From positions 1 to 64,000 of IMG/VR virus record IMGVR_UViG_3300032308_000833: 64,000 bases of DNA. One strand, 5' to 3'. The position numbers were made by a program, and so were the translations under genes. Below the pieces are notes generated by a model. It searched no databases and was not told the origin of the DNA. It saw nothing but the letters and a program-made list of their open reading frames with translations. The DNA is from a virus. Below, one piece after another: positions 1 to 64,000 of this stretch (the stretch's first letter is position 1; every line of letters begins with the position of its first letter).

Positions 1-287
1 GGAGGTTCTGGAGTTGTCTTACCCTCTAGTGCTTCCTGCATAGCCTCTAATGTATTTTTATTAGGACTAGTTCTCAATATATTTGAGTACTGTTCTAAAG
101 TCAAATCCATACCCTCTAAATCTACAGGTATCCAATGACTGTCTACTTCACCCTCTACTACCTTACAGCCCTCTGGCATAGGTTCTTCACCTGAACTCCA
201 ATAAGCGTCATAGGCTTTCTCTGCTGTTTCTAAATCAGGTGCAACGATATGGTACCAAGTACCTGATAATACATCAAACGTTGGCAT
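1..287 (-). CDS. Hypothetical protein, C-terminus cut by window edge
   Basis: Reverse-strand reading frame that opens with ATG at its right end and stays open to the left edge (about 95 codons visible), so the C-terminus is outside the window. The visible part is acidic and soluble-looking, begins MPTFDVLSGTWYHI, and has no membrane segment or motif I recognise. Its ATG shares one base with the stop of the upstream 28-aa gene (TAATG), which indicates translational coupling in the same minus-strand operon. Function unknown. The coding call rests on the long open frame and the coupled start. Confidence 0.6.
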   Translation of the reverse strand, partial: MPTFDVLSGTWYHIVAPDLETAEKAYDAYWSSGEEPMPEGCKVVEGEVDSHWIPVDLEGMDLTLEQYSNILRTSPNKNTLEAMQEALEGKTTPEP

Positions 288-373
288 TAGTAACCTGCCT
301 TACATTCTGAGTTATGACCAACAGTGAAGTTGCAACCACATACCCAATGATGACAATTACATTTATTTAACAT
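287..373 (-). CDS. 28-aa Cys/His-rich microprotein
   Basis: Very short gene whose product has four Cys and three His in 28 residues (CNCHHWVCGC near the N-terminus, then HNSEC), a density that suggests a bound metal ion. Its start overlaps the 3' end of the upstream gene and its TAA overlaps the ATG of the downstream one. It therefore sits in a compact run of coupled small genes. No family recognised. The coding status is inferred from overlap geometry and composition; it could be an incidental frame. Confidence 0.45.
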   Translation of the reverse strand: MLNKCNCHHWVCGCNFTVGHNSECKAGY

Positions 374-518
374 TTTCTTCCTTTTCCATAATCATGTATG
401 CTAGTACTTCTAGGCTCATACAATGCTTACAACTACAGTTTACTATGTGACCCTCTACCTTGTCAAGCATATCTGTAAGTATTTTTTCCAAGGGTACATC
501 AAGATCAAAATCAAGCAT
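363..518 (-). CDS. Small acidic protein with CxCxxC cluster
   Basis: 51-aa product, start chosen at the ATG preceded by GAGAGGG. An upstream in-frame ATG exists but lies inside the preceding gene and lacks a good SD. The N-terminal half is an acidic amphipathic stretch (DFDLDVPLEKILTDML) and the middle carries CSCKHC, possibly metal binding. The start overlaps the stop of the upstream zinc-ribbon gene by 8 nt (ATGCTTGA). Function unknown. Confidence 0.6.
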   Translation of the reverse strand: MLDFDLDVPLEKILTDMLDKVEGHIVNCSCKHCMSLEVLAYMIMEKEENVK

Positions 519-651
519 AGTAACCCTCTCTAACATAATAAGAATAAGCCTGGGCAAATCTATTCCATTGTCTTACGCTATCACAGTTAGTACAATAAAA
601 CAAACCTGGAACATCTGAACATTCCCAATTACATTCTTGACATTTTGTCAT
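511..651 (-). CDS. 46-aa zinc-ribbon-like protein
   Basis: Begins at an ATG 6 nt after AAAAGGAG, a strong SD, and follows a consensus promoter. The product has two CxxC knuckles (CQEC near residues 4-7 and CTNC near 20-23), the layout of a minimal zinc ribbon, and an aromatic C-terminal tail. It is the first gene of a minus-strand run that continues to the left window edge. Such microproteins in phages often bind host proteins or nucleic acids, but no specific role can be assigned here. Confidence 0.7.
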   Translation of the reverse strand: MTKCQECNWECSDVPGLFYCTNCDSVRQWNRFAQAYSYYVREGYYA

Positions 652-671
652 CTTACTCCTTTTCCTATACC

Positions 672-700
672 AGTCTAACATTCTGGGAGGGGTTTGTCAA
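672..700 (-). promoter_or_regulatory. Sigma70-type promoter of the leftmost minus-strand operon
   Basis: Reading on the minus strand: TTGACA, 17-nt spacer, TAGACT, followed about 20 nt later by the first ATG with a good SD. The spacer contains a C-rich stretch (CCCCTCCC). Unlike the other early promoters it has no TGTCAG element. Confidence 0.65.
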
Positions 701-702
701 CG

Positions 703-798
703 CTACGTAATAAATAATTAAAATGATATTTTCTAGCCGAGGGGGTTCTTTAACTGTTACGTAATGATCTTTTAAAATGATATTTTTATGCTCGGGCG
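703..798. repeat. Tandem intergenic repeat with TACGTAA and GCTCGGGCG elements
   Basis: Two consecutive units share the order TACGTAAT, an AT-rich stretch ending AAAATGATATTTT, then a GC-rich end (AGCCGAGGGGG in the first unit, GCTCGGGCG in the second). The TACGTAA and GCTCGGGCG elements recur in other intergenic regions of the first 7.7 kb. The AAAATGATATTTT part resembles the extended -10 of the late promoters on the plus strand, but no gene follows in that direction. Confidence 0.6.
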
Positions 799-808
799 TT
801 TTTCTTTG

Positions 809-882
809 CGATCCTGAACGGACTTGAACCGTCGACCTCTACCGTGACAGGGTAGCGTTCTAACCAACTGAACTACAGGACC
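809..882 (-). tRNA. tRNA-Asp (anticodon GTC)
   Basis: The minus-strand sequence folds as a complete cloverleaf. It has a seven-pair acceptor stem (GGTCCTG with CAGGATC, one G-T pair), a D arm with GTTCAGTTGGTTAGAAC, an anticodon stem CTACC/GGTAG around the loop CTGTCAC (anticodon GTC), and a T arm with TTCAAGT. The discriminator base is G, as expected for tRNA-Asp, and CCA is not encoded. It is the only tRNA I find in the window. GAC/GAT aspartate codons are very common in these phage genes. Confidence 0.93.
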
Positions 883-939
883 AGGTGGACAGTTTCCTCA
901 GACATGTCCAGGTCAGTTGCCTTTTATTGGCAATTCTAA

Positions 940-1956
940 TTATGCAATCTGCATTACATCTTGCACAACTTTTAGCAAACGATTCTTTTCTGCGTTGATA
1001 GCAGGGTCAAATCCACTTGCACCAATTAGCATGTTCTCTGTGTTTTCACCACGAGCAGAACGATACCAATCTAGTCTTTCTGTCAGGGCATTGAAAGCAC
1101 CCCAAGCAGTACCAGCAATCATGTTATTGAACTCGCCAGTGTAAATGTCATTGAGTGAATCTATTTTATTAGTCCACTTAGTAACACTTGCCTTTTTATC
1201 CAATTCTGGTTTTGGATAAGCAGTTAGCAAAATATCGTTAAATTGTTTTGCTGTAACTTCTTGAGCAATCATAGCATGAGCCATTGTATCAAATGCGTCC
1301 ATGTATTTATTTGCAAGACCTAGAGTCTCTCTTGCAATTTGCACTTTACCATTAGCAGTTTGAGTGTGACGAATCTTGAATGATTGTTTGATACCATTCT
1401 TTTTACGAATACCACCTAGTGCAAGGTTTAGAGTATTAGCACACACAACACGAACAGGTGTTATGCTTGCTTGAATCGCTACTGAACCATCATGGCTTGT
1501 GTTGATTAGTAAGTAAGTCTTTACTTTATCAGCAACGCCATTAGGGTCTAAGATAGTTTCACGCTCTAATGCTAATGAGCCAAATACTACACGACCACCA
1601 CGAATTGAACCAGCAGTTTCCCAACGTCCACCACCGTCAAGAATGTTATCACCAAATGAGAATAATTCCTCATTCTGTAATGGAACATATCTTTCACCAA
1701 CTACGCCTAGCACGTCTGTCTGGGTTTGGTTAGTAGGGTTTGTTCTAACCACATAAGAATAATTCTTATCACAACTTAAGTGATTAGGGATATTCATTTC
1801 TTCTAGTCTAACATTCCAGTTATCTAGGTTTGCTGCTTGCAACATTTCTGTTGTGTTTTTTTCTTCTGTGAATACAGTGCCTAGTCCATGCCATGCTGGT
1901 TCACGGAATGAAGCGAATGACGCTGTACCATTTTGTTCTTCTAGTTCATGTGCCAT
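940..1956 (-). CDS. DUF932 / phage-plasmid-like protein
   Basis: 338-aa protein with the N-terminal signature REPAWHGLG (about residues 18-26) of the DUF932 family (the group known as phage/plasmid-like protein TIGR03299). It also has the family's central ITPVRVVCANTLNLAL stretch and a helical C-terminus. DUF932 proteins occur widely on phages and plasmids; their biochemical role is not established, though some are linked to DNA processing. Length is normal for the family. The start follows AAGGAGAT and a near-perfect promoter, and the gene is transcribed alone between the tRNA and a regulatory module, which suggests strong early expression. Confidence 0.88.
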   Translation of the reverse strand: MAHELEEQNGTASFASFREPAWHGLGTVFTEEKNTTEMLQAANLDNWNVRLEEMNIPNHLSCDKNYSYVVRTNPTNQTQTDVLGVVGERYVPLQNEELFSFGDNILDGGGRWETAGSIRGGRVVFGSLALERETILDPNGVADKVKTYLLINTSHDGSVAIQASITPVRVVCANTLNLALGGIRKKNGIKQSFKIRHTQTANGKVQIARETLGLANKYMDAFDTMAHAMIAQEVTAKQFNDILLTAYPKPELDKKASVTKWTNKIDSLNDIYTGEFNNMIAGTAWGAFNALTERLDWYRSARGENTENMLIGASGFDPAINAEKNRLLKVVQDVMQIA

Positions 1957-1987
1957 TTATATCTCCTTATTTTGTTTGATTAACTTA

Positions 1988-2016
1988 ACTATACCATTTT
2001 GCTCTGACAATGTCAA
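1988..2016 (-). promoter_or_regulatory. Early promoter with TGTCAG element (DUF932 gene)
   Basis: Minus strand: TTGACA, 17-nt spacer, TATAGT, with TGTCAG lying exactly 10 nt upstream of the -10 hexamer. A C-run (CCCCCCC) sits just upstream of the -35. About 30 nt separates the -10 from the gene's ATG. This is the best consensus example of the early promoter class in the window. Confidence 0.82.
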
Positions 2017-2020
2017 TTAA

Positions 2021-2075
2021 GGGGGGGTCTGGTGTTTCATCGTAACTAACAGGTTATCCACAGGCTGCTCGGGCG
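2021..2075. repeat. Intergenic module: G-run, DnaA box, GCTCGGGCG
   Basis: Contains a run of seven G, a degenerate TCGTAACTAA, a perfect DnaA-box consensus TTATCCACA (2054-2062) and GCTCGGGCG (2067-2075). The same order of elements recurs at about 4.83, 7.22 and 7.56 kb. A role in replication initiation or DnaA-linked control is possible but not shown. Confidence 0.55.
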
Positions 2076-2105
2076 TGAGGGCCAGTTTTAAAACGTAGCC
2101 AGGTT

Positions 2106-2126
2106 TTTTGATATCCCCTATCAAAA
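2106..2126. promoter_or_regulatory. Perfect inverted repeat, possible operator
   Basis: TTTTGATA and TATCAAAA form an 8-bp perfect inverted repeat around TCCCC. No T-run follows on the plus strand, so it is not an obvious terminator in that direction. It lies downstream of the 2.2-2.9 kb minus-strand genes, and read that way it is followed by a short A-run, not a U-run. An operator or mRNA 3'-end structure is possible. The remaining sequence up to 2208 shows nothing further I can assign. Confidence 0.35.
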
Positions 2127-2208
2127 TGATCGACGGTACCGCTGAATTCTAAGATCCACGCCATGGGCACTGGGCCACACATATACGTGCAGCCCATCCC
2201 CTTATTAA

Positions 2209-2391
2209 CTAAGCAGTAACTTTTACTGTTAGCAGTCTGTATTCGTTGAATGGTGTACGAATAGCAACACGAGTTAGGTCAGGACGAAGAGGTGTGATTT
2301 TTTCAATCTGTCCAACTACGCCTGCTTTGTTACTAGTGTACCAATCGCCTATCTTGTACATTCTTGCTTTTGGCTTTGTTGCTTTTTTCAT
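2209..2391 (-). CDS. Small SH3-like (KOW-type) barrel protein
   Basis: 60-aa basic product started at the ATG after AAAAGGAAAAG; an in-frame ATG 12 codons upstream lies inside the preceding gene. The core YKIGDWYTSNKAGVVGQI, followed by a beta-rich segment ending RLLTVKV, resembles small SH3-like barrels with a K(I/V)GD start. The gene at 3.5-3.7 kb has the same layout (FKVGDKFVTQ). Such folds often bind nucleic acid or proteins; no specific function is assigned. Second gene of a two-gene operon. Confidence 0.65.
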   Translation of the reverse strand: MKKATKPKARMYKIGDWYTSNKAGVVGQIEKITPLRPDLTRVAIRTPFNEYRLLTVKVTA

Positions 2392-2420
2392 TCTTTTCCT
2401 TTTGTTGTAGGGGTATTGCA

Positions 2421-2861
2421 TTACCAACTAGAATGGTATCTAAGTTCCCATTCTGCTGGTACATCTTTTAGTATTGACTCAAGTTGGTCAATAGTGTCTT
2501 GAATATCGCTAAAGTAGTATTCGTTGTATTCATAGTTACCAAAGAAGAATCCCTCTTGAACAGGCAACAGGTTGGGTGCCTCTTCTTTATTCATTAAAAC
2601 TATCTTGCAATTATCTAACAATAACTGTAGTTGGTCTCGTGACACATAGTACTCTTCGCAGTCGTCTACTCCACCTTGAACATGCTTTACGAACCATGCG
2701 TGAATATGATTTGCTTTTCTCCAATAGGCTACCTGCACTTCTAGCGTTGCAAAATCTTTAACGGCAAAAGGTGCTTCTTGAATTAGTTTGTTAAATAGTT
2801 CAGGTTTGGCAAATTGTCTAGCAGTAAATTGTCTGGCATTCAGATACATATCTAAGCCCAT
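2421..2861 (-). CDS. Conserved phage protein of the MGLDMYL type
   Basis: 146-aa protein with the N-terminal signature MGLDMYLNAR, a central AYWRKANHIHAWFVKHVQ and an acidic, aromatic C-terminal half. I recognise this as a hypothetical family common in phages and some bacterial genomes, always with the invariant MGLDMY start; no function is established. The helical segment near the C-terminus (DIQDTIDQLESILKDV) could mediate oligomerisation. It follows a strong promoter and heads a two-gene unit with the SH3-like protein. Confidence 0.75.
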   Translation of the reverse strand: MGLDMYLNARQFTARQFAKPELFNKLIQEAPFAVKDFATLEVQVAYWRKANHIHAWFVKHVQGGVDDCEEYYVSRDQLQLLLDNCKIVLMNKEEAPNLLPVQEGFFFGNYEYNEYYFSDIQDTIDQLESILKDVPAEWELRYHSSW

Positions 2862-2894
2862 TTATTTTCCTTAAGTAGTAGGGTGTGTGAGCAG

Positions 2895-2922
2895 TTTATA
2901 ACACATACTCAGGTGTTGTCAA
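2895..2922 (-). promoter_or_regulatory. Sigma70-type promoter
   Basis: Minus strand TTGACA, 16-nt spacer, TATAAA, about 33 nt before the ATG of the MGLDMYL gene, whose leader contains TTAAGGAAA as SD. No TGTCAG element. Confidence 0.7.
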
Positions 2923-2962
2923 GTGTGACATGCTACTCATTTCGCAGAGGTCACACCTAACC

Positions 2963-3014
2963 TTTGGCTACCATGTATATGGAACTAATATCCATGTGTA
3001 TGGTTCTTGCCAAA
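2963..3014 (+). other. Long hairpin with wobble-only substitutions, possible structured RNA
   Basis: On the plus strand TTTGGC pairs with GCCAAA, and inside it a 14-nt arm starting ACCATGTATATGG pairs with TCCATGTGTATGGT around a 7-nt loop. Every deviation from perfect complementarity is a G-U pair if the RNA is plus strand; on the minus strand the same positions become A-C mismatches. It lies directly beyond the stop codon of the minus-strand gene at 3016. Confidence 0.45.
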
Positions 3015-3015
3015 T

Positions 3016-3474
3016 CTATAAGTATCGACTCACAGATTGGTATGTAGAGGTTGAAACTACTTCCTCATCTGACATACTTAGAACACGAATTGCATTTTGG
3101 ATTTCTGCAAGTCTGTCCTCGAAGCCACCAATATAGTTGCGACCATATCCACTCGTTTGGAAAGGATTTTTTGGTGACTCTGGTTCTGCTGGTATTTTAT
3201 CTTTTGGAACTTCTACTTCAACATCAACTCTGATATTGTCGTCATTGTGCCAAGCATTTCTAACAGAAATAGTCTTTTGCTTATCTTTTACTGAGTCAAG
3301 ATGAGCATAAGCAATCTGGGCTACTTTACTTTTCCACTCAGCGTAGTCTGACTCAAACTTAGCGTATGCTAAATCGAAGTTCATTTGTTGGTTTTTCATT
3401 TCTTCTACTTTTACTTCTAATGCTTTGATAACCTTAGTTCTGGCTACCTTAACATTTATCGCTTTACCTGCCAT
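3016..3474 (-). CDS. Hypothetical coiled-coil protein
   Basis: 152-aa charged protein. The N-terminal half is strongly helical with heptad-like spacing (roughly residues 10-60, KVEEMKNQQMNFDLAYAKF) and a tryptophan-containing ASDYAEWKS-type segment. A beta-prone acidic middle (VEVEVPKDKIP) precedes a helical segment GFEDRLAEIQNAIRVL. No family recognised. SD AAAGGAAAAG precedes the ATG. It lies in the minus-strand early region between two regulatory intervals. Confidence 0.6.
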   Translation of the reverse strand: MAGKAINVKVARTKVIKALEVKVEEMKNQQMNFDLAYAKFESDYAEWKSKVAQIAYAHLDSVKDKQKTISVRNAWHNDDNIRVDVEVEVPKDKIPAEPESPKNPFQTSGYGRNYIGGFEDRLAEIQNAIRVLSMSDEEVVSTSTYQSVSRYL

Positions 3475-3546
3475 TTGTCTTTTCCTTTGTTTTGTAGGGG
3501 GATACTGCTAATGAAAGGGGACAGGGTTGCCCCCTCTCAATCTTAT

Positions 3547-3714
3547 TTATTTCTTTGCTGTCCAAGTAGTATATCGTGTTTGACCATTAACATCAAGTTT
3601 TACACGGATATTGCCATTTGGTTGTGGAATTAACTCTGTAATAATTCCTTCTGCTTTTGACTTTTGTGTAACGAACTTGTCGCCCACCTTAAAATCTGCA
3701 ACTGCTACTGACAT
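3547..3714 (-). CDS. Small SH3-like barrel protein
   Basis: 55-aa product (MSVAVADFKVGDKFVTQK...), started after AAGGAGC, with alternating beta-strand pattern and the KVGD turn typical of SH3/KOW-like barrels. Similar in layout to the gene at 2.2 kb, suggesting a small paralogous family in this phage. It is driven by its own early promoter with the TGTCAG element. Function unknown; nucleic-acid or protein binding is a reasonable guess. Confidence 0.65.
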   Translation of the reverse strand: MSVAVADFKVGDKFVTQKSKAEGIITELIPQPNGNIRVKLDVNGQTRYTTWTAKK

Positions 3715-3742
3715 ATTTGCTCCTTAATTGTTGTTGTATCTA

Positions 3743-3771
3743 ATACTAACATTTTTATCTGACATTTGCAA
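3743..3771 (-). promoter_or_regulatory. Early promoter with TGTCAG element
   Basis: Minus strand TTGCAA, 17-nt spacer, TAGTAT, with TGTCAG 10 nt upstream of the -10. Drives the SH3-like protein gene at 3.5-3.7 kb. Confidence 0.7.
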
Positions 3772-3810
3772 GTGATATTATGATATTTTTTTTGTGATAC
3801 ATCTCACACA

Positions 3811-3870
3811 GGGGGGGGTTGACAAGCACCTTAATAATGTGATAGGATACGCCTTTGCTGCTCGGGCAGC
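3811..3870. repeat. Intergenic module: G-run, plus-strand promoter-like sequence, GCTCGGGC hairpin
   Basis: Eight G are followed by TTGACA and, 18 nt later, TAGGAT preceded by TGA, which reads as a plus-strand promoter. The GCTCGGGC element here is embedded in a hairpin, GCTGC-TCGG-GCAGC (3857-3870). A transcript from this promoter would run antisense into the Gp88-family gene. No reading frame of note follows, so a small RNA is possible. Confidence 0.4.
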
Positions 3871-3934
3871 CCTTTAGCAGATCACTGAACCAGGAATAAA
3901 CAAAATAAACACCAAGCAACAAAATAAACTAATT

Positions 3935-4657
3935 TCATTTTTTAGTTGCACTGAACAAAATATTATTCCTTCCAACTACACATTGACTACATTTTACACA
4001 TGCAGAGCCACCTTTGTCAATAAGAGGAATTTTCTTATTATTTTCAGGACATGGAACACCCTTTGCATTAACTAAGTTAAGTAGTTGTTCCTTACCCATT
4101 GCGAATGTATCTGCAAGATATGCTAATTTAATTCCATGCTCAACGGATAATACTTTAGCATTATCTGTATTTTCACTATCTGTAGAATAATATAAACTTA
4201 GATTAGGTAAGTCTTTTAGAATTAAAGCAGCAGACTTTACTCTTGTATATACCCAAAATTTTATGTCAGGTTGTTCCTCAATAACTGAACGCCATGCGTG
4301 TGTGTATTCCTCATTAAAAAAATCGCCATCCCAGTGAATACGAAATAACATTTCAGCATTACGCTTAACACAATCTTTTTTGAAATCTGCTACCATGTCT
4401 GACAATAAATCGAACATAGTTATTCTATCAGCGTCTTTAAGTAATTCCCAATTATGCAATAGATTAGCCTTGACAGCCTTGTATAATTTTTCTAGTTTTC
4501 CTGCATAACATACTTTCTCACATATGGATGTAGCACTAGGGCATGAATAATTTTTTCCTGCAGGTAGACCAAATGTATTTTGAATTAAACTACCATTGCC
4601 TGCATTATTAACTAGGTTAGTAACTTTTCTATCGTGTGAGCGTTTTAACTTATTCAT
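3935..4657 (-). CDS. Gp88-family phage protein
   Basis: 240-aa protein, started at the ATG following AAAGGAAAAGAA; a longer frame extends upstream but overlaps the preceding small gene. It has the features I associate with the Gene 88 (Gp88) family of actinophages. These are an N-terminal NAGNGSL segment, a cysteine cluster C39-x6-C46-x3-CYA, RIHWDGDFF in the middle, and a second cysteine cluster near the C-terminus (C203, C220, C223, C226). Seven conserved cysteines suggest a metal or iron-sulfur site. The function of the family is unknown to me. Length is typical. Confidence 0.78.
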   Translation of the reverse strand: MNKLKRSHDRKVTNLVNNAGNGSLIQNTFGLPAGKNYSCPSATSICEKVCYAGKLEKLYKAVKANLLHNWELLKDADRITMFDLLSDMVADFKKDCVKRNAEMLFRIHWDGDFFNEEYTHAWRSVIEEQPDIKFWVYTRVKSAALILKDLPNLSLYYSTDSENTDNAKVLSVEHGIKLAYLADTFAMGKEQLLNLVNAKGVPCPENNKKIPLIDKGGSACVKCSQCVVGRNNILFSATKK

Positions 4658-4787
4658 TTTCTTTTCCTTTGTGTTTATTTTTTCTTGAATACTTTTTTTT
4701 ATTAGGCATAGGGGTACTAGCACCAGACCTACGCAATTCTTGGATACGCCTAATCTGCTCTTTAGGTTTTTGGAAATAATTGAACAT
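4650..4787 (-). CDS. Basic 45-aa peptide, leaderless
   Basis: Lys/Arg-rich product with a helical N-terminal part (PKEQIRRIQELRRSG) and a lysine-rich tail; nucleic-acid binding is plausible. The ATG lies exactly 6 nt downstream of the -10 hexamer, so the mRNA should start at or next to the A of ATG. Its stop overlaps the start of the Gp88-family gene by 8 nt (ATGAATAA), which supports both coding calls and implies coupling. Confidence 0.65.
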   Translation of the reverse strand: MFNYFQKPKEQIRRIQELRRSGASTPMPNKKKYSRKNKHKGKENE

Positions 4788-4793
4788 AGAATA

Positions 4794-4822
4794 AATATAT
4801 CATATTAGACTGACAGGGTCAA
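4794..4822 (-). promoter_or_regulatory. Early promoter with TGTCAG element, leaderless output
   Basis: Minus strand TTGACC, 17-nt spacer, TATATT, preceded by TGA (extended -10). TGTCAG again ends 10 nt before the -10. Only 6 nt separate the -10 from the ATG of the basic peptide gene. Confidence 0.78.
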
Positions 4823-4825
4823 GCA

Positions 4826-4889
4826 GGGGGGATCCAGTGTGTCGTACGTAAACCTGTGGATAAGTTGTGGATGGCTCGGGCGTGGATCC
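4826..4889. repeat. Intergenic module: G-run, TCGTACGTAA, DnaA box, GCTCGGGCG
   Basis: A G-run (4826-4831), TCGTACGTAA (4842-4851), TGTGGATAA (4855-4863, a DnaA-box consensus read on the minus strand), a second TTGTGGAT and GCTCGGGCG (4874-4882). The block is flanked by the inverted pair GGATCCA (4830-4836) and TGGATCC (4883-4889). Confidence 0.6.
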
Positions 4890-5123
4890 TCAGTCGTTGC
4901 CAACAAAAACAAATAAATTAAATCTGGTTTCGTTATCTGTTTCAATAAAATCTTCTTCACCAAATTCATTTAGTGTTGTTATCTTGTAACCTGTTTCAGT
5001 ATCTTCTACTGACACAATCGTTAGCAAATCATTTTCTATTTTGATTATGTCATTAGGCATAAGTTGGTCAGGGTATAAAATATCAGCGTGTACTAGTTCC
5101 ATGCTTTTTATTTTAGCAGACAT
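4890..5123 (-). CDS. Small beta-rich phage protein
   Basis: 77-aa acidic product, started at the ATG after AAGGAATTGTAAA; a later in-frame ATG (MELVHADILY) is possible. The segment ELVHADILYPDQLMPNDIIKI followed by beta strands and an acidic loop (GEEDFIETDNETRF) resembles short beta-barrel proteins I know from actinophages that begin with a VHADxL motif, whose function is unknown. Last gene of the long minus-strand operon that starts at 7156. Confidence 0.65.
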   Translation of the reverse strand: MSAKIKSMELVHADILYPDQLMPNDIIKIENDLLTIVSVEDTETGYKITTLNEFGEEDFIETDNETRFNLFVFVGND

Positions 5124-5124
5124 T

Positions 5125-5202
5125 TTACAATTCCTTATCATATCTATTTAAGTAGATTACCAGCATATACAAAACTATACCAATGAGGGTTATTTTTAGC
5201 AT
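5125..5202 (-). CDS. 25-aa single-span membrane peptide
   Basis: Almost the whole product is one hydrophobic segment (LKITLIGIVLYMLVIYL) followed by a short charged tail. ATG shares one base with the stop of the upstream gene (TAATG) and the stop is 1 nt before the next start. It is therefore fully embedded in the operon by overlapping codons, which argues that it is translated. A tiny phage membrane peptide could modulate host membrane proteins; role unknown. Confidence 0.5.
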   Translation of the reverse strand: MLKITLIGIVLYMLVIYLNRYDKEL

Positions 5203-5468
5203 TAGTCGTTCCCCCATTTGGTAGTTGCTAGTTCAATTAGTGTCTGGTTTTCTATATCGTTTAAGAATAGCATTTGCAGGTTGATTAGGAAATTATGTCT
5301 GGCTTCCCTGTTATCTGCTAGTTGTGCCCACATTTCATCAGACTCAACAAACTTTCTCAATGTATTAACTATAAAGGTTTTTTCCTCTGCTAGTTCATCT
5401 ATTAAGTCTTGTGTTATATCTTTATCAAATACTTCATCAACCATTTTATGTATTGGTTTTTTAGGCAT
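5202..5468 (-). CDS. Hypothetical helical acidic protein
   Basis: 88-aa acidic, helix-rich product (DITQDLIDELAEEKTFIVNTLRKF) ending in TKWGND. No motif or family recognised. The ATG overlaps the stop of the upstream gene by 8 nt (ATGCCTAA), the characteristic junction of this operon. Function unknown. Confidence 0.65.
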   Translation of the reverse strand: MPKKPIHKMVDEVFDKDITQDLIDELAEEKTFIVNTLRKFVESDEMWAQLADNREARHNFLINLQMLFLNDIENQTLIELATTKWGND

Positions 5469-5892
5469 ATCTAACCTTTCTGTTTCCGTGTCCTACGTTG
5501 GGTATCCAACTATGTCTCCTAGCATATGCTATCCTATCTCTAATTGTCAAGGGCTTTGCATTATGTATTAAGCCTAATAAACTTTGATAGTCTAATATCC
5601 CTAGATTCTTTATATTTATATAATCAAGGGTAGTGGTTCTGTTTTTACCTATGCCCTCAAAAAATTCGGGGTGGTTATTGGAAATATAATTTTTATAGTA
5701 TACGAATACACTAATTAAATCATCTTGAGTTATATTTATATCCAATAAGCCACTATAATTTTGTACACCTACTAATTTTATATTAAAAGACTTTTGCCAA
5801 TCTTCAGACATTTCATTAGTAGCAAAGGTAATTATATCTCCATTATCCTTTTCCAATATAACTAAATCATATTCCATAGATATATTAGGCAT
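5461..5892 (-). CDS. Hypothetical protein
   Basis: 143-aa product with a beta-rich N-terminal half (YDLVILEKDNGDIITFA) and a C-terminal basic segment containing RDRIAYARRHSWIPN followed by a glycine/arginine tail. The basic tail could contact nucleic acid. Start overlaps the upstream stop by 8 nt. No family recognised. Confidence 0.65.
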   Translation of the reverse strand: MPNISMEYDLVILEKDNGDIITFATNEMSEDWQKSFNIKLVGVQNYSGLLDINITQDDLISVFVYYKNYISNNHPEFFEGIGKNRTTTLDYINIKNLGILDYQSLLGLIHNAKPLTIRDRIAYARRHSWIPNVGHGNRKVRYA

Positions 5893-6043
5893 TTGTCACC
5901 AACTCTTGATACTTGAAACATAGTTCTATTGCTTCTTCTGGTGAATTAACTTTATTTATTTCTTCGCTAAAGGCGTCTTCTAGTTTAGAATTTCCTTTTA
6001 GTATTGTATAAGTCTCTGCCATTAAAAATCTTGGGTCAGACAT
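5885..6043 (-). CDS. Hypothetical 52-aa helical protein
   Basis: Short acidic helical product (SDPRFLMAETYTILKGNSKL, then a C-terminal helix with one Cys). Both ends overlap neighbouring genes by 8 nt (ATGTCTGA at its start, ATGCCTAA at its end), strong support for real translation in a coupled series. Function unknown. Confidence 0.6.
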   Translation of the reverse strand: MSDPRFLMAETYTILKGNSKLEDAFSEEINKVNSPEEAIELCFKYQELVTNA

Positions 6044-6239
6044 TAGCGTTCTCCTTTTCATATTTTAGTATTACATTTATTGTTTTACTCATCTTAGTAC
6101 AATGCTCTGACAAACGCAATAGTTGTTCTTCTGTGCCGTCAGTAATAGTTGAGTATCGTGCTATCTCATCTATATAAGTCTGTGCAGATAGTATTTTATC
6201 TTTTGCTGTTTTTAAGTAATCGTGCCAATGTGGTTCCAT
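6036..6239 (-). CDS. Hypothetical 67-aa helical protein
   Basis: Start placed at the ATG after AGAGGAGC; its A is the last base of the upstream stop (TAATG). The product is helical, begins MEPHWHDYLKTAKDKIL and contains LLRLSEHCTKMSKTINVILKY, suggesting a small helical bundle. No known family. Confidence 0.6.
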   Translation of the reverse strand: MEPHWHDYLKTAKDKILSAQTYIDEIARYSTITDGTEEQLLRLSEHCTKMSKTINVILKYEKENANV

Positions 6240-6346
6240 TATTGCTCCTCTTCGCAAGGTGGACACAATACGCTGTTGTCAGGATAAATATGTCCTCCGT
6301 CTTCGTCATAGTTTATATTAGTTTTACAAATATCGCAAGTAGCCAT
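6239..6346 (-). CDS. 35-aa zinc-ribbon microprotein
   Basis: Two CxxC pairs (CDIC near residue 4, CPPC near residue 28) separated by an acidic stretch, the pattern of a minimal zinc ribbon. Start and stop each share one base with neighbouring genes (TAATG junctions). One of several CxxC microproteins in this operon. Function unknown. Confidence 0.6.
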   Translation of the reverse strand: MATCDICKTNINYDEDGGHIYPDNSVLCPPCEEEQ

Positions 6347-6591
6347 TAGTTAGTAACCCAACCCTCTTGTTCTAGTTGTTCTCTTTTAAGTAAGTGAGAC
6401 TCTGCTAATTTTCTAGCCAAGTCCCATGCACCATCACAACGCCAACTTTTTATCATTTCGCCGTCAAGGATTACACTAGCATATTTTCCATCCTTACTTT
6501 CCATAGTCCACAAATTGACATCATAGAATTTTTGCATGTCACCAAATTGTGTTGTCTCTCCTGCCCACCATAGTTGTGTTGAATTATGCAT
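6346..6591 (-). CDS. Hypothetical 81-aa protein
   Basis: Start chosen at the ATG after GGGAGG, 6 codons inside a longer frame. Product contains STQLWWAGETTQFGDMQKF, a beta-hairpin region and a helical LARKLAESHLLKREQLEQ C-terminus. The start overlaps the upstream stop by 8 nt (ATGCATAA). No family recognised. Confidence 0.6.
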   Translation of the reverse strand: MHNSTQLWWAGETTQFGDMQKFYDVNLWTMESKDGKYASVILDGEMIKSWRCDGAWDLARKLAESHLLKREQLEQEGWVTN

Positions 6592-6730
6592 GTAACGCCT
6601 CCCAATCATTTCTTTCCATTATTTTTTTTATCTTAGCATAGTATGCAGGGTGGTCTTTCCTTGAGTAGCAAGTGTCGCACACATGTTGTTGTGGATACTT
6701 TTCATTTTCGCATAGTTCGCAATTAGACAT
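6584..6730 (-). CDS. 48-aa zinc-ribbon protein
   Basis: N-terminal CELC (residues 4-7) and CDTC (about 18-21) with basic and aromatic residues following (YSRKDHPAYYAKIKK), typical of a small treble-clef or ribbon fold. Resembles the zinc-ribbon fragments found beside HNH nucleases but has no nuclease motif. 8-nt overlaps at both ends. Function unknown. Confidence 0.65.
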   Translation of the reverse strand: MSNCELCENEKYPQQHVCDTCYSRKDHPAYYAKIKKIMERNDWEALHA

Positions 6731-6872
6731 TTGTTACCCCTAACCATATTTCGCTTATTTTGTTATCTTTTAATTCATAGTCTATACCACATGACAGACA
6801 TAGAAACCAATCTTTATCTATATCTTTTGTTGTGCCATAGTCGTCACAGAATAAACATTTGATACCTTTCAC
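6723..6872 (-). CDS. 49-aa zinc-ribbon protein, GTG start
   Basis: Contains CLFC (6-9) and CLSC (25-28) with a short acidic linker. The GTG start overlaps the upstream TGA by 4 nt (GTGA) and is preceded by AAAGG, and no ATG lies nearby in frame. Part of the array of CxxC microproteins in this operon. Function unknown. Confidence 0.6.
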   Translation of the reverse strand: MKGIKCLFCDDYGTTKDIDKDWFLCLSCGIDYELKDNKISEIWLGVTNV

Positions 6873-7027
6873 TTATTCCAACCTTTCATTTTAATTAACT
6901 TATCTAATTGTTCAATAGTCACTATTGCTTTTAGTGTACCAAGTAATGCATAGTCAGCCATTATGCTGTCATTGTATTCTGCATTTAATTCGCTATGAAT
7001 TAAATCTATCTTATCCATTTTATTCAT
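6869..7027 (-). CDS. Hypothetical 52-aa helical protein
   Basis: Helical, mixed-charge product (MNKMDKIDLIHSELNAEYND, then LLGTLKAIVTIEQLDKLIKM). Its ATG directly abuts the upstream TAA. No family recognised; small helical regulators of this size are common in phage early regions. Confidence 0.55.
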   Translation of the reverse strand: MNKMDKIDLIHSELNAEYNDSIMADYALLGTLKAIVTIEQLDKLIKMKGWNK

Positions 7028-7156
7028 TTATTTATTTCCTTTCATTTCTGAAATCATTGCTAATGTAATTTCTAATCTTACAATATCAGAAGCCTCTGAC
7101 ATTTCTGTAACGGACACGCCGTCATTATCTATATCTACTATTTCTATAAAACCCAT
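7028..7156 (-). CDS. Hypothetical 42-aa acidic protein
   Basis: First gene of the minus-strand operon. The product starts MGFIEIVDIDNDGVSVTEMS; the DIDNDG stretch resembles a calcium-loop but a single short loop is weak evidence. SD TTAGGAT lies 6-7 nt upstream of the ATG. The gene follows an early promoter with the TGTCAG element. Confidence 0.55.
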   Translation of the reverse strand: MGFIEIVDIDNDGVSVTEMSEASDIVRLEITLAMISEMKGNK

Positions 7157-7187
7157 TTTTATATCCTAACTTTTATCTTATGCTTTC

Positions 7188-7209
7188 AGCCTACCACAGG
7201 GGTCTGACA
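7188..7209 (-). promoter_or_regulatory. Early promoter with TGTCAG element (long operon)
   Basis: Minus strand TGTCAG, 10 nt, TAGGCT. At the expected -35 position there is no good hexamer (CCCAAT), so identification rests on the TGTCAG spacing shared with the other early promoters. Confidence 0.5.
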
Positions 7210-7213
7210 AATT

Positions 7214-7273
7214 GGGGGAGGGGGGGTCGGCGTGTCGTACGTAAATAAACAAAATGTCCGATTTTGCCCGAGC
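7214..7273. repeat. Intergenic module between divergent operons
   Basis: GGGGGAGGGGGGG (7214-7226), TCGTACGTAA (7235-7244) and, in the opposite orientation to the other copies, GCCCGAGC (7266-7273). It lies between the minus-strand operon and the first plus-strand gene, so it could serve both promoters. Confidence 0.55.
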
Positions 7274-7289
7274 GTGTCGAGTGGCTTTT

Positions 7290-7311
7290 TGTCAGGGGTA
7301 TATGATAAGGT
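7290..7311 (+). promoter_or_regulatory. Probable early promoter with TGTCAG element
   Basis: TGTCAG followed after 10 nt by TAAGGT; alternatively TATGAT at 7301-7306 is the -10. It is 30 nt upstream of the ATG at 7342, which has SD AAAGGAAA. Confidence 0.45.
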
Positions 7312-7341
7312 AAAAATAACTACAAACAAAGGAAATAAAAA

Positions 7342-7536
7342 ATGATGACTAGACAACACTTCGAAAAAGTTGCTTCTTTACTAAAAGAATTTAAGGATGA
7401 AATTCCTCAAACTACTTTTGAAGAAATCGTTATGGAATTTGGTGATTTGTTTTTGGCTGAAAATGAAAGATTCAATGATGCTAAATTTCAAGAGGCTTGT
7501 GGAATTACCTGGCCTACTTTCGTTAGATTAAATTAA
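7342..7536 (+). CDS. Small conserved actinophage protein (MTRxHF type)
   Basis: 64-aa product beginning MMTRQHFEKVASLL and ending with FNDAKFQEACGITWPTF. I recognise the combination of an MTRxHF start, an ENxRFD-like segment and a C-terminal F..ACG as a small family widespread in actinobacteriophages; no function has been established. The second Met is an equally possible start. First plus-strand gene after the divergence point and monocistronic. Confidence 0.75.
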   Translation: MMTRQHFEKVASLLKEFKDEIPQTTFEEIVMEFGDLFLAENERFNDAKFQEACGITWPTFVRLN

Positions 7537-7545
7537 TCTGCCTTG

Positions 7546-7561
7546 CCCCCTGAGAGGGGGG
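7546..7561 (+). terminator. GC stem-loop after the 7342 gene
   Basis: CCCCC-TGAGA-GGGGG hairpin starting 10 nt after the stop codon, without a T-run. Transcription end or mRNA stabiliser. Its G-run also forms the first element of the next intergenic module. Confidence 0.4.
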
Positions 7562-7570
7562 TACTCACTG

Positions 7571-7653
7571 TCGTACGTAAAGGGTAGGCTATGATCAGCG
7601 AGGGCTCGGGCGAATCCACAGGATATCCACAGGTGTGGATAACTTTATTCACA
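7571..7653. other. Candidate replication origin: DnaA-box cluster
   Basis: TCGTACGTAA (7571-7580) and GCTCGGGCG (7604-7612) are followed within 41 nt by AATCCACA (7613-7620), ATATCCACA (7623-7631), TGTGGATAA (7634-7642, reverse orientation) and TTATTCACA (7645-7653). Two of these match the TTATNCACA DnaA consensus exactly and the others differ by one or two bases. Both strands are represented and AT-rich sequence follows. Known origins show such clusters; function here is inferred. Confidence 0.5.
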
Positions 7654-7731
7654 TTACGGCGTGTTGCCTGTTGATAACCCTAAATTAGTTCATCTACAAT
7701 TAACCTTACGTTCATCTAAAAGGGTCGAAAA

Positions 7732-7753
7732 TGTCAGACCCCCCCTATATAGT
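7732..7753 (+). promoter_or_regulatory. Early promoter with TGTCAG and C-run
   Basis: TGTCAG, then ACCCCCCCTA (10 nt), then TATAGT. The same 24-base pattern CGAAAATGTCAGACCCCCCC recurs at 8179 within the same operon region. No good -35 hexamer is present. Confidence 0.65.
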
Positions 7754-7789
7754 TATATATATAAGATAAAAGATTTACTAGAAAGGTAA

Positions 7790-7948
7790 ATGAAAATGAA
7801 GATATACGGAATATCACAAGATTACGAAGGTACTTTTGACGAATTGTTTTTTGATAAAGTAAATGCTGAAAAGTTTTTAGCAGATTATATTAAAGAAGGT
7901 CAATATGACCTAAACGATTTTAGAGTTATAGAATTAGAGGTGAAATAA
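7790..7948 (+). CDS. Hypothetical 52-aa protein
   Basis: Begins MKMKIYGISQDYEG after GAAAGG; contains DELFFDKVNAEKFLADYIKE and a short beta C-terminus. Looks like a small alpha-beta protein that may bind ligand or partner; no family recognised. Its stop overlaps the next start by one base (TAATG). Confidence 0.6.
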   Translation: MKMKIYGISQDYEGTFDELFFDKVNAEKFLADYIKEGQYDLNDFRVIELEVK

Positions 7949-8049
7949 TGAGAGGATATGTTGAAGCCTACGAGGTATACGAGGCTAGTCTTCCAGAGGG
8001 TGTTGAACCTGATGAAGATTACTTCTACAAAATCTTTAGAGGCGAATAG
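7948..8049 (+). CDS. Hypothetical 33-aa acidic peptide
   Basis: Tyr/Glu-rich short product (MRGYVEAYEVYEASLPEG then an acidic turn and DYFYKIFRGE). Supported by the overlapping TAATG start. Function unknown. Confidence 0.45.
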   Translation: MRGYVEAYEVYEASLPEGVEPDEDYFYKIFRGE

Positions 8050-8057
8050 CCCCTATA

Positions 8058-8121
8058 GTCTCTAGGTGAGCCTAGGCAAATAAGGTCGAAAGACATGAGC
8101 CCTAGCAAATAAACTAGAGAC
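8058..8121 (+). repeat. Structured repeat element, copy 1 (GAGCCTAGCAAATAA pair)
   Basis: Two near-identical 18-nt repeats, GTGAGCCTAGGCAAATAA (8066-8083) and ATGAGCCCTAGCAAATAA (8095-8112), flank a small hairpin GTC-GAAA-GAC with a GNRA-type tetraloop. The outer arms GTCTCTAG (8058-8065) and CTAGAGAC (8114-8121) are perfectly complementary, enclosing the whole. It has the look of an RNA element. Confidence 0.55.
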
Positions 8122-8178
8122 AATGTGACTAAGGTCACAAAAACTCAATAGGATAAAACGGACATTAGATAGCGAAAA

Positions 8179-8200
8179 TGTCAGACCCCCCCTATATGAT
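8179..8200 (+). promoter_or_regulatory. Early promoter with TGTCAG and C-run
   Basis: TGTCAG, ACCCCCCCTA (10 nt), TATGAT; almost identical to the promoter at 7732. The predicted transcript starts just upstream of the second repeat element. Confidence 0.65.
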
Positions 8201-8229
8201 AGAGATATAACTAAATAGAGTGCAAGGGT

Positions 8230-8277
8230 ATGAGCCTAGCAAATAAACCTCTTCAAGAGGGTGAGCCTAGCAAATAA
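8230..8277 (+). repeat. Structured repeat element, copy 2, in a 5' leader
   Basis: ATGAGCCTAGCAAATAA (8230-8246) and GTGAGCCTAGCAAATAA (8261-8277) flank the hairpin-forming CCTCTTCAAGAGG, the same repeat-hairpin-repeat design as copy 1 with a different hairpin. It lies in the leader of the CxxC protein gene at 8323. The repeats also read as very short frames beginning ATG/GTG, which I consider incidental. Confidence 0.55.
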
Positions 8278-8322
8278 GACCCCCAAGAATTAAAATAAAC
8301 AAAATCTTGAAAGGATTAAAAT

Positions 8323-8487
8323 ATGAATAAAATAAATACTCAAATTGTAGATGTGATATGTGTTTGCATGATATGCGAAACACCTATTAGAACCTTAGTG
8401 CTTAGCACTAGGTTAAAAGATGTAGCACTATTGTGTTACGATTGCCAATTAACTAAGTTAGTTGATAAAAAAAAGGTAGGTATATAA
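8323..8487 (+). CDS. 54-aa zinc-ribbon protein
   Basis: Start after GAAAGG. Two CxxC pairs, CMIC (residues 15-18 region) and CYDC (about 38-41), separated by 19 residues, form a clear zinc-ribbon pattern; the tail is lysine rich. Its stop abuts the next ATG. A nucleic-acid or host-protein binding role is plausible. Confidence 0.65.
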   Translation: MNKINTQIVDVICVCMICETPIRTLVLSTRLKDVALLCYDCQLTKLVDKKKVGI

Positions 8488-8637
8488 ATGATATCCTCAA
8501 TATCCATTACTAGCGTACTAGGTGACGGCTTAGATGTGCCGTTCATCTACGAAACACACTCTATTCAACACGCATTAGAGATTATACAAAATACTATTGC
8601 ACTAGGTGCAGAAATAAGCGAGGTAGTGATTAAATGA
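8488..8637 (+). CDS. Hypothetical 49-aa protein
   Basis: Starts immediately after the preceding stop. Product MISSISITSVLGDGLDVPFI... with a central YETHSIQHALEIIQ helix and no motif. The next gene overlaps its stop by four bases (ATGA). Function unknown. Confidence 0.55.
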   Translation: MISSISITSVLGDGLDVPFIYETHSIQHALEIIQNTIALGAEISEVVIK

Positions 8638-8753
8638 GTAACTTAGTAGAGGCAACATGTTGTAAATGCCAAATAAAATTCGATATATTGGCTAAGTATT
8701 ATTCTGCACCAGCATTGTGTTATCATTGTGCTATGGCTACGGCAGGATACTAA
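8634..8753 (+). CDS. 39-aa zinc-ribbon microprotein
   Basis: Contains CCKC (residues 9-12) and CYHC (29-32), a minimal zinc knuckle pair with a hydrophobic linker. Overlaps the upstream gene by ATGA and is followed without gap by the membrane protein gene. Similar in design to the 54-aa protein two genes upstream. Confidence 0.6.
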   Translation: MSNLVEATCCKCQIKFDILAKYYSAPALCYHCAMATAGY

Positions 8754-9032
8754 ATGAAACTAACACAACGAGGCAAGAACCTACAATTAGTGTTATACAC
8801 AATAGTGTTCACGATACTAGCGATAGGTATTTGGCATAAGTATTTCAATAACAATAATTGCACAGACAAATACACAGCAGAAGTATTATCCAATGTATTC
8901 CTATACGGCGAGGGTATCGAAGTAGACAGAGCCATTACTGCTATCTATAACAATGGTGGGTGGGAAGAATACAACGCAACAGGTGAGGTGTCTGTAGTGT
9001 TCCCATGTTTAACCAATGAGGGTTTGGTTTAG
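8754..9032 (+). CDS. Single-span membrane protein
   Basis: 92-aa protein with a basic N-terminus (MKLTQRGKNLQ), one membrane helix (about residues 10-30, LVLYTIVFTILAIGIW) and an extracytoplasmic-looking domain with two Cys that could form a disulfide. N-in orientation is predicted from the positive-inside rule. Last gene of the operon before a terminator. It could act at the host envelope (for example exclusion or membrane remodelling), which is speculation. Confidence 0.7.
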   Translation: MKLTQRGKNLQLVLYTIVFTILAIGIWHKYFNNNNCTDKYTAEVLSNVFLYGEGIEVDRAITAIYNNGGWEEYNATGEVSVVFPCLTNEGLV

Positions 9033-9069
9033 TTTTTGGTGTGTGTAGTGAAGTTGTTTTGATAGTGTG

Positions 9070-9120
9070 TAGTGAGTGCTCTAAAAAAGTGCTCACTATA
9101 TTTTGTTAAATTATTTTTTT
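9070..9120 (+). terminator. Intrinsic terminator of the first plus-strand operon
   Basis: TAGTGAGTGC and GTGCTCACTA form a 10-bp stem (two G-U pairs) around TCTAAAAAA, followed by TATTTTG and a run of seven T. Confidence 0.7.
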
Positions 9121-9227
9121 AGATCGTGCATCATACATCTGAACAAAATATTCAGATTTTAGTAAAAATGGTTTTATAATATATATACACGGCTCTATCA
9201 AGGGACATGATCTCTGAGAATCGTAAG

Positions 9228-9258
9228 CCCCCATCATCTGCTTAAAGCGTGGTGGGGG
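9228..9258 (+). other. Strong GC hairpin in intergenic region
   Basis: CCCCCATCAT pairs with GTGGTGGGGG (10 bp, two G-U pairs) around an 11-nt loop. The interval 9121-9272 otherwise contains only AT-rich sequence with a possible TATAAT at about 9175-9180. The hairpin may end a short RNA or mark a processing site; no T-run follows. Confidence 0.4.
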
Positions 9259-9272
9259 TTCTAAAATATAGG

Positions 9273-9281
9273 TGGTATACT
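9273..9281 (+). promoter_or_regulatory. Extended -10 promoter, leaderless output
   Basis: TGG plus TATACT, with 6 nt to the ATG at 9288 and no -35 hexamer. A longer in-frame start 13 codons upstream is rejected because it would lie before the promoter. Confidence 0.65.
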
Positions 9282-9287
9282 TTACTT

Positions 9288-9851
9288 ATGATTAATTTTG
9301 ACGAGACGGTAGCCAAGGCTGTCAAGGATGTTCAGACTACAGTTAAAGATGGTACTAGAACCGAAGGATCTATTGATGGGGTTCTTACCAATAAGCCAGT
9401 AAATCACGTAGATCATAGAGGAAGACTTTTTGAAATTTGGAACGGTACTGAAGACTTTTGGAAAGATCCAGTTGTATACGCATACATGTTTTCTATTGCA
9501 CACAACACATCAAAGGGTTGGGGACTTCATTTAGAGAAAAAAGATAGATACACTTTAATTAGTGGTGAGTGCATAACAATTTTATATGATCCAAGATTAG
9601 ATTCTCCAACATACGGAATGATTCAGAAAGTTACATTAACTCCTCAAGGTATAAGACAATTAGTAATTCCAACTGGCGTGTGGCATATGAATGTCAATAT
9701 TTCTACAGATGAAACATTTTTAATTAATCATCCAACACAGGTTTATCATCATGAGGCACCAGATAGATATTTGTTAAATTGGAATACTAAAGATATTCCT
9801 TTTGATGTTTCTAGTGTGTTTCCTAAAAACTATGCATCCTCTTGTCAATAA
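9288..9851 (+). CDS. RmlC-like cupin (dTDP-sugar 3,5-epimerase family)
   Basis: 187-aa protein with the cupin features of dTDP-4-dehydrorhamnose 3,5-epimerase relatives. These are VDHRGRLFEIW (about 41-51), SKGWGLHLEKKDRYTLISGE (75-94) with the substrate-site His, IPTGVWHMNV (128-136) and a C-terminal YHHEAPDRY. Length matches RmlC (about 180-200 aa). Expected role: epimerising a nucleotide sugar or related cupin chemistry. It overlaps a glycosyltransferase gene by 20 nt, so the two probably make or attach a sugar, perhaps a modification of virion or host surface. Leaderless start. Confidence 0.75.
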   Translation: MINFDETVAKAVKDVQTTVKDGTRTEGSIDGVLTNKPVNHVDHRGRLFEIWNGTEDFWKDPVVYAYMFSIAHNTSKGWGLHLEKKDRYTLISGECITILYDPRLDSPTYGMIQKVTLTPQGIRQLVIPTGVWHMNVNISTDETFLINHPTQVYHHEAPDRYLLNWNTKDIPFDVSSVFPKNYASSCQ

Positions 9852-10644
9852 AGATGTTCTGGTTATAGTACCAACTCATTCTAGAGATCATACTTTTAGT
9901 TATACTATAGATAGCATATTAAATCAGTCATATAAAAATTTTAACTTAGCAATTATTGGCGATGGTGTTAGTGAAGATTATAAAAAAATTATTCAGAAAA
10001 TAGTTGATTCAGATGATAGGGTTTTTTTCTATGATAATAAGAAGACTAAACTTACTGGTAAAACTGGCGAGGTACATAGAAATAAACCAATAGAAGATTT
10101 TAACCCTAAGTATATAACGTATTGTGGGGATGATGATTTGTTAATTCCTAATCATATAGAAAAGATGCTTGAGGAGATACAGGGTTATGATTTTGTTAAT
10201 CCTGTTCCATATATGGTTAAGCAAAAAGATACTAAAGCAGAGTATCTTGGTAGATTTTTAGATAATAAGGTTGATGCAATTTATTTTAAGGCTTATAATT
10301 TTGTATCACTTACTGGAGTTATGCATACTAAAAAAATATTTGATAGGGTGGGTGGTTGGACTGCTGCTCCTAATGCGTTGGGTACTGATCATAATATGTG
10401 GCTTAAGTTTGTGAAGGTAAAAGATTTTAAGGCAAAGGGTTCAAGGTTTTCTACTACTATTAAGATTAATCGTTCTGGTATTAAGAGACAACATAAGATA
10501 ACGTTAGATGATGAGTTAGAGTTTATTAAGGAATGGTCTGAGGCTATTAAAGATAAAAGTTTTGTAGAAAAATGGAACGCGTATATGGATCAGGTTATAG
10601 TTAACAAAAAGGCTAACCCAACAGTTTACGACATAAAGCAATAA
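9832..10644 (+). CDS. Family 2 glycosyltransferase
   Basis: 270-aa protein, started at the ATG inside the end of the cupin gene. It has the GT-A fold signatures of GT2 enzymes: VLVIVPTHSRDHTFSYTIDS (9-28), ILNQSY, a nucleotide-binding loop, and the DxD-like CGDDDLLIP (98-106). A later GTDHNMWLKF may carry the catalytic acid region. It should transfer a sugar from a nucleotide donor; acceptor unknown. Pairing with the RmlC-like gene suggests joint synthesis of a glycan. No membrane segment. SD is weak, so translation is probably coupled. Confidence 0.8.
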   Translation: MHPLVNKDVLVIVPTHSRDHTFSYTIDSILNQSYKNFNLAIIGDGVSEDYKKIIQKIVDSDDRVFFYDNKKTKLTGKTGEVHRNKPIEDFNPKYITYCGDDDLLIPNHIEKMLEEIQGYDFVNPVPYMVKQKDTKAEYLGRFLDNKVDAIYFKAYNFVSLTGVMHTKKIFDRVGGWTAAPNALGTDHNMWLKFVKVKDFKAKGSRFSTTIKINRSGIKRQHKITLDDELEFIKEWSEAIKDKSFVEKWNAYMDQVIVNKKANPTVYDIKQ

Positions 10645-10649
10645 AGGTG

Positions 10650-10655
10650 TATACT
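10650..10655 (+). promoter_or_regulatory. -10 promoter element, leaderless output
   Basis: TATACT with exactly 6 nt to the ATG at 10662; preceded by GTG, so the extended TGn is displaced by one base. It overlaps the region just after the glycosyltransferase stop. Confidence 0.5.
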
Positions 10656-10661
10656 ATAGGC

Positions 10662-10781
10662 ATGGCTGATTATTTATATAATGAGTTTTTTGAGGTAGTT
10701 AGTTGTGATTGCTGTGTGTACGATACTGACTGTGTTGGTCAACTTAAATTATGGGAAGATAATCAAGAAAAACCTAATTAA
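10662..10781 (+). CDS. 39-aa acidic cysteine protein
   Basis: Short product with CDCC (about residues 15-18) and a further Cys at 24, acidic overall (MADYLYNEFFEVVS at the start). Coding status is supported by the promoter spacing shared with other leaderless genes. Converges with the minus-strand oxygenase-like operon 6 nt downstream. Function unknown. Confidence 0.5.
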   Translation: MADYLYNEFFEVVSCDCCVYDTDCVGQLKLWEDNQEKPN

Positions 10782-10787
10782 TATTTT

Positions 10788-11510
10788 TTATTGACAGCCG
10801 TGTACTTCGTATATTTTTTGTTTTGTTTTTTCAAAAAGATGTTTGTATCTTACGTTAGCAAAATATCCACATAAGTCTTCTTGTGTGTCGAACCAAGCCT
10901 TGTCTAGAGGATTCTTTTCATCAGCGAGTCTTTGAGAAGACATTAAGAATATGTCGTAGTAATCTTCTTCTGTAAAGTTTGAGTCTGGTCTGAAGTGTAC
11001 GTGATGTGATCCTGAGAACCATACTGCGTCGTTAGTTTTGGTTTCGTATAGTGTGTCTTCTACGTAAAAGTCCCAATCAACTGTTTTATTTAATTGAATT
11101 GTATTAGTTACGTGCATTCTGTCATGGTGTTTGTCACAGTGTGGCATTAAACTAGGTAGTCCAGCCTCTTTGGTGTATCTTGCAAAGAAAAGTCCTGGTT
11201 CTTGTACTTCTTCGCCAACTAGTGATTCTATTTTCTTTTTAAATTTTTGTTTTACAGAATCAGGGTACATGATTCCGTTTTCTTTTTGTTCGTTTAGTAT
11301 ATAGAATCCGTTGTTAGAAATTTTTAGAAAGTAAGCCCATTGGTCTTCTTTTTCGTCTATTCCTCTTTGCATTGTTTTTACAACAACGTCATATATTGCA
11401 CCGTATTCTTCGGCAGTGAAAAAGTTTTCTTCTACAAAGTGATCTGGTTTAGCAGGCTCAACGTGATGTGCCTTCCACTTGGGATCTAATTGCTCTAATG
11501 TGTTTTCCAT
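10788..11510 (-). CDS. Putative 2OG-Fe(II) oxygenase, paralogue 3
   Basis: 240 aa from the ATG after TAGGAT (an upstream ATG 8 codons earlier lacks an SD). Candidate metal ligands are H124 and D126 in LMPHCD, then the distal His in SGSHHVHFRP (169-175) with R174 as the likely 2-oxoglutarate anchor. Between them lies the beta-strand-rich DWDFYVE core. This HxD...H...R order on a jelly-roll-like framework is that of prolyl-4-hydroxylase/phytanoyl-type dioxygenases. Third of three tandem paralogues. Substrate unknown; a virion protein, nucleotide or host metabolite are all possible. Confidence 0.6.
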   Translation of the reverse strand: MENTLEQLDPKWKAHHVEPAKPDHFVEENFFTAEEYGAIYDVVVKTMQRGIDEKEDQWAYFLKISNNGFYILNEQKENGIMYPDSVKQKFKKKIESLVGEEVQEPGLFFARYTKEAGLPSLMPHCDKHHDRMHVTNTIQLNKTVDWDFYVEDTLYETKTNDAVWFSGSHHVHFRPDSNFTEEDYYDIFLMSSQRLADEKNPLDKAWFDTQEDLCGYFANVRYKHLFEKTKQKIYEVHGCQ

Positions 11511-11517
11511 ATTTATC

Positions 11518-12165
11518 CTATTCGTTGTTTCCATTATAGTTCATTTTTTTATTGTATGTTTCAACATCGTATAGTCTTTCCCATTCGAGGCACCATAGTC
11601 CGTTTCTTTCATCCATAGTCTTTTTGTGTTCTTCGCTTAGGGATCTGTCTTCGTCGGTTAGTTCGTCAATTTGGCATACAATTATGTCGTAGTAGTCGTC
11701 TTCTTTAAATTCTACGTCTGGTCTCCAGTGAACATGGTGGGATCCTGAGAATAACACTCCATCATTTTTGCGGGGTATAAACTTTTCGCCTTCAACATAT
11801 ATATCCCAATTAAAGGTAGTATCTAACACTACGGCAACAGAAAAGGTTGCTTTCTTTAAAGCCCTATCGTAATGTGGCATAAGTAAAGGTTTGTGACCTG
11901 ATTGTAATGAATATCTAGCATAGTGAACTGATATTCTTTCTATGCTGATTCCTAGTTCTGTTCCTATCTTTTTCCACAAAACACTAGAAATGTTGTTATT
12001 TAAATAAATCCCTGTTGACGTGTATCCTAGGTCTTCAACAACTCTCACATATTCTGCAACTTTACTGTTCTTATCTATTTCTCTGTAAAGGTTTGCGTAA
12101 TCTTCGTCGTTAAAAATGTTTTTTATTAATTTTGGTTTAAGGTTGGAGTAAGCCGTTAGACTCAT
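11518..12165 (-). CDS. Putative 2OG-Fe(II) oxygenase, paralogue 2
   Basis: 215-aa middle copy of the tandem trio. H98 and D100 in LLMPHYDRAL, a DWxIYVE-type strand, and GSHHVHWRPD (141-150) supply the HxD, distal His and Arg. The family-wide EDDYYD segment follows. It overlaps the upstream copy by 29 nt and ends 7 nt before the next start, so all three are one operon. The three copies share motif order but are quite diverged, which suggests old duplication and different substrates. Confidence 0.6.
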   Translation of the reverse strand: MSLTAYSNLKPKLIKNIFNDEDYANLYREIDKNSKVAEYVRVVEDLGYTSTGIYLNNNISSVLWKKIGTELGISIERISVHYARYSLQSGHKPLLMPHYDRALKKATFSVAVVLDTTFNWDIYVEGEKFIPRKNDGVLFSGSHHVHWRPDVEFKEDDYYDIIVCQIDELTDEDRSLSEEHKKTMDERNGLWCLEWERLYDVETYNKKMNYNGNNE

Positions 12166-12769
12166 ATTTTTTCCACCAATCTGTGCTTGCTTCTGATCTG
12201 TTCTTAATCATGTCGTCCCAATATTTGTTATCAAGTCTTACTGGATTCTTGTCTATAAATTGAACTAAGAAAAAATCATAGTAATCATCTGGACCAAATT
12301 CTATTTTTGGTCTCCAATGTAAATGGTGTGTTCCTGAAAACAAGAATGCTTGGTTTGATTTAATTTCAAACTCTTCATCTTCAGCAATGATATTCCAATC
12401 AAGTGTTGTGTCTAAAACAATTGTTAAAGTAATGGATCCACAGTCAATCATTGTGTCGAAGTGTGGTTTTAAAACTGGCGGGTATCCAGTTTTCCATGTG
12501 TATCTATTATAAATAAACATGTGCTTATCTGGATCACTATCCAACGGATACACTTCGTTAATCTTATCCAACATGATTTGGTTATAAGGTTCTTTGATGT
12601 AAACGTTTCTAGCAAAATATCCCATTGGTTCATTTAACTGATCTTCATCAAAATCATGTTCCGATATAAGATCATACAAACCTTTGTATTCCGATTCTGT
12701 AAAAAAATCGGGTATAACAGTTGGCTTCAAATCAAAATAAGGTTTATCTTTATCTGGCCACTTAATCAT
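12137..12769 (-). CDS. Putative 2OG-Fe(II) oxygenase, paralogue 1
   Basis: 210-aa first copy. LKPHFD (H103, D105), LDWNIIAEDEEF and FSGTHHLHWRPK (145-154) give the same facial triad plus Arg layout, and GPDDYYDFFLVQF matches the family tail. Its ATG directly follows the TAA of a small helical gene. As with the other copies, the assignment is from motif spacing and not from recognised close homologues; a cupin-type protein is the alternative. Confidence 0.6.
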   Translation of the reverse strand: MIKWPDKDKPYFDLKPTVIPDFFTESEYKGLYDLISEHDFDEDQLNEPMGYFARNVYIKEPYNQIMLDKINEVYPLDSDPDKHMFIYNRYTWKTGYPPVLKPHFDTMIDCGSITLTIVLDTTLDWNIIAEDEEFEIKSNQAFLFSGTHHLHWRPKIEFGPDDYYDFFLVQFIDKNPVRLDNKYWDDMIKNRSEASTDWWKKYESNGLLQP

Positions 12770-12955
12770 TTAACTAATAACACCATTGTCTTTTAACGTG
12801 TCATATAACAAACCATTCATATACTTCAACTGTTCTGCCCCTTGTTCAATAAATTGTTCCATTTCTTGGCCAGTTATAGCACCAGCATCAACAAGGCTTC
12901 TGTTAAAAGTATTAACAGTGTCACACATTAACTGTACTGCTTCATCTCTGTACAT
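12770..12955 (-). CDS. Hypothetical 61-aa helical protein
   Basis: Acidic helical product (YRDEAVQLMCDTVNTFNRSL, then GQEMEQFIEQGAEQLKYM). First gene of the oxygenase operon. SD AAAGGG lies about 9 nt upstream; a -10-like TATAAT on the minus strand (12984-12989) precedes it with only a weak -35. Function unknown. Confidence 0.55.
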   Translation of the reverse strand: MYRDEAVQLMCDTVNTFNRSLVDAGAITGQEMEQFIEQGAEQLKYMNGLLYDTLKDNGVIS

Positions 12956-12983
12956 ACATATACCCTTTCTCGGTTATCATACT

Positions 12984-12989
12984 ATTATA
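12984..12989 (-). promoter_or_regulatory. Possible -10 of the minus-strand oxygenase operon
   Basis: TATAAT read on the minus strand, about 28 nt before the ATG. No convincing -35 and no TGTCAG; preceding bases are GGC, not TGn. Confidence 0.4.
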
Positions 12990-13116
12990 GCCTATACTAT
13001 AGAAAATAACCACAGGTTGACATGAGGGCATGTGTCATGCAGGGTTTGTCAATGTTAGGGTTTGTTACTTCTATTTGTCGGGCGATCGAACTACCGTTCA
13101 AAAAAATGTAAAACTC

Positions 13117-13125
13117 TGTTATAAT
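13117..13125 (+). promoter_or_regulatory. Extended -10 promoter
   Basis: TGT plus TATAAT, 9 nt before the ATG at 13135, giving a leader of only about 2-3 nt. Confidence 0.65.
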
Positions 13126-13134
13126 TTTACTACA

Positions 13135-13356
13135 ATGGAACTGAAAATGGCTGCCGAAGTTATCGTGAGTGTCTTATCCATAATCGGATCTATCGCCCTA
13201 GGTGTTAGATGGATGGTAAAACATTATTTAAGCGAACTTCGTCCGAATTCAGGATCCTCTCTCAAAGATCAAGTAAATCGCTTAGAACAAAAGGTAGAAA
13301 TAATATATGACATCATATTGTCGAACTCTAAAAAACCTTCTAAGCGTCAAAAATAA
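13135..13356 (+). CDS. Holin-like small membrane protein
   Basis: 73-aa protein with one membrane helix (about residues 9-28, VIVSVLSIIGSIALGVRWMV). A charged region with KDQVNRLEQKVEIIYDIIL coiled coil and a basic tail KKPSKRQK follow. Start placed 9 nt after the -10; a longer frame upstream would begin before the promoter. Actinophages carry similar proteins (a GxRWxVKxYLSEL segment after the helix) near lysis genes, often annotated as holin. The endolysin here is 4.6 kb downstream on the other strand, so the lysis role is inference. Confidence 0.65.
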   Translation: MELKMAAEVIVSVLSIIGSIALGVRWMVKHYLSELRPNSGSSLKDQVNRLEQKVEIIYDIILSNSKKPSKRQK

Positions 13357-13389
13357 TTTCGCTCTATATATATAATATATATCTTATAT

Positions 13390-13423
13390 AAGGTATCTTA
13401 AGGTATTAGGATATCTTTTTTTT
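13390..13423 (+). terminator. Intrinsic terminator after the holin-like gene
   Basis: AAGGTATC pairs with GATATCTT (8 bp, one G-U) around a 12-nt loop, followed directly by a run of eight T. The interval 13357-13650 is otherwise AT-rich and holds no gene. Confidence 0.6.
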
Positions 13424-13528
13424 CTTTATATATATTAATTATACACATTGTTTTCCTGGTGTAATATAAATTCCCTCACAAACCTTAAAAACCAATTATA
13501 ACGATTTGGTGAATTCTTTATTAACAAC

Positions 13529-13537
13529 TTATCCACA
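13529..13537 (+). other. Isolated DnaA-box consensus
   Basis: TTATCCACA in an AT-rich intergenic stretch between two operons. A single box, so its meaning is uncertain. Confidence 0.4.
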
Positions 13538-13557
13538 AACCTTCTGTATACCTGGCA

Positions 13558-13566
13558 TGATATAAT
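13558..13566 (+). promoter_or_regulatory. Extended -10 promoter of a possible short RNA
   Basis: TGA plus TATAAT. Only a five-codon frame (ATG TCT GAC ACC TGA) follows, then a hairpin with a T-rich tail at 13595-13630. The predicted transcript is therefore about 55 nt unless it reads through. Confidence 0.5.
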
Positions 13567-13594
13567 TTTATGTCTGACACCTGAGTAAATCTCG

Positions 13595-13630
13595 ATACCC
13601 ACCGTTTCTTGGGTGTTGGACTTTTAATTT
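13595..13630 (+). terminator. Hairpin with T-rich tail, terminator or attenuator
   Basis: ATACCCA pairs with TGGGTGT (7 bp, one G-U) around CCGTTTCT; TGGACTTTTAATTTT follows. It lies between the promoter at 13558 and the one at 13639. Confidence 0.45.
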
Positions 13631-13638
13631 TAATAAAA

Positions 13639-13647
13639 TGATATAAT
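13639..13647 (+). promoter_or_regulatory. Extended -10 late promoter, leaderless output
   Basis: TGA plus TATAAT, 6 nt to the ATG at 13654, no -35. Confidence 0.75.
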
Positions 13648-13653
13648 GCTAAT

Positions 13654-14028
13654 ATGTGTACAACCGTAGAAAAATTTGGATCTGACCCCGCCACCCTTAA
13701 ATGGCAAATAATTCGTGGAGACTCTTCTCTGATAAGAATTGACTTTTTACAAAACGACGAAACAACACATTACGACACAACAGGATGGACTTACCTTGCC
13801 TCCGCATATGACCCTAAAACCGATATAATCGACCCTCTAACGGTCGTTTCAGGCTCAGGGTATGTCCAGGTAAAGGTAGACCCAAGTTTGAGTGCATTTT
13901 GGGGCTCTACGTACCGTTCTAGCGTTGCAGAACTTATGTTTGATTTAGAAGTAACTATCGACGACACAGTTTGGACACCAGTTATAGGAACCATCACAGT
14001 TCTTGGTGACATCAGTGGTACCTTATAA
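13654..14028 (+). CDS. Small beta-sandwich minor tail protein (LtfC/p132-like), copy 1
   Basis: 124-aa beta-rich protein. Its core LKWQIIRGDSSLIRIDFLQN, followed by a YDTTGWTYLASAYDPK strand pair and a C-terminal WTPVIGTITVLGDIS, follows the pattern of the LtfC/p132/Gp6-type beta-sandwich domain of actinophage tail proteins (RGD near the N-terminus, GWT in the middle, ITV(L)xD at the end). Two further copies lie at 14.9 and 19.2 kb. Probably a virion surface or baseplate accessory domain. Start is leaderless. Confidence 0.65.
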   Translation: MCTTVEKFGSDPATLKWQIIRGDSSLIRIDFLQNDETTHYDTTGWTYLASAYDPKTDIIDPLTVVSGSGYVQVKVDPSLSAFWGSTYRSSVAELMFDLEVTIDDTVWTPVIGTITVLGDISGTL

Positions 14029-14129
14029 TGCCAGTCATAAAAATTTCAAATGTTAAAAATGATTTACCGTCCGTTATAAAAATAACAGACTCAACAGGCT
14101 CAGAAAAAATCGTAAAGATAACAAAATAA
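14028..14129 (+). CDS. Hypothetical 33-aa basic peptide
   Basis: Starts within the preceding stop (TAATG). The product, MPVIKISNVKNDLPSVIKIT then DSTGSEKIVKITK, contains an internal repeat of the form VIKI-x-(N/D). Supported only by overlap and lack of other coding in the gap; function unknown. Confidence 0.45.
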   Translation: MPVIKISNVKNDLPSVIKITDSTGSEKIVKITK

Positions 14130-14138
14130 GGAGACGCT

Positions 14139-14867
14139 ATGGCAATATCACGCAGCATGGGTTTTCCTATACAAGAAAAACAAAAAATTAATGCAGTTGA
14201 TCAGGAAACCCCACAACTACAATTTTTACCAGTCCCAGGACCACAAGGTGCACCAGGACCTCAAGGTGCAATGGGGCCACAAGGAATACAAGGTCCTAAA
14301 GGTGAAAAAGGTGACAAAGGTGATGCTGGTGCAGATGGAAAAAATGGCAAGAATGGTATAAACGGTAAAAATGGAGAAAGTTATTTTCCAGTTTACAAAC
14401 AACAACCAGGTTGGGCCAGTTACGAAGACACATCTTCTAAAATTTTTAGCATAGACCCATCCAGAGGTGAAAACGGATGGCACGATTTATACATTGACAA
14501 AAAAGGCATATCAAAAAACCAATCATTCCTACCATTAAACTGCAACACCCTTTACAACGAACAATCCAGAGTACTAACATTTAGAAGTTTAGAAATAGGA
14601 TCAACTGTTAGACTTACCTATAACTTTTCACTTGAAACCTTTATTAACAATACTGAATTTTGGTTTGCTACCGTATACCCCGAAATTGACAAATCAGTTC
14701 TAACAATGGTTGGATCATTTAAATACCAAGGAATCTTTGACCTAACAGTTGACCAAACCATACACATAGAAAATAAAGAAATGTGGTTTAACTTCTGCAG
14801 ACCATATGCAAAATCAGATCATTTAACAAACCTAATACTAAAAAAAATATATGTATCAGTTTCATAG
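14139..14867 (+). CDS. Collagen-like tail protein
   Basis: 242-aa protein after SD AAGGAGACG. Residues 34-79 are 16 uninterrupted Gly-X-Y triplets (GPQGAPGPQGAM... to GINGKNG), a collagen-like triple-helix stalk. It is preceded by a short adaptor segment and followed by a beta-rich globular C-terminal domain. Such trimeric stalks are common in phage tail fibres. P39 occupies a Y position (GAP), the site hydroxylated in true collagen. This is of interest because six oxygenase-like genes are encoded nearby. Role: virion fibre, probably host contact. Confidence 0.8.
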   Translation: MAISRSMGFPIQEKQKINAVDQETPQLQFLPVPGPQGAPGPQGAMGPQGIQGPKGEKGDKGDAGADGKNGKNGINGKNGESYFPVYKQQPGWASYEDTSSKIFSIDPSRGENGWHDLYIDKKGISKNQSFLPLNCNTLYNEQSRVLTFRSLEIGSTVRLTYNFSLETFINNTEFWFATVYPEIDKSVLTMVGSFKYQGIFDLTVDQTIHIENKEMWFNFCRPYAKSDHLTNLILKKIYVSVS

Positions 14868-14869
14868 CA

Positions 14870-14878
14870 TGATATAAT
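14870..14878 (+). promoter_or_regulatory. Extended -10 late promoter
   Basis: TGA plus TATAAT, 15 nt before the ATG at 14894 with AGGAGG in the leader. Confidence 0.7.
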
Positions 14879-14893
14879 GAACTAGGAGGGTTT

Positions 14894-15247
14894 ATGGCAT
14901 TTCCAGGCACATACAACATTAATTATTACAAGGGTGACCGTTATGAATTCGTTATATACCCCAAAGACGCTGCAGGCAACACTTTTGACTTAACAGGATA
15001 TACCTCTGCCTTTTCCATCGCTGGCTCAACTGGACCAGATCCAGAAGAAGGCCCATTTGCAGCAAGTGCAGTTATTAGCAACGCTAAAGATAAAATTACT
15101 TGTGTAATATTACCAGAATTAGGTGCAGATAATCTAGATGCAGGAACCACATACTATTACGATGTTCAAGTATCAAACGGAGTAGAAGTTGTTTACACAC
15201 TTCTAAAAGGAACAATCACTGTAACAGCAGATGTAACTGGTGCATAA
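14894..15247 (+). CDS. Small beta-sandwich minor tail protein (LtfC-like), copy 2
   Basis: 117 aa. NINYYKGDRYEFVIYPKDAAG, FDLTGYTSAFSIAGSTG and a C-terminal YTLLKGTITVTADVTGA give the same strand order as copy 1 (KGD in place of RGD, LTGYT in place of TTGWT). Strong AGGAGG SD and its own promoter suggest abundant late expression. Stop overlaps the next start (TAATG). Confidence 0.65.
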   Translation: MAFPGTYNINYYKGDRYEFVIYPKDAAGNTFDLTGYTSAFSIAGSTGPDPEEGPFAASAVISNAKDKITCVILPELGADNLDAGTTYYYDVQVSNGVEVVYTLLKGTITVTADVTGA

Positions 15248-15831
15248 TGGCTGACGTAGTATTAACCACGGACGAACTATTAGTATTAAGCGGACCAAGT
15301 AGCGTAAACGTAGAAGTTGACTTTGGACCTGAAGGTGAACGTGGAAGTTTATTTTATGTTTCAGTAGGAAACCCAAATACAGCACTTATTGGCCAAACCC
15401 CAAAAGCAAAAGACCTATGTGTTAATGTTTTAAAAACAGATAACGAATACTCATATGTTTATCAATACAATTCTGATGGTGCTAACGGATTTCAATGGTA
15501 CCCAATAATTAAACTAAGCCCACTTCAATATAATAAGATTTTAACTGGAACATTTGTTGATGGATCTAAAGTATTTAATATTCCTGTAAATTATATTGTT
15601 GATGAAGAAACTTCTCAAACCTTAACTAGTGCAAATTTTAATATCACTTACAGTATTCCAAACGAAAACCCAATAGCGTCTTCTATAGAAATAGGTTCTT
15701 TTACAAACGACCCAGTAAGTGGATTACAGGTAATTCCAGTAACGGTAAACGCTGTTGAATATGCTAGTGCTACCTGGCAAAATTTAGACGGTGTAAAAAC
15801 GGTTCATTTTGTAATATCTATCGTGGTATAA
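15247..15831 (+). CDS. Minor tail / fibre protein
   Basis: 194-aa beta-rich protein. Starts ADVVLTTDELLVLSGPSS and has a short collagen-like remnant (FGPEGERGS) near residue 26, then strand-rich sequence ending VKTVHFVISIVV. The order adaptor, GxxGxxG linker, beta domain resembles short tail-fibre subunits. Translationally coupled to the LtfC-like gene. Exact position in the virion unknown. Confidence 0.55.
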   Translation: MADVVLTTDELLVLSGPSSVNVEVDFGPEGERGSLFYVSVGNPNTALIGQTPKAKDLCVNVLKTDNEYSYVYQYNSDGANGFQWYPIIKLSPLQYNKILTGTFVDGSKVFNIPVNYIVDEETSQTLTSANFNITYSIPNENPIASSIEIGSFTNDPVSGLQVIPVTVNAVEYASATWQNLDGVKTVHFVISIVV

Positions 15832-15832
15832 T
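15824..15832 (+). promoter_or_regulatory. Extended -10 late promoter inside a stop codon
   Basis: TGG plus TATAAT overlapping the TAA of the preceding gene; SD GAAGGTG precedes the ATG at 15850. Confidence 0.55.
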
Positions 15833-15849
15833 GATGAAGGTGATGAACA

Positions 15850-16290
15850 ATGGCTGATGTTAGCATAGGAAATATATATTCCACTAAAGTTCCAGGCTAT
15901 GAAGATGCCGCAGATATTCAGACTGCTCTGAGAGCATACCATTACGGCTCAAGCACATATGATGAAACAAACAGTAATACTGCTGCACTAGTAAATCCAT
16001 CAATTGCATACCATTTAAAAAATATTCAAGACTCAATTGATGCATTAGAAGCATTAGGAACAGGTTCCGTTGTTTCAAATACACAACCAACAACAGTTAC
16101 AGAAGGATTATTATGGTTGGACATAGATTCAACACCAGGAAACACACCAGTAAACCCAACAGCAATTTACACAGCAATAGAACCAGCAACACCAACAGAT
16201 GGAACTCTTTGGGTTGTAAAAGGATCTAGTCCACTTGAAATGAAAATTTATAATTCAGCAACTTCTGATTGGGATACCATAGGTGCATAA
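15850..16290 (+). CDS. Minor tail / fibre protein
   Basis: 146-aa protein starting ADVSIGNIYSTKVPGYEDA. The N-terminal part (IQTALRAYHYGSSTYDET) contains a pattern typical of actinophage tail-fibre N-termini (short helix, then YG). The C-terminal half has the repeated P-x-x-x-x-G-x-L-W motif (VTEGLLWLDI, PTDGTLWVVKG), seen in many phage fibre proteins. Probably a fibre subunit. The last codon overlaps the next start. Confidence 0.55.
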   Translation: MADVSIGNIYSTKVPGYEDAADIQTALRAYHYGSSTYDETNSNTAALVNPSIAYHLKNIQDSIDALEALGTGSVVSNTQPTTVTEGLLWLDIDSTPGNTPVNPTAIYTAIEPATPTDGTLWVVKGSSPLEMKIYNSATSDWDTIGA

Positions 16291-16388
16291 TGGCCGATAA
16301 CATAATTTTAAAAGAAATTGCAATTGCAAAACTAGTTGCACTAGGTTTAACAGAAGAAGAACTTAAAGCAATAGGAATCGGTGAATAA
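16290..16388 (+). CDS. Hypothetical 32-aa helical peptide
   Basis: ADNIILKEIAIAKLVALGLT followed by EEELKAIGIGE: a short amphipathic helix pair resembling the C-terminal small helical domains of some fibre proteins. It starts and ends in TAATG overlaps between two fibre genes, so it is probably translated. Function unknown. Confidence 0.5.
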   Translation: MADNIILKEIAIAKLVALGLTEEELKAIGIGE

Positions 16389-17038
16389 TGCCATCATTAA
16401 ATACTACTGGTAAAACAGCATACGTTTACGATCAAGAAACAGACACGTTCTACGCACTTGGTGCAAACACAAACACTGCTGCAAATTATATTTGGTCTGG
16501 AACACAAGAATTTCAAAACAATGTTACATTTTCAGATACTAATGCAGTAATTACTGCTAAGGCTGGAATAAACAACTTTTTAAATCCTGCAGCAAGAGAT
16601 GCAGCATTAGCCTCACCAGTAAGAGGAACAGTTTGTTTTGTTAGACAAACCGCAGGTGCTGTAGCAATTAATGATTTACAATTTTACAACGGAACTAATT
16701 GGATATCTTATGGTGGTTTGGTTACTTTTAATAAGCAGGCTGGTAGCGGATCACAAAATTATGATTTAACATTAAGTGATATTGGTCAAAGTATAACTTT
16801 TGATTCTACAGGAGCATGGACAGTAACTATTCCACCTAATTCAAGTATTGCTTTTCCAATAGGATCAGAAATAGATGTTTTTAGAATGAATACTGGATCT
16901 GTTACATTTGTTCCAGGTGCAGGAGTTACTTTAAATAGTAAAAATACAAATAGATCAATTGCAGCAAGGTATTCAGGTGCATCCTTGTTTAAGTTTGATA
17001 CAAACACTTGGCTTCTAGTCGGCGACTTGATCGCATAA
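16388..17038 (+). CDS. Tail fibre protein with shared C-terminal tip domain
   Basis: 216 aa. N-terminal MPSLNTTGKTAYVYDQETDT is a WD/beta-type adaptor. The C-terminal approximately 95 residues (from YDLTLSDIGQSITFDS to NTWLLVGDLIA) align by eye with the C-terminus of the 574-aa fibre at 23.2-24.9 kb (shared features I(D)xxxxNTGxVT, AGVTxN, xxLFKxxTNTWxxxGDL). This is a beta-structured tip domain reused in two fibres. Probably receptor-facing. Confidence 0.65.
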   Translation: MPSLNTTGKTAYVYDQETDTFYALGANTNTAANYIWSGTQEFQNNVTFSDTNAVITAKAGINNFLNPAARDAALASPVRGTVCFVRQTAGAVAINDLQFYNGTNWISYGGLVTFNKQAGSGSQNYDLTLSDIGQSITFDSTGAWTVTIPPNSSIAFPIGSEIDVFRMNTGSVTFVPGAGVTLNSKNTNRSIAARYSGASLFKFDTNTWLLVGDLIA

Positions 17039-17047
17039 GGGTTTGCT

Positions 17048-17962
17048 ATGGCATTATTTGGAAAACTAGTTAAATACGTTGTAAAAAAAGGAATGAAACT
17101 GGTTCCTAATTTTATTGGAAGAACAAGTGCACAGGCTCAAGCAGATGTTGTATCTGAAGGTTTTGTTTTAGGTAATGTAACCACTACAGTTTCTGGAGAA
17201 CCTGCTGAATTAGCAAACGATGGATTAATTGTTGAGCAGATTCCCGCAGTTACAACACCAGCAGATTATGAAGCACCTGTTGATTTAACCGTAAGACAGT
17301 TTAGTTTTACACCATTTGGTGTATTTGGATTTTCACCTTTCAACGTTTTTGGATTCTCACCTTTCAACGTTTTTGGATTCTCACCTTTTAACGTTTTTGG
17401 ATTTTCACCTTTTAGAGTTTTTGGATTCTCACCAACTACCTATACTTTTTCATTTTCACCAGTTCCATATTGCATAGATGAAAATACACCAGTATTAACT
17501 AAAGAAGGATATAAGTTAGCAAAAGATATAGTTGTTAACGATATATTAATGACTAAAACTTTTGATGGTTTACCTATAACAAACCATGAAGGTTTAAAAT
17601 CTTGGTCAGATACTATAGATAAAGAATATCATTCTGTAGAGTCTAAAGTAACAAACATTAAAAAAACTAATGTTCTTGAAACTATTATAATTAATGATGA
17701 TAAGTATAAAAGATTTTCTACTCAAGAAGATATTTTAATAATAAGAGAAGAAAAATTAATGTTTTGTGTTGCTTCTGAATTAAAAATAAATGATCAAATA
17801 GTAAAAAGTCCAACCGAAATGATTGGCGATCAAATAGCATGTATTGTTTATAAAATAGAAACAGTAAAAGAAGATAGAAATGTTTATGATTTTATGAGAG
17901 AACCATTTGGCTTGATTGTGGCAGATTCTTTACTTGTATATAATGCTTATCCAGTAGATTAA
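17048..17962 (+). CDS. PASTA domain - VFGFSPFN repeats - Hint domain protein
   Basis: 304 aa. Residues 18-84 look like a PASTA domain (VPNFIGRTSAQAQADVVSEG ... EQIPAV), a peptidoglycan-binding fold of actinobacterial kinases and PBPs. Residues 92-129 are five copies of the octapeptide VFGFSPFN/R. From C142 a Hint (Hedgehog/intein) domain begins: CIDENTPVLTKEGYKLAKDI with ND at the usual GD, then a beta-rich body and a C-terminal LIVADSLLVYNA. The nucleophile Cys and the terminal Asn are present. The block-B T-x-x-H is replaced (FSTQED), and the penultimate His is Tyr. Autoprocessing is therefore possible but may be altered. Likely a virion-surface protein. Confidence 0.75.
   Translation: MALFGKLVKYVVKKGMKLVPNFIGRTSAQAQADVVSEGFVLGNVTTTVSGEPAELANDGLIVEQIPAVTTPADYEAPVDLTVRQFSFTPFGVFGFSPFNVFGFSPFNVFGFSPFNVFGFSPFRVFGFSPTTYTFSFSPVPYCIDENTPVLTKEGYKLAKDIVVNDILMTKTFDGLPITNHEGLKSWSDTIDKEYHSVESKVTNIKKTNVLETIIINDDKYKRFSTQEDILIIREEKLMFCVASELKINDQIVKSPTEMIGDQIACIVYKIETVKEDRNVYDFMREPFGLIVADSLLVYNAYPVD
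17321..17434 (+). repeat. 24-bp tandem repeat encoding VFGFSPFN octapeptides
   Basis: Five near-identical 24-nt units, the last truncated to VFGFSP; wording differs mainly at third codon positions and at the last residue (N or R). Confidence 0.85.
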
Positions 17963-18534
17963 TCTTTAGGAAACTGATACATAAATTCTCTAGTTTTTGA
18001 AGTTATGCCTTTCCAAGGTCCCCAATTTTTTCCACCATCACTCATTATGTAAGCAACTTGACAGTTAATTGATGGGTTTAAAAGTTGACTTGTGTAGTCT
18101 AGATTATATTTTTCTTTTCTATCAGCATTAAGGTCACCAATCATATTTATTTGAAATAATCCGTATGATTTGTCTCCAGTGCTTTTATTGCCATTAAAGG
18201 CCAATGAGTTCCCCATTGATTCTTTTTTAACAATAGCCCAAGCCTCTACCAAATGCTTATTTTCAAAACCACAAGCAGATAACAAAGTTTTTAGTTCAAT
18301 GTCAGTAAGTTGTCCTTTATCCTGATATTCAGCAAGGGTTCTTACATTATCTCTAGATGGTTTATTTAAATGATCTGGTCTAGAAAGCAAAAAAACCGCC
18401 TCAGCGGTAAATGTTGCATATTTATCGTTTTTCAGGTTAGTTTCAACACCTTGAGCATTAGAAATGTTCAAAAATACTGAAGATAATCCAAGACTTGCGA
18501 GCAATCCTATTAAAAATTTTTTATCTTTTTTCAT
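17959..18534 (-). CDS. Secreted lysozyme / lytic transglycosylase (endolysin)
   Basis: 191 aa with a signal peptide (MKKDKKFLIGLLASLGLSS, likely cleaved after NISNA at 27). The lysozyme-like core has VKKESMGNSLAFNGN (E105 as catalytic acid) and SYGLFQINMIG (123-133), as in SLT/goose-type and Rpf-like muralytic folds, and YIMSDGGKNWGPW near the end. It should cut glycan strands of peptidoglycan outside the membrane. A leader peptide makes it independent of a pore-forming holin for export. It converges with the PASTA-Hint gene (4-nt overlap) and has its own consensus promoter. Confidence 0.82.
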   Translation of the reverse strand: MKKDKKFLIGLLASLGLSSVFLNISNAQGVETNLKNDKYATFTAEAVFLLSRPDHLNKPSRDNVRTLAEYQDKGQLTDIELKTLLSACGFENKHLVEAWAIVKKESMGNSLAFNGNKSTGDKSYGLFQINMIGDLNADRKEKYNLDYTSQLLNPSINCQVAYIMSDGGKNWGPWKGITSKTREFMYQFPKD

Positions 18535-18553
18535 AGTTCTCTCCTAAGAAAAC

Positions 18554-18576
18554 ATGACACCCTTGGTAGGTGTCAT
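18554..18576 (-). promoter_or_regulatory. Leader hairpin or operator of the endolysin gene
   Basis: Perfect 8-bp inverted repeat ATGACACC/GGTGTCAT around 7 nt, between the -10 and the SD (AGGAGAG). Could be a repressor site or an mRNA 5' stabilising hairpin. Confidence 0.55.
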
Positions 18577-18582
18577 ATATCA

Positions 18583-18611
18583 AGTATAACATCTATTTGC
18601 CAGTAAGTCAA
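18583..18611 (-). promoter_or_regulatory. Consensus promoter of the endolysin gene
   Basis: Minus strand TTGACT, 17 nt, TATACT with TGT before the -10 (extended). No TGTCAG element, so distinct from the early class. Confidence 0.75.
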
Positions 18612-18657
18612 ATCAAAAATGTCATATTAGTAAGATAATACAAAAAATTATTTAAAA

Positions 18658-18666
18658 TGATATAAT
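18658..18666 (+). promoter_or_regulatory. Extended -10 late promoter, leaderless output
   Basis: TGA plus TATAAT, 6 nt to the ATG at 18673, no -35. Confidence 0.75.
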
Positions 18667-18672
18667 ATTTGT

Positions 18673-19200
18673 ATGGCAACAGGTCAATCAAGCATATATA
18701 ATTTACCATACCCACAAGTTGATGATAGTGTAAACGTACATGGAGATATTGCTTCTTTAGCAACTTCATTAGATAATACACTTGCTGGACTTGGCTTATC
18801 TTACATGAAATTAGATGTAATTAATACATCTGGAGCATCAATTGCAGCAGGATCTCCTGTATTTATTAATGGTCATAATTCAGGACAAGATTTAACAACA
18901 GTAGGAAAAGCAATTCCTACAACAACATCACCAATATTAGGATTATTAAAATCTACAACAGCAAATAATGCACAAGGAATATGTGTAGTCTCTGGAGTAT
19001 TACCAGATGTTAATACATCTGAATTTGTTGCAGGTGATATTTTGTATGTAAAGACTGGTGGAGGTTTAACAAATGTTAGACCATCAGGTGGTGCAGGTGC
19101 AGTAGCAGTTTGTGCCTATGCAGATGCATCTAATGGAGTTCTTGTAGTTACCGCCAAAGGTAACGGTACTTGGGGAGCATTAAAGAACGGTCTTTCATAA
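18673..19200 (+). CDS. Fibre / minor tail protein
   Basis: 175-aa beta-rich, Gly/Ala/Thr-rich protein. The N-terminus (ATGQSSIYNLPYPQVDDSVN, then HGDIASLATSLDNTL) is of the kind I know from phage fibre proteins that begin with a short N-terminal anchoring region of the form YxLPYP. The body has alternating strands typical of a DUF2190-like or beta-helical decoration domain (GASIAAGSPVFINGHNSG, GGGLTNVRPSGG). Leaderless start. Role in the virion inferred from position. Confidence 0.6.
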   Translation: MATGQSSIYNLPYPQVDDSVNVHGDIASLATSLDNTLAGLGLSYMKLDVINTSGASIAAGSPVFINGHNSGQDLTTVGKAIPTTTSPILGLLKSTTANNAQGICVVSGVLPDVNTSEFVAGDILYVKTGGGLTNVRPSGGAGAVAVCAYADASNGVLVVTAKGNGTWGALKNGLS

Positions 19201-19215
19201 TTATTTATCCAAACA

Positions 19216-19224
19216 TGATATAAT
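19216..19224 (+). promoter_or_regulatory. Extended -10 late promoter, leaderless output
   Basis: TGA plus TATAAT, 6 nt to the ATG at 19231. Confidence 0.75.
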
Positions 19225-19230
19225 TACAAT

Positions 19231-19638
19231 ATGGCCATTCTCAGAAACTCATCTCAAGATTTATACAACGTAGGTGCTAAACCCCCAACCGTTAAATGGA
19301 CAGTAGTTCGTGGTGACACCTCAGCATTTAAAGTTTACGTAACAGACGACGCCCAAGCCCCTTTAGTTATAGCAGATTGGGATATTGCTATGAAAATTAA
19401 AAGACCAAACCTTGCTAAAGATCTTGGAGTAATAACGGATAATGCAAATACAATTATGCTTTTGACTCCTGCAGCAGATGCAGATGATTTGGCTGGAGAA
19501 TTTACAGTTAGACTTGCAGCAGAAGAATCACACAATCTTCAAACAGGAGATATTTTTGATATCGAGTTATCTACAGCAGAAATTGTTTGGACAGTTGCAC
19601 AAGGTAGCATGATTATACTTGAAGATGTAACTGACTAA
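19231..19638 (+). CDS. Small beta-sandwich minor tail protein (LtfC-like), copy 3
   Basis: 135 aa. VKWTVVRGDTSAFKVYVTDD gives the cleanest RGD core of the three copies, followed by IADWDIAMKIKRP and a C-terminal WTVAQGSMIILEDVTD. Shares strand order and the R(K)GD/ITVxxDVT frame with the genes at 13.7 and 14.9 kb. Its stop overlaps the next ATG. Expected to be a virion component. Confidence 0.68.
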   Translation: MAILRNSSQDLYNVGAKPPTVKWTVVRGDTSAFKVYVTDDAQAPLVIADWDIAMKIKRPNLAKDLGVITDNANTIMLLTPAADADDLAGEFTVRLAAEESHNLQTGDIFDIELSTAEIVWTVAQGSMIILEDVTD

Positions 19639-19862
19639 TGGCAACAGCAATTATTGTTGATGACAATAAACAAAAATTAAGACGTATTGAAACCTCAGAC
19701 TATTACCAAACCAAAATATCCTACAAGCCTAGCACGGTAGAGATAAATTACACTTTACCTTTTAGAATAAGATTTACAACAATAACAGTAGAAGGGTATG
19801 GTCCAGGTAATGTGCCCCCAATTCCTTTACAGGTTATTGGCTATAGCAACTATATACTGTAG
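19638..19862 (+). CDS. Small conserved tail-associated protein
   Basis: 74 aa ending in GYGPGNVPPIPLQVIGYSNYIL. I recognise the FRIRFT...GYGPxNVPPIxLxxIGxxNYIL pattern as a small family next to fibre genes in actinophages. It has no established function. Coupled to the LtfC-like gene by TAATG. A short -10-like TATACT near its end may serve the glycosyltransferase gene. Confidence 0.68.
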   Translation: MATAIIVDDNKQKLRRIETSDYYQTKISYKPSTVEINYTLPFRIRFTTITVEGYGPGNVPPIPLQVIGYSNYIL

Positions 19863-19871
19863 AATAGACAT

Positions 19872-20603
19872 ATGGCTAAAAAAGAAAAACCTAGCATATT
19901 TATAGCAACCCCAATGTACGGTGGGGTTTGTCATGGATACTTTATGAAAAGTGTCATGGGACTAGTAATGAAACTAACCTACAAAGGATACAAAGTAACC
20001 TTTAACGACTTGTACAACGAATCTTTAATTAACAGGGCCAGAAACACCCTTACAGAACTATTCTTAAGATCTGATGCTGACTACCTATTGTTTATTGATG
20101 GTGACGAAGGTTTTAACGCTGATGGTGTTATAGATATGATTGATACAGATTTAGATATTATTGGGGCTGCCGTGCCAATGAAAGCAATTAACTGGGCTAA
20201 CGTAGAAAAAGCAGCAGAATTAAAAAAACCTGATTTGAAAAGGTTTGGATCTTATGTAAACATAAACTTTGTTGATAGACAAGACTTACATAAGGTAGCA
20301 GATAATCCTAAAAAACCATTAGAGGTAAAAAACATAGGAACTGGTTTGCTGTTAATTAAACGTAATGTTTTTGAAACAATGAAAGAGCATGTTGGAAAAT
20401 ATAAAAGTGATCAACTAGATTTGGGTGGTATTAAAAAAGGTGAATACATTTATGATTTTTGGAAAACACAGGTAGACCCAGAAGAAGAAAGACTTTTGTC
20501 AGAAGACTACTATTTCTGTACACTATGGCGTAAACTTGGCGGTTCTGTGTATGTAGCACCACACGTTAAGGTAGTGCACGTAGGAACCTATATATTTGTT
20601 TAA
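19872..20603 (+). CDS. Phage glycosyltransferase (GT-A fold)
   Basis: 243 aa. IFIATPMYGGVCHGYF (9-24), FNDLYNESLINRARNTL and DADYLLFIDGDEGF (68-81) with the D76-x-D78 metal site are the hallmarks of a phage glycosyltransferase family related to GT2. A late EDYYFCTLWRKLGG may supply the catalytic base region. It is surrounded by fibre genes, so it may glycosylate virion proteins or modify host-surface sugars. No -35 promoter; a TATACT lies 13 nt upstream. Confidence 0.8.
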   Translation: MAKKEKPSIFIATPMYGGVCHGYFMKSVMGLVMKLTYKGYKVTFNDLYNESLINRARNTLTELFLRSDADYLLFIDGDEGFNADGVIDMIDTDLDIIGAAVPMKAINWANVEKAAELKKPDLKRFGSYVNINFVDRQDLHKVADNPKKPLEVKNIGTGLLLIKRNVFETMKEHVGKYKSDQLDLGGIKKGEYIYDFWKTQVDPEEERLLSEDYYFCTLWRKLGGSVYVAPHVKVVHVGTYIFV

Positions 20604-20627
20604 TTTGCAATAATTTTGTAAAAATAA

Positions 20628-20636
20628 TGTTATAAT
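20628..20636 (+). promoter_or_regulatory. Extended -10 late promoter, leaderless output
   Basis: TGT plus TATAAT, 6 nt to the ATG at 20643. Confidence 0.72.
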
Positions 20637-20642
20637 TTAGTC

Positions 20643-21089
20643 ATGGCACAACAATCAATTGCAACAGTAAAATCACGTTATGAGACTGGCGATAGGCCAT
20701 CTCAGCAAGACTATGAAGATTTAATTGACACTACCGCGTCCCAAGCAACACGCCTTGGTACTTTTGGTAATAACGACAATACAATATCAGAAATTCAGAA
20801 CACAACAATTGTTGATAGTTTTGATGCAACAGAGTGGAGAATGGTTAAGTACCTTGTTTCAATTTCTAAAACAACACAAGGCGATAACTATTTTTACGCA
20901 ACAGAATTGACCATATTGGTTGACGGAGCAGATGTTTCCGTAAGCGAATATGGGACAATAGACAACGATGGGAATATTGGAACCATAAGCGTCTCAAGGG
21001 CTGGAAATACAGTGGCTTTAACAATCACTCCAGACTCAGTAATAAAGCCAGTCACCTTGCGTTACGCACGCATGGGACTTAAGGCATAA
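20643..21089 (+). CDS. Short fibre protein with shared beta C-terminal domain
   Basis: 148 aa. N-terminal helix (ATVKSRYETGDRPSQQDYED) is a typical fibre attachment segment (GDxPxxxDFxxLIDT). The C-terminal about 90 residues (DATEWRMVKYLVSISKTT onward) match by eye the C-terminus of the 510-aa fibre that follows (DWALAEYRSAEFLVKVAY onward). The two proteins therefore share a receptor-tip or trimerisation domain. Leaderless. Confidence 0.65.
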   Translation: MAQQSIATVKSRYETGDRPSQQDYEDLIDTTASQATRLGTFGNNDNTISEIQNTTIVDSFDATEWRMVKYLVSISKTTQGDNYFYATELTILVDGADVSVSEYGTIDNDGNIGTISVSRAGNTVALTITPDSVIKPVTLRYARMGLKA

Positions 21090-21100
21090 GGAGATAAAAT

Positions 21101-22633
21101 ATGGCAACATTAAATAAAAATTTCAAGATTAAACATGGTTTAATCGTTGAAGGAACAACAGGTACAATTAACAACTTTGACATCTTGACAAAAAGTACAG
21201 ATGATCAAAACTACATTATAGACCTGGTTGGTGGAGACGCTTCATCAAACGCAGTAGCAAACACACTAGTACTTCGTGATGCAAATGCAAACTTTTTTGC
21301 AAATACAATCACAGCAGACTTAGTTGGAGATGTAACTGGTCAAGTATCAGACATTTCTAATCATGATTCTGATGATGTAGCAGAAGGTACAACAAACCTT
21401 TACTTTACAAACGAAAGAGCAGCAAATGCAACTGCAGCATCCTATGATGCTATAGGCTCAGCAGCAAATGCTTATTCAAATGCAACTGCTTACACAGATC
21501 TAGAAGTAGGTAATGCAATTGCTGACTTAGAAGACTATGCAGATTTTGCAGCAGGAAATGCTTTAGCAAATGCAAACTCATACACTGACAACGCAATTTC
21601 TAATGCAGTCTCTGACTTAGAAGAATACACTGACTTTGCAGTAGGCAATGCAGTGGCTGACTTAGAAGATTATGCAGACTTTGCAGTAGGTAATGCAATT
21701 GCTGATTTAACAAACAATGCACCAGCGTTATTAGATACACTTAACGAAATCGCAGAAGCAATTGGTGACGATGCAAACTTTGTTGGAACAATAACCAACT
21801 TAGTTGCAGAAAAACAAAATGCTTTGATTGCAGGAACTGACATTGATATCGTAGGAAACACAATTTCCTTTACTGGAAGTTACGATCCTTCAGGCTCAGC
21901 AGCAAATGCTTATTCAAATGCAACTGCTTACACAGATCTAGAAATAGGAAATGCATATGCAGATTTAGAACTGTTTGCTAACAACGCAGCAGGTAATGCT
22001 TTAGCAAATGCAAATTCTTACACAGATAATGCAATTGGTCTTTTGTCAACAACTGATATCGAAGAAGGAACAAACGAATACTTCACAGATACAAGGGCTA
22101 AAGAGTCAGCAGCAAGTTTGTTAACAATGGCAACTCTAACAAATATCTCAATCACAGGTAACTCTGAAGGATTGGTAATTACAGCAGAAAATGGTGTAGG
22201 AGACTCTAACACAGATGCGTTGGCTGAAGGTTCAACAAACCTTTATTTCACAGATCAACGTGCAGTAGATGCTCTTGAAGCAATAATACCTAATTTCACT
22301 GAAATTGATATTAACACAGTTGCTAGACAAGTTGCAGCAACAGTAAATGCTCCAACAGCAAGCACAGTTACAGCAATTGACTGGGCATTAGCAGAATATC
22401 GCTCAGCCGAATTCTTGGTAAAAGTTGCTTACGGTGCACACACAGAAGTTTCAAAAGTTATCTTAACTCTTGATACTTCAAACAACATCGCAATCACAGA
22501 ATACGCAATTGTAGGAACAAATGGATCCGCATCCACAATTTCTGCAGACGTAAACGGAACAGATGTAAGACTAAGAGTAGCAACAGCCAATAACAACTCA
22601 GATGTAACAGTTGTTGGAACATTGTTAGTCTAG
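21101..22633 (+). CDS. Long repetitive tail fibre protein
   Basis: 510 aa after SD AAGGAGAT. The centre is built of repeats of the type NALANANSYTDNAI and AVGNAVADLEDYADF (about residues 120-220 and again 270-310), expected to form a trimeric alpha-helical coiled coil. DVAEGTTNLYFTxxRA modules, known from phage fibre shafts, occur three times. The C-terminal 95 residues are the beta domain shared with the preceding gene. Likely a host-recognition fibre. Confidence 0.75.
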   Translation: MATLNKNFKIKHGLIVEGTTGTINNFDILTKSTDDQNYIIDLVGGDASSNAVANTLVLRDANANFFANTITADLVGDVTGQVSDISNHDSDDVAEGTTNLYFTNERAANATAASYDAIGSAANAYSNATAYTDLEVGNAIADLEDYADFAAGNALANANSYTDNAISNAVSDLEEYTDFAVGNAVADLEDYADFAVGNAIADLTNNAPALLDTLNEIAEAIGDDANFVGTITNLVAEKQNALIAGTDIDIVGNTISFTGSYDPSGSAANAYSNATAYTDLEIGNAYADLELFANNAAGNALANANSYTDNAIGLLSTTDIEEGTNEYFTDTRAKESAASLLTMATLTNISITGNSEGLVITAENGVGDSNTDALAEGSTNLYFTDQRAVDALEAIIPNFTEIDINTVARQVAATVNAPTASTVTAIDWALAEYRSAEFLVKVAYGAHTEVSKVILTLDTSNNIAITEYAIVGTNGSASTISADVNGTDVRLRVATANNNSDVTVVGTLLV

Positions 22634-22654
22634 TAAAAAATTAGGGGGCAGTAA

Positions 22655-23107
22655 ATGACCACAAATCTAAAAGATTTTAAAGTCAAGAATGGATTAGTCG
22701 TAACTAACGGCGGTTCATTTGGAAACGCGGTAGCAGTAGGAGAACCTACATTAGGAACTCACGCTACTACTAAAGATTACGTAGATTCTGTAACTGGTAC
22801 ACCAGTATCAAATACTGCCCCTCTTTCCCCAGACAATGGGGATATGTGGTTTGATACCACGGTAGAAAGATTAAAAGTTTATTATGAAACTGATTGGTTT
22901 ACAATTGCAACAAGCAATGATGTACAAAATATTCCAGATCACATTCATGATACAGCAATTGATGGTAACGGAAGAATTGTTACAGTATTCTGGGATGCTG
23001 AACAATATGACGATCCACAAATTTCTACATTAAGTGGTGGAACACCGTTTTCAAATTCATGGGCAGCAGTATTTGATGGTGGAAATCCAGACAGTGAATT
23101 TAATTAA
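22655..23107 (+). CDS. Tail fibre accessory protein
   Basis: 150 aa starting TTNLKDFKVKNGLVVTNGGS, the same KxFKxKxGLxV shaft-start motif seen in the 510-aa fibre. It has a THATTKDYVDSV segment and a P(D)NGDMWFDTTxxRLKVYY module common in phage fibres. Ends in a beta-rich acidic tail. Preceded by TTAGGGGG as SD. Probably a short fibre or fibre-associated protein. Confidence 0.6.
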   Translation: MTTNLKDFKVKNGLVVTNGGSFGNAVAVGEPTLGTHATTKDYVDSVTGTPVSNTAPLSPDNGDMWFDTTVERLKVYYETDWFTIATSNDVQNIPDHIHDTAIDGNGRIVTVFWDAEQYDDPQISTLSGGTPFSNSWAAVFDGGNPDSEFN

Positions 23108-23122
23108 AACATTTTAAAAAAC

Positions 23123-23131
23123 TGTTATAAT
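23123..23131 (+). promoter_or_regulatory. Extended -10 late promoter with leader hairpin
   Basis: TGT plus TATAAT, then a leader with a GTAGGT-AAG-ACCTAC hairpin (23148-23162) 5 nt before the SD AGGGAGAT region of the gene at 23176. Confidence 0.6.
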
Positions 23132-23175
23132 TAAAACAAAATCAAAAGTAGGTAAGACCTACACAGGGAGATAAA

Positions 23176-24900
23176 ATGGCAACAAGGATGCTACAACGTA
23201 GAGGAACTGCTACACAGTGGGCTAATGCTAACCCTACTCTGGGTTCTGGAGAAATTGGTTTTGAAACCGACACAGGACAATTTAAAATAGGTGACAACTC
23301 TACAGCATGGGATGATTTGCCATACTTTAAAAATATAGAAGATTTAGGCGGAAACCTAGACGATTACATTTTATTAGAACAAAAAGGTGCAGCAAACGGT
23401 GTTGCCACATTAGATGGAAGCAATTTAATCCCTGTAGCACAAATTCCAAATACTATTGCTAGAATTACAGATGTAGGAAACGCAATTTCTAACGCTATAT
23501 CAGATTTAACAAATAACGCACCAGCAATACTAGATACCCTTGCAGAACTAGCAAATGCCATCAATGATGATGGAGATTTTTTCTTAACTATTTCAAACAG
23601 CATTAATAACAGTTTAGATGCCGCTAATGAATACACAGATAATAACATAAATACTTTAGCAAACAACGTTGCAGAAGAAGCAGAATTATTAGCAAACACT
23701 GTTGCAAATAATCTTTCTTGTGCTGTTGCAAGTTTACAAGAAGAAATTGGAAATGCTGTAACTGAATCAGAAGCATATACCGATAACGTTGCTGCTCATA
23801 CTTTAGGAAATGCACAATTTTATACTGATGGTGAAGTAGACATACTTGCAAACTCTATAACAGATGCACTATCAAATGCACATTCATACACAGATACTGA
23901 AGTTTCAGATCATAACCTAGAAACATTAAATGTGCACGGTATATCAAATACAGCAGTACTTGTAACATTAACAGATTTGAGCAATCACGAAACTGACACA
24001 TCAAACGTACATGGTATCACAAATACACTAGCAATAGTGTTTACAGATGATGCAAGACTTTCTGATGCAAGAACACCACTTGCTAACTCTGTTACAAATA
24101 ACTCTATATCAGGAACAATTGATCAAAATAAGATCACAAACCTTGCAACAACACTAGGAAATCTAGCATCCCTTTCAGGTGCAGCGTTTACTGGTAACGT
24201 TTCAACAACTGGTAATTTGACAGTAGACGGAGATTTCACTGTAAGTGGATCTAATGTTCTTGTATCTGCAACACAAATTCAAATAGAGGACACCTTACTA
24301 CAACTTGGTCACACAAATGCTAACAACGTAGCAGATCTAGGTTTAGTAGTTTCTTATAACGATGGAACACAAAAACATGCTGGTATCGTCAAAGACGTTA
24401 CAGATAGCAAATGGAAATTGTTTGATGGTGTTACATCAGAACCTGGAACAACAGTTAACTTTGGACAAGGTTCACTAGATGTTTTGGCACTTTTGACACT
24501 TGAGGCAAACTCAATCACTGCAACATCAGATATCACTGCAAACGGAATCGTATTTGCAGACGGTACACAAAGATTAGAAGGTGTACCTTCACGGACACCT
24601 ATTATTCAAAAGACAGCAAGTTATACTTTGTCAGCATTGACTGAAAGAGATGATTTAATAGAAATGGATAGCGTTAGTGCAACAACGCTGACTATTCCTC
24701 TTAACTCAGCAGTAGCGTTTCCAGTTGGAACATCTATTGATATTCTTCAAACAAATACTGGTCAAGTAACAATCGCAGGAGACGCAGGAGTAACAGTAAA
24801 TGCTACACCAGGTCTTAAACTACGCACACGGTGGTCATCTTGCACTCTATTTAAGAGAGCAACTAACACCTGGGTTGTATACGGCGACTTAACTGCATAA
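23176..24900 (+). CDS. Tail fibre with Mtd-N-like domain
   Basis: 574 aa. Residues 1-50 (LQRRGTATQWANANPTLGSG, then EIGFETDTGQFKIGDNSTAW) match the N-terminal domain of major tropism determinant type fibres. A long coiled-coil shaft with NAxSDLTNNAPAxLDTLAELANAI and YTDxxVxxLxN repeats follows, then VHGI(S/T)NTA modules and the C-terminal tip domain shared with the 216-aa fibre at 16.4 kb. By size and layout it is a main receptor-binding fibre candidate. No reverse transcriptase is present, so no diversity-generating system is implied. Confidence 0.78.
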   Translation: MATRMLQRRGTATQWANANPTLGSGEIGFETDTGQFKIGDNSTAWDDLPYFKNIEDLGGNLDDYILLEQKGAANGVATLDGSNLIPVAQIPNTIARITDVGNAISNAISDLTNNAPAILDTLAELANAINDDGDFFLTISNSINNSLDAANEYTDNNINTLANNVAEEAELLANTVANNLSCAVASLQEEIGNAVTESEAYTDNVAAHTLGNAQFYTDGEVDILANSITDALSNAHSYTDTEVSDHNLETLNVHGISNTAVLVTLTDLSNHETDTSNVHGITNTLAIVFTDDARLSDARTPLANSVTNNSISGTIDQNKITNLATTLGNLASLSGAAFTGNVSTTGNLTVDGDFTVSGSNVLVSATQIQIEDTLLQLGHTNANNVADLGLVVSYNDGTQKHAGIVKDVTDSKWKLFDGVTSEPGTTVNFGQGSLDVLALLTLEANSITATSDITANGIVFADGTQRLEGVPSRTPIIQKTASYTLSALTERDDLIEMDSVSATTLTIPLNSAVAFPVGTSIDILQTNTGQVTIAGDAGVTVNATPGLKLRTRWSSCTLFKRATNTWVVYGDLTA

Positions 24901-24904
24901 CATT

Positions 24905-24913
24905 TGATATAAT
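24905..24913 (+). promoter_or_regulatory. Extended -10 late promoter
   Basis: TGA plus TATAAT, then AAGGAGAT as SD for the gene at 24931. Confidence 0.7.
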
Positions 24914-24930
24914 AAGACTAAGGAGATAAC

Positions 24931-26190
24931 ATGGCAATAGGTAAAAAAGTAGGTAAGAAGTCTCAAGGTTCTAATGACTTTTTAATGCCAAGAACACCAA
25001 CTATTGGAACAGCAACAAACGTTGGAACAGGGCGGGCATTTAACAATGGTGCAGCCACAGTAACATTTACAGCAGATCCTACCTATGCAGCAGACTCTTT
25101 TACAGTTACATCAACTCCAGGTAGTTTTACAGCAACAGGAGCATCATCTCCAATTACAGTTACAGGATTACAATCAGATACAGCATATACTTTTAAAGTA
25201 ACTGCAACAAATACTTATGGAACATCAGGTGAATCAGAGGCATCTAACTCTATTACAGCAACAACTGTTCCAGCAACACCAGCAGCACCAAGTGCATCAT
25301 CACCAAACGCTGATCAAGATGTAATTTCATGGGATGCACCAGCAAACGGTGGATCAGTAATAACAAATTATCATTGGCAATCAAATGAAGCCCCTGTTAA
25401 AGAAGGAGATACTGCGACTACGCTTAACGCAACAGTAGGGCAAGAAGCAGGAACAGCACAACGGTACAAAGTTTATGCAACTAACGCTAACGGAAACTCA
25501 GAATATTCTGCATTATCAGCAGAAGTAACAACAACATTTTCTTTCGTACCTTTTGGTGTGTTTGGTTTTTCACCATTTACAGTGTTTGGTTTCTCTCCGT
25601 TTAACGTGTTTGGTTTTTCACCATTTAACGTATTTGGTTTCTCACCATTCAGAGTATTTGGTTTCTCACCATTCAGAGTATTTGGTTTCTCACCAACTAC
25701 ATACTGTGTAGATGAAGATGCACCAGTTCTTACAACAACTGGAAATAAAAAAGCAAAAGACATTGAACTTGGAGATAAATTAATTGTAAAAGCATTTGAA
25801 GAAATGCCAGTTGGAGATCTTTACAAAATTGTACTTTGGAAAAAAAGAGGTAACCTAACAAATTACAGAGAATTAGAAGCAGATGTAACTAAGATTACAC
25901 CAACAGTAGTACATGAAACAGTTATGTTTAATAATGATCCAAACATGAGATTTTCATTACTAGAAGATATGTTTGTAATTAAAAATGGTTTATATGGTTT
26001 TGTTTCTTCAAGAGAAATTAAACCTGGAGATAAAATTATTACAAGAGATTCTTTGATGGTAGTAGAAACTGTTGAAATAGTTAACGAAACAAGAACTGTT
26101 TACAGTTTTGGAAGATATCCAATTGGATTAGTTATAGCAGGAGGATTAGTTCATTATAACGACTACTCTCCTTCAGAAATACCAGATTAA
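24931..26190 (+). CDS. FN3 domains - VFGFSPFN repeats - Hint domain protein
   Basis: 419 aa. Two fibronectin type III domains: about 20-113 (AATVTFTADPTYAAD, TVTGLQSDTAYTFKVTATN) and 114-202 (VISWDAPANGGS ... YKVYATNANGNS). Then six VFGFSPF(N/T/R) octapeptides (210-255) and a Hint domain from C259 (CVDEDAPVLTTTGNKKAKDI, GD at 281-282) to LVIAGGLVHYND. The repeat and Hint parts are clear homologues of the PASTA-containing protein at 17.0 kb, while the N-terminal domains differ. Block-B His is again missing (FSLLEDMF). This modular swapping suggests a surface-display or self-processing cassette. Confidence 0.78.
   Translation: MAIGKKVGKKSQGSNDFLMPRTPTIGTATNVGTGRAFNNGAATVTFTADPTYAADSFTVTSTPGSFTATGASSPITVTGLQSDTAYTFKVTATNTYGTSGESEASNSITATTVPATPAAPSASSPNADQDVISWDAPANGGSVITNYHWQSNEAPVKEGDTATTLNATVGQEAGTAQRYKVYATNANGNSEYSALSAEVTTTFSFVPFGVFGFSPFTVFGFSPFNVFGFSPFNVFGFSPFRVFGFSPFRVFGFSPTTYCVDEDAPVLTTTGNKKAKDIELGDKLIVKAFEEMPVGDLYKIVLWKKRGNLTNYRELEADVTKITPTVVHETVMFNNDPNMRFSLLEDMFVIKNGLYGFVSSREIKPGDKIITRDSLMVVETVEIVNETRTVYSFGRYPIGLVIAGGLVHYNDYSPSEIPD
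25558..25695 (+). repeat. 24-bp tandem repeat encoding VFGFSPFN octapeptides
   Basis: Six units with the final one ending FGFSPTTYC; codons differ from the 17.3 kb array at many third positions, so the peptide is conserved beyond the DNA. Confidence 0.85.
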
Positions 26191-26210
26191 TAACAATCTA
26201 ATAACCTATA

Positions 26211-26219
26211 TGCTACAAT
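26211..26219 (+). promoter_or_regulatory. Extended -10 promoter
   Basis: TGC plus TACAAT, about 23 nt before the ATG at 26243 with SD AGGGAAA. Confidence 0.5.
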
Positions 26220-26242
26220 AGTTGTAAGTAGATAGGGAAATA

Positions 26243-26908
26243 ATGAGACAAGGGCCACCACCAGAATTACGTGGTATTCAGCAATCAATTAAACCACATA
26301 AGTTTTTTGAAAGACATCTAAACAATGATTTAGATTTATTAGCAAATGAATTAACTGACAGATATCAAAGTATTGAAAAAGTAGAACTAGATGGTATTAC
26401 TCCAGTTAACAGTAAAGATTATTGGCAAGAATCTGGTAGCGTTTCTACAGTTAAATGGAGAGAGTATAACGTATTTCAGTTTCACATTGATGGTATATAT
26501 GAGTTATATAAAAATATTCAAGACATGACTAAAGAGGCTTGTGAATATTACGAGATAGATTTTGAAAAACAAAGATTTATGTTGCAAGGATGGTTTAATA
26601 TTAATCATAAGAAAAAAGGAAAACTAGACTGGCATGATCATGGTCATACTGGTGCTCCAAATAATTTTCATGGATATTACTGTGTAAAAGCAGAACCATC
26701 ATCAACTTATTATAGAGTTTTTGGTAAAGATATGGAAAATAAAAATATTGATAATCGTGCTATTTTTTCAGAAATGGGACATCCTCATGCACAAGGTGAT
26801 TGGGATTGGGAAGGACCAAGAATTACAGTTGCATATGATGTTGTAACTTTGGAAGAGTTAAAACATGCTGGTAAAGATCATGAGCAACACTGGATACCTT
26901 TGATATGA
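26243..26908 (+). CDS. 2OG-Fe(II) oxygenase-like protein, second family, copy 1
   Basis: 221 aa. QGWFNINHKK then DWHDHGHTGAPNNFHGYYCV (about 129-148) and SEMGHPHAQGDWDWEGPRIT (177-195) resemble the putative 2OG-Fe(II) oxygenase proteins of cyanophages (2OG-FeII_Oxy_5-like), with H131/H133, H180/H182 and R193 as likely ligands. The classical HxD is not obvious, so the metal site may differ. Overlaps the next gene by ATGA. Target unknown. Confidence 0.58.
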   Translation: MRQGPPPELRGIQQSIKPHKFFERHLNNDLDLLANELTDRYQSIEKVELDGITPVNSKDYWQESGSVSTVKWREYNVFQFHIDGIYELYKNIQDMTKEACEYYEIDFEKQRFMLQGWFNINHKKKGKLDWHDHGHTGAPNNFHGYYCVKAEPSSTYYRVFGKDMENKNIDNRAIFSEMGHPHAQGDWDWEGPRITVAYDVVTLEELKHAGKDHEQHWIPLI

Positions 26909-27534
26909 TAAAGGAAAAACCAACACATAAATTTTTTGAAAGATATGTTGACAATGACCTAACGCAACTTTCAAGATATTTGTTAAAACTTGAAAAAGAT
27001 TTATTTGAAGGGGTCTATCCAAAAGTTTCTAAAGAGTTTGCTAATAATATTGGTGGTGTTCATAATTTAGGAACAAAGTTTAATATTTTTCAGTGCTATA
27101 GTCCACAAATTCACAAATTGTTTTCTGCACTTAGAGAATTAACTATAGATGCTTGTGAGTATTACGATATTGATTATAAAAAACAATCTTACATGGTTCA
27201 GGGTTGGTTTAACACAGACGGAATAGCAGAACCACCAGTTAATGAATCAACTCATTATCACGATCATCTAGGTGGTACTGGTGCACCAAACTTTCATGGT
27301 TATTACTGTGTAGATGCTGAGCCATCTTTTACTTATTATAAAATTGGTGGTCAAGATAAAGAATCAATTCAAAATATTAACAAGAACAATAGAGCCATAT
27401 TGTCAGAAACTGGTCACCCACATGGAATAGGTCCTTGGCCTTTTGATAAACCAAGAATTACTATTGCTTATGATATATCTCCAGTTACTCATATGAGTGG
27501 AAGTGAATTACAACATTGGGTTCCTTTACCTTAA
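26905..27534 (+). CDS. 2OG-Fe(II) oxygenase-like protein, second family, copy 2
   Basis: 209 aa, clear tandem duplicate of the preceding gene: HKFFERYVDNDL near the start, MVQGWFNTDG, HYHDHLGGTGAPNFHGYYC (117-135), SETGHPHGIG and KPRITIAYD. Candidate ligands H119/D120/H121, H171/H173, R184. Four-base overlap (ATGA) indicates coupling. The pair may modify related substrates or form a heteromer. Confidence 0.58.
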   Translation: MIKEKPTHKFFERYVDNDLTQLSRYLLKLEKDLFEGVYPKVSKEFANNIGGVHNLGTKFNIFQCYSPQIHKLFSALRELTIDACEYYDIDYKKQSYMVQGWFNTDGIAEPPVNESTHYHDHLGGTGAPNFHGYYCVDAEPSFTYYKIGGQDKESIQNINKNNRAILSETGHPHGIGPWPFDKPRITIAYDISPVTHMSGSELQHWVPLP

Positions 27535-27703
27535 ACAAGATTGTTTGTTTTATTGTTGGTCATAAAATAAAAAGTACTACTTGTCCATATACTAAAAATA
27601 CATACACGTTGTGTGAACGTTGTAGTCCAAAACAACATACAGCAATGTCGTTTCACTAACGCACAAATCAAACACATGCAGTGTTTTTAGTTTTAATAAA
27701 CTC
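27535..27703. other. Intergenic region without a clear gene
   Basis: AT-rich stretch. One short plus-strand frame ending at about 27658 would encode a peptide with CPYTKNTYTLCERC but has no ATG or SD (only a possible TTG start inside the preceding gene), so I do not call it. The promoter of the ribonucleotide reductase gene follows. Confidence 0.4.
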
Positions 27704-27712
27704 TGCTATACT
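27704..27712 (+). promoter_or_regulatory. Extended -10 promoter of the ribonucleotide reductase gene
   Basis: TGC plus TATACT, 37 nt before the ATG; leader carries TTAGGAGAAA as SD. Confidence 0.65.
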
Positions 27713-27749
27713 TAGTACTTATTCAATTTCATTTAATTAGGAGAAATCA

Positions 27750-29780
27750 ATGTCAGACTTTTTTAGTTTTAAACTTCCAGAGGATTTTATTACAAAATAT
27801 GTAACTATGGATAGCCCATTTGGGTTTAGCGATGCTGGAAACAACTCTTTAGGTGAAATTACTTTTATTAGAACTTATTCTCGTGTTAAAGAAGATGGAA
27901 CCAAAGAAAGATGGTACGAGGTTTGTAAGCGTGTAATCGAGGGTATGTATTCAGTACAAAAGAATCATGCAAAAGAAAACAGATTACCATGGAATGACTA
28001 CAAGGCTCAAAAGTCTGCTCAAGAAGCATTTGATCGTATGTTTAATCTTAAATGGACACCACCAGGTCGTGGGATGTGGGCATTTGGAACCCCCATGACA
28101 ATGGAAAAAAGGAACTCTGCAGCCCTTCAAAATTGTGCCATGGTATCTACTAAGGATCTAGATAGAAACGACCCAGGAGCACTGTTTGCGTGGGTTATGG
28201 ATGCCCTTATGCTAGGCATTGGAGTTGGTTTTGATACCGTTGGACAAGATAAAGAATTTTCTATATATTCACCATTAGAAACTGAATCAGTTTATGAAAT
28301 TCCAGATACTAGAGAAGGTTGGGTTGAGTCTGTTAGATTATTATTAAATTCATATTTAAGACAAGGCCAAGCAAAACAAAAATTTAACTATGATTTAGTA
28401 AGACCATTTGGTGCCCCAATTAAAGGTTTTGGCGGTACAGCATCAGGACCAGAACCATTAATAAAATTACATAATCAAATTGATACTGTTATTGGAGGCA
28501 GAGCAGGAGAAAAACTTGACTCTAGAGCCATAGTAGATGTTGTTAACTTAATTGGAACTTGTGTTGTTGCAGGAAATGTTCGTAGATCAGCAACACTAGC
28601 ATTGGGTTCTGCTGAAGATAAAGATTTTATTAATTTAAAAAATCCAGATATATTTCCAGAAAGAAATTCATTTGATTCAAAGAATCCAGGTTGGGCTTGG
28701 ATGTCAAACAATTCTATTTCAGCAACAGTGGGCACTAAGTATGAAGATTATGTAGATTTAATAGTTAATAATGGAGAGCCAGGCTTTATATGGTTAGATG
28801 TTGCTAGAAATTATGGTAGATTAAAAGATCCAGCAGATTATAAAGATTATAGAGTTATGGGTTTTAATCCATGTGCAGAACAACCATTAGAATCTTATGA
28901 ACTATGTACATTGGTTGAAGTTCATTTAAATAGACATAAAGATAAAGAAGATTTTTTAAGAACATTAAAGTTTGCATACCTATATGGAAAAACAGTTACT
29001 TTGGTTCCAACTCATTGGCAACAAACAAATGGTATTATGCAACGTAATAGAAGAATTGGAACTTCTTTAACAGGCATTGCTTCTTTTTCAGATAAACATG
29101 GTTTGCCAATAGTTCGTGAATGGATGGATGAAGGATATTTAAATATTAAAAAATATGATCATCAATATTCAGAATGGTTATGTGTTCGTGAATCAATAAG
29201 AGTTACAACAGTTAAGCCATCTGGTAGCGTAAGTATTCTTTCTGGAGCAACTCCAGGAGTTCATTGGGGTCCAGGTGGAAAGTTCTTTATGAGAGCAATT
29301 AGATTTGGTGAATCTGATCCTATGGTTTATTTATTTAAGGCTGCTGGATATAAAATAGAAGATGATGTTGTTTCTGCAAATACAAAGGTTGTCTATTTTC
29401 CAATTGCTTCAGAACATGAAAGAGCAGAAAAAGATGTTAGTCTTTTTGAAAAAATTGCTCTTGCAGCAACTGCTCAAAAATATTGGTCAGACAATGGTGT
29501 GTCAGTAACTTTATCTTTTGATAAAGAAACAGAGGCTAAGTATGTTGCTCCAGCATTACACATGTACGAAGGACAATTAAAGGCGGTATCATTCTTACCC
29601 ATGGGAAACACGGTATATCCACAACAACCTTATACAGAAATTACTGAAGAAGAGTATAATAGTTATGTAGGAAAGATTGCTAAAATCAACTGGGATGCTA
29701 TCTACGATGGAGTAGAAAATCTAGAAGCACAGGGTGAAGCATACTGTACTACAGATGTTTGTGAAATAAAGATAGGTTAA
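27750..29780 (+). CDS. nrdJ: Adenosylcobalamin-dependent ribonucleoside-triphosphate reductase (class II)
   Basis: 676 aa, close in length to the monomeric RTPR type. C129 in QNCAMVST, the active-site NPCAEQPLE (373-381, with C375 and E377), C386 in YELCTLVEV, and the redox C-terminal pair C666/C671 in YCTTDVCEIKIG identify the enzyme. It reduces NTPs to dNTPs using cobalamin, without oxygen, supplying DNA precursors for phage replication. Cobalamin dependence means the host must make or import B12. Two bases separate it from a P4H-like gene. Complete, no missing residues seen. Confidence 0.93.
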   Translation: MSDFFSFKLPEDFITKYVTMDSPFGFSDAGNNSLGEITFIRTYSRVKEDGTKERWYEVCKRVIEGMYSVQKNHAKENRLPWNDYKAQKSAQEAFDRMFNLKWTPPGRGMWAFGTPMTMEKRNSAALQNCAMVSTKDLDRNDPGALFAWVMDALMLGIGVGFDTVGQDKEFSIYSPLETESVYEIPDTREGWVESVRLLLNSYLRQGQAKQKFNYDLVRPFGAPIKGFGGTASGPEPLIKLHNQIDTVIGGRAGEKLDSRAIVDVVNLIGTCVVAGNVRRSATLALGSAEDKDFINLKNPDIFPERNSFDSKNPGWAWMSNNSISATVGTKYEDYVDLIVNNGEPGFIWLDVARNYGRLKDPADYKDYRVMGFNPCAEQPLESYELCTLVEVHLNRHKDKEDFLRTLKFAYLYGKTVTLVPTHWQQTNGIMQRNRRIGTSLTGIASFSDKHGLPIVREWMDEGYLNIKKYDHQYSEWLCVRESIRVTTVKPSGSVSILSGATPGVHWGPGGKFFMRAIRFGESDPMVYLFKAAGYKIEDDVVSANTKVVYFPIASEHERAEKDVSLFEKIALAATAQKYWSDNGVSVTLSFDKETEAKYVAPALHMYEGQLKAVSFLPMGNTVYPQQPYTEITEEEYNSYVGKIAKINWDAIYDGVENLEAQGEAYCTTDVCEIKIG

Positions 29781-29782
29781 AT

Positions 29783-30313
29783 ATGGAAGATTTTAAGTCT
29801 CAAATCAAGTATGTTAAGGGTTTTATGAACCCTCAAGAAGCAGGTTTGGTAACGGAATATGCAAAAAAACATCAAGAACTATTTTCTAATTATGGAAATA
29901 GTGAACAAGAGTTTACGGTTCATACCTATCATGAAATAAATGATCTAGATCCTGCTATTCTTAATATAATTCAAAATGTTGCATTGAAAGTTTATGATTT
30001 TGTTTTAAATAACTATGATTCTGAATTTGAAAATTTTATTGATGAAAAAACACATATTGCAAAATTTGTTGAAGGAAGAGGAATGCATGAACATTTTGAT
30101 GCTTCTAGGCCAAAAGATATAGCAACTTTAGTTTATTTAAATGATGAATATCAAGGTGGAGACATATACTTTCCAAAATATGAAATGTCTTTTAAGCCAG
30201 AACCTGGAGATCTATTATGTTTTCCAGACAATACAAACTTTATTCACGGTGTTAAGCCAATAGTTAAGGGAACAAGGTTTACATTACCTCGTTGGTTTAC
30301 ACGCATTGTGTGA
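29783..30313 (+). CDS. 2OG-Fe(II) oxygenase, prolyl-4-hydroxylase-like
   Basis: 176 aa. Classic P4H-type layout: H104-x-D106 in MHEHFDAS, ATLVYLNDEYQGGDIYFP (114-131), the loop KPEPGDLLCFPD, distal H155 in FIHGVKP and R165 in KGTRFTLPRWF. Expected chemistry: 2-oxoglutarate and O2 dependent hydroxylation, typically of a peptidyl proline. It follows the reductase gene by 2 nt and precedes structural genes, so a virion protein (for instance the collagen-like fibre) is a candidate substrate; this is inference. Confidence 0.85.
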   Translation: MEDFKSQIKYVKGFMNPQEAGLVTEYAKKHQELFSNYGNSEQEFTVHTYHEINDLDPAILNIIQNVALKVYDFVLNNYDSEFENFIDEKTHIAKFVEGRGMHEHFDASRPKDIATLVYLNDEYQGGDIYFPKYEMSFKPEPGDLLCFPDNTNFIHGVKPIVKGTRFTLPRWFTRIV

Positions 30314-30319
30314 TAAAAT
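30311..30319 (+). promoter_or_regulatory. Extended -10 promoter
   Basis: TGA plus TAAAAT overlapping the preceding stop; SD TAGGAGAA precedes the ATG at 30335. Confidence 0.5.
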
Positions 30320-30334
30320 AGACTAGGAGAACCT

Positions 30335-33300
30335 ATGTCTAACCCATCCAATCTTTATGCAGAAAAAATTTTTTCAGAGCATCCAATAGCACTCTGGGCA
30401 TTAGACGATAAATCTGATTATGTAATGTTGTTAGATGCAGGACAAAAGGATATAAGTTCTTGGACAATATCTGATTGTACGATTTCAGAAGAAACCAGCA
30501 TATCTACTCAACCATTTCTTACAGAGTCTTTATATAAAGTAACTGGTATACCCTCTACAACTATAAACAAAGTTGCAGTTTTAACTAGTGGTACTTTATT
30601 TAATTTTCAAGATCTTAGTTCAGAGTTAGACACTTTTGCCATATCTTGTTATTTTTATTCAAACAGTTTGCATCTTAATTCAGTAGCAATAGGATATAAG
30701 TATACTGATGTTGTTACAGGTAACCCAGTTGAGATTTTAAAAAATGTTCCAATATCTGTAAATAATAAATGGTTTTTGTTGTCAGAAACATTTAAAGTTG
30801 TTAATCAAAATACAACAGTTCAAGCAATAGTAAAAATAGGATATTCTGCTAGTGTCAACGGAAGCGAAGCCTATGAGTTTTTTTTAAATGGTTTGTCAAT
30901 AGGTCAATGGTCAGAAGAATTTCAAAACTATTCTATTGGGTCAGATGTTGTAAATGTTCCATCTGATATATCGATAGAAACTTCTGAAGGAATTATAGCA
31001 AGATCATATGGATCAGATACAAACTATGGGTATTATCTTGTTAATAACAATAAGATATATGCACAAAACTTTGGTGTTCCTTTAGTTTACGGTGCTTCAA
31101 ACGTTACAAAACTATTTCCAAATATTAACGAAGATGAGACGGCAAAACCATCTATAATATTTCCAGGTTTTGGATTTTTAAATGATTCTGGAAGATACAA
31201 TAATTATACTGTAGAAATGTGGATAAGGGTTGGGGTTGACACTTTAGAAAGCAAAAGAATATTTGGTCCAATAAATTCTAATGACGGTTTATATGTAGAT
31301 GATTGTTTTATTACTTTAGTTGTAGATAATAACTTTAAGTCTGTTTATGTTGGAGAGTGGTTTAGACCAATGTTAATTCAGATAGTGTATTTAGAAAATA
31401 AAGTGTTGTTATTTTTAAATGGTGAAAAAGTTGCAGATTTAAATATTGATAATTCTACATTAAATCTTTTATCAAAACTAGATGAAGCAGATAAAGATCA
31501 AGATTGGCTTGGATTTTATTCTTATGAAAATGTTTATCCATTTGAACTAGATTGTTTTGCTATATATCCTTATGTTATACCAGAAATAATTTCAAAAAAG
31601 AGATGGGTGTATGGTCAAGCAGTACAAAGTCTTGAATCAGTAGACTCTTCTTATAGTGGTAAATCTGCACATATAGATTATTCTTTTGCAGATTATGGTA
31701 CAAATTATCACTATCCAAATATTGGAAAGTGGGAACAAGGAAAAGTAGACAATCTAAGTTATAGTAATAGTTACTTGAGTACTCAGGATTATGAACTTCC
31801 TAACATAACAATAGGTAATAGTGTTGCAATTAATGATTGGTATACTGATTTATCAGAACTTCAAGATGAAGATAATCTTTGGGCTAGTTTTTTAACTTAC
31901 ACTGGTTCGTATACTTTTAATAATTTTAATATTTTAAATGAAGAAATTGCTTCTTTGCATGGTGTTTTTAAAACAACGTCATTATTAAATTCAACAATTG
32001 TGTTGATTAAAAATAAAAACAACTCAGATTTCTTTTCAATAGAAACAACAGGGGTTGGAGATTTAGTATATAGGATTAACGTATCAGGAACAGAGACAAT
32101 ACTTTATGAAACTACATATCAGCAAAACGCATATCTTGAAATCGGTATATATTTAGAAGATTTAATTTCTACATTTGGAAATGATGTTGCAACGTTTTTT
32201 GGTAACAAAGATTCTTTAAAACTTACATTATTAAATAATGAAGATGGAGATTCTTGTTTTGATCAAAAAATGTATAGATTTGGCTTATCAACAAAAAATA
32301 ATCACAAACTTTTTTCTTCACAATTTCAAGCAAATGGAATAATTAAAGATGACAGCAATATAAATGTGCACCTTGCTCACGATTTGGCAAGTTATACTCT
32401 TCACCCAACAGTAAAATATAATAAATATTATCTTGACATAGGTATTGCTGGATATTGGGAAGACTATGTTCCATTAAAATATTTTGCAAAATATACAACA
32501 AATTCATCTGGTAAAAAAGAATATAGTTTGGATTATATTCAGTATAATATCAACTTTCCGTCACCATCTATTTTTAAAGTTGTTGAAGATGCAGGTGGGT
32601 GGACATATGGTCAGTTAGATGAAAAATTTGCAGTACCAGTACAGCAGTCTTATGAAGTTTTAGATAATTCTTTGTTTAGCGGGTATAATAATTATGAAGA
32701 TTTACAGTATAATAGATCAGATCTAAGTTATGAGTATGATTCAGTTAACTCACTAGTTCAGTCTTATGTATCTTTTCAGTTTACAAAAACAGGCATAAAT
32801 AAATCTTTTGAATCATTTACAACAATTGCTCCAGCCTTAAAAAGCGGTATATTAAACCTAGACAATTACCCAGATTGGCAAAATACTATATTTTTAGTTG
32901 AAAACGATACAATCATTTATCCGCCTTCATCTGTTAGTTTTGAAAGTTTATCAATGTCTACATACCTAAAGTTTAATGTAAGGTCAACTATCAACAGAAA
33001 AATAAAGATTAGATCGTTAGAGTTTTCATCTAGATCACTAGAAGAAAATGCGTCTACCCCAATTAGTACAAAAACTGGAACTAAATTATATCCATATATA
33101 AAGAATGGAATTTATAATGACTATAGAGGAAAAAATCCAATAAGTATTTACAAACATTCTAATCCATACCTATACCTAACTAGATACTCTGGAGTAAAAT
33201 TAAAAGGTGATTTTAATTATTATCAGAACAAGGGTTTAAGTATGCCAATTAATGAAAACAAGGATACACTTTTTTCCGTATCAACTATACAGTTAGCAAT

Positions 33301-33943
33301 TAAAAATGATAATTTTGAGTTTACTTATACTCCAGTTCAAATATTTCAAATAAATACGGTTGAGTCAACGGTTAATTTTTACGTAGTTTCAAATGGAGAC
33401 TCTGGGCAAAGAGGCAAGATTTATGCTATTGATTCAAAGACTGGTCAGTTACAAAATGGAATATCTTACTACTTAAATGGAGTGTTAGTTGCAAATCCAG
33501 TAATAGATTCTAAAAACTGGTATTTTTTGAGCGTATCGTTTGCAACACCACTTAAATTTAACTCATATACTGGATCTATAAACCTTAATGGCCCATTAAT
33601 ATATAATCACATATCTTACTATAAGTTAACTGGATTACAACAAAGACAGAGTTCTATAACTAGAATTTGGGATGAGGTAAAGCAGCAATATGTGCTTGGA
33701 GCAGAGGAACCATTTGATTTTGATTGGGAGTTTTGGAATGAAGGATATTTATGGTTTGGAGTATTAATTAAGACATCTTCTTCAGATTTTGGTAATATTC
33801 CATCTAATATTTATAAAACTTATATGGGTACAAACAAAATTATAGTAGGAAATGATGGAGAAAAGCAATTAGTGGCAAAGAGTTATGAAAATCCTATCTA
33901 TATTGGTTCCTCATGGCAACAGTATGTCCTCAATCCAACATAA
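30335..33943 (+). CDS. Large LamG-like minor tail / fibre protein
   Basis: 1202 aa, entirely beta-rich. N-terminal YAEKIFSEHPIALWALDD is a signature I know from actinophage minor tail proteins. Around residues 280-410 there is a concanavalin/LamG-like region (NNYTVEMWIRVG, IFGPINSNDGLYVDD, VLLFLNGEKVADLNI, LDCFAIYPYVI), probably carbohydrate binding. The remainder repeats strand patterns with LFxxxF and WYFLSVSF segments. It lies before the portal gene, apart from the main tail module, which suggests a separately acquired receptor-binding protein. Confidence 0.7.
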   Translation: MSNPSNLYAEKIFSEHPIALWALDDKSDYVMLLDAGQKDISSWTISDCTISEETSISTQPFLTESLYKVTGIPSTTINKVAVLTSGTLFNFQDLSSELDTFAISCYFYSNSLHLNSVAIGYKYTDVVTGNPVEILKNVPISVNNKWFLLSETFKVVNQNTTVQAIVKIGYSASVNGSEAYEFFLNGLSIGQWSEEFQNYSIGSDVVNVPSDISIETSEGIIARSYGSDTNYGYYLVNNNKIYAQNFGVPLVYGASNVTKLFPNINEDETAKPSIIFPGFGFLNDSGRYNNYTVEMWIRVGVDTLESKRIFGPINSNDGLYVDDCFITLVVDNNFKSVYVGEWFRPMLIQIVYLENKVLLFLNGEKVADLNIDNSTLNLLSKLDEADKDQDWLGFYSYENVYPFELDCFAIYPYVIPEIISKKRWVYGQAVQSLESVDSSYSGKSAHIDYSFADYGTNYHYPNIGKWEQGKVDNLSYSNSYLSTQDYELPNITIGNSVAINDWYTDLSELQDEDNLWASFLTYTGSYTFNNFNILNEEIASLHGVFKTTSLLNSTIVLIKNKNNSDFFSIETTGVGDLVYRINVSGTETILYETTYQQNAYLEIGIYLEDLISTFGNDVATFFGNKDSLKLTLLNNEDGDSCFDQKMYRFGLSTKNNHKLFSSQFQANGIIKDDSNINVHLAHDLASYTLHPTVKYNKYYLDIGIAGYWEDYVPLKYFAKYTTNSSGKKEYSLDYIQYNINFPSPSIFKVVEDAGGWTYGQLDEKFAVPVQQSYEVLDNSLFSGYNNYEDLQYNRSDLSYEYDSVNSLVQSYVSFQFTKTGINKSFESFTTIAPALKSGILNLDNYPDWQNTIFLVENDTIIYPPSSVSFESLSMSTYLKFNVRSTINRKIKIRSLEFSSRSLEENASTPISTKTGTKLYPYIKNGIYNDYRGKNPISIYKHSNPYLYLTRYSGVKLKGDFNYYQNKGLSMPINENKDTLFSVSTIQLAIKNDNFEFTYTPVQIFQINTVESTVNFYVVSNGDSGQRGKIYAIDSKTGQLQNGISYYLNGVLVANPVIDSKNWYFLSVSFATPLKFNSYTGSINLNGPLIYNHISYYKLTGLQQRQSSITRIWDEVKQQYVLGAEEPFDFDWEFWNEGYLWFGVLIKTSSSDFGNIPSNIYKTYMGTNKIIVGNDGEKQLVAKSYENPIYIGSSWQQYVLNPT

Positions 33944-33945
33944 TA

Positions 33946-33954
33946 TGGTATACT
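33946..33954 (+). promoter_or_regulatory. Extended -10 late promoter
   Basis: TGG plus TATACT; 7 nt to the ATG at 33962 (near-leaderless), while the ATG at 33956 would lie upstream of the expected transcript start. Confidence 0.6.
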
Positions 33955-33961
33955 AATGGTT

Positions 33962-34357
33962 ATGAATAACCAAAATCCAAACAAAAAAAGAAAACCTCGT
34001 ATGAAAGGCCAAATTGGCGACTCTAAAATAACCTTTATTGAAAAGAACTATGATTGGGGCGTTTATGTTTGGAAAAGAGCCAATGGTAAGTGGTTCACTG
34101 ATGGAGAGGGTAATATTTTAAATATACCAGCCGTAAAACACGATATTGCCGCTTTAGCCGAAATAAAAAAGACAGCAGCATATTATGGAGAACCAGATGG
34201 AGAGGCTGTATTTTTTCCAGGTATGGGAAGAGTGTCAGACGAAGAGTATTCTGAACAAGTAGATAGAATGAAAGCGGGATTAATCCCTAACCTTAATGAT
34301 CTTGGTGCAGTAGCAGCAGCCAAAGCAACAATTGCAAAATATGGCGATGAAGAATAA
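33962..34357 (+). CDS. Conserved actinophage protein upstream of portal
   Basis: 131 aa from the ATG consistent with the promoter. The C-terminal half, GEAVFFPGMGRVSDEEYSEQ then MKAGLIPNLNDLGAVAAAK, matches a family I know directly upstream of portal genes in large actinophages; function unknown, possibly a capsid or packaging accessory. The N-terminal half contains WGVYVWKRANGKWFTDGEGN, a WW-like beta segment. Stop overlaps the portal start. Confidence 0.68.
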   Translation: MNNQNPNKKRKPRMKGQIGDSKITFIEKNYDWGVYVWKRANGKWFTDGEGNILNIPAVKHDIAALAEIKKTAAYYGEPDGEAVFFPGMGRVSDEEYSEQVDRMKAGLIPNLNDLGAVAAAKATIAKYGDEE

Positions 34358-35952
34358 TGAGTGAAGAATTTAATTATGTTATTGGTGCTAGGATAGACGA
34401 AAACGAACAAGCAGTTAATGCATTTGCTAGTTCAGACCCATTTAGCAAAAACTGGGAAGAGTTAAAAAACTATTCTGGTTTGGATAATAACTTTAAACGT
34501 CGTGCAGCAAGAATGTCCAAGGCTCTAGTAGATACAACCCAACAATCTTATATTGACAGATCAATTGCAGTTCCACAAGGTATTGATGGTGCTCGCTCTA
34601 ATCAGATAAATCCTGGTAACGTATTTAGAAATGGTTATGGACTATTTGACGTAATCACACCACCATGGAATGTTTATGAACTTGCCAACTACTATGACAC
34701 ATCTTTTGCAAACCACGCTGCTATTGATGCTAAGGTTGAAAATATTGTAGGTTTGGGATATGATTTTGATATATCAAAAAGAACAATGCTCAAATTAGAG
34801 AATTCCTCAAATGACGAATCAGTAAGTCGTGCAAGAAACAGAATTGAAAGAGCAAAAGTAGAGTTACGTGATTGGCTAGAAAGTTTAAACGCAGATGACT
34901 CTTTTACCACAACAATGGAAAAGATATACACAGATGTTCAAGCAATTGGTAATGGATATATGGAAATTGGTAGAACCACTCGTGGTGAAATTGGATACGT
35001 TGGTCATATTCCAGCAACCACAATGCGTTGTCGCAGATTAAGAGATGGATACGTACAGGTTATTGCAAACAAGGTAGTTTACTTTAGAAACTTTGGTGCT
35101 ACAAATTCAAACCCAGTAACTGAAGATCGTAGACCAAACGAAATTATTCATTTTAAACAATACTCACCATTAAACACATTCTATGGTGTTCCAGACATTA
35201 TTTCAGCAATATCATCTCTACATGGTGATCAACTGGCTTCACAATACAACATTGACTACTTTGGTAACAAAGCAGTTCCAAGATACGTAGTAACCATGAA
35301 AGGTGCCAAACTATCTGCAGACGCAGAAGACAAGATGTTTAGATTTTTACAAACTGGATTAAAGGGTCAAAACCATAGAACTTTGTACATACCTCTTCCT
35401 GGAGATACAGAAAATAACAAGGTAGAGTTTAAGATGGAGCCTATTGAATCTGGAGTACAAGAGGGGTCATTTAAGGAATATAGAAAACAAAACCGTGATG
35501 ACATCTTGGTAGCACATCAAGTACCGCTTTCAAAACTAGGTGGATCAGACTCAGGAGCAATTGCAGCAGCATTGGCTCAAGATAGAACATTTAAAGAGCA
35601 GGTAGCCAGACCAGCACAGGCTCAACTAGAAAAACAAATTAATAAGATCATACGCGAGAAACAAGACGTACTAGAGTTTAAGTTTAATGAACTTACTTTG
35701 ACAGATGAAATAGCACAATCACAAATTCTTGAGAGATATGTAAAAACACAGATTATGATGCCTAATGAGGCAAGAGTGGCACTGGGTCTTCCACAAAGAG
35801 ACGGTGGAGATGAACCATTTGTAGCCAAACCAGAGACTATGAATAATGATGCCAATCGTGCAAGAGATGGCGAAAGACTTAACAATCAGTCAGATGGATC
35901 TGCAACTGTAAGTGGTAGAAATCCAAAGGGCGAGGGTAGATCTTCAACCTAG
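34357..35952 (+). CDS. Phage portal protein
   Basis: 531 aa. Features of portal proteins: FRNGYGLFDVITPPWNVYEL, YANHAAIDAKVENIVGLGYD, the wing/stem region with GEIGYVGHIPATTMRCRR, PNEIIHFKQYSPLNTFYGVP (typical HxxxxxPxxxxYGxS/P signature) and LKGQNHRTLYIPLPGD. The C-terminal AGDxVxSGSxIA-like segment reads LSKLGGSDSGAIAAALAQD. Forms the dodecameric ring through which DNA is packaged and to which the connector binds. Start overlaps the previous stop (TAATG). Confidence 0.9.
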   Translation: MSEEFNYVIGARIDENEQAVNAFASSDPFSKNWEELKNYSGLDNNFKRRAARMSKALVDTTQQSYIDRSIAVPQGIDGARSNQINPGNVFRNGYGLFDVITPPWNVYELANYYDTSFANHAAIDAKVENIVGLGYDFDISKRTMLKLENSSNDESVSRARNRIERAKVELRDWLESLNADDSFTTTMEKIYTDVQAIGNGYMEIGRTTRGEIGYVGHIPATTMRCRRLRDGYVQVIANKVVYFRNFGATNSNPVTEDRRPNEIIHFKQYSPLNTFYGVPDIISAISSLHGDQLASQYNIDYFGNKAVPRYVVTMKGAKLSADAEDKMFRFLQTGLKGQNHRTLYIPLPGDTENNKVEFKMEPIESGVQEGSFKEYRKQNRDDILVAHQVPLSKLGGSDSGAIAAALAQDRTFKEQVARPAQAQLEKQINKIIREKQDVLEFKFNELTLTDEIAQSQILERYVKTQIMMPNEARVALGLPQRDGGDEPFVAKPETMNNDANRARDGERLNNQSDGSATVSGRNPKGEGRSST

Positions 35953-35958
35953 TTACAC

Positions 35959-36003
35959 TGTTTATAACATGTTTATAACTTGTGTATAAAAGGGCTCTAT
36001 AAT
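35959..36003 (+). promoter_or_regulatory. Three 11-bp tandem repeats and -10 upstream of the protease gene
   Basis: TGTTTATAACA, TGTTTATAACT and TGTGTATAAAA follow one another without spacing (35959-35991), then TATAAT at 35998-36003. The 11-bp period places the copies on one face of the helix, as for an activator or repressor array. Confidence 0.55.
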
Positions 36004-36013
36004 GTATAGTACG

Positions 36014-37330
36014 ATGTCTATATTAAAAGCCCAATGGAATACTGAAGGCGAGAATGTTCGCCTATCTATGCCTTTTAGTAAGGTAGATAAAGAACGCCGC
36101 ATTGTTTCAGGCTTTGCCTCATTAGATAACTTAGATCGTCAAATGGACATTGTAACTACAGAAGCCAGCATGAAGGCATTTGAAAACTTTCGAGGTAACA
36201 TAAGAGAAATGCATCAACCATTAGCAGTAGGCAAAATGGTTTCATTTAAGCAAGACAAGTATTTTGATTCAGAGTCAAAGAAATTTTATAACGGTGTTTT
36301 TGTTTCCGCTTATGTTTCTAAAGGTGCTCAAAGCACATGGGAAAAGGTTTTGGATGGTACACTAACAGGTTTTTCTATTGGTGGCAGAATGAACAAATGG
36401 GACGACGCTTTTGATGAGAAGTTAGATTCTCAAATTAGAATTATTAAAGATTACGATCTTGTTGAATTAAGTCTTGTAGACTCTCCAGCAAATGAATTTG
36501 CAAACATTATGTCTGTTGAAAAAGTAGACGGAGTTTCAGTAATTAAAGGTGATAATACAGCCTTAGAAAATGTTTTTTGGGATTCAGAAACTGGAATTGT
36601 TATGGTTTCAGAAAATGAAAAAGAGATCAGTCCAACAACTGGTAATGAAATGAAAAATATAGGATTCGTTGAAAAAACGGATAATGAAAAAATCAATATG
36701 ATAAAGTTCTTAGTCGATAGTGCTAAAGGCATTACCACTTCTAAGATTACCAAGGAGGTAAGTCCTATGACAGAAACAACAGAAGTAGTAGCAGAGATTG
36801 TTGAAAAATCTGATATTGCAGTTGAAAATGTTGAGGTTGCTCCAGAGGCAGATGCCGTAGTTGATGCTCCTGTTACAGAAGTTGTTGCAGAAGATGCACC
36901 AGCAGCGGAAACAGTTGTGGAAGCAGAAAAAGCAGACACAGTTGAAGCAGTAGCAGAAGTTATTGAAGAAGTTGCTACAGAAGTATCTAAAGCAGACGAT
37001 GTTATTGTTGAGGCAGTAACAGAAGTTAAGAATACTCTTACATCAGCCTTTAGCGATCTACTTGCAACAGTAAAGTCTTTACAGACAGAAGTTGCAGATT
37101 TAAACAAACAAGTTGCTGACACAAAGTCACAAATTGTTAATACACAAAATGCACTAGTTGAAACAAACGGTGCAGTTAACGAGTTTGGAAAGAGAATGGA
37201 ATCAGTAGAATCTGATACCGCTTTCCGAAAGTCTGGCGATCTCGGCGAGGTCGTACAGTTACAACCAGTAATGGTTGAGAAATCCCTATGGGGCGGACGT
37301 TTCCTCAAAACAGCCGATCTATTCAGATAG
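36014..37330 (+). CDS. Prohead protease fused to scaffold (XkdF-like)
   Basis: 438 aa from the ATG after the promoter (an ATG four codons earlier overlaps the -10). The N-terminal approximately 170 residues are a prohead serine protease: FSKVDKERRIVSGFASLDN, NIREMHQP with the likely catalytic His, TGFSIGGR, and VELSLVDSPANEF with the catalytic Ser. The rest is an acidic Ala/Glu/Val-rich, coiled-coil scaffold ending MVEKSLWGGRFLKTADLFR. The protease should process the prohead and remove scaffold after assembly. A separate scaffold start lies inside (next entry). Confidence 0.85.
   Translation: MSILKAQWNTEGENVRLSMPFSKVDKERRIVSGFASLDNLDRQMDIVTTEASMKAFENFRGNIREMHQPLAVGKMVSFKQDKYFDSESKKFYNGVFVSAYVSKGAQSTWEKVLDGTLTGFSIGGRMNKWDDAFDEKLDSQIRIIKDYDLVELSLVDSPANEFANIMSVEKVDGVSVIKGDNTALENVFWDSETGIVMVSENEKEISPTTGNEMKNIGFVEKTDNEKINMIKFLVDSAKGITTSKITKEVSPMTETTEVVAEIVEKSDIAVENVEVAPEADAVVDAPVTEVVAEDAPAAETVVEAEKADTVEAVAEVIEEVATEVSKADDVIVEAVTEVKNTLTSAFSDLLATVKSLQTEVADLNKQVADTKSQIVNTQNALVETNGAVNEFGKRMESVESDTAFRKSGDLGEVVQLQPVMVEKSLWGGRFLKTADLFR
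36767..37330 (+). CDS. Nested in-frame scaffold protein (internal start)
   Basis: A perfect SD, AAGGAGGT, 7 nt before an in-frame ATG inside the protease gene, would make a 187-aa product. The product is exactly the acidic coiled-coil scaffold part (MTETTEVVAEIVEKSD... to FLKTADLFR). This is the arrangement of lambda C/Nu3, where scaffold is made in excess over protease from an internal start. The SD is better than that of the full-length gene, which has almost no leader. Direct evidence is the SD and frame; expression is inferred. Confidence 0.7.
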   Translation: MTETTEVVAEIVEKSDIAVENVEVAPEADAVVDAPVTEVVAEDAPAAETVVEAEKADTVEAVAEVIEEVATEVSKADDVIVEAVTEVKNTLTSAFSDLLATVKSLQTEVADLNKQVADTKSQIVNTQNALVETNGAVNEFGKRMESVESDTAFRKSGDLGEVVQLQPVMVEKSLWGGRFLKTADLFR

Positions 37331-37354
37331 AAAAATCACGTGGAGGTGAAATAT

Positions 37355-38503
37355 ATGTCGGAAGAAATAATTAAAAATCAGCCAGGAACATCAGGCGATC
37401 TAGGTGGAACACAACCTGGAACGTTTCAAGCACAAGGTGCATTCGCATCTGGTTCTGATGCTGGTGAAAACGTAGCAGGCAACTATGCAAACGGTGGTGT
37501 TATAGGTAACATCGCAGAAGCATCATTTGGCTCTACATCAGGAGTTAACGCAGTAAATCCTTCAGGTGATACTGGAAGCGGTATCTTACGCCCTGAACAA
37601 GCACGTCGTTTTATAGACTATGTGTGGGACGCAACTGTATTGGCCAAAGATGGTCGCAGAGTGACCATGAAAGCAAACACAATGGAACTTGAAAAAGTTA
37701 ACGTTGGAGAACGTGTAATCCGTGCAGCCTCACAAGGCTTAGGCGAATACACAAACGCTGGTGCAACATTCTCAAAAGTTGAATTAACTACAAAGAAAAT
37801 TCGCTTAGACTGGGAAGTATCATCAGAAGCACTTGAAGACAATATTGAAGGTGCAGCATTGGAAGATCATATCGTAAGATTGATGACCAACGCATTCGGT
37901 AATGATATCGAAGACCTTGCAATTAACGGAACAGGTACAGGTTCAAATGCTTTCACTAGCATCATGAACGGTTTCGTAAATCAAGTAACAGCGAACAACT
38001 CAGCATCTCACGAAGCAGTTGCCAACGTTGTATCAAATGCTTGGACAACAAACGTATTGCAAGACATAATTCTTGCAATGCCACGTAAGTACCGTGCACT
38101 TAAGAATAATCTTAAGTTCTACGCAGGTACAGACGTTTTCCAAGGTATTGTTAAAAACAATGGTACTCTTGCCGATGCTATTGCCGAAGCCTTTGTAAAT
38201 AAAGGTCCAGGTACAGAAGCAAATCGTCAAGCATACCTTGATGGTAACGCACAAACATTCGGAGGAGCACGTACAACACGTGTACTCGGAATTGATGTTC
38301 AAGAAGTTCCTTACTACCCTGCAGGATATGTCGATTTGACATTCCCTGCTAACCGTGTATGGGGTTTCCAACGAGACATCACAGTTAACCGTGAATACAA
38401 ACCTAAGAAAGATACTGTAGAATATACAGTTTTCGTTCGTTTTGGTATTCAATGGGAAGAACTAGACGCAGTCGCATTTGCGGATGCAGCAGCAGAAGCA
38501 TAA
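37355..38503 (+). CDS. Major capsid protein (HK97 fold)
   Basis: 382 aa, start at the ATG after GGAGGTG; an earlier in-frame ATG lies before that SD. A disordered Gly/Ala/Thr-rich N-terminus (about 1-75) is followed by the HK97 core. Core features are RRFIDYVWDATVLAKDGRRV, VNVGERVIRAASQGLG, FSKVELTTKKIRLDWEVSSEALEDNIEG (spine-helix region), AINGTGTGSNAF, and the A-domain strands to YTVFVRFGIQWEELDAV. Position between protease and connectors confirms it. A terminator follows immediately, limiting read-through from this highly expressed gene. Confidence 0.9.
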   Translation: MSEEIIKNQPGTSGDLGGTQPGTFQAQGAFASGSDAGENVAGNYANGGVIGNIAEASFGSTSGVNAVNPSGDTGSGILRPEQARRFIDYVWDATVLAKDGRRVTMKANTMELEKVNVGERVIRAASQGLGEYTNAGATFSKVELTTKKIRLDWEVSSEALEDNIEGAALEDHIVRLMTNAFGNDIEDLAINGTGTGSNAFTSIMNGFVNQVTANNSASHEAVANVVSNAWTTNVLQDIILAMPRKYRALKNNLKFYAGTDVFQGIVKNNGTLADAIAEAFVNKGPGTEANRQAYLDGNAQTFGGARTTRVLGIDVQEVPYYPAGYVDLTFPANRVWGFQRDITVNREYKPKKDTVEYTVFVRFGIQWEELDAVAFADAAAEA

Positions 38504-38519
38504 TCTGTAGCACAATTTT

Positions 38520-38560
38520 AAGGGGAGTAGGATTAATTTCTTACTCCCTTTAATATTTAA
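38520..38560 (+). terminator. Intrinsic terminator after the major capsid gene
   Basis: AAGGGGAGTA pairs with TACTCCCTTT (10 bp, one G-U) around a 12-nt loop; a T-rich tail follows (TTTAATATTTAATT). Confidence 0.65.
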
Positions 38561-38565
38561 TTAAA

Positions 38566-38574
38566 TGATATAAT
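38566..38574 (+). promoter_or_regulatory. Extended -10 late promoter of the connector operon
   Basis: TGA plus TATAAT, then GAGGAGGA as SD, immediately after the capsid terminator. Confidence 0.72.
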
Positions 38575-38591
38575 AATACGAGGAGGAATAT

Positions 38592-39032
38592 ATGTCAGAA
38601 TTAGACAACGATTTAAATTTACAAACACCAGAAACAGTTGAAGAAAATGTTATTCAAGACGCAATTGTTGAAGATGTTGTAGAAGAAGTTATAGAAGAAA
38701 TCCAACCAGCATTGTTAGCCCCAGGCGAAGCATTAATTCCAGAAGACAAAAAAGAAGCAGTTGAAGACCTTGTTGAGGGACTTGCTCCATTATCAACTGG
38801 TGCTATTGGTGTTGGAAAGCAACCAAGAACTAAAAAAGAAAAACCTGCTGAACCTAAACAAGGTAAAGAAAAAGTTGCCATTAAGTCAACTAAGAACGTA
38901 TCCTGGATGGGTGTAGGCCAAGTAAAAGTTGGTATCAACTACGTATCTGCAGAGCAAGCAAAAGAATGGTCAAAACGTAATCATATTACAATTTTGAAAC
39001 CAGAAGACGTTGCAAAGGAATACGGCTTATAA
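38592..39032 (+). CDS. Head-associated protein with acidic N-terminus
   Basis: 146 aa. Residues 1-40 are extremely acidic (EENVIQDAIVEDVVEEVIEE), the middle is Lys/Pro rich, and the C-terminal 45 residues (NVSWMGVGQVKVGINYVSAE, then WSKRNHITILKPEDVAKEYG) form a compact domain I know from actinophage proteins that follow the major capsid gene. Function is not established; head decoration or connector accessory is likely from position. Confidence 0.6.
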   Translation: MSELDNDLNLQTPETVEENVIQDAIVEDVVEEVIEEIQPALLAPGEALIPEDKKEAVEDLVEGLAPLSTGAIGVGKQPRTKKEKPAEPKQGKEKVAIKSTKNVSWMGVGQVKVGINYVSAEQAKEWSKRNHITILKPEDVAKEYGL

Positions 39033-39035
39033 ACA

Positions 39036-39947
39036 ATGGAAGCATTAAGGGTTCCACCATACCCACTAACACTAAAGTTTGATGTCCCAACAAGTGGAGA
39101 TATCTACACTCTTAGATTACAGGATTTGGTGGAACACTTTGTTGAAGAATCAAATATAACTTCAGCAAACTTACAAATAACATATGTAATACCATTATCA
39201 AAAATAGAATTTGACAGAAAATATGAAGTTAAGATTTTAAATTCAGATGAAGAAGTAGTGTTTGAAGATAATTTAGACATAGTAAGACCATATACTGACC
39301 CTAATAAACTTGGAACTACCGCTTCAGAAATAACAGAAGCAAAATATAACGAACTTATTGCAAGATCAATTATTGACTCATTCGTTGTTGATGGTTTTTA
39401 TAATCAAAAAGTTATTGTTCAAACAGTTGGAGAAGGATTAGATTATATACCTTTGTGGGTAAATGCTTACAAGGTATTGAGAGTTTATGAAAACGATGTT
39501 TTAATTTTTGATGTTGATGAAGAAACAAACGATAGATATTTTAAATTATCATTAGATAACTCTGCTGTACAAGAATATATTCCCAATTCAACAGAATCAT
39601 TAAATAGATTAGAAAAAACGCTACCAAATCTTCCAGTATCGTACGGTGATTTAGGTTATTATGGTTGGGACACTGTTACTTTTCCTACAGGATATGACTA
39701 TACATTAGTTCTAGATGCTGGATATAAAACAGTTCCATCAGATATTCAAGCAGCAACAGAAATGTTAATTAATGATATTAAATGTGGAAGACTTGATCAA
39801 TATAAAAGATATGTTGAAGAATATCAAACAGACCAGTACAAGGTTAAGTTTAATGCTAGTAAATTATTTAGCGGTACAGGTAATATTATAGTTGATCAAA
39901 TACTATCAAAATATACTAAGAACATTACTAGACTAGGAATACTATGA
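39036..39947 (+). CDS. Head-to-tail adaptor
   Basis: 303 aa. An N-terminal beta domain (LKFDVPTSGDIYTLRLQDLV) precedes the helical adaptor core: a long segment with VPSDIQAATEMLINDIKCGRLDQYKRYVEEY and C-terminal VDQILSKYTKNITRLGIL is characteristic of connector proteins that dock under the portal (gp6/gp15-like). The stop overlaps the next start by four bases. The N-terminal beta domain makes it longer than typical adaptors of 100-150 aa. Confidence 0.7.
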   Translation: MEALRVPPYPLTLKFDVPTSGDIYTLRLQDLVEHFVEESNITSANLQITYVIPLSKIEFDRKYEVKILNSDEEVVFEDNLDIVRPYTDPNKLGTTASEITEAKYNELIARSIIDSFVVDGFYNQKVIVQTVGEGLDYIPLWVNAYKVLRVYENDVLIFDVDEETNDRYFKLSLDNSAVQEYIPNSTESLNRLEKTLPNLPVSYGDLGYYGWDTVTFPTGYDYTLVLDAGYKTVPSDIQAATEMLINDIKCGRLDQYKRYVEEYQTDQYKVKFNASKLFSGTGNIIVDQILSKYTKNITRLGIL

Positions 39948-40393
39948 CATGTTTAGACGACAACTTTTTATATCCTATGACAGCAGAAGTGTATTATTCA
40001 TCAGTTGAGCAAGGTCAGTACGGTAATATTAAAAAGCAATGGTCAAAATTTAAAGATATAAAATGTTACTTTGCATCTGGCAACCTTAGAAATAAAGAAG
40101 AGCAACAAGTACAAAATGTAGCAATTGTTTTTGACACAGTTTTGAGCGGTAGAGTTCCAACAGATATTAGATTTGATGATATGAATGGTGGAATTGCATT
40201 AACTAATCTTATTATAACAAATATATCAGATGGAGAAGGTAACCCTATATATGTTGAAACAGGTGGGGTTCGTGCTGGTAAATCAAGTCTTTTTGAAATT
40301 GCGACACTAAGCCCATACTCTGGTTTGTTTGGAAAAACAGAATACTATAAAATTGTAATTAAAAGGTCTGATAGTCAGGCGATAGATTTATGA
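39944..40393 (+). CDS. Head-to-tail stopper
   Basis: 149 aa, small beta-barrel type: LYPMTAEVYYSSVEQGQYGNIKKQW, then KCYFASGNLRNKEEQQVQNV, LTNLIITNISDGEG and YKIVIKRSD. Matches the expected size, fold and position of head-closure (stopper) proteins between adaptor and the gp10-like protein. ATGA overlaps at both ends. Assignment relies mainly on synteny. Confidence 0.62.
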   Translation: MTCLDDNFLYPMTAEVYYSSVEQGQYGNIKKQWSKFKDIKCYFASGNLRNKEEQQVQNVAIVFDTVLSGRVPTDIRFDDMNGGIALTNLIITNISDGEGNPIYVETGGVRAGKSSLFEIATLSPYSGLFGKTEYYKIVIKRSDSQAIDL

Positions 40394-41058
40394 TAAGATT
40401 TGATACAAGACAGTTTAAAAAAGATATGGACAATATTGTAAAATACTCTATGGGATTTTTAGAAGGAGTTGAGGGTGGCAAAAAGTTATTTTTAAATAAT
40501 CTTGGAAAACAAACTATAGAGGTTTTAAAACAATTTGTTGACACAAACGCTAGGATAGATCCAGCAGCATTGCAACATGTTTATGAGTGGTATAAATCTG
40601 GAAGTCCAGAATCAAGATTATTTGATATACAATATACTGTTAGTGGATTAGGATTATCAGTAATGTCAACATTTACACAATCATCTCAAGTAAGAAATGG
40701 ATCCACAGAACCTTTTTATAACAAAGCAAGAATAATGGAAAAGGGTGTGCCAGTTGTAATCAAACCTAAAAAATCACCTGTGCTGGTTTTTGAACAAGAT
40801 GGAGAAACAGTGTTTACTAGAAATGCAGTTACCGTAAACAGTCCTGGTGGAGAAGATGCACAAGGTAGTTTTGAGTCAATCATAGATATGTTTTTTCTAC
40901 AATATTTTAAACAATCATTTTTAAAAGCATCTGGTCTATATGATTATATAAAAAGACCACAAGTATTTAAAACTAATATGGCAGCAGGAAAACGTAGTGG
41001 TAAAGGTGTCGGATATTCAACTGGATATAAATGGATTTCTAATGCGGTGATTGCATAA
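40390..41058 (+). CDS. HK97 gp10-like tail component
   Basis: 222 aa. Helical N-terminus (FDTRQFKKDMDNIVKYSMGF) with LFLNNLGKQTIEVLKQFVDTNARID, and a beta core with KARIMEKGVPVVIKPKKSPVL, as in gp10-like minor structural proteins positioned between stopper and tail terminator. The 18 residues before the end are basic and aromatic (KGVGYSTGYKWISNAV). Role in tail joining inferred from order. Confidence 0.62.
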   Translation: MIRFDTRQFKKDMDNIVKYSMGFLEGVEGGKKLFLNNLGKQTIEVLKQFVDTNARIDPAALQHVYEWYKSGSPESRLFDIQYTVSGLGLSVMSTFTQSSQVRNGSTEPFYNKARIMEKGVPVVIKPKKSPVLVFEQDGETVFTRNAVTVNSPGGEDAQGSFESIIDMFFLQYFKQSFLKASGLYDYIKRPQVFKTNMAAGKRSGKGVGYSTGYKWISNAVIA

Positions 41059-41591
41059 TGGCTGCCACAATACATCATCCACCTTCACTAATTAATGCTT
41101 ATTTACAAAATAAGATTAGTGAGTTTTTTGGTCAAGATTTTACTATACCGTTTTTTCCTACTAGCCCAACAGACATTGCTGCTCTGACTGAATCATTTCC
41201 AAACTCTGAAGGAACATTTGCAGTATATGACAGAATGTTTAGAATGAATAGAAAGACATTTCCTCACATATATTGTGAACAAATAATGTACTATTTTTAT
41301 AACTTTGGTGACGACGCAGTTGAAAGAACAATCATTATAAGTCAAAAAATTCAAGATCTCTTAAACGCACTGGATGAGTCTGCAGTTGATATAAATAAAT
41401 GGATAAGGGATAACCAAGAAACAGAAATCCCTGGCCCAAACATAGCACTTAAGGATATGTCCCTTCCTCTATATTTTCACACCTTTAAAACCTACCAACT
41501 TCAAGAGACTAGAGACATCATAGACTTTGGAACAGCCAGAACCTTTGCGGGAAACAAGATTATCTTAGATTATGACTGGCACAAGGGTTAA
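41058..41591 (+). CDS. Tail terminator
   Basis: 177 aa. IHHPPSLINAYLQNKISEFFG, CEQIMYYFYNFGDDAVERTIIISQ and a late LKDMSLPLYFHTFKTYQLQE have the alternating alpha-beta pattern of tail-terminator proteins, which cap the tail tube and join it to the head. Position directly before the major tail protein supports this. Coupled by TAATG to the preceding gene. Confidence 0.65.
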   Translation: MAATIHHPPSLINAYLQNKISEFFGQDFTIPFFPTSPTDIAALTESFPNSEGTFAVYDRMFRMNRKTFPHIYCEQIMYYFYNFGDDAVERTIIISQKIQDLLNALDESAVDINKWIRDNQETEIPGPNIALKDMSLPLYFHTFKTYQLQETRDIIDFGTARTFAGNKIILDYDWHKG

Positions 41592-41599
41592 CAAAATGG

Positions 41600-41608
41600 T
41601 GTTATACT
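41600..41608 (+). promoter_or_regulatory. Extended -10 promoter of the major tail gene
   Basis: TGT plus TATACT, followed by a 65-nt leader with AAGGAGAGG as SD. Confidence 0.65.
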
Positions 41609-41673
41609 TGACCTTGAGGAAACATCGCTTTACAACTAAATAAGAAAACCCTTTACAAGGAGAGGTGAAATAA

Positions 41674-42324
41674 ATGGCATATTCTCGTGGATCGTCCAAC
41701 AACATTATCGTTGGTGCAGCCGCACTGTTTACATATAATGACGGTGCTTTAGCACAAGCAATCGGTACTGCAGGTGGACCACTACCAGCATTTGAAGCAG
41801 CAACATCATACAAAGATACTTTGGCTGATGACGTTGACTTCACAAACGTAGGTTATACCAGCAATGGTATCGAACTTACATTCCAACCGTCTTTCGGTGA
41901 AGTTCAAGTTGATCAAGTTCTTGACGTTGCTCGTCTTTTCAAAGACGGCATGCAAGTATCTTTGGCAACATCATTTGCAGAAGCAACACTAGAAAACCTT
42001 CTAGTGGCAGTAGCAGCAAACGTAAATGATTTGGACGACTTAGCAACATCAACAGGTATTGGATCAGGAAGCCAAAGTTTCGACATCAACTCAGGTGAAT
42101 TAGGCGACGTTCCTCTAGAACGTGGTATAGTAGCCGTTGGTCCAGGAACTGGTGACCCATCAGTAGATAAGGAACGTATCTATATTGGATACCGTGCTTT
42201 GTCAATCGAAAACGTAGTAGCATCAGCAAAACGTGATGCAGCATCTATGTTTGACGTAACTTTCCGTATGTTGCCGTTAGATGACGGTATGTATGGTAAG
42301 ATTGTTGATCGTACAATTGCTTAG
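41674..42324 (+). CDS. Major tail (tube) protein
   Basis: 216 aa, beta-rich: SSNNIIVGAAALFTYNDGAL, a DVDFTNVGYTSNGIELTFQP strand pair, FGEVQVDQVLDVARLF (typical of siphovirus tube proteins), then DMLPLDDGMYGKI-like C-terminus. Dedicated promoter, strong SD and a terminator right after the stop indicate high, insulated expression, as expected for the tube subunit. Polymerises around the tape measure. Confidence 0.82.
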   Translation: MAYSRGSSNNIIVGAAALFTYNDGALAQAIGTAGGPLPAFEAATSYKDTLADDVDFTNVGYTSNGIELTFQPSFGEVQVDQVLDVARLFKDGMQVSLATSFAEATLENLLVAVAANVNDLDDLATSTGIGSGSQSFDINSGELGDVPLERGIVAVGPGTGDPSVDKERIYIGYRALSIENVVASAKRDAASMFDVTFRMLPLDDGMYGKIVDRTIA

Positions 42325-42343
42325 TAAGTAATTTTACAAGATT

Positions 42344-42371
42344 AGCCCACCCATAAAACGGTGGGCTTTTC
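42344..42371 (+). terminator. Intrinsic terminator after the major tail gene
   Basis: AGCCCACC-CATAAAAC-GGTGGGCT perfect 8-bp stem followed by TTTTC. Confidence 0.85.
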
Positions 42372-42375
42372 TATT

Positions 42376-42384
42376 TGATATAAT
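42376..42384 (+). promoter_or_regulatory. Extended -10 late promoter, leaderless output
   Basis: TGA plus TATAAT, 6 nt to the ATG at 42391; overlaps the terminator tail. Confidence 0.78.
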
Positions 42385-42390
42385 GGTTTA

Positions 42391-43074
42391 ATGGCCACAA
42401 AAGTTTATGAAGAAAATGTTATAGAATTAATCGACGGTACAGAAATAACAGTTGGCCCATCAAAAATAAAATATCTAAGAGGTATATTAGACAGTTTTAA
42501 TAAAATAAATAAAGATAGCACAGAAGATGAAGCCATAGAGATGATGGTTGAGTCTGTTAGAATTGCAATGCAAGAGTTTTATCCATCTATTTCTGATTCA
42601 GTAGAACTGATAGAAGATAACTTAGATATAAAAACAGTATATAAGGTTTTGGAATATTGTGCTGGAATAAAGATAAATATCGACCAAGAAGAGACTGTTG
42701 AGAATCAAGCAAAGTCTCAAAGCGATGGATCAAACTGGCAAGACCTAGATCTTGTAAAGTTAGAGTCTGAGGCTTTTTTAATAGGTGCTTGGAAGAACTT
42801 TGACGATTTAGAAAACTCTATATCAATGCCAGAATTAATATCTTTATTAGAAGTAAAAAGAGAATTAGATTATGGTGATAAAAAATTTGCGGCGGCAATG
42901 CAAGGAGTAGATCTTGATAAAGACAAAAATGATAATGCCTGGGAAGATATGAAAAAAAGAGTATTATATAAAGGAAAAGATGCAAATGATATAACAAACC
43001 TTCGTGGAGCAAGAGCCCAGAAAGCAGGGTTTGGCATTGGAAATGGTTTGGGGTATGAAGAGGTTGTTGGTTAA
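42391..43074 (+). CDS. Tail assembly chaperone, G-T fusion form
   Basis: 227 aa in one continuous frame. Residues 1-95 (VIELIDGTEITVGPSKIKYL, MVESVRIAMQEFYPSI, DNLDIKTVYKVLEYCAGIKI) are a G-type domain homologous to the next gene. Residues about 120-227 (ISMPELISLLEVKRELDYGD, KKFAAAMQGVDLD, KKRVLYKGKD) are the T-type domain normally reached by a programmed frameshift. Here the fusion needs no frameshift. It should escort the tape measure during tail assembly. Leaderless start implies modest translation compared with the free G protein. Confidence 0.8.
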   Translation: MATKVYEENVIELIDGTEITVGPSKIKYLRGILDSFNKINKDSTEDEAIEMMVESVRIAMQEFYPSISDSVELIEDNLDIKTVYKVLEYCAGIKINIDQEETVENQAKSQSDGSNWQDLDLVKLESEAFLIGAWKNFDDLENSISMPELISLLEVKRELDYGDKKFAAAMQGVDLDKDKNDNAWEDMKKRVLYKGKDANDITNLRGARAQKAGFGIGNGLGYEEVVG

Positions 43075-43089
43075 AATATAGGTCCTCTG

Positions 43090-43098
43090 TGATATAAT
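43090..43098 (+). promoter_or_regulatory. Extended -10 late promoter of the free-G chaperone gene
   Basis: TGA plus TATAAT, then a leader with a 12-bp perfect palindrome AAGGTTAACCTT (43100-43111) and AAGGAGG SD before the ATG at 43125. Confidence 0.72.
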
Positions 43099-43124
43099 TA
43101 AGGTTAACCTTATAAGGAGGAAAA

Positions 43125-43445
43125 ATGGCAACTACTGTTAACGAAGAAAAAACAGTTACGCTTATTGACGGCACAAAAATCAAAGTAAGACCACTGAAAA
43201 TTTCTCTCCTACGTCCTTTCATGAAGAAATTCGAAGGTGTAGCAGCGGTCGCAGAAGATAACGAAAAATCAATGAACATATTAATGGAATGTATTCAAAT
43301 TGCAATGAAACAATACAAACCAGAACTTGCAGAAGACTTAGCAGCGTTAGAAGAAAATATGGATCTTCCAACGGTATATCAGATTATAGAAGAAGCATCT
43401 GGAGTTAAATTAGCAGATGCAGCACTTCTTAATAATCTACCATAA
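43125..43445 (+). CDS. Tail assembly chaperone, free G form
   Basis: 106 aa, aligns along its length with the N-terminal domain of the preceding gene (shared ATxVxEE, LIDGTxIxVxPxKIxxLR, IAMxxxxP, LEEN(D)MDLPTVYxxxEExxGxKL). It lacks the T domain and I find no slippery sequence or continuing frame before the tape measure gene 26 nt downstream. Its perfect SD suggests much higher output than the leaderless fusion gene. This would reproduce the excess of G over G-T that frameshifting gives in other phages. Confidence 0.8.
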   Translation: MATTVNEEKTVTLIDGTKIKVRPLKISLLRPFMKKFEGVAAVAEDNEKSMNILMECIQIAMKQYKPELAEDLAALEENMDLPTVYQIIEEASGVKLADAALLNNLP

Positions 43446-43470
43446 AAACTAAATAAAGAGGTACTAATGA

Positions 43471-46400
43471 ATGGCTGATGTAGAGTCCAATATAAAAATT
43501 GGTATTGACACTGGTGAAGCGTTAACGCAATTAAAAGCGTTACAACGCCAGATATCAGCCTTTCACACCTCAATGGCAAAAACAGGTGCTGCAGGTGTTG
43601 CAGTATCTAATAACCTTTCTCAAAACCTAGCAAATCAAATAAACGCTGGCGGCAAATTCTATGCCGAAATGAAAAAGATTAGAACAACAACTGACGCATT
43701 TAATGCAGCACTAGAAAAAAATCAACTCTCAATGAGAGAGTATTTTAGGTATACTGGTGCTTCTACAAGAACTTTTGGAAAGTTATTTAAATCTGAATTT
43801 GATACTATTAATAAAGTTGCAAGAGAAAATGTAAAAACATTACAAACTCAATATATTAAAATGGGTAGAGATGCAAGTGGTGCTCTTAGAGCAATGTCAG
43901 TTCGTCCATTAACTTTGGATATGAATGATTATGGTACTAAGGTGGCGATGGCTGCTCAAAGACAGGCATTGTTAAATCAACTACTTAGACAGGGTTCTAC
44001 AAACTTATTAAATTTTGGTAAGAATACACAATGGGCTGGTCGTCAACTTATGGTTGGTTTTACAATTCCATTATTGTCTTTTGGCACAATTGCATCAAAA
44101 ACATTTATGGATTTAGAAGAGCAAGCAATTAGATTTAGACGTGTTTATGGTGATCTTTTTACAACAAATACAGAAACAACAAAAGCATTAAAAGATGTTC
44201 AAGCACTTGCTAATGAGTTTACTAAATATGGTGTAGCAGTAGCAGATACCATGAAGATGGCTGCAGATGTTGCAGCAACAGGTAAAATGGGAACAGACTT
44301 GCTAGAACAAATAAGTCAAGCAAACAAATTGGCTGTACTTGGTGGAATTGATCAACAAAAATCTCTTGACACTATTATTTCTTTAACGTCTGCATTTGGA
44401 AAAGAAACTAAAGCATTATCAGAAGATATTAACTTCCTAAACGCAGTAGAAAACCAAACTATTCTTAACATTGATGATTTAACAACTGCAATTCCTAAAG
44501 CAGCACCAGTAATTAAACAACTTGGTGGAGATGTTCAAGACTTAGCATTCTTTATGACTGCGATGCGTGAAGGTGGTATTCAGGCTGGAGAAGGTGCTAA
44601 CGCATTAAAGTCTGGTCTTGCATCTATGATTAACCCAACTGATAAGGCAGCAAAAGCACTTGGTGCAATGGGTATAAATATTAAAGGTATTGTTGAAGCA
44701 AACCAAGGTGATGTAAGAAATCTTGTTATTGGTATGGCTAAAGCATTTGATCAACTAGATCCATTAAATCGTGCTAGAGCAATTGAACAGTTATTTGGTA
44801 AGTTTCAGTTTGCTCGTATTTCTACATTGTTTCAAAATGTTATTAAAGAGGGTAGTCAGGCTCAAACAGTCGCTAAATTAACACAAGCAACTACAGAAGA
44901 GTTGGCTATTTTATCTGAAAGAGAATTAAAAAAGGTAGAAGAGTCTCCTTTATACAAATTTAAAAAAGAAGTTCAAGATCTTAAAACAGCAATTGCTCCT
45001 GTTGGTGCAGAATTCTTAAAAGCCTTAACTCCAATTGTTAAATTTTTTGGTAACGTATTTGAAAACTTTAATAATTTTGGAGACGGTACAAAGAAAGTAA
45101 TGGTCTTATTAACAGCAGTGTTAGCAGGTATAGGTCCATTAGCATTGATGTCATTTGGTTTGTTGGCTAACGGTATTGCAAATATAATTAAAGGCTTTAC
45201 TGCAGTAAAATCATTATTTAATAAAACTGGAAGTTCTACCCAACATTTGGGCGAGCAAACCAATTATTTAACACAAGAACAATTAAGAGCAGCATCTGTT
45301 GCCGCATCATTAGATCAAGCACATATGAGATTAACACAAAGGTTTACATCTGAAGCAGCGGCAGTTAGAAATCTATCAACAGCATATCAACAAGCAATAG
45401 CAACACAAAGCATGTTTGGTTTGGGTGCTGTTAGAGGTAAAGGTGGTACTGCTCAACAACCAAAGGGTTATGCAAAAGGTGTGGTAAGTGTTCCAGGAAG
45501 TGGCACTGGAGATAAAGTTCCAGCAATGCTTTCTCCAGGAGAAGCAATTATTCCTGCAGCAAATGCAAAAGAAAATCCAGCATTAGTTAGTGCTTTGGTT
45601 AGTGGAAAGATAAAAGGTTATGAAGATGGACTAGACCCAGTTGGAAAAGGATACAAAAATGCTACCTTGTTTATGCCTCATCCTATGAATAAAGCACTAG
45701 ATTCAGGTCAGGGTGTTTTAACTAAAGATTTGGTTAGATATTTTAAAGATGCAGGTAGTGCTGCAGCAGCACCATTGATAACAGTAATGGCTAAATCAAT
45801 GGGTCTAGAAATAAACAATCCTAAAGTTAGAAGTGAATTTTCTGAAATTGGTAAAAAATTAATTACAAGTGCAACAACTGCATTAGAAAAATCTGGTATG
45901 CAGTTTGTTAAAGATGAAGATTTAGAAAGAATAGTTGTTCCAGCAATGAAAAAAACTGCACAAGGACTTAATGTTGCAGGTCAAGAAGTTGCTACTGCTT
46001 TTAATAAGTCAGTTACAGAAATTCAAACTGTTGGAAGAATGGGTGATCCAGGAGGTACGGCAGGAGAAAAAACTAAAACCTCATATTCAGGACGAAGTGC
46101 TCTTTCACCTTTGTCATATATACGACGAAGAACAGAAGCACAAAATCTTGCAATTGAAGAAAACCCAAATATGTTTAGAAGAGTAAAAAGGTTTAGTAAA
46201 AGTTTTGGTAAAGAACGTAATCAATTTCAAACATTTGATCCAAAAACACAAGCATGGGAGACAGGTTCGGCATCACATATTACTAAGTCTCTTACTGCTA
46301 GTGCTTCAAAAATATCAAAAATGGTTGAACCTTATCTTGGAAATGTTTTAGGAAAAATTGAAAAAGGATTTCTTACTGGGCTAAGAAAAACACTAAAAAT

Positions 46401-49400
46401 TAATTCACCAGCAAAGGAACCACAAATTGCTGGAACTCAAAGTGGAAAAGGTTATCTAATAGGATTAAATGAATCTGTTGACGACGCAGCAATGGCAGGA
46501 AGAAAAACAGGAAATGCTTATACAAGTAATTTAACAACATCACAATCAGCAAATGCTTTGTATGGAAAATCGACTGGTATTACAGCAACAGATAAGTCAA
46601 TTAGAAGACAACAAGAAAAATTAGCCAAACAAAATCAAATGATTATTGGTGGTGGTGGCGGCAATGGTGGTAAAGGTAAGGTTGCAGGTGATGCGAAAGG
46701 TCCACGTGCTGGAATGATTGGTATGGCAGCATCTACAGCAGTTATGGGAGCATCAATGATGGGCGGTAAAGTTGGAGATACAGCACAACAACTAATGGGA
46801 CCAATAATGATGATTTCTATGTTGTTCGGATTGATGTCTGCACCACTTGCAGCAGTTGTATCCTTAATAGGTTTGCTTGCTTTTGGTATATTTAAATTAA
46901 ATAAAGCAAAGAAAGATGAAATGAAGGCTACCTTAAAACTTATTGATTCAATGGGTACAGGTATAAAGCCTATGCAAGAATTTTCTAAGTTCGCTGGTAC
47001 TGTAACAGCAACAGAAATTATGAACAGAAGACGTGCTAACTTTGCATCTCCTTTTGCAATAAAAACAGGTAAAACAACGTTTGGTGAAAGTTTTGTTGCA
47101 TCAGATGAAGGAAAAGCAAGGGTTGAGTCTATTCAAAAAACAATTTCTAAATCTGGTAAAGAGGGTGCTATTTCAGATCTGTCTAATCAACTTATTGGAT
47201 CAGTTGTATCTGGAGCATTAGATTACAACCAAGCACGTAGCATAGCAGCAAACATTGGAGATGCGATACAGGATTATGATTTCTCTATTGCTGTTAACAC
47301 AAAACTTATTAGTATGTTGGGTCCAAATGGAGAAAATGTATTAAAAGATGGAATAACAATTCAAACTAAACTTATTGAAGAACAAAGAAATAGACTTGTT
47401 GGTGCAATTGGATCTGTTTCAAAAACTTATGATGCAAGAGGATACAAGAGTACATCTAGTGAAAGTGGTGCTGCTGTTTTTGCAAGAATGAAAGTTTTAT
47501 TAGAAACACAACAACAAATGTTAGATGTAACAGAAGTAGAATATAGCAAAAAAATAGAGGCTGCAAAAATTGCTGGAGATCTTAATAAAGTTAATGAATT
47601 GATATTAGAAAGAGAAGAAAAGAAAGCAGCATTATTAAATGAAAGCAAGCAAAGTTATGATGTTATACAAAGTAGATTAGAAGGTGCAGATCCTTCAACT
47701 ATTAAAGCAATGAGGACTGCTGCACAAGAATCAATCAAACAAGTTTATATGGACAGTCCAGAATTAGCAACATTTGCTGCTGAAACAGGTTCAAAATTAA
47801 ATAAAGCAAAGGTAAGCGAAGCAACAAAATTAAACATAGAATTGGGTATGGCTACTCAAGATTTAAATCCAGTAACGGTAGCCAATATTTTAACTAAATT
47901 TACAGATGGAAAAGATATAGATAAGATTTTAAACATTATGCCAAAAGTTGGTGGCAAAGATGCAAACTTAATTTATGATTTAGCGGATAATTTTGCTAGT
48001 TCAGATAAGGCATTAGAGTTTATATATAGTTTTGAAACAAAGACTCCAGAAGAATCAAGAAAAGAGTTAGAGGCTTTTAATGCTATAAGACAACTGTCTA
48101 TGGTTGGTGAAGGAGTAGAAGTTTCAGTATTGTTAGACTATGCACAAACTTCTGGTGCTTCTGCAAAAATTTCTACAATGTTAGAAGAAATAAATAACAC
48201 TAGTGCTAAAGATTTAACATTAGAATTTGCAGTAAAAACAGTTGGACAGGAAGCACTTGACGAACTTGTAGCCAGGGGTCAAGATTGGAAAATGATGCCA
48301 GAAGATCAAAGAAGAAACTTCTTGGCTGCCTCAACAGCAATGTTAAATCTTAAAGGAGATCCTACATTTGTTAAGGCTTATAAAAATTGGTCATTGCAAG
48401 CAGGTAACATAGGAAAATCAATTGAAGATTTTATTGGTTATGGTGGATATAAAGTAACAGAACAAAAGTTAGCAGACACATCCGTGGGAGCAGGTGCAGA
48501 ACAAGAATCAGAAGGCGGCGGGGGACCAACAGGGTCACCATTAGACGACATAGTAAAGAAACTAAGAGATGTAAGAAAAGCCACACAAGAAATGACAATA
48601 GGCTGGAACGACTCAGGAAACGCCTTAAAGAAACTTGCTAAAGAAACACTAGGGTTTGGTGGCTTAGCACAAAAACTTAGAGGAGAAGGTGCTGGACAAA
48701 ATACTATTGACTTCATAACTGGACTATCCCCAGAAGACTATGATAAATACAAATCAATGTTTAAAGATATAAAGGTTTTGCAACAGTCTCTTAACAGTAT
48801 TGCAATTGGTGATTATGTAGAAAATCAAAGAAAAATTGCTACAGATAGTAAAAATCAAGCAATTGCATTTAATATATTAACTAAGTCTGGGATGTCTCTT
48901 GCAGGTGCCTATGATGCAATAAAAGATAGTTCGTTTGCAGCAACAGTGGCACAAGCAAAGGGAGCAGATGTTCTTAAATTAGTTAAAGAACAACAACTAA
49001 GCCTTAAAGCAATATTTGATTCAGGAATGGCAAGTAAACAATATTCTAGTCTTTTTGATCCTGGATTCGATGCTGCTATGAAACTTTTTGATATACAAGA
49101 AAAAATAATTCAACAAAAAAGAAAAGGCGAACTTAATGCACAACAGTTAATTATTGATAATAGTAATAAACAAATTAAGTTAGCAAGAAACATTCAAGAT
49201 ACTAATAATTATCAAATTTCTAAATATGAAGATGGATTAAAGAGTATTAGTGATCAAGCAGAAGTAATTACAGAAAAGTATGATAAACAATTTGCAGCAC
49301 TTGATAAAATTTCTAAAATTAATGAAGTAATATCTAGACAAGAAAAAAGTAGAATATCACTTGCCGAAGCCTTGTCTCAAGGAGATATATACGCTGCAGC

Positions 49401-50448
49401 AAGAGCAGCACAAGAACTTCGTGCTCAAAATGCTCAAGATGCAATAGATCAACAAAGAACTGGAATGGAAGCATCTAGGGATGCACAAATAGGTAGACTA
49501 AGTGCTAATGGTTTAACTAGAGACCAACTAGAAGAAAAGGTAAAACTATTAAAGGAACAAAATTATAGAATTGATCAAGACACTATTGCACCTTTGCAAG
49601 AACAGGCAAGATTAGCACAAGTTAAAGTTGATCTTATTAATGAAGAAATTAAAGCAGTAACTGAAGTATTTAGAGTTGCTAATATGACTAAGTCTGAATG
49701 GGAAGAGCAAAAACTTAGAATTGAAGGTGCCGAAGCAGCAACAGGTAAATATACAAATGCATTAAACACATCTCTTGGTGTAGTTCAGGGGATAAGAGAT
49801 ACCTATGATGAAATTCTTAGAACAATGCAAGACATGTCTAAAATGACATTTACTCCATTTGTTGATCCAGGACCACCGCCACCACCAGTAGTAGATCCAA
49901 AAAAAGATCCAAAAAAAGATCCAAAAAAAGATCCAAAACCAACTGTGAGTATTGCAAAACCATCAAATGTAATCAATTCAAAATTTCCAACAGTAACCTA
50001 TTCAAATATTATGGGAAGCGGTAGTGGTGTTAATATTGGAACTTCAAGTAAAGCGGTTATGGGTGGAGGAAAAACTCTTGCACCACAAACATGGCAACAG
50101 GCTGTTGCAAAAGCAAATAATATAAATGTATTACCAAGCACTAAAAAGAAATATATGGGTGGCATGATTTCTAAGTTTGCTGCTGGTGGTTTTGCGGTTG
50201 GTACTGATACCGTGCCAGCAATGCTAACTCCTGGTGAATTTATTGTAAGTAAATATGGTGTTGATAAATTCGGGGTAGATAACTTAAAGGCAATTAACAA
50301 AGGTGATAACCCTTCATCATCTTCAGTGTATAATTATAACTTGAGTGTTAATGTTAAGTCTGATGCAAACCCTAACGAGATTGCTAGAACGGTAATGATG
50401 CAGATTAAGCAAATAGATTCTCAAAGAATTAAGGGGAATAGAATATAA
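43471..50448 (+). CDS. Tape measure protein
   Basis: 2325 aa, the largest gene. N-terminal coiled coil (ALTQLKALQRQISAF), the TP901-type core with MAADVAATGKMGTDLLEQIS and AFFMTAMREGGIQAGEGANALKSG, hydrophobic segments around 550-590 and 1110-1170 that can insert in the host membrane. A repeated GTGDKVPAMLSPGEAIIPA / GTDTVPAMLTPGEFIVSKYG motif occurs near the middle and the C-terminus. A Pro-rich PPPPPVVDPKKDPKKDPKK linker is present. At about 0.15 nm per residue the tail would be roughly 340 nm, unusually long. SD AGAGG. Confidence 0.92.
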   Translation: MADVESNIKIGIDTGEALTQLKALQRQISAFHTSMAKTGAAGVAVSNNLSQNLANQINAGGKFYAEMKKIRTTTDAFNAALEKNQLSMREYFRYTGASTRTFGKLFKSEFDTINKVARENVKTLQTQYIKMGRDASGALRAMSVRPLTLDMNDYGTKVAMAAQRQALLNQLLRQGSTNLLNFGKNTQWAGRQLMVGFTIPLLSFGTIASKTFMDLEEQAIRFRRVYGDLFTTNTETTKALKDVQALANEFTKYGVAVADTMKMAADVAATGKMGTDLLEQISQANKLAVLGGIDQQKSLDTIISLTSAFGKETKALSEDINFLNAVENQTILNIDDLTTAIPKAAPVIKQLGGDVQDLAFFMTAMREGGIQAGEGANALKSGLASMINPTDKAAKALGAMGINIKGIVEANQGDVRNLVIGMAKAFDQLDPLNRARAIEQLFGKFQFARISTLFQNVIKEGSQAQTVAKLTQATTEELAILSERELKKVEESPLYKFKKEVQDLKTAIAPVGAEFLKALTPIVKFFGNVFENFNNFGDGTKKVMVLLTAVLAGIGPLALMSFGLLANGIANIIKGFTAVKSLFNKTGSSTQHLGEQTNYLTQEQLRAASVAASLDQAHMRLTQRFTSEAAAVRNLSTAYQQAIATQSMFGLGAVRGKGGTAQQPKGYAKGVVSVPGSGTGDKVPAMLSPGEAIIPAANAKENPALVSALVSGKIKGYEDGLDPVGKGYKNATLFMPHPMNKALDSGQGVLTKDLVRYFKDAGSAAAAPLITVMAKSMGLEINNPKVRSEFSEIGKKLITSATTALEKSGMQFVKDEDLERIVVPAMKKTAQGLNVAGQEVATAFNKSVTEIQTVGRMGDPGGTAGEKTKTSYSGRSALSPLSYIRRRTEAQNLAIEENPNMFRRVKRFSKSFGKERNQFQTFDPKTQAWETGSASHITKSLTASASKISKMVEPYLGNVLGKIEKGFLTGLRKTLKINSPAKEPQIAGTQSGKGYLIGLNESVDDAAMAGRKTGNAYTSNLTTSQSANALYGKSTGITATDKSIRRQQEKLAKQNQMIIGGGGGNGGKGKVAGDAKGPRAGMIGMAASTAVMGASMMGGKVGDTAQQLMGPIMMISMLFGLMSAPLAAVVSLIGLLAFGIFKLNKAKKDEMKATLKLIDSMGTGIKPMQEFSKFAGTVTATEIMNRRRANFASPFAIKTGKTTFGESFVASDEGKARVESIQKTISKSGKEGAISDLSNQLIGSVVSGALDYNQARSIAANIGDAIQDYDFSIAVNTKLISMLGPNGENVLKDGITIQTKLIEEQRNRLVGAIGSVSKTYDARGYKSTSSESGAAVFARMKVLLETQQQMLDVTEVEYSKKIEAAKIAGDLNKVNELILEREEKKAALLNESKQSYDVIQSRLEGADPSTIKAMRTAAQESIKQVYMDSPELATFAAETGSKLNKAKVSEATKLNIELGMATQDLNPVTVANILTKFTDGKDIDKILNIMPKVGGKDANLIYDLADNFASSDKALEFIYSFETKTPEESRKELEAFNAIRQLSMVGEGVEVSVLLDYAQTSGASAKISTMLEEINNTSAKDLTLEFAVKTVGQEALDELVARGQDWKMMPEDQRRNFLAASTAMLNLKGDPTFVKAYKNWSLQAGNIGKSIEDFIGYGGYKVTEQKLADTSVGAGAEQESEGGGGPTGSPLDDIVKKLRDVRKATQEMTIGWNDSGNALKKLAKETLGFGGLAQKLRGEGAGQNTIDFITGLSPEDYDKYKSMFKDIKVLQQSLNSIAIGDYVENQRKIATDSKNQAIAFNILTKSGMSLAGAYDAIKDSSFAATVAQAKGADVLKLVKEQQLSLKAIFDSGMASKQYSSLFDPGFDAAMKLFDIQEKIIQQKRKGELNAQQLIIDNSNKQIKLARNIQDTNNYQISKYEDGLKSISDQAEVITEKYDKQFAALDKISKINEVISRQEKSRISLAEALSQGDIYAAARAAQELRAQNAQDAIDQQRTGMEASRDAQIGRLSANGLTRDQLEEKVKLLKEQNYRIDQDTIAPLQEQARLAQVKVDLINEEIKAVTEVFRVANMTKSEWEEQKLRIEGAEAATGKYTNALNTSLGVVQGIRDTYDEILRTMQDMSKMTFTPFVDPGPPPPPVVDPKKDPKKDPKKDPKPTVSIAKPSNVINSKFPTVTYSNIMGSGSGVNIGTSSKAVMGGGKTLAPQTWQQAVAKANNINVLPSTKKKYMGGMISKFAAGGFAVGTDTVPAMLTPGEFIVSKYGVDKFGVDNLKAINKGDNPSSSSVYNYNLSVNVKSDANPNEIARTVMMQIKQIDSQRIKGNRI

Positions 50449-51092
50449 TGGCAACTTTAAATTACCTTGCTGGTAGAAAAAAATACGGTAGACCCCAAGC
50501 ACTCTTGTTTGCAGATACCCCTGGAACCCTTATACAGAGTGCAAATGGAATGACTCACGTTCCAGATGGTTTTGAAATAAACGCAGACATAGATATTTCT
50601 GAACTTCAAAATAATTCATCTAGATTTATGATACTTTCAGATCACAACCGTGGTCCAATAGATGTTAAAAATAATAGACTTGAGCAAAAAGAAAGAACTA
50701 TTAATGGTAAAATGAGATCATTTTATATTGCAGATAAAAACACTTTTTCTGTAAGTTGGCAAAACTTACCATCTAGATCTTTTTCTAATTTATCAAATTT
50801 TAATACTAGTACTGGAAAAGAAGAGGTTGGTTTAGATAAATATACGGTAGATGGTGGAGCAGGAGGAAATGAGTTATTGGATTGGTACTTAAATCACAAA
50901 GGTTCTTTTTATCTATTTATTGCGTACGATAACTATATTAAATTAAAAGATCAAAATAATACATACAATAGACTTAGTGAGTATCAAGAAGTTGTAGAAG
51001 TATTATTTTCAGATTTTTCATACAGTGTAAATAAAAGAGGATATAGCAAACATGATTTGTGGGATATAAGTTTATCTTTGGAAGAAGTATAA
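50448..51092 (+). CDS. Distal tail / minor tail protein
   Basis: 214 aa following the tape measure, TAATG coupled, the usual place for the distal tail (Dit-like) protein in this gene order. NYLAGRKKYGRPQALLFADT, SRFMILSDHNRGPIDVKNNR and SDFSYSVNKRGYSKHDLWDIS show a beta-rich protein with conserved WDISLSLEEV-type end found in actinophage minor tail proteins. Probably forms the ring that closes the tube. Assignment by position and fold pattern. Confidence 0.68.
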   Translation: MATLNYLAGRKKYGRPQALLFADTPGTLIQSANGMTHVPDGFEINADIDISELQNNSSRFMILSDHNRGPIDVKNNRLEQKERTINGKMRSFYIADKNTFSVSWQNLPSRSFSNLSNFNTSTGKEEVGLDKYTVDGGAGGNELLDWYLNHKGSFYLFIAYDNYIKLKDQNNTYNRLSEYQEVVEVLFSDFSYSVNKRGYSKHDLWDISLSLEEV

Positions 51093-54000
51093 TGTTTGTA
51101 AAAGAAAACATAAAAGAAGTTTTTGAAACTTCAAATACTGTAGGTGTAAAAGGTTTAGTTTTAGCAGAATGGAATTTAAATAGTTCAGAAAATTTATTAA
51201 AAATAGGCAACTATAGATATAGACCATTAGAAAACTTATCTAAATATAAACAAATTTTTGATTCATATGATTATAAGGATACTGGAAACTTTTATACTAA
51301 TGCAACGGATGCAGATATTATTGTAGATGGTGGTGTTGATGATGATAACGAACCACAACTATTTGTTTCAAATAGAGAAAAAGAATCTCAACTATTTTCA
51401 TTAGAAGATTGTTTTGGTAAATTTAGACCACGATCTGGAATTAATAAAATAAGATATTTTAATAACAAATATTTTCATAATCCTAATTCATATTTATCAG
51501 ATAGACCAAGATATTATATGTCAGACAAAAGAGATTATTTTAAATATTGGAGTTCTTATAGAACTGAAGATGGAATTGAAAGAGGTATAGCAAAAAATAT
51601 ATCAAATGGTAAAAATTATATAGATGATGTTGCACCATTTGTAGTATATAAAAATAGTATACCAACTAACAGAATAGTTATCAAAATGCAAACTAACGTA
51701 GGAAGCACTGATCTTGGATCGTTTTCTACAGTTTCAGGAACTATAAGTGATCCCTTTTATGGATATGAAAATCAAACAACACCTTTAGTATGGAAAGTAC
51801 AAAAACTAAGAAATAACATTTGGACAGATTTAATTAGTTTTGATCAAAATTCTACAAGAAGTGATGGAAGTAAAGTAATCAAATCTGATGGACATGTTGA
51901 ATTAAAGTATGGAGTTGTTACTCCATTAAAATATAAAGACAGTTTTAATTTTATAACAATTTTATTATCTAGTTCACAATTACCATTAACAGGAAATTAT
52001 GGAGATGCATTTTTAGTAAGAGATAATTTTAGTGGAGAAGTAGGAACTTTGTATGTATACAATGGACTAGGGTATGACGAATTTGCAGCAAATTATGGTT
52101 GGTCTTTATTAGAAAAAGAAGTAGATAAATCATCTTTAGTTACAGAGTTATCTTCACCTTTTTCTTATTTTGATAACAATGAAAAAAATATTAAATATAA
52201 CCAATTTGAATATATAGATGGTTTAAGAGTTATTGTAACAACCATGAATAAATTTGATAGTGTTTTTGAGTTAATAGAGTTATCTCCTAGACTAGTAGCA
52301 GACATTACTGATAATGTTATTAACTACACATTAAATAAGTCTATATCTGATTTAAATTTAAACGGCTTACCAGTTGGCCAATTATTGGCTTCTGGTGGAA
52401 ACTTAGAAATTATTGATCCATCTTTAGCATTCAATAAAAATAATAACTTAAGCATAATTTCTCAATATTTAAATAATAATGTTAAGTTTAGTTTTTATGA
52501 AGAGGTATTCACTGGATCTAACGATAATAATTACATACCATTAAAAAAGTTTTATTCAGATAACATACCACAAACAGACATAAAAAATGGAAAAACTTCT
52601 GTAGAGTTAAGAGATTTATATTTTTACTTAGAACAAATAAATGCCCCTAACCTATTTTTAACTAACGTTTCTGTTAATTTTGCAATTTCTCTTTTATTAG
52701 ATTATGCTGGATTTTCTAATTATAAATTTAAAAAAATTGACAATGAAAAAGAATTAGTAATTCCTTTCTTTTTTTGTAATGACGAAAAAAACATTGCACA
52801 AGTTTTAAATGATTTAGCAGTATCTTCTCAGTCTTCAATGTTCTTTAATGAGGAAAATGATTTAGTCGTAATGAGTAAAAACTATACTGTTCCAAAAATA
52901 AATGATAGATCAGTAGATATGGTTCTTTACGGTTCAAACAATGTCCTTGTTAATAAAAAAGAAAATATAATTAATGCATCTCTTGTAGATACAAAAGTTT
53001 TAAATTCAGGAAACATTAACTATACAACTAGATACATTCAAAAAACTTTGGGATCAATAAAGCAAGCAACTCTTTTAGATAAAGAAAAAACTTGGGTATA
53101 CAAGCCAACACTTTTGTGGGAAGTGTCTGGAAAAAATAATACTAAAACTGTTAATGAATCAGCAAGCACCATGTCTTCTTATATTCTTTCAGCAATACCA
53201 CTTGCGTCTTCATTAAATGATATTGCTCCAGTAATTGAAAACAATACTTTAATTAATAATACAATAGATCTTGGAGAAAATGTATATTGGTTAGGAAACT
53301 ATAATGGTTATTTTTATTCAAACGGAGAAGTTATAAGATACGATGCTGTTGAATATAATGTTTCAGGATTTGGTAATCTATGGATAACAAACGTTCAAGA
53401 TTATGAAAATTATTTTTCACAACTTCCATTTAATGGAAAGATGTATCCAACTGGATTAATAAGAATTTACACAGAACTGGACTATGTAGAAAAAAATGGA
53501 ATCAAGATTTTAAAAAATGGCAATGTTATTAAAAATGGAAGAGCACAGTTTGGTACAGAAATTACCAATCATTATGCAGGACTAGATCCGTATTGGGTTA
53601 ATAACGATAACGTTAGAGGATGCAATATGTATTCTGAGTACTTGTTTTCAGATAAAGTTTTAGATAAAACTGTTGTTGTTGGCCCTGCTGGAATAAGTAA
53701 CAATATAGCAAAACAAACTACAAGAACAAGTAAGATTAAAAACTTTTTGTCAAGTTCTTATGTTTCAGAATATGATAATAAGAATTCAATAAATAACAAG
53801 TCTGGCAGTGTTCAGTCTTCTGCTTTAGTTATGACTGGCCCTTCATTTACTTTTGAACAGAAACCTATTGATTACATTAACTATGTGTATAAGCCATTAA
53901 ACAACAAGTTTAAACATTTTGGAACTAGACTAAGAATAATCGGTAATATTGAAAACAATGAAGTTAGAGGTCAATCACCTGTAGGAAGTATGACATATTA

Positions 54001-55351
54001 CGTATCTCCAGGAAGTGAGCCATCTCAAAATATCAGTATTGGTGGTGGTTCTGGCGGGTTAGGAATTATGGTTAATCCATCAACCAACGTTGGATATTAT
54101 TTTGAAATTGTTGCACTAACAGAAAACAATATAGAAAAGTATAGTAATGGATCTAACATTGCTAATTTATTGTTTTATAAAGTAGGAAAAGATAGCGAAG
54201 GAAACCTTGGAGTGCCAGTAAAACTTTGGTCTGGTTCAACAAATGTTTTAGTTGACGACGGTAACTTTACTGGTCAATATAGATTAACAGGTGAAGAAAA
54301 TCCAACAGTATACGATATAGCAGTTGAATATCTAGATATAAACCAAACAAGAAAATTTTATTTGTATATAAATAATAACATAGTTGCCATTGTAGATGAC
54401 GCAAGTCCACTTCCAATCTATAACAATATGTGTATTTTTACTAGAGGAACATCAAAGGTTATGTTCGAAAACATATTTGCACTTGGCAGTAACTATGCAA
54501 AAAATATGGAAGAAAGTTTAGATGTCCCTTTTAATAAAATATTTGACAATCAAGAGTTAACCTCTAATGAAGCATTTAGAAAACATGCTCTTAGTTCAGT
54601 AGTTCAGTCTACACATCTATCTGGAATTAGTCCAGCAGAGCCACCATCTTACAATTTTTATTTTGATGAATTTGGATCAATAATGAGAGAGTGTGCATAT
54701 TTTAATGTTAAGTTTGACAAAGCATATCCAGCATTATATTCAAAAATATCTCCAACCTTTAATCAAATTAAGGGATATACTGTTTCAGGATTTGTACCAG
54801 ATGCTTATGGAGCAGAGTTTTTAATTTTTAATGCTACGGATACGGCTTTGTCCTTGGATGAAACATCTGGAAACTATTTAAGAATTCAGGGAGTTGCTTT
54901 TACTCAATCAACTAACAACACATTAACTGTGGATGACTATTATAAAGAAAATTCAAATAATATTAAAACACAATACTTAGATGATGCAACTATACAATCA
55001 AATGTAATCTCAAAAAATAAATATGACAAATTAAAAAATAGTAAATCAAAGTATGGAACAAAAGAATTTACTATTGATGTTCCCTATGTACAATCACGTG
55101 ATGAGGCAGAGTCCTTGCTTGGTTGGATTGTTGACAAAACAATAGACCCTAAGAGTGCAATTAGTCTAGACATTTTTGCTACACCAATAATTCAATTGGG
55201 AGATTTGATAAGTATATATTATAAAGATTTAAATGAAGAAAGTGTTATAGCAGCAGAAGATAAAAGATTTGTTGTATATAACATTACATATTCAAGATCT
55301 TCAATTGGACCAACAATGAAGATATTCTGTTATGAGGTTTCAGATGAGTGA
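51092..55351 (+). CDS. Large minor tail protein (tail tip / baseplate)
   Basis: 1419 aa, start at the ATG overlapping the preceding TAA. The N-terminal 1-200 region (VKGLVLAEWNLNSSENL) resembles tail-tip hub proteins that follow Dit. Middle regions are beta-rich with LFLNGE-like carbohydrate-binding-module strands (VYDIAVEYLDINQTRKFYLY, IVAIVDDASPLPIYNNMCIF), and a C-terminal helical-beta part with YVQSRDEAESLLGWIVDKTI is typical of phage tail-associated lysin/hub C-termini. Likely the central baseplate hub. Confidence 0.72.
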   Translation: MFVKENIKEVFETSNTVGVKGLVLAEWNLNSSENLLKIGNYRYRPLENLSKYKQIFDSYDYKDTGNFYTNATDADIIVDGGVDDDNEPQLFVSNREKESQLFSLEDCFGKFRPRSGINKIRYFNNKYFHNPNSYLSDRPRYYMSDKRDYFKYWSSYRTEDGIERGIAKNISNGKNYIDDVAPFVVYKNSIPTNRIVIKMQTNVGSTDLGSFSTVSGTISDPFYGYENQTTPLVWKVQKLRNNIWTDLISFDQNSTRSDGSKVIKSDGHVELKYGVVTPLKYKDSFNFITILLSSSQLPLTGNYGDAFLVRDNFSGEVGTLYVYNGLGYDEFAANYGWSLLEKEVDKSSLVTELSSPFSYFDNNEKNIKYNQFEYIDGLRVIVTTMNKFDSVFELIELSPRLVADITDNVINYTLNKSISDLNLNGLPVGQLLASGGNLEIIDPSLAFNKNNNLSIISQYLNNNVKFSFYEEVFTGSNDNNYIPLKKFYSDNIPQTDIKNGKTSVELRDLYFYLEQINAPNLFLTNVSVNFAISLLLDYAGFSNYKFKKIDNEKELVIPFFFCNDEKNIAQVLNDLAVSSQSSMFFNEENDLVVMSKNYTVPKINDRSVDMVLYGSNNVLVNKKENIINASLVDTKVLNSGNINYTTRYIQKTLGSIKQATLLDKEKTWVYKPTLLWEVSGKNNTKTVNESASTMSSYILSAIPLASSLNDIAPVIENNTLINNTIDLGENVYWLGNYNGYFYSNGEVIRYDAVEYNVSGFGNLWITNVQDYENYFSQLPFNGKMYPTGLIRIYTELDYVEKNGIKILKNGNVIKNGRAQFGTEITNHYAGLDPYWVNNDNVRGCNMYSEYLFSDKVLDKTVVVGPAGISNNIAKQTTRTSKIKNFLSSSYVSEYDNKNSINNKSGSVQSSALVMTGPSFTFEQKPIDYINYVYKPLNNKFKHFGTRLRIIGNIENNEVRGQSPVGSMTYYVSPGSEPSQNISIGGGSGGLGIMVNPSTNVGYYFEIVALTENNIEKYSNGSNIANLLFYKVGKDSEGNLGVPVKLWSGSTNVLVDDGNFTGQYRLTGEENPTVYDIAVEYLDINQTRKFYLYINNNIVAIVDDASPLPIYNNMCIFTRGTSKVMFENIFALGSNYAKNMEESLDVPFNKIFDNQELTSNEAFRKHALSSVVQSTHLSGISPAEPPSYNFYFDEFGSIMRECAYFNVKFDKAYPALYSKISPTFNQIKGYTVSGFVPDAYGAEFLIFNATDTALSLDETSGNYLRIQGVAFTQSTNNTLTVDDYYKENSNNIKTQYLDDATIQSNVISKNKYDKLKNSKSKYGTKEFTIDVPYVQSRDEAESLLGWIVDKTIDPKSAISLDIFATPIIQLGDLISIYYKDLNEESVIAAEDKRFVVYNITYSRSSIGPTMKIFCYEVSDE

Positions 55352-55826
55352 CGCAACCCCCAATACACCACAGGTAATTTATGATTCTAAAAATAATAAT
55401 TCATTAGTTAAGGTTGCAGATCCACAATATATAATTGTTGGAGATCAAGAAGTATCAATAGACATAATGTCTAATATTATATTTGAAGAAATCGGTAGTC
55501 AAGAAATTATTAATATTGATAGAAATGATACTGTTTTTGGATCTACTCTTTTGCATGAAGGAATTCAAAATAATAACAAAATATTACAAAACTATAACTC
55601 ATATACTATGGCTCCTGTATCTGGAACCTCTTATGAGTATTTTAAAAACTTTACAATTGATCTAGGTAAAAAAGTACCTAATGTTGGTAATGGACCAAAT
55701 GGAGAAAACATATATATAGATGCTTCTAATGAAAGTTTAGTTATAGAATTAGTAAACATAGAAAGTGATGAACAGGTAGAGATTAATATCTTAATTTCAG
55801 GAACTGGGTATTATGATACAATATAA
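55344..55826 (+). CDS. Minor tail protein
   Basis: 160 aa, start at the ATG overlapping the previous TGA by 8 nt (ATGAGTGA). Acidic, beta-rich (PQYIIVGDQEVSIDIMSNII, LVIELVNIESDEQVEINILI). No motif recognised; placed by context in the baseplate gene cluster. Confidence 0.6.
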   Translation: MSDATPNTPQVIYDSKNNNSLVKVADPQYIIVGDQEVSIDIMSNIIFEEIGSQEIINIDRNDTVFGSTLLHEGIQNNNKILQNYNSYTMAPVSGTSYEYFKNFTIDLGKKVPNVGNGPNGENIYIDASNESLVIELVNIESDEQVEINILISGTGYYDTI

Positions 55827-55840
55827 CTTAGGAGATTTTA

Positions 55841-57004
55841 ATGATTACCGATAAAGGCAAAAGCATAATATCTAAATATTTGCTTGGACAAATTCCCTCT
55901 TATGGCTCTTACATAGCAGTTGGATGTGGAGCACGACCATTGGAACCATACGTAAGTGGTACATTACCAGATTATTCATCTAAGACTGAACTAGATTTTG
56001 AGATGTTGAGAGTTCCAGTTTCATCAAAGGGCATAGTAAATGAAGACGGTATATCAAAAATTGTTCTTACTGCAGAATTACCAACAGAAGAAAGATATGA
56101 AATAACAGAGGTTGGCCTTTACTCTGCAGGCTTTAATCCTATAACTGGATCATCAAATAGCAAATCGTTGCTATCTTTTACTCAATTTGAAAATTGGAAA
56201 GTTAATGGGTCTACTACACTAAACTTTGTTGCAGAGCCATTAGACGATCCTTTGATTTTAAATATAATAAAAGATTTTTTTACTATAAATAGCCAATCCC
56301 TAGAATTAGATATTTTTCAAACAAACGCTGACAACCCTATATTTTTAAATGACTCTAGATATCTTAGAAATGAAAGATCAAGATTTTTAAACAACATGGT
56401 TGTTATGAGAGGGGACTCTTCAACTTTTACTGGGTCAGCAGGATCTCTTGTTGGAGCGGGTAACTTTATTCAATTGTCTGGTACATCAATAGACTTATCT
56501 AAATATTCTACATCTGATGAACTTAGATTGGCGTTCAGTGTATTAAATAAAGATGGAACTGATGCAGATATTGATACTTCAAAAATTGCAGTAAGGATTT
56601 TAGTAGAGTTTTTAGCGTCAACTGTTCCTAGTGCTTATGCAAAAATGGAAGCAAGGGTTGATCATGTTAACGATGACTCTGCTTTTGACTTTGATGTAAA
56701 CAGATATTTTGTTGTAAATAAAGAACTTAAAGATATAAACATAACTCAGGGTTTTCCTTGGAAATCTGTTGATACAATTAAAGTTTATGCTCAAGTTCTC
56801 ACTGGTGCATCAACTGCTAATACTGTAGATGATTCTTATTATGTAGCAATAGATGCTTTAAGAATAGAAAGCAAAAACAATTTAAATCCAGCGTACGGAC
56901 TAACTGGATATTCAGTAATAAGAAATGCTGATTCTTTACCTATAATTAAAAGTCCCAATACTAGCAACTACATAGAGTTTAGATTTAGTGTGGATGTTGA
57001 GTAA
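55841..57004 (+). CDS. Minor tail / baseplate protein
   Basis: 387 aa after AGGAGATT. The N-terminus (ITDKGKSIISKYLLGQIPSY, YIAVGCGARPL) and the EITEVGLYSAGFNP segment are typical of tail-fibre-like minor tail proteins in actinophages (GxxxIxKYLxGQ...AIGxG and EVGLYS motifs). The second half is beta-rich with a DELRLAFSVLNKDG carbohydrate-binding-like portion. Ends by overlapping the next ATG. Confidence 0.68.
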   Translation: MITDKGKSIISKYLLGQIPSYGSYIAVGCGARPLEPYVSGTLPDYSSKTELDFEMLRVPVSSKGIVNEDGISKIVLTAELPTEERYEITEVGLYSAGFNPITGSSNSKSLLSFTQFENWKVNGSTTLNFVAEPLDDPLILNIIKDFFTINSQSLELDIFQTNADNPIFLNDSRYLRNERSRFLNNMVVMRGDSSTFTGSAGSLVGAGNFIQLSGTSIDLSKYSTSDELRLAFSVLNKDGTDADIDTSKIAVRILVEFLASTVPSAYAKMEARVDHVNDDSAFDFDVNRYFVVNKELKDINITQGFPWKSVDTIKVYAQVLTGASTANTVDDSYYVAIDALRIESKNNLNPAYGLTGYSVIRNADSLPIIKSPNTSNYIEFRFSVDVE

Positions 57005-57549
57005 TGGTTGATAGTAATATTAAAAAAATAACAATTCTTAAAAAAGATCTTCCTGATTATATAGGAGATAACGATAGTTTGTCTTATCAAATAAGATACA
57101 GGGTTGTGTCAGAAGATAAAAACAGAACCTCACACTGGTCACCAATTTATAAAGTTGGAGAAACTAGTACCTTTGAAGAAGTTGGTTTTGACATTGAAGA
57201 TATTGCAGGAACGAGTATTCCTCATAATGTTATTATAAATGATGTAGCACATCTTGCAGGAATTTCTTGGACTATGCCAGCACTTTTAATAACTAATCCA
57301 ACTAATGAAGAAAAAATATTACAAGAAAAGCAAGCGTCAATAAAAAACTTTGATATTTATGTTCAATGGAAAACAGGTGGAACATATGGAAATTGGACAT
57401 GGGTTGGAGTTTCGCAGGGTACTCAATACTCTATGACATATCCATCTACAGGGCCAACACATATGAAGTTTAGAGTACAAAAGATTACACAAGTTAAACA
57501 GGCTTTTGATGCTGCTACATATCTAATTAGTAGTGAACAAACCCTTTAA
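57004..57549 (+). CDS. Minor tail protein with FN3-like fold
   Basis: 181 aa. SLSYQIRYRVVSEDKNRTSH, WSPIYKV and a second FDIYVQWKTGGTYGNWTWVG, then MKFRVQKITQ form an Ig/FN3-like strand arrangement as in actinophage minor tail proteins that carry the RYRVVSEDxxRxSxWSP motif. Coupled by TAATG overlap. Function probably structural or glycan contact. Confidence 0.66.
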   Translation: MVDSNIKKITILKKDLPDYIGDNDSLSYQIRYRVVSEDKNRTSHWSPIYKVGETSTFEEVGFDIEDIAGTSIPHNVIINDVAHLAGISWTMPALLITNPTNEEKILQEKQASIKNFDIYVQWKTGGTYGNWTWVGVSQGTQYSMTYPSTGPTHMKFRVQKITQVKQAFDAATYLISSEQTL

Positions 57550-57558
57550 TGGTATAAT
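57550..57558 (+). promoter_or_regulatory. Extended -10 late promoter
   Basis: TGG plus TATAAT, 9 nt to the ATG at 57568; very short leader without SD. Confidence 0.62.
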
Positions 57559-57567
57559 GGAATAACT

Positions 57568-58008
57568 ATGGCTAGAATACCTCTCCCAAATCGTGGTCAA
57601 CCACTTGATGTTGCCTATATGTATCAAATAGCAGATACTTTAAATACATTGTCTACTCAAGTTTCCCCTTCACTTAATAAATATTTAACAATAGATACTA
57701 TATCTTCTGGAAAACAAGATGTGAAATCATCTGAAATGAGAATGGTTGGTGGATATGTAGAGGTTGCAAATAATAGTACAGTTAGTGCTGGAAACGAACT
57801 TCCATTTTCTTTAAGTTATTCTGGATTTAAGTATGCTCCAATTGTTACTGCTACCCCAATAAATATTGATGGTACTTCTGCTGGATCTGACATTTCTGTA
57901 GTGTTAAAAAATGTTACAGTGTCAAAAGTGGATGGAGTTGTAAAGTTTAAAACAAGTGGCAATGTTTCTATTGGTATCAATATAATTGCACTTGGAATTC
58001 CTAATTAA
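57568..58008 (+). CDS. Minor tail protein
   Basis: 146 aa starting ARIPLPNRGQPLDVAYMYQI, an N-terminal motif (IPLPxRGQPxDxxYxxxIA) of small baseplate-associated proteins in actinophages. The rest is a beta domain (VTATPINIDGTSAGSDISVV). Last gene of the tail module; it overlaps the zinc-ribbon gene that opens the next module. Confidence 0.66.
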   Translation: MARIPLPNRGQPLDVAYMYQIADTLNTLSTQVSPSLNKYLTIDTISSGKQDVKSSEMRMVGGYVEVANNSTVSAGNELPFSLSYSGFKYAPIVTATPINIDGTSAGSDISVVLKNVTVSKVDGVVKFKTSGNVSIGINIIALGIPN

Positions 58009-58199
58009 TGTTACAGTGTAAAAAATGTAAGGGAAGAATGTTTCTTGACAGACTTTATAGTTCACGTCTTCATCTAGAATTATATTGCATGTCTTGTGGG
58101 ACAAGAGAGTTTATGAACCCACCACAGAGCGTCATAGGAGGATCATGGCTGTTAGAAAAGGAAATCTTGAGAGCGAAGCATACAATCTCGCCCCTGTAA
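58008..58199 (+). CDS. Zinc-ribbon protein at the head of the replication module
   Basis: 63 aa with CKKC (4-7) and CMSC (28-31), a classical zinc ribbon, and an ILRAKHTISPL end that I know from similar actinophage proteins. Starts inside the preceding stop (TAATG). Overlaps the start of the HTH gene by 55 nt. Presumably nucleic-acid binding; may act with the HTH protein. Confidence 0.7.
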   Translation: MLQCKKCKGRMFLDRLYSSRLHLELYCMSCGTREFMNPPQSVIGGSWLLEKEILRAKHTISPL

Positions 58200-58690
58200 T
58201 ACCTGGCAATAAAAAGGTTTGGTTTTTAAACGGTGAGTTAGTAAGGATTCATCATTTTAATAAATCTAATGGAATCATGTCTGTATATAATATTAATAAA
58301 GATAGAATTGAAAGTTGTTTAATTTCTGATTTTAAAAATAAAAGAGAACGTGCATATACAGTTAGAGAAACGGCTGAACTAGTAAATAGACATAAAAAAT
58401 ATATGCCATCTTTAATGAGACGAGGGATTATACCATTCCCTACTGGATCACAAAAAGGCGGGGCACGAGGATGGCAAGTAAGATCATATTATTCAGAATC
58501 ACAAGTAAAAGACATACGTGATATACTTGCTTCGTACCATATAGGTAGACCAAGGAAAGATAATTTAATTACAAATGATATTACTCCTAGTACGCAAGAG
58601 TTGACTAGAAGAATGGGTGATGGTATACTTAAATATACGAAGACAGAAGACGGTAGATTTATTCCAATTTGGAACGAATCGATTAACTAG
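58145..58690 (+). CDS. Helix-turn-helix DNA-binding protein (MerR-like)
   Basis: 181 aa, start at the ATG after ATAGGAGGATC (an upstream in-frame ATG is inside the zinc-ribbon gene without SD). A central YTVRETAELVNRHKKYMPSL, MRRGIIPFPTG... RSYYSESQVKDI region is a winged HTH of the MerR/excisionase type. The C-terminal STQELTRRMGDGILKYTKTE is conserved in actinophage homologues placed before the helicase gene. Could regulate replication genes or load replication proteins. Confidence 0.75.
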   Translation: MAVRKGNLESEAYNLAPVIPGNKKVWFLNGELVRIHHFNKSNGIMSVYNINKDRIESCLISDFKNKRERAYTVRETAELVNRHKKYMPSLMRRGIIPFPTGSQKGGARGWQVRSYYSESQVKDIRDILASYHIGRPRKDNLITNDITPSTQELTRRMGDGILKYTKTEDGRFIPIWNESIN

Positions 58691-58705
58691 CAATAAGGAG
58701 TGGGT

Positions 58706-58915
58706 ATGCAAGAAAACGATAATACCAAGGTTTCTATTACTCTTGGTTATACATTAAATCTAGGTAATTTTCAATCACTAAGATTAGATCTTGGTGTGGT
58801 AGATTCTAAGAAAGATGGAGAAACTACTAGCGAAGCATTTGAAAGAGTTTATGGTTTTGTTGAAAGTAAACTTACTGAAAAAATTAACGAAGCAAAAGCA
58901 GAAATAATCGATTAG
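58706..58915 (+). CDS. Hypothetical 69-aa protein
   Basis: Start at the ATG after AAGGAGTGGG; a GTG two codons upstream is possible. Beta-strand N-terminus (KVSITLGYTLNLGNFQSLRL) and a C-terminal amphipathic helix (EAFERVYGFVESKLTEKINE). A pattern common in small actinophage proteins of the replication region; function unknown. Confidence 0.66.
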   Translation: MQENDNTKVSITLGYTLNLGNFQSLRLDLGVVDSKKDGETTSEAFERVYGFVESKLTEKINEAKAEIID

Positions 58916-59223
58916 TGGCTGAACGCAAAGACCGAATGGCTTTGCTAGGAACATACGCTAAACACCATAAGGTTAAGTATGGGCAACAGCCATCAATAAA
59001 TAAATGGACAGAGCAGTGGTCTGCTGATGCTCTTATAGAATCATACGGTTTAGGTACATGCTATGATTTGCTTGAATATTATTTCAAGGTAGCACAAAGT
59101 CCTAGTTGGAACTATTTTTCATACAATGCTGAAAAAATTTGGAATGCTAAAATAGATAAAGAAAAAGATAACTTTGAAAGATTAGAAAGACGAAAAAAAG
59201 CAAAGGAGTGGTTAAGTGAATAA
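58915..59223 (+). CDS. Replication-associated protein, possible helicase loader
   Basis: 102 aa with GTG start sharing one base with the preceding stop. Helical and basic/aromatic: ALLGTYAKHHKVKYGQQPSI, NKWTEQWSADALIESYG, YYFKVAQSPSWNYF, and a charged end FERLERRKKAKEWL. Immediately upstream of the helicase (8-nt overlap GTGAATAA), the place where loader or adaptor proteins often lie; this role is inferred only from position. Confidence 0.6.
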   Translation: MAERKDRMALLGTYAKHHKVKYGQQPSINKWTEQWSADALIESYGLGTCYDLLEYYFKVAQSPSWNYFSYNAEKIWNAKIDKEKDNFERLERRKKAKEWLSE

Positions 59224-60442
59224 TGTTGAAGCAAAAGTAATTTCTGCAGTATTACAAGACAAGCAATTACATGTTCTGCTTCAAAACAATGTTGACAATC
59301 TATTAAAAACCCATAATGATATTTGGAACTTTATTAGAATATACTTTGAACAAAACTCCTCAGTTCCACCAGTATCCCTTGTCGTAGAAAAATTTAGAGA
59401 CTTTAAGCCAGTAGAAAATGTAGGATCAACAAAACATCATTTAGAAGAATTACAAATTGAATATTTAAACGATAGTCTTAAAGATATATTAAGATCTGCT
59501 GCATCTGATGTTTCAGATAACAAAGGTACAGAAGCCTTAAATAATCTTATTACAAAAACTTCAGAATTAAAAAAGAACACTTCTGCAATACGTGATATTG
59601 ATGTCACTGACTTACAGTCTGCTATTGCATATTTTGAAAATCTTAAAAAACAACAAGAACTTGGTTTGGTAGGAATTACCACTGGGCTTCCAGGGTTTGA
59701 TAACTACTTACCGTCAGGAATCATGCCAGGGCAACTGGGAGTGTTTCTTGCATACCCAGGTATAGGTAAGTCTTGGTTAGCCCTTTATTTTGCCGTACAG
59801 GCCTGGAAACAAGGCAAATCTCCACTGATCATATCTTTAGAAATGGGTGAAGCAGAAGTCAGAAATCGTGTCTACACGATCATGGGAGAAGGACTTTGGT
59901 CACACAGAAAATTAAGCAAGGGTGAGATTGAACTTGACATGTTTAACAAGTGGCATGCAAATAAAATTTCAGGGAAACCAGAATTTCATATTATCTCAAA
60001 TGACAATGGTGGAGAGATTAATCCATCAGTACTTCGTGGAAAAATAGATCAGTATAAACCAGACTTTGTTATTGTTGATTATTTACAACTTATGAGTCCA
60101 AACCAAAGGTCTGACAACGAAACGGTACGAATGAAAAACCTTTCAAGAGAACTTAAACTTATGGCTATTGGTGAAGAGATTCCTATTATTGCAATATCTT
60201 CTGCAACTCCAGACGATGTAAACGATTTGAGCAGTGTCCCAACATTGGGTCAAACTGCATGGTCTAGACAGATTGCATATGATGCTGATTGGGTAATGGC
60301 ACTTGGTCGTGCATCCAATAGTGACATTATCGAATGTGCTTTCAGAAAGAACAGAAATGGATTTATGGGTGAGTTCCTTGTTCAGGTAGACTTTGATAAA
60401 GGGTATTACAGATACAAAGATTATGAAGATAAGCAGTTATAA
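59216..60442 (+). CDS. DnaB-type replicative helicase
   Basis: 408 aa, GTG start. Walker A at about 179-187 (AYPGIGKSW), a SLEMGEAEVRNRV switch region (208-220), Walker B FVIVDYLQL (284-292, D288), and the DnaB C-terminal signature AWSRQIAYDADWVMAL with an arginine-finger-like RKNRNGFMG near the end. The N-terminal domain is short and helical, as in phage DnaB proteins. It should unwind DNA ahead of the phage polymerase. Five genes in this cluster are head-to-tail overlapping, a replication operon. Confidence 0.9.
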   Translation: MNNVEAKVISAVLQDKQLHVLLQNNVDNLLKTHNDIWNFIRIYFEQNSSVPPVSLVVEKFRDFKPVENVGSTKHHLEELQIEYLNDSLKDILRSAASDVSDNKGTEALNNLITKTSELKKNTSAIRDIDVTDLQSAIAYFENLKKQQELGLVGITTGLPGFDNYLPSGIMPGQLGVFLAYPGIGKSWLALYFAVQAWKQGKSPLIISLEMGEAEVRNRVYTIMGEGLWSHRKLSKGEIELDMFNKWHANKISGKPEFHIISNDNGGEINPSVLRGKIDQYKPDFVIVDYLQLMSPNQRSDNETVRMKNLSRELKLMAIGEEIPIIAISSATPDDVNDLSSVPTLGQTAWSRQIAYDADWVMALGRASNSDIIECAFRKNRNGFMGEFLVQVDFDKGYYRYKDYEDKQL

Positions 60443-60448
60443 TAGTAT

Positions 60449-60775
60449 GTGGACAATTATCATCATAAACCTATCAAGAACTTTAACCTCAGTGGAACCA
60501 TACACGATGATTCAGCCATTGAAAGGCTTAAATCTGAATATGTAAAACTGCTAGTATCAGAGATGAGGCTATCTGGTTATGTGCCAAAATTTGACATAGA
60601 ACCTGACTTTACGATAGACTATAATCTAAAGACAAAAAGTTTTGAGTTTGAAATAACAATATACGGAATATATGTAGGAAAGAGAAAGAGTGAATGGATA
60701 GACGGAATAAGTCAGGCAACACCAATATATACACTAAAGAACAAATCGAAAGAGTCATTGAAGGATCAGGTTTAA
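60449..60775 (+). CDS. Conserved hypothetical protein between helicase and primase
   Basis: 108 aa, GTG start. YVPKFDIEPDFTIDYNLKTK, FEFEITIYGIYVGKRKSEWI and a final IYTLKNKSKESLKDQV match a family I know in the same position in large actinophages. Function unknown; beta-sheet rich, may bind nucleic acid. The primase gene overlaps its last 82 nt. Confidence 0.7.
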   Translation: MDNYHHKPIKNFNLSGTIHDDSAIERLKSEYVKLLVSEMRLSGYVPKFDIEPDFTIDYNLKTKSFEFEITIYGIYVGKRKSEWIDGISQATPIYTLKNKSKESLKDQV

Positions 60776-61638
60776 ACATTGAGTCACAAGTAGGCTCTGA
60801 ATTTATTGTATTTTGTCCGTTTCATAATAATCATAGAACTCCAGCAGGCGAAGTTAACATGAACACTGGAATGTTTTTTTGTTTCTCTTGTAATAAAATA
60901 GCAGATTTAATTGAGTTTGTAATGCATATTACAGGTAGAACATATTTTGAATCCGTGAGATTTATTAAAGACAAAGAACAGAATATAGATATTGAAAAAC
61001 AGATTAATAAAAAGTTATCTGTTAAACCAGATTTTGTTCAGTTTGACGAGTTAATAATTAAAAGATTAAATAATCAGGCTTTAGAGTCTTCAAGGGCAAT
61101 AGAATATTATGCTAAAAGAAAAGTAACTAAAGAATCAATAGTTAAGTTTGGTTTAGGTTATTCTGAAAAACAAGATATGGTAACAATACCAGTTCACTCA
61201 CCAGACGGAATGATGATAGGTTTTGTTGGAAGATCTATCGATGGAAAAGAATTTAAAAATACTCCAGGTATGCCAAAATCTAAAACATTGTTTAATCTTA
61301 ATAGAGTTAAGGCTGCTAATAAAGTTTATGTGGTAGAATCTTCTTTTGATGTTATAAGATTAGATCAAGTTGGATTTCCAGCAGTTGCAACACTTGGGGC
61401 AACAATATCTAGTCAACAGGTAGAGTTGCTTAAAAAATATTTTAATGATATTATTGTTATTGCAGACAATGATGAAGCAGGAAGTAACATGAAAGACAGG
61501 CTTATGGAAAAACTTGGCTCTCGTGTTGGTGTAATAAAGTTAGAAAAGCAGTACAAAGATATTGGCGACATGGATGACGAATCTATAAAGAAACTTGAAT
61601 TTAGATTTGACAACTCTATAATCGCTATGCTAAAATAG
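60694..61638 (+). CDS. DnaG-type primase
   Basis: 314 aa, shorter than bacterial DnaG. Zinc-binding C41-x2-H44 (CPFHNNHRTP) and C63-x2-C66 (FCFSC) form the primase zinc domain. The TOPRIM domain has VYVVESSFDVIRL (E215) and VIADNDEAGS (D258, D260), one residue different from the usual VVEGxxD and DxDxAG motifs but with the acidic residues kept. No separate helicase-binding domain is visible. Makes primers for lagging-strand synthesis with the adjacent helicase. Confidence 0.87.
   Translation: MDRRNKSGNTNIYTKEQIERVIEGSGLNIESQVGSEFIVFCPFHNNHRTPAGEVNMNTGMFFCFSCNKIADLIEFVMHITGRTYFESVRFIKDKEQNIDIEKQINKKLSVKPDFVQFDELIIKRLNNQALESSRAIEYYAKRKVTKESIVKFGLGYSEKQDMVTIPVHSPDGMMIGFVGRSIDGKEFKNTPGMPKSKTLFNLNRVKAANKVYVVESSFDVIRLDQVGFPAVATLGATISSQQVELLKKYFNDIIVIADNDEAGSNMKDRLMEKLGSRVGVIKLEKQYKDIGDMDDESIKKLEFRFDNSIIAMLK
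61628..61636 (+). promoter_or_regulatory. Extended -10 promoter of the ssDNA-binding protein gene
   Basis: TGC plus TAAAAT at the end of the primase gene; leader has AAAGGAGAA as SD before the ATG at 61663. Confidence 0.5.
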
Positions 61639-61662
61639 AATAGAACAAACAAAGGAGAACGA

Positions 61663-62319
61663 ATGAGCGTAGTAAAGGGATTAAAAAATATCAACGCCCT
61701 GCTCGACAAACCAAAATATGAAGGTACAGGATCAAAAGTAAAGTGGTTAAAACTTGCAGATGGTCAATCAGCAAAAATCAGATTCATTGAAGAACTTGAT
61801 GAAGATTCTGCTAACTATAATGAAAAACGTGGACTAGCACTAGTTGTTAGAGAACACGTAAATCCAAAAGACTACAAGCGTCGTGCTGTAGATACAATGG
61901 AAACAGAAGGCCGCGATTGGGCTGAAGAAATGCATCGTAAAGATCCAAAGGCTGGCTGGAGAGGCCGTCTTCGTTTCTACTGCAACGTTCTTGTAGACGA
62001 TGGCATTGAAGCACCATATGTTGCAATTTGGTCTATGGGACTAAGCAAGCAATCATCCTTCAATACAATTCGTGAATATGCTTTAGAAACAGGAAGCATT
62101 TCAAATATTACATGGAAGTTAAAGCGTAACGGTCAGGGAACTGAAACTAGTTACACTCTTATTCCATCTGCTCCAGATACAGAACCGTTTAATTGGGAAG
62201 GTATTGAACCTCATCCATTAGAATTGGCTCTTAAGAAAGTTCCTTATGCAGAACAAGAGGCTTTCTACTTGGGGTTTGATTCTCCATCTACTACTTCGTC
62301 AACAAACACTGACTGGTAA
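61663..62319 (+). CDS. Single-stranded DNA-binding protein (gp32-like)
   Basis: 218 aa. VKWLKLADGQSAKIRFIEEL, NEKRGLALVVREHVNPKDYK, RRAVDTMETEGRDWAEEM, RGRLRFYCNVLVDDG and NTIREYALETGSISNITWKL follow the OB-fold pattern of the phage ssDNA-binding proteins that lie between primase and polymerase in actinophages. The C-terminus is Ser/Thr rich and ends DW. Compared with relatives I recall, the metal-binding cysteines near EGRxxAxE are absent. Own promoter and strong SD suggest abundant expression, fitting a coating protein. Confidence 0.75.
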   Translation: MSVVKGLKNINALLDKPKYEGTGSKVKWLKLADGQSAKIRFIEELDEDSANYNEKRGLALVVREHVNPKDYKRRAVDTMETEGRDWAEEMHRKDPKAGWRGRLRFYCNVLVDDGIEAPYVAIWSMGLSKQSSFNTIREYALETGSISNITWKLKRNGQGTETSYTLIPSAPDTEPFNWEGIEPHPLELALKKVPYAEQEAFYLGFDSPSTTSSTNTDW

Positions 62320-62322
62320 TAG

Positions 62323-64000
62323 ATGAGTTATGTAGGCTTACACGTTCACACACACTATTCATTATTTGATGGTGTTGCTACTCCAGAAGAATATATAGAC
62401 CGTGCAGTTGATTTGGGTATGCAAGCAATTGCAATCACAGATCACGGAACCTTATCTGGGCATAGAGAACTGTATCGAGGTGCAAAAGCAAAGAACGTTA
62501 AGCCTATTCTTGGCGTAGAGGGCTATATGTGTCAAGATAGATTTGATACAAGAGACAAGTCTGAGAGAGACGGTCAACTTGATTTAGTCTATAACCATAT
62601 AGTCCTTCTCGCTAAAAATAAGGTTGGTTTAGAAAACTTAAATAAAATAAATGAAATCGCTTGGACTGAAGGATATTTTAAAAAACCAAGATTTGATTTT
62701 GAAATATTAAAACAATATTCAGAAGGTATTATAGTTACATCTGCTTGTCCAAGTAGTGTGCTTGTTAAAGCCTTGGAAGAAAATGCATTTGCAGTAGCAA
62801 AAAAATACATTGAATGGTTTAAAGATACTTTTAGAGATGATTATTATATTGAAGTAATGCCACATAATGCTGCTGAGATAAACAAACAACTTATTGCTCT
62901 TGCTGACGAATTTGGTGTAAAAGTAGTTGTTACCCCAGACTGTCACCATAGTTGCAAAGAACAAAGAGAAGTGCAAGAATTTAAACTGCTGTTAAACACA
63001 CATGCTAAAGTAGAAAAAGATCATACATACGATAAGTCTAAAAAGCATAAAGATATGATGGAGCGTTTAGATTATCTGTACGGTAAGGATAGACAGATAA
63101 CATTTAATAAATTTGACATACATTTGTTAAGTTACGAAGAAATTAAATCTGCCATGGAAAAGCAGGGCATATTCAGAGAAGACATATACTCTAATACTAT
63201 AGAGATTGCTAATAAGGTAGAAGAATATGACCTACAAGAGGGCTTAGATTTATTGCCAGTTCAATACAGAAACCCAGATAAAGAACTTAAAGACATTGCA
63301 ATGCAAGGTTTGAAAGATAAAGGTTTGTTAGATGACCCTGTATATGTAGAAAGACTTAATGAAGAGTTGGAAATAATTAAAGACAAAAAGTTTGGTCCAT
63401 ACTTTCTAGTTGTACAGAGCATGATTAACTGGGCTAAAAAAGAAGGAATTATGGTTGGTCCAGGTCGAGGATCTTCTGCTGGATCACTTTTGTGCTACGC
63501 TTTAAATATTACAGACATTGATCCAATTAAACATGGTTTGCTTTTCTTTAGATTTATTAATCCAGAACGTAATGACTTTCCAGATATTGATACAGATATT
63601 CAAGATTCACGTCGTGATGAAGTAAAAGATTATCTAGTTAGACAATATAGACACGTTGCATCTATTGCTACATTTTTACAATTTAAAGACAAAGGTGTTG
63701 TTAGAGACGTATCGAGAGTTTTAAATATTCCTTTGTCAGATGTTAACAAAGTTTTAAAGTTAGTAGATACTTGGGAAGAGTACTGCAGTTCAAGATCAAC
63801 AGATTGGTTTAGAGAAAAATATCCAGAAGTAGAGATTTATGGAGAACAACTGCGTGGAAGAATTCGTGGTACTGGTATTCATGCTGCTGGTGTTGTAACA
63901 AGCAAAAATCCAATCTTTAGATACGCACCATTAGAAACAAGATCATCACCTGGAAGTGACGAAAGAATTCCAGTAGTTGGTATTGATATGGAAGAAGCAG
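62323..64000 (+). CDS. dnaE: DNA polymerase III alpha subunit (DnaE-type), C-terminus cut by window edge
   Basis: 559 codons visible, open to the right edge. N-terminal PHP domain with YVGLHVHTHYSLFDGVATPE and AIAITDHGTLSG; then the polymerase palm with GPGRGSSAGSLL and the catalytic PDIDTDI (D421, D423; bacterial enzymes have PDIDxDF) and RHVASIATFLQFKDKG. Full-length DnaE is over 1100 aa, so about half is seen. It replicates phage DNA; possession of a C-family polymerase is uncommon among phages but known in large actinophages. The start lies 3 nt after the ssDNA-binding gene. Confidence 0.93.
   Translation, partial: MSYVGLHVHTHYSLFDGVATPEEYIDRAVDLGMQAIAITDHGTLSGHRELYRGAKAKNVKPILGVEGYMCQDRFDTRDKSERDGQLDLVYNHIVLLAKNKVGLENLNKINEIAWTEGYFKKPRFDFEILKQYSEGIIVTSACPSSVLVKALEENAFAVAKKYIEWFKDTFRDDYYIEVMPHNAAEINKQLIALADEFGVKVVVTPDCHHSCKEQREVQEFKLLLNTHAKVEKDHTYDKSKKHKDMMERLDYLYGKDRQITFNKFDIHLLSYEEIKSAMEKQGIFREDIYSNTIEIANKVEEYDLQEGLDLLPVQYRNPDKELKDIAMQGLKDKGLLDDPVYVERLNEELEIIKDKKFGPYFLVVQSMINWAKKEGIMVGPGRGSSAGSLLCYALNITDIDPIKHGLLFFRFINPERNDFPDIDTDIQDSRRDEVKDYLVRQYRHVASIATFLQFKDKGVVRDVSRVLNIPLSDVNKVLKLVDTWEEYCSSRSTDWFREKYPEVEIYGEQLRGRIRGTGIHAAGVVTSKNPIFRYAPLETRSSPGSDERIPVVGIDMEEA

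What the first reader, a model, noticed from the sequence alone, without database searches (positions are those of the whole stretch)
17048..26190. VFGFSPFN repeat plus Hint domain cassettes on swapped N-terminal domains
Two proteins 7 kb apart (17048-17962 and 24931-26190) have different N-terminal domains (PASTA; two FN3). Both then carry an identical-style array of 5-6 octapeptides VFGFSPF(N/R/T), ending FGFSPTTY, followed by a Hint (Hedgehog/intein) domain. The Hint start is textbook (C-x4-T/A-PVLT-x2-G-x3-AKDI-x2-(G/N)D). Yet the TxxH histidine is lost in both (FSTQED, FSLLED), and the usual terminal HN is YN or HYN. The DNA wording of the repeats differs at third positions, so the peptide is under selection. 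An autoprocessing or ester-forming module that releases, crosslinks or lipid-like modifies a surface-displayed repeat on a phage fibre would be new to my knowledge. Seen: domains and repeats. Inferred: activity.
Basis: partly seen in the sequence, partly recalled or inferred. Interest (0 to 1): 0.85.

Follow-up and report, generated by a model that had tools for sequence, protein, structure and literature searches.

The report
Self-cutting caps on phage surface proteins
Two freshwater-phage surface proteins end in a sticky, aromatic-rich repeat followed by a Hedgehog/intein-fold domain; relatives show that its cutting residue is never lost although its usual helper histidine often is, which suggests a self-removing cap of a kind not, to my knowledge, described on phage fibres.

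Summary
Both proteins (17048-17962, 24931-26190) carry a VFGFSPF octapeptide array followed directly by a Hint-fold domain: AlphaFold pLDDT 92; best PDB matches are a bacterial intein-like domain, inteins and Hedgehog. The block is not a local oddity. A Hint-only scan of IMG/VR and two repeat scans gave 126 different Hint domains, and 122 sit straight after an F/P-rich aromatic array (FGFSPF, FFAPPGF, FFPP, YSFTP).

Residue 1 is Cys (110) or Ser (16), never anything else. The block-B histidine position is H, Q or E, with at least 10 changes on the tree against one at residue 1. So the 'lost' histidine is a recurrent state, and the nucleophile is what selection keeps. In Glu-type members, including both window proteins, the residue before the cut is usually Phe or Tyr; bulky -1 residues are known to rescue His-less inteins in the laboratory.

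Other proteins with the same arrays stop right after them, carry short Cys-rich tails, or in one case a Peptidase_S74 chaperone.

Best reading: a C-terminal, single-turnover cap that cuts itself off and leaves the aromatic array as the new C-terminus. Activity is inferred, not shown. New variant of a known kind.

The parts
17048..17962 (+). gene of PASTA + FGFSP array + Hint protein, 304 aa
17102..17293 (+). PASTA domain, residues 19-82
   Evidence: PF03793, 21.8 bits, just below cut-off
17321..17440 (+). VFGFSP octapeptide array, 5 units
17468..17473 (+). predicted scissile junction Tyr141-Cys142
   Evidence: alignment, residue 1 always C or S
17471..17959 (+). Hint domain, residues 142-304
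   Evidence: AF2 and Foldseek of the paralogue in the same alignment (31, 35, 36)
17717..17728 (+). block B, STQE in place of TxxH
17939..17944 (+). block F/G end, Tyr-Asn in place of His-Asn
24931..26190 (+). gene of FN3-FN3 + FGFSP array + Hint protein, 419 aa
25054..25248 (+). first FN3 domain, residues 42-106
   Evidence: PF00041, 33.7 bits
25273..25536 (+). second FN3 domain, approximately residues 115-202
   Evidence: second stretch; strands 121-185
25558..25701 (+). VFGFSP octapeptide array, 6 units; AF2 pLDDT below 50
25702..25707 (+). predicted scissile junction Tyr258-Cys259
25705..26187 (+). Hint domain, residues 259-419; pLDDT 91.9
25954..25965 (+). block B, SLLE in place of TxxH
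26152..26160 (+). block F/G end, His-Tyr-Asn

Best explanation
The two proteins are phage surface (probably tail or neck appendage) proteins. Their C-terminal Hint domain is a single-turnover autoprocessing cap. After folding, the Cys at Hint residue 1 (C142, C259) attacks the peptide bond before it (N-to-S acyl shift). The thioester is then resolved by water or another nucleophile, so the Hint domain is released and the aromatic FGFSPF array becomes the new C-terminus (...FGFSPTTY in the FN3 protein). Shown: Hint fold, position of the Cys at the exact junction, its invariance, linkage to aromatic arrays, and sister proteins whose genes simply end after the array. Inferred: cleavage itself, that Glu plus a bulky -1 residue replaces the histidine, that the cap keeps a sticky array soluble or unassembled until cleavage, and location on the virion.
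For: Fold: pLDDT 91.9 and Foldseek hits to the C. thermocellum BIL 2lwy (E 5e-6), T. thermophila BIL2, CDC21-1/RadA inteins and Hedgehog 1at0. Residue 1 is C 110 or S 16 of 126; among 150 well-filled columns only this one and a V/I column are confined to two residues, and the median is 11 kinds per column. Minimum changes on a 104-domain tree: residue 1, one (C/S); block-B T/S 6; block-B H 10; penultimate 7; last 5. All 16 Ser-1 members keep the His; Cys-1 members have H 21, Q 40, E 49, as expected if the weaker nucleophile needs the helper. The -1 residue is Phe/Tyr in 35 of 49 Glu-type and 0 of 21 Cys/His-type domains; a bulky -1 residue rescues the N-S acyl shift in His-less inteins (PMC6333167), and Cys/Ser-1 is among the few omnipresent residues of class 1 inteins (PMC7664689). 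Array proteins without Hint mostly end within 15 aa of the array (58 ORFs), and one carries Peptidase_S74 starting at ...PPGFK|SDLRDK, while several tailless ones stop at ...PPGFK or PPAFK. 122 of 126 Hint domains directly follow an aromatic array.
Against: No cleavage has been observed. Block-B Glu has no direct experimental precedent, known to me, as a catalyst. The -1/Glu link is mostly one clade; independent pairs are too few to be significant, and the arrays are aromatic anyway. Residue 1 could be kept for structure. The C-terminal Asn is not strictly kept (YH, YG, YS, HP, IA variants). The chaperone role rests on one S74 example and on analogy. No virion proteomics.
Confidence: 0.5

Rival explanations
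1. Cleavage-linked ligation: the thioester is resolved not by water but by an amine or alcohol of another molecule (virion protein, cell-surface glycan or lipid), as Hedgehog does with cholesterol, so the repeat tail is covalently attached to something.
For: Same fold and N-terminal nucleophile as Hedgehog Hint; the N-terminal step is what is conserved while the C-terminal Asn is not strictly kept.
Against: No sterol-recognition-like extension after the Hint: the window proteins end 5-9 residues later. No candidate acceptor found. Not testable here.
Confidence: 0.15
2. The Hint is a catalytically weak or dead structural domain: a C-terminal folding or trimerisation cap or receptor-binding knob that stays on the mature protein; catalytic residues drift (H to Q to E, HN to YN).
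For: Block B and the C-terminal residues change 5-10 times on the tree; relatives without Hint exist; Hint dN/dS is low (dN 0.05-0.08 against dS 0.45-0.73 for the three nearest relatives), as for any folded domain.
Against: Residue 1 is the one catalytic position that never leaves Cys/Ser while its neighbours change freely; the Ser-1 clade keeps His in every member.
Confidence: 0.28
3. The block is mainly a recombination cassette: the DNA-level repeats let phages swap N-terminal (PASTA, FN3) and C-terminal (Hint, Cys-rich, none) modules; processing is secondary.
For: The same arrays are joined to different N- and C-terminal modules within and between phages.
Against: Between the two arrays of the window synonymous sites are near saturation (pS 0.72), so there is no sign of recent DNA exchange. 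It does not explain the strict nucleophile. It can be true alongside the main explanation.
Confidence: 0.07

Closest known systems
Bacterial intein-like (BIL) domains, e.g. C. thermocellum BIL 2lwy (types A and B)
   Same: Hint fold, N-terminal Cys/Ser, no intein-type +1 nucleophile in the window proteins, expected outcome cleavage rather than splicing (PMC4031507).
   Different: Sits at the C-terminus of phage proteins after aromatic arrays; block-B His replaced by Glu or Gln in 89 of 126; end YN, HD, YH and so on.
Hedgehog C-terminal autoprocessing domain (1at0)
   Same: C-terminal Hint that cuts only at its N-terminal side; Foldseek TM 0.68-0.74.
   Different: TxxH absent in the window proteins; no sterol-recognition region; no evidence for a lipid acceptor.
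Inteins lacking block-B histidine (Tko/Pab/Pho CDC21-1) and DnaB M86 G-1F/H73A
   Same: N-S acyl shift reported without the His; bulky -1 residue helps (PMC6333167, PMC4031507). 6rpp, 6rpq and 6fre are among the Foldseek hits.
   Different: Those splice and are rare or engineered; here a large natural family in which His is optional and splicing is not expected.
Peptidase_S74 intramolecular chaperone of tail spikes and fibres
   Same: C-terminal domain removed by itself from phage fibre proteins; found once here after the same kind of array (L239).
   Different: Unrelated fold and chemistry.
Erwinia phage pEa_SNUABM_5 gp108, 'putative tail fiber protein', C-terminal Hint
   Same: C-terminal Hint on a collagen-type fibre protein with C1, THEH, HN.
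   Different: No aromatic array; canonical residues; 29% identity over part of the length to an FFAPP-type Hint.

Membership tests
Hint (Hedgehog/intein) fold superfamily | Hint fold | tested here: met
   AF2 pLDDT 91.9; 47 PDB matches at E <= 0.001, all inteins, BILs or Hedgehog in the listed top 50
Hint (Hedgehog/intein) fold superfamily | Cys or Ser at residue 1 | tested here: met
   126 of 126
Hint (Hedgehog/intein) fold superfamily | block B TxxH (usual but not universal) | tested here: not met
   window SxxE; family H 37, Q 40, E 49
Hint (Hedgehog/intein) fold superfamily | curated Pfam Hint models above cut-off | tested here: not met
   Hint_2, Intein_splicing, Hint and PT-HINT hits all below gathering score
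Intein (splicing) | C-extein with +1 Cys/Ser/Thr after terminal Asn | tested here: not met
   window +1 residues are Ala and Asp, and the protein ends 5-9 residues later
Bacterial intein-like domain (type A) | C-terminal His-Asn | tested here: not met
   window has Tyr-Asn; HN is present in other subfamilies
Bacterial intein-like domain (type B) | cleavage without splicing | not testable with these tools
   needs expression
Hedgehog Hint | transfer to cholesterol | not testable with these tools
   no sterol-recognition region visible; needs biochemistry
Peptidase_S74 chaperone | S74 domain | tested here: not met
   no S74 hit in the window proteins; present in L239

The most novel reading that the evidence does not exclude
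A widespread class of uncultured phages caps sticky aromatic (FGFSPF, FFAPPGF) tails of display proteins with Hint domains that remove themselves by a Cys1-plus-Glu (or Gln) mechanism helped by a bulky -1 residue: a natural counterpart of the laboratory-made His-less inteins, and a solution parallel to Peptidase_S74 for transient C-terminal caps on phage fibres.
Probability: 0.33. Interest if true: 0.78.

Novelty: new variant of a known kind. Interest (0 to 1): 0.62.

Why it matters
The block-B histidine is called the most conserved intein residue, and a 2014 review counted two inteins without it (PMC4031507). Here is a natural family of over a hundred Hint domains in which that position moves between His, Gln and Glu while the nucleophile never leaves Cys/Ser. 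That makes the proposed compensation by the -1 residue directly testable in natural proteins. An isolate with a canonical version (Erwinia phage pEa_SNUABM_5 gp108) offers a place to test virion processing.

Tried and rejected
Intein (splicing) reading: rejected, no +1 nucleophile and almost no C-extein. Close relatives among isolate phages: tblastn found none with the window domains; one FFAPP-type relative found only weak hits in Erwinia jumbo phages. Cellular genomes: the Hint profile gave no confirmed relative and the FGFSP pattern no match in GTDB representative contigs, so no host could be named. A single broad alignment was too diverse for a collection scan. Literature: no paper with VFGFSP, none on Hint-capped fibres in the open library; Hint mentions in the two phage papers read were about inteins in terminase or ribonucleotide reductase. 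The link between His loss and aromatic -1 residue was tested on the tree and is not significant for lack of independent pairs. A fold for the FGFSP array was sought: AF2 leaves it below 50 as a monomer, so no structure is claimed. An earlier count said 12 of 22 records hold paired Hint genes; the count is 11.

Full report
WHAT IS THERE. The window is the first 64 kb of an 80.8-kb IMG/VR virus record. Its structural region includes a portal, an S78 protease and an HK97-type capsid protein; the capsid's nearest isolate matches are Streptomyces phages at about 39% identity. Upstream of the portal lies a run of appendage-like genes (collagen, Mtd_N, FN3, PASTA). The two proteins of the finding are at the stated coordinates. 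The first is PASTA (residues 19-82) - 5 VFGFSP units - Hint from C142; the second is FN3-FN3 - 6 VFGFSP units - Hint from C259. The repeat DNA word is found only at these two places in the record. Within each array the six core codons differ only at synonymous sites, and between the arrays pS is 0.72 with pN 0, so the peptide, not the DNA, is kept.

THE HINT FOLD IS REAL. [quoted passage not shown] thermocellum BIL at E 0.003-0.007. AlphaFold2 gives pLDDT 91.9 for residues 259-419. Foldseek against the PDB returns the BIL 2lwy, CDC21-1 inteins, Tetrahymena BIL2, RadA, DnaB and RecA inteins and the Hedgehog autoprocessing domain 1at0. Against viral models, the closest are uncultured Caudovirales proteins named FN3, PASTA or Hint. 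In the full-length model the FN3 and Hint parts are confident and the array (203-257) is not.

THE BLOCK IS A WIDESPREAD PHAGE MODULE. A scan of IMG/VR with Hint-only patterns found 83 relatives; every complete one read out lies right after an aromatic array, although the arrays differ: FGFSPF, FFAPPGF, FFPP, YSFTP. In 122 of 126 the 30 residues before residue 1 are at least 40% F/P/Y/W. Array-bearing ORFs end in Hint (139), within 15 residues of the array (58), in short Cys-rich tails (13), in other tails (4) or are cut by the contig end (6); these are counts from capped scans, not abundances. One of the other tails is a Peptidase_S74 domain that begins directly at ...GPPGFK|SDLRDK, and several tailless proteins stop at ...PPGFK or ...PPAFK. 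Eleven of 22 Hint-positive records searched whole hold two Hint genes on one strand, 8.2-11.3 kb apart, as in the window; in 9 of the 11 both copies are of the same catalytic class.

WHICH RESIDUES ARE KEPT. Residue 1 is Cys in 110 and Ser in 16 of 126, nothing else. The block-B position 3 residues after T/S is Glu 49, Gln 40, His 37, nothing else. The last residue of the motif is Asn 92, Asp 16, and others 18. Among 150 well-filled columns (median 11 different residues) only residue 1 and one V/I column are confined to two residues. On a tree of 104 domains built without these positions, the least number of changes is 1 for residue 1, 6 for the block-B T/S, 10 for the His position, 7 and 5 for the last two residues. 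All 16 Ser-1 domains keep the His and end in Asp. Some domains are fully canonical (C1, TLEH, HN, protein end one residue later). The spacing C/S-x4-T-x-V/I is kept without gaps in the Cys and Ser types that I read by eye, so the Ser is unlikely to be an alignment artefact (sequences).

MECHANISM. A nucleophile kept at residue 1 while the C-terminal Asn drifts points to the N-terminal reaction (N-to-S/O acyl shift, then cleavage), not to splicing; the window proteins have no +1 nucleophile and almost nothing after the Hint. [quoted passage not shown] In this family the -1 residue is Phe, Tyr or Trp in 35 of 49 Glu-type domains (both window proteins have Tyr), 7 of 40 Gln-type, 0 of 21 Cys/His-type and 3 of 16 Ser/His-type. 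This fits, but most Glu-type domains form one clade, the arrays are aromatic anyway, and the tree holds too few independent losses for a significant test. I put cleavage before C142 and C259, as one mechanism with release of the array, at 0.5; the array's C-terminus then resembles that of sister proteins whose genes end there. The purpose I find most likely is a transient cap: it keeps a hydrophobic aromatic tail soluble or unassembled until the protein is folded or in place, as intramolecular chaperones do for other fibres (PMC10579305). That purpose is inference, and so is the location on the virion.

RIVALS. Hedgehog-like transfer to an acceptor (0.15), a non-cleaving structural cap (0.28) and a pure recombination cassette (0.07) are weighed in their sections. 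The structural reading is the serious one; the strict residue 1 and the His retained in every Ser-1 domain speak against it.

KNOWN AND NEW. Works like: BIL domains and Hedgehog Hint for chemistry, S74 for purpose. Member of: the Hint fold superfamily, by fold and residue 1, yes; intein, no; BIL type A, no for the window proteins (YN end); BIL type B, not testable. Hint domains at the end of phage fibre proteins are not unique: Erwinia phage pEa_SNUABM_5 gp108 is a collagen-type protein annotated as tail fibre with a canonical C-terminal Hint, and databases hold uncultured phage proteins named Hint. I found no paper that describes the array-Hint module, but only open papers were searched. Hence 'new variant of a known kind'.

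Noticed in passing
L239:9634-10341 (-): PASTA-like protein with FFxPP array followed directly by Peptidase_S74 (E 7e-10) at ...GPPGFK|SDLRDK; tailless relatives stop at ...PPGFK or PPAFK, so a stop codon may give the same C-terminus as self-cleavage.
   Followed up: partly
L043-L047, L048, L115, L224, L232, L256, L275, L279, L318: Array proteins whose Hint is replaced by short Cys-rich tails (for example GGDYTRCTSADVAAYPSFCNFSNCCGAGSGAACATCSCRAC); function unknown.
   Followed up: no
L117, L128, L175, L183, L201: PASTA-type array proteins with a thrombospondin-1-like WSEWSxW...TRTRTR stretch inside the array, ending FNFAPWG.
   Followed up: no
L350, L358: Second Hint copy in two genomes follows a different low-complexity array (TINTINT..., TQNTQN...) and has TYEH or TFEH block B.
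   Followed up: no
window 29783-30313: 2OG-Fe(II) oxygenase (PF13640, E 1e-10) near the array genes and a collagen-like gene (14139-14867); a prolyl hydroxylase acting on these repeats is conceivable.
   Followed up: no
window 26243-27534: Two adjacent similar genes (221 and 209 aa) with HxD...H and RITxAYD motifs, oxygenase-like by eye, no Pfam hit; directly downstream of the FN3-Hint gene.
   Followed up: partly
window 17959-18534 (-): Lysozyme-like SLT_3 gene on the minus strand overlapping the end of the PASTA-Hint gene by 4 bases.
   Followed up: no
window 23176-24900: Protein with a Major tropism determinant N-terminal domain (E 9e-12) directly upstream of the FN3-Hint gene; no search made for a diversity-generating retroelement.
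   Followed up: no
L266: FFxPP protein with a 22-aa tail SFSSIKVKRDIIEVVNTSQIED that looks like the start of an S74 domain cut short.
   Followed up: no
Ser-1 Hint domains (L153, L121, L149, L193, L151, L251 and others): Ser at residue 1, His in block B and Asp at the end always occur together (16 of 16).
   Followed up: partly
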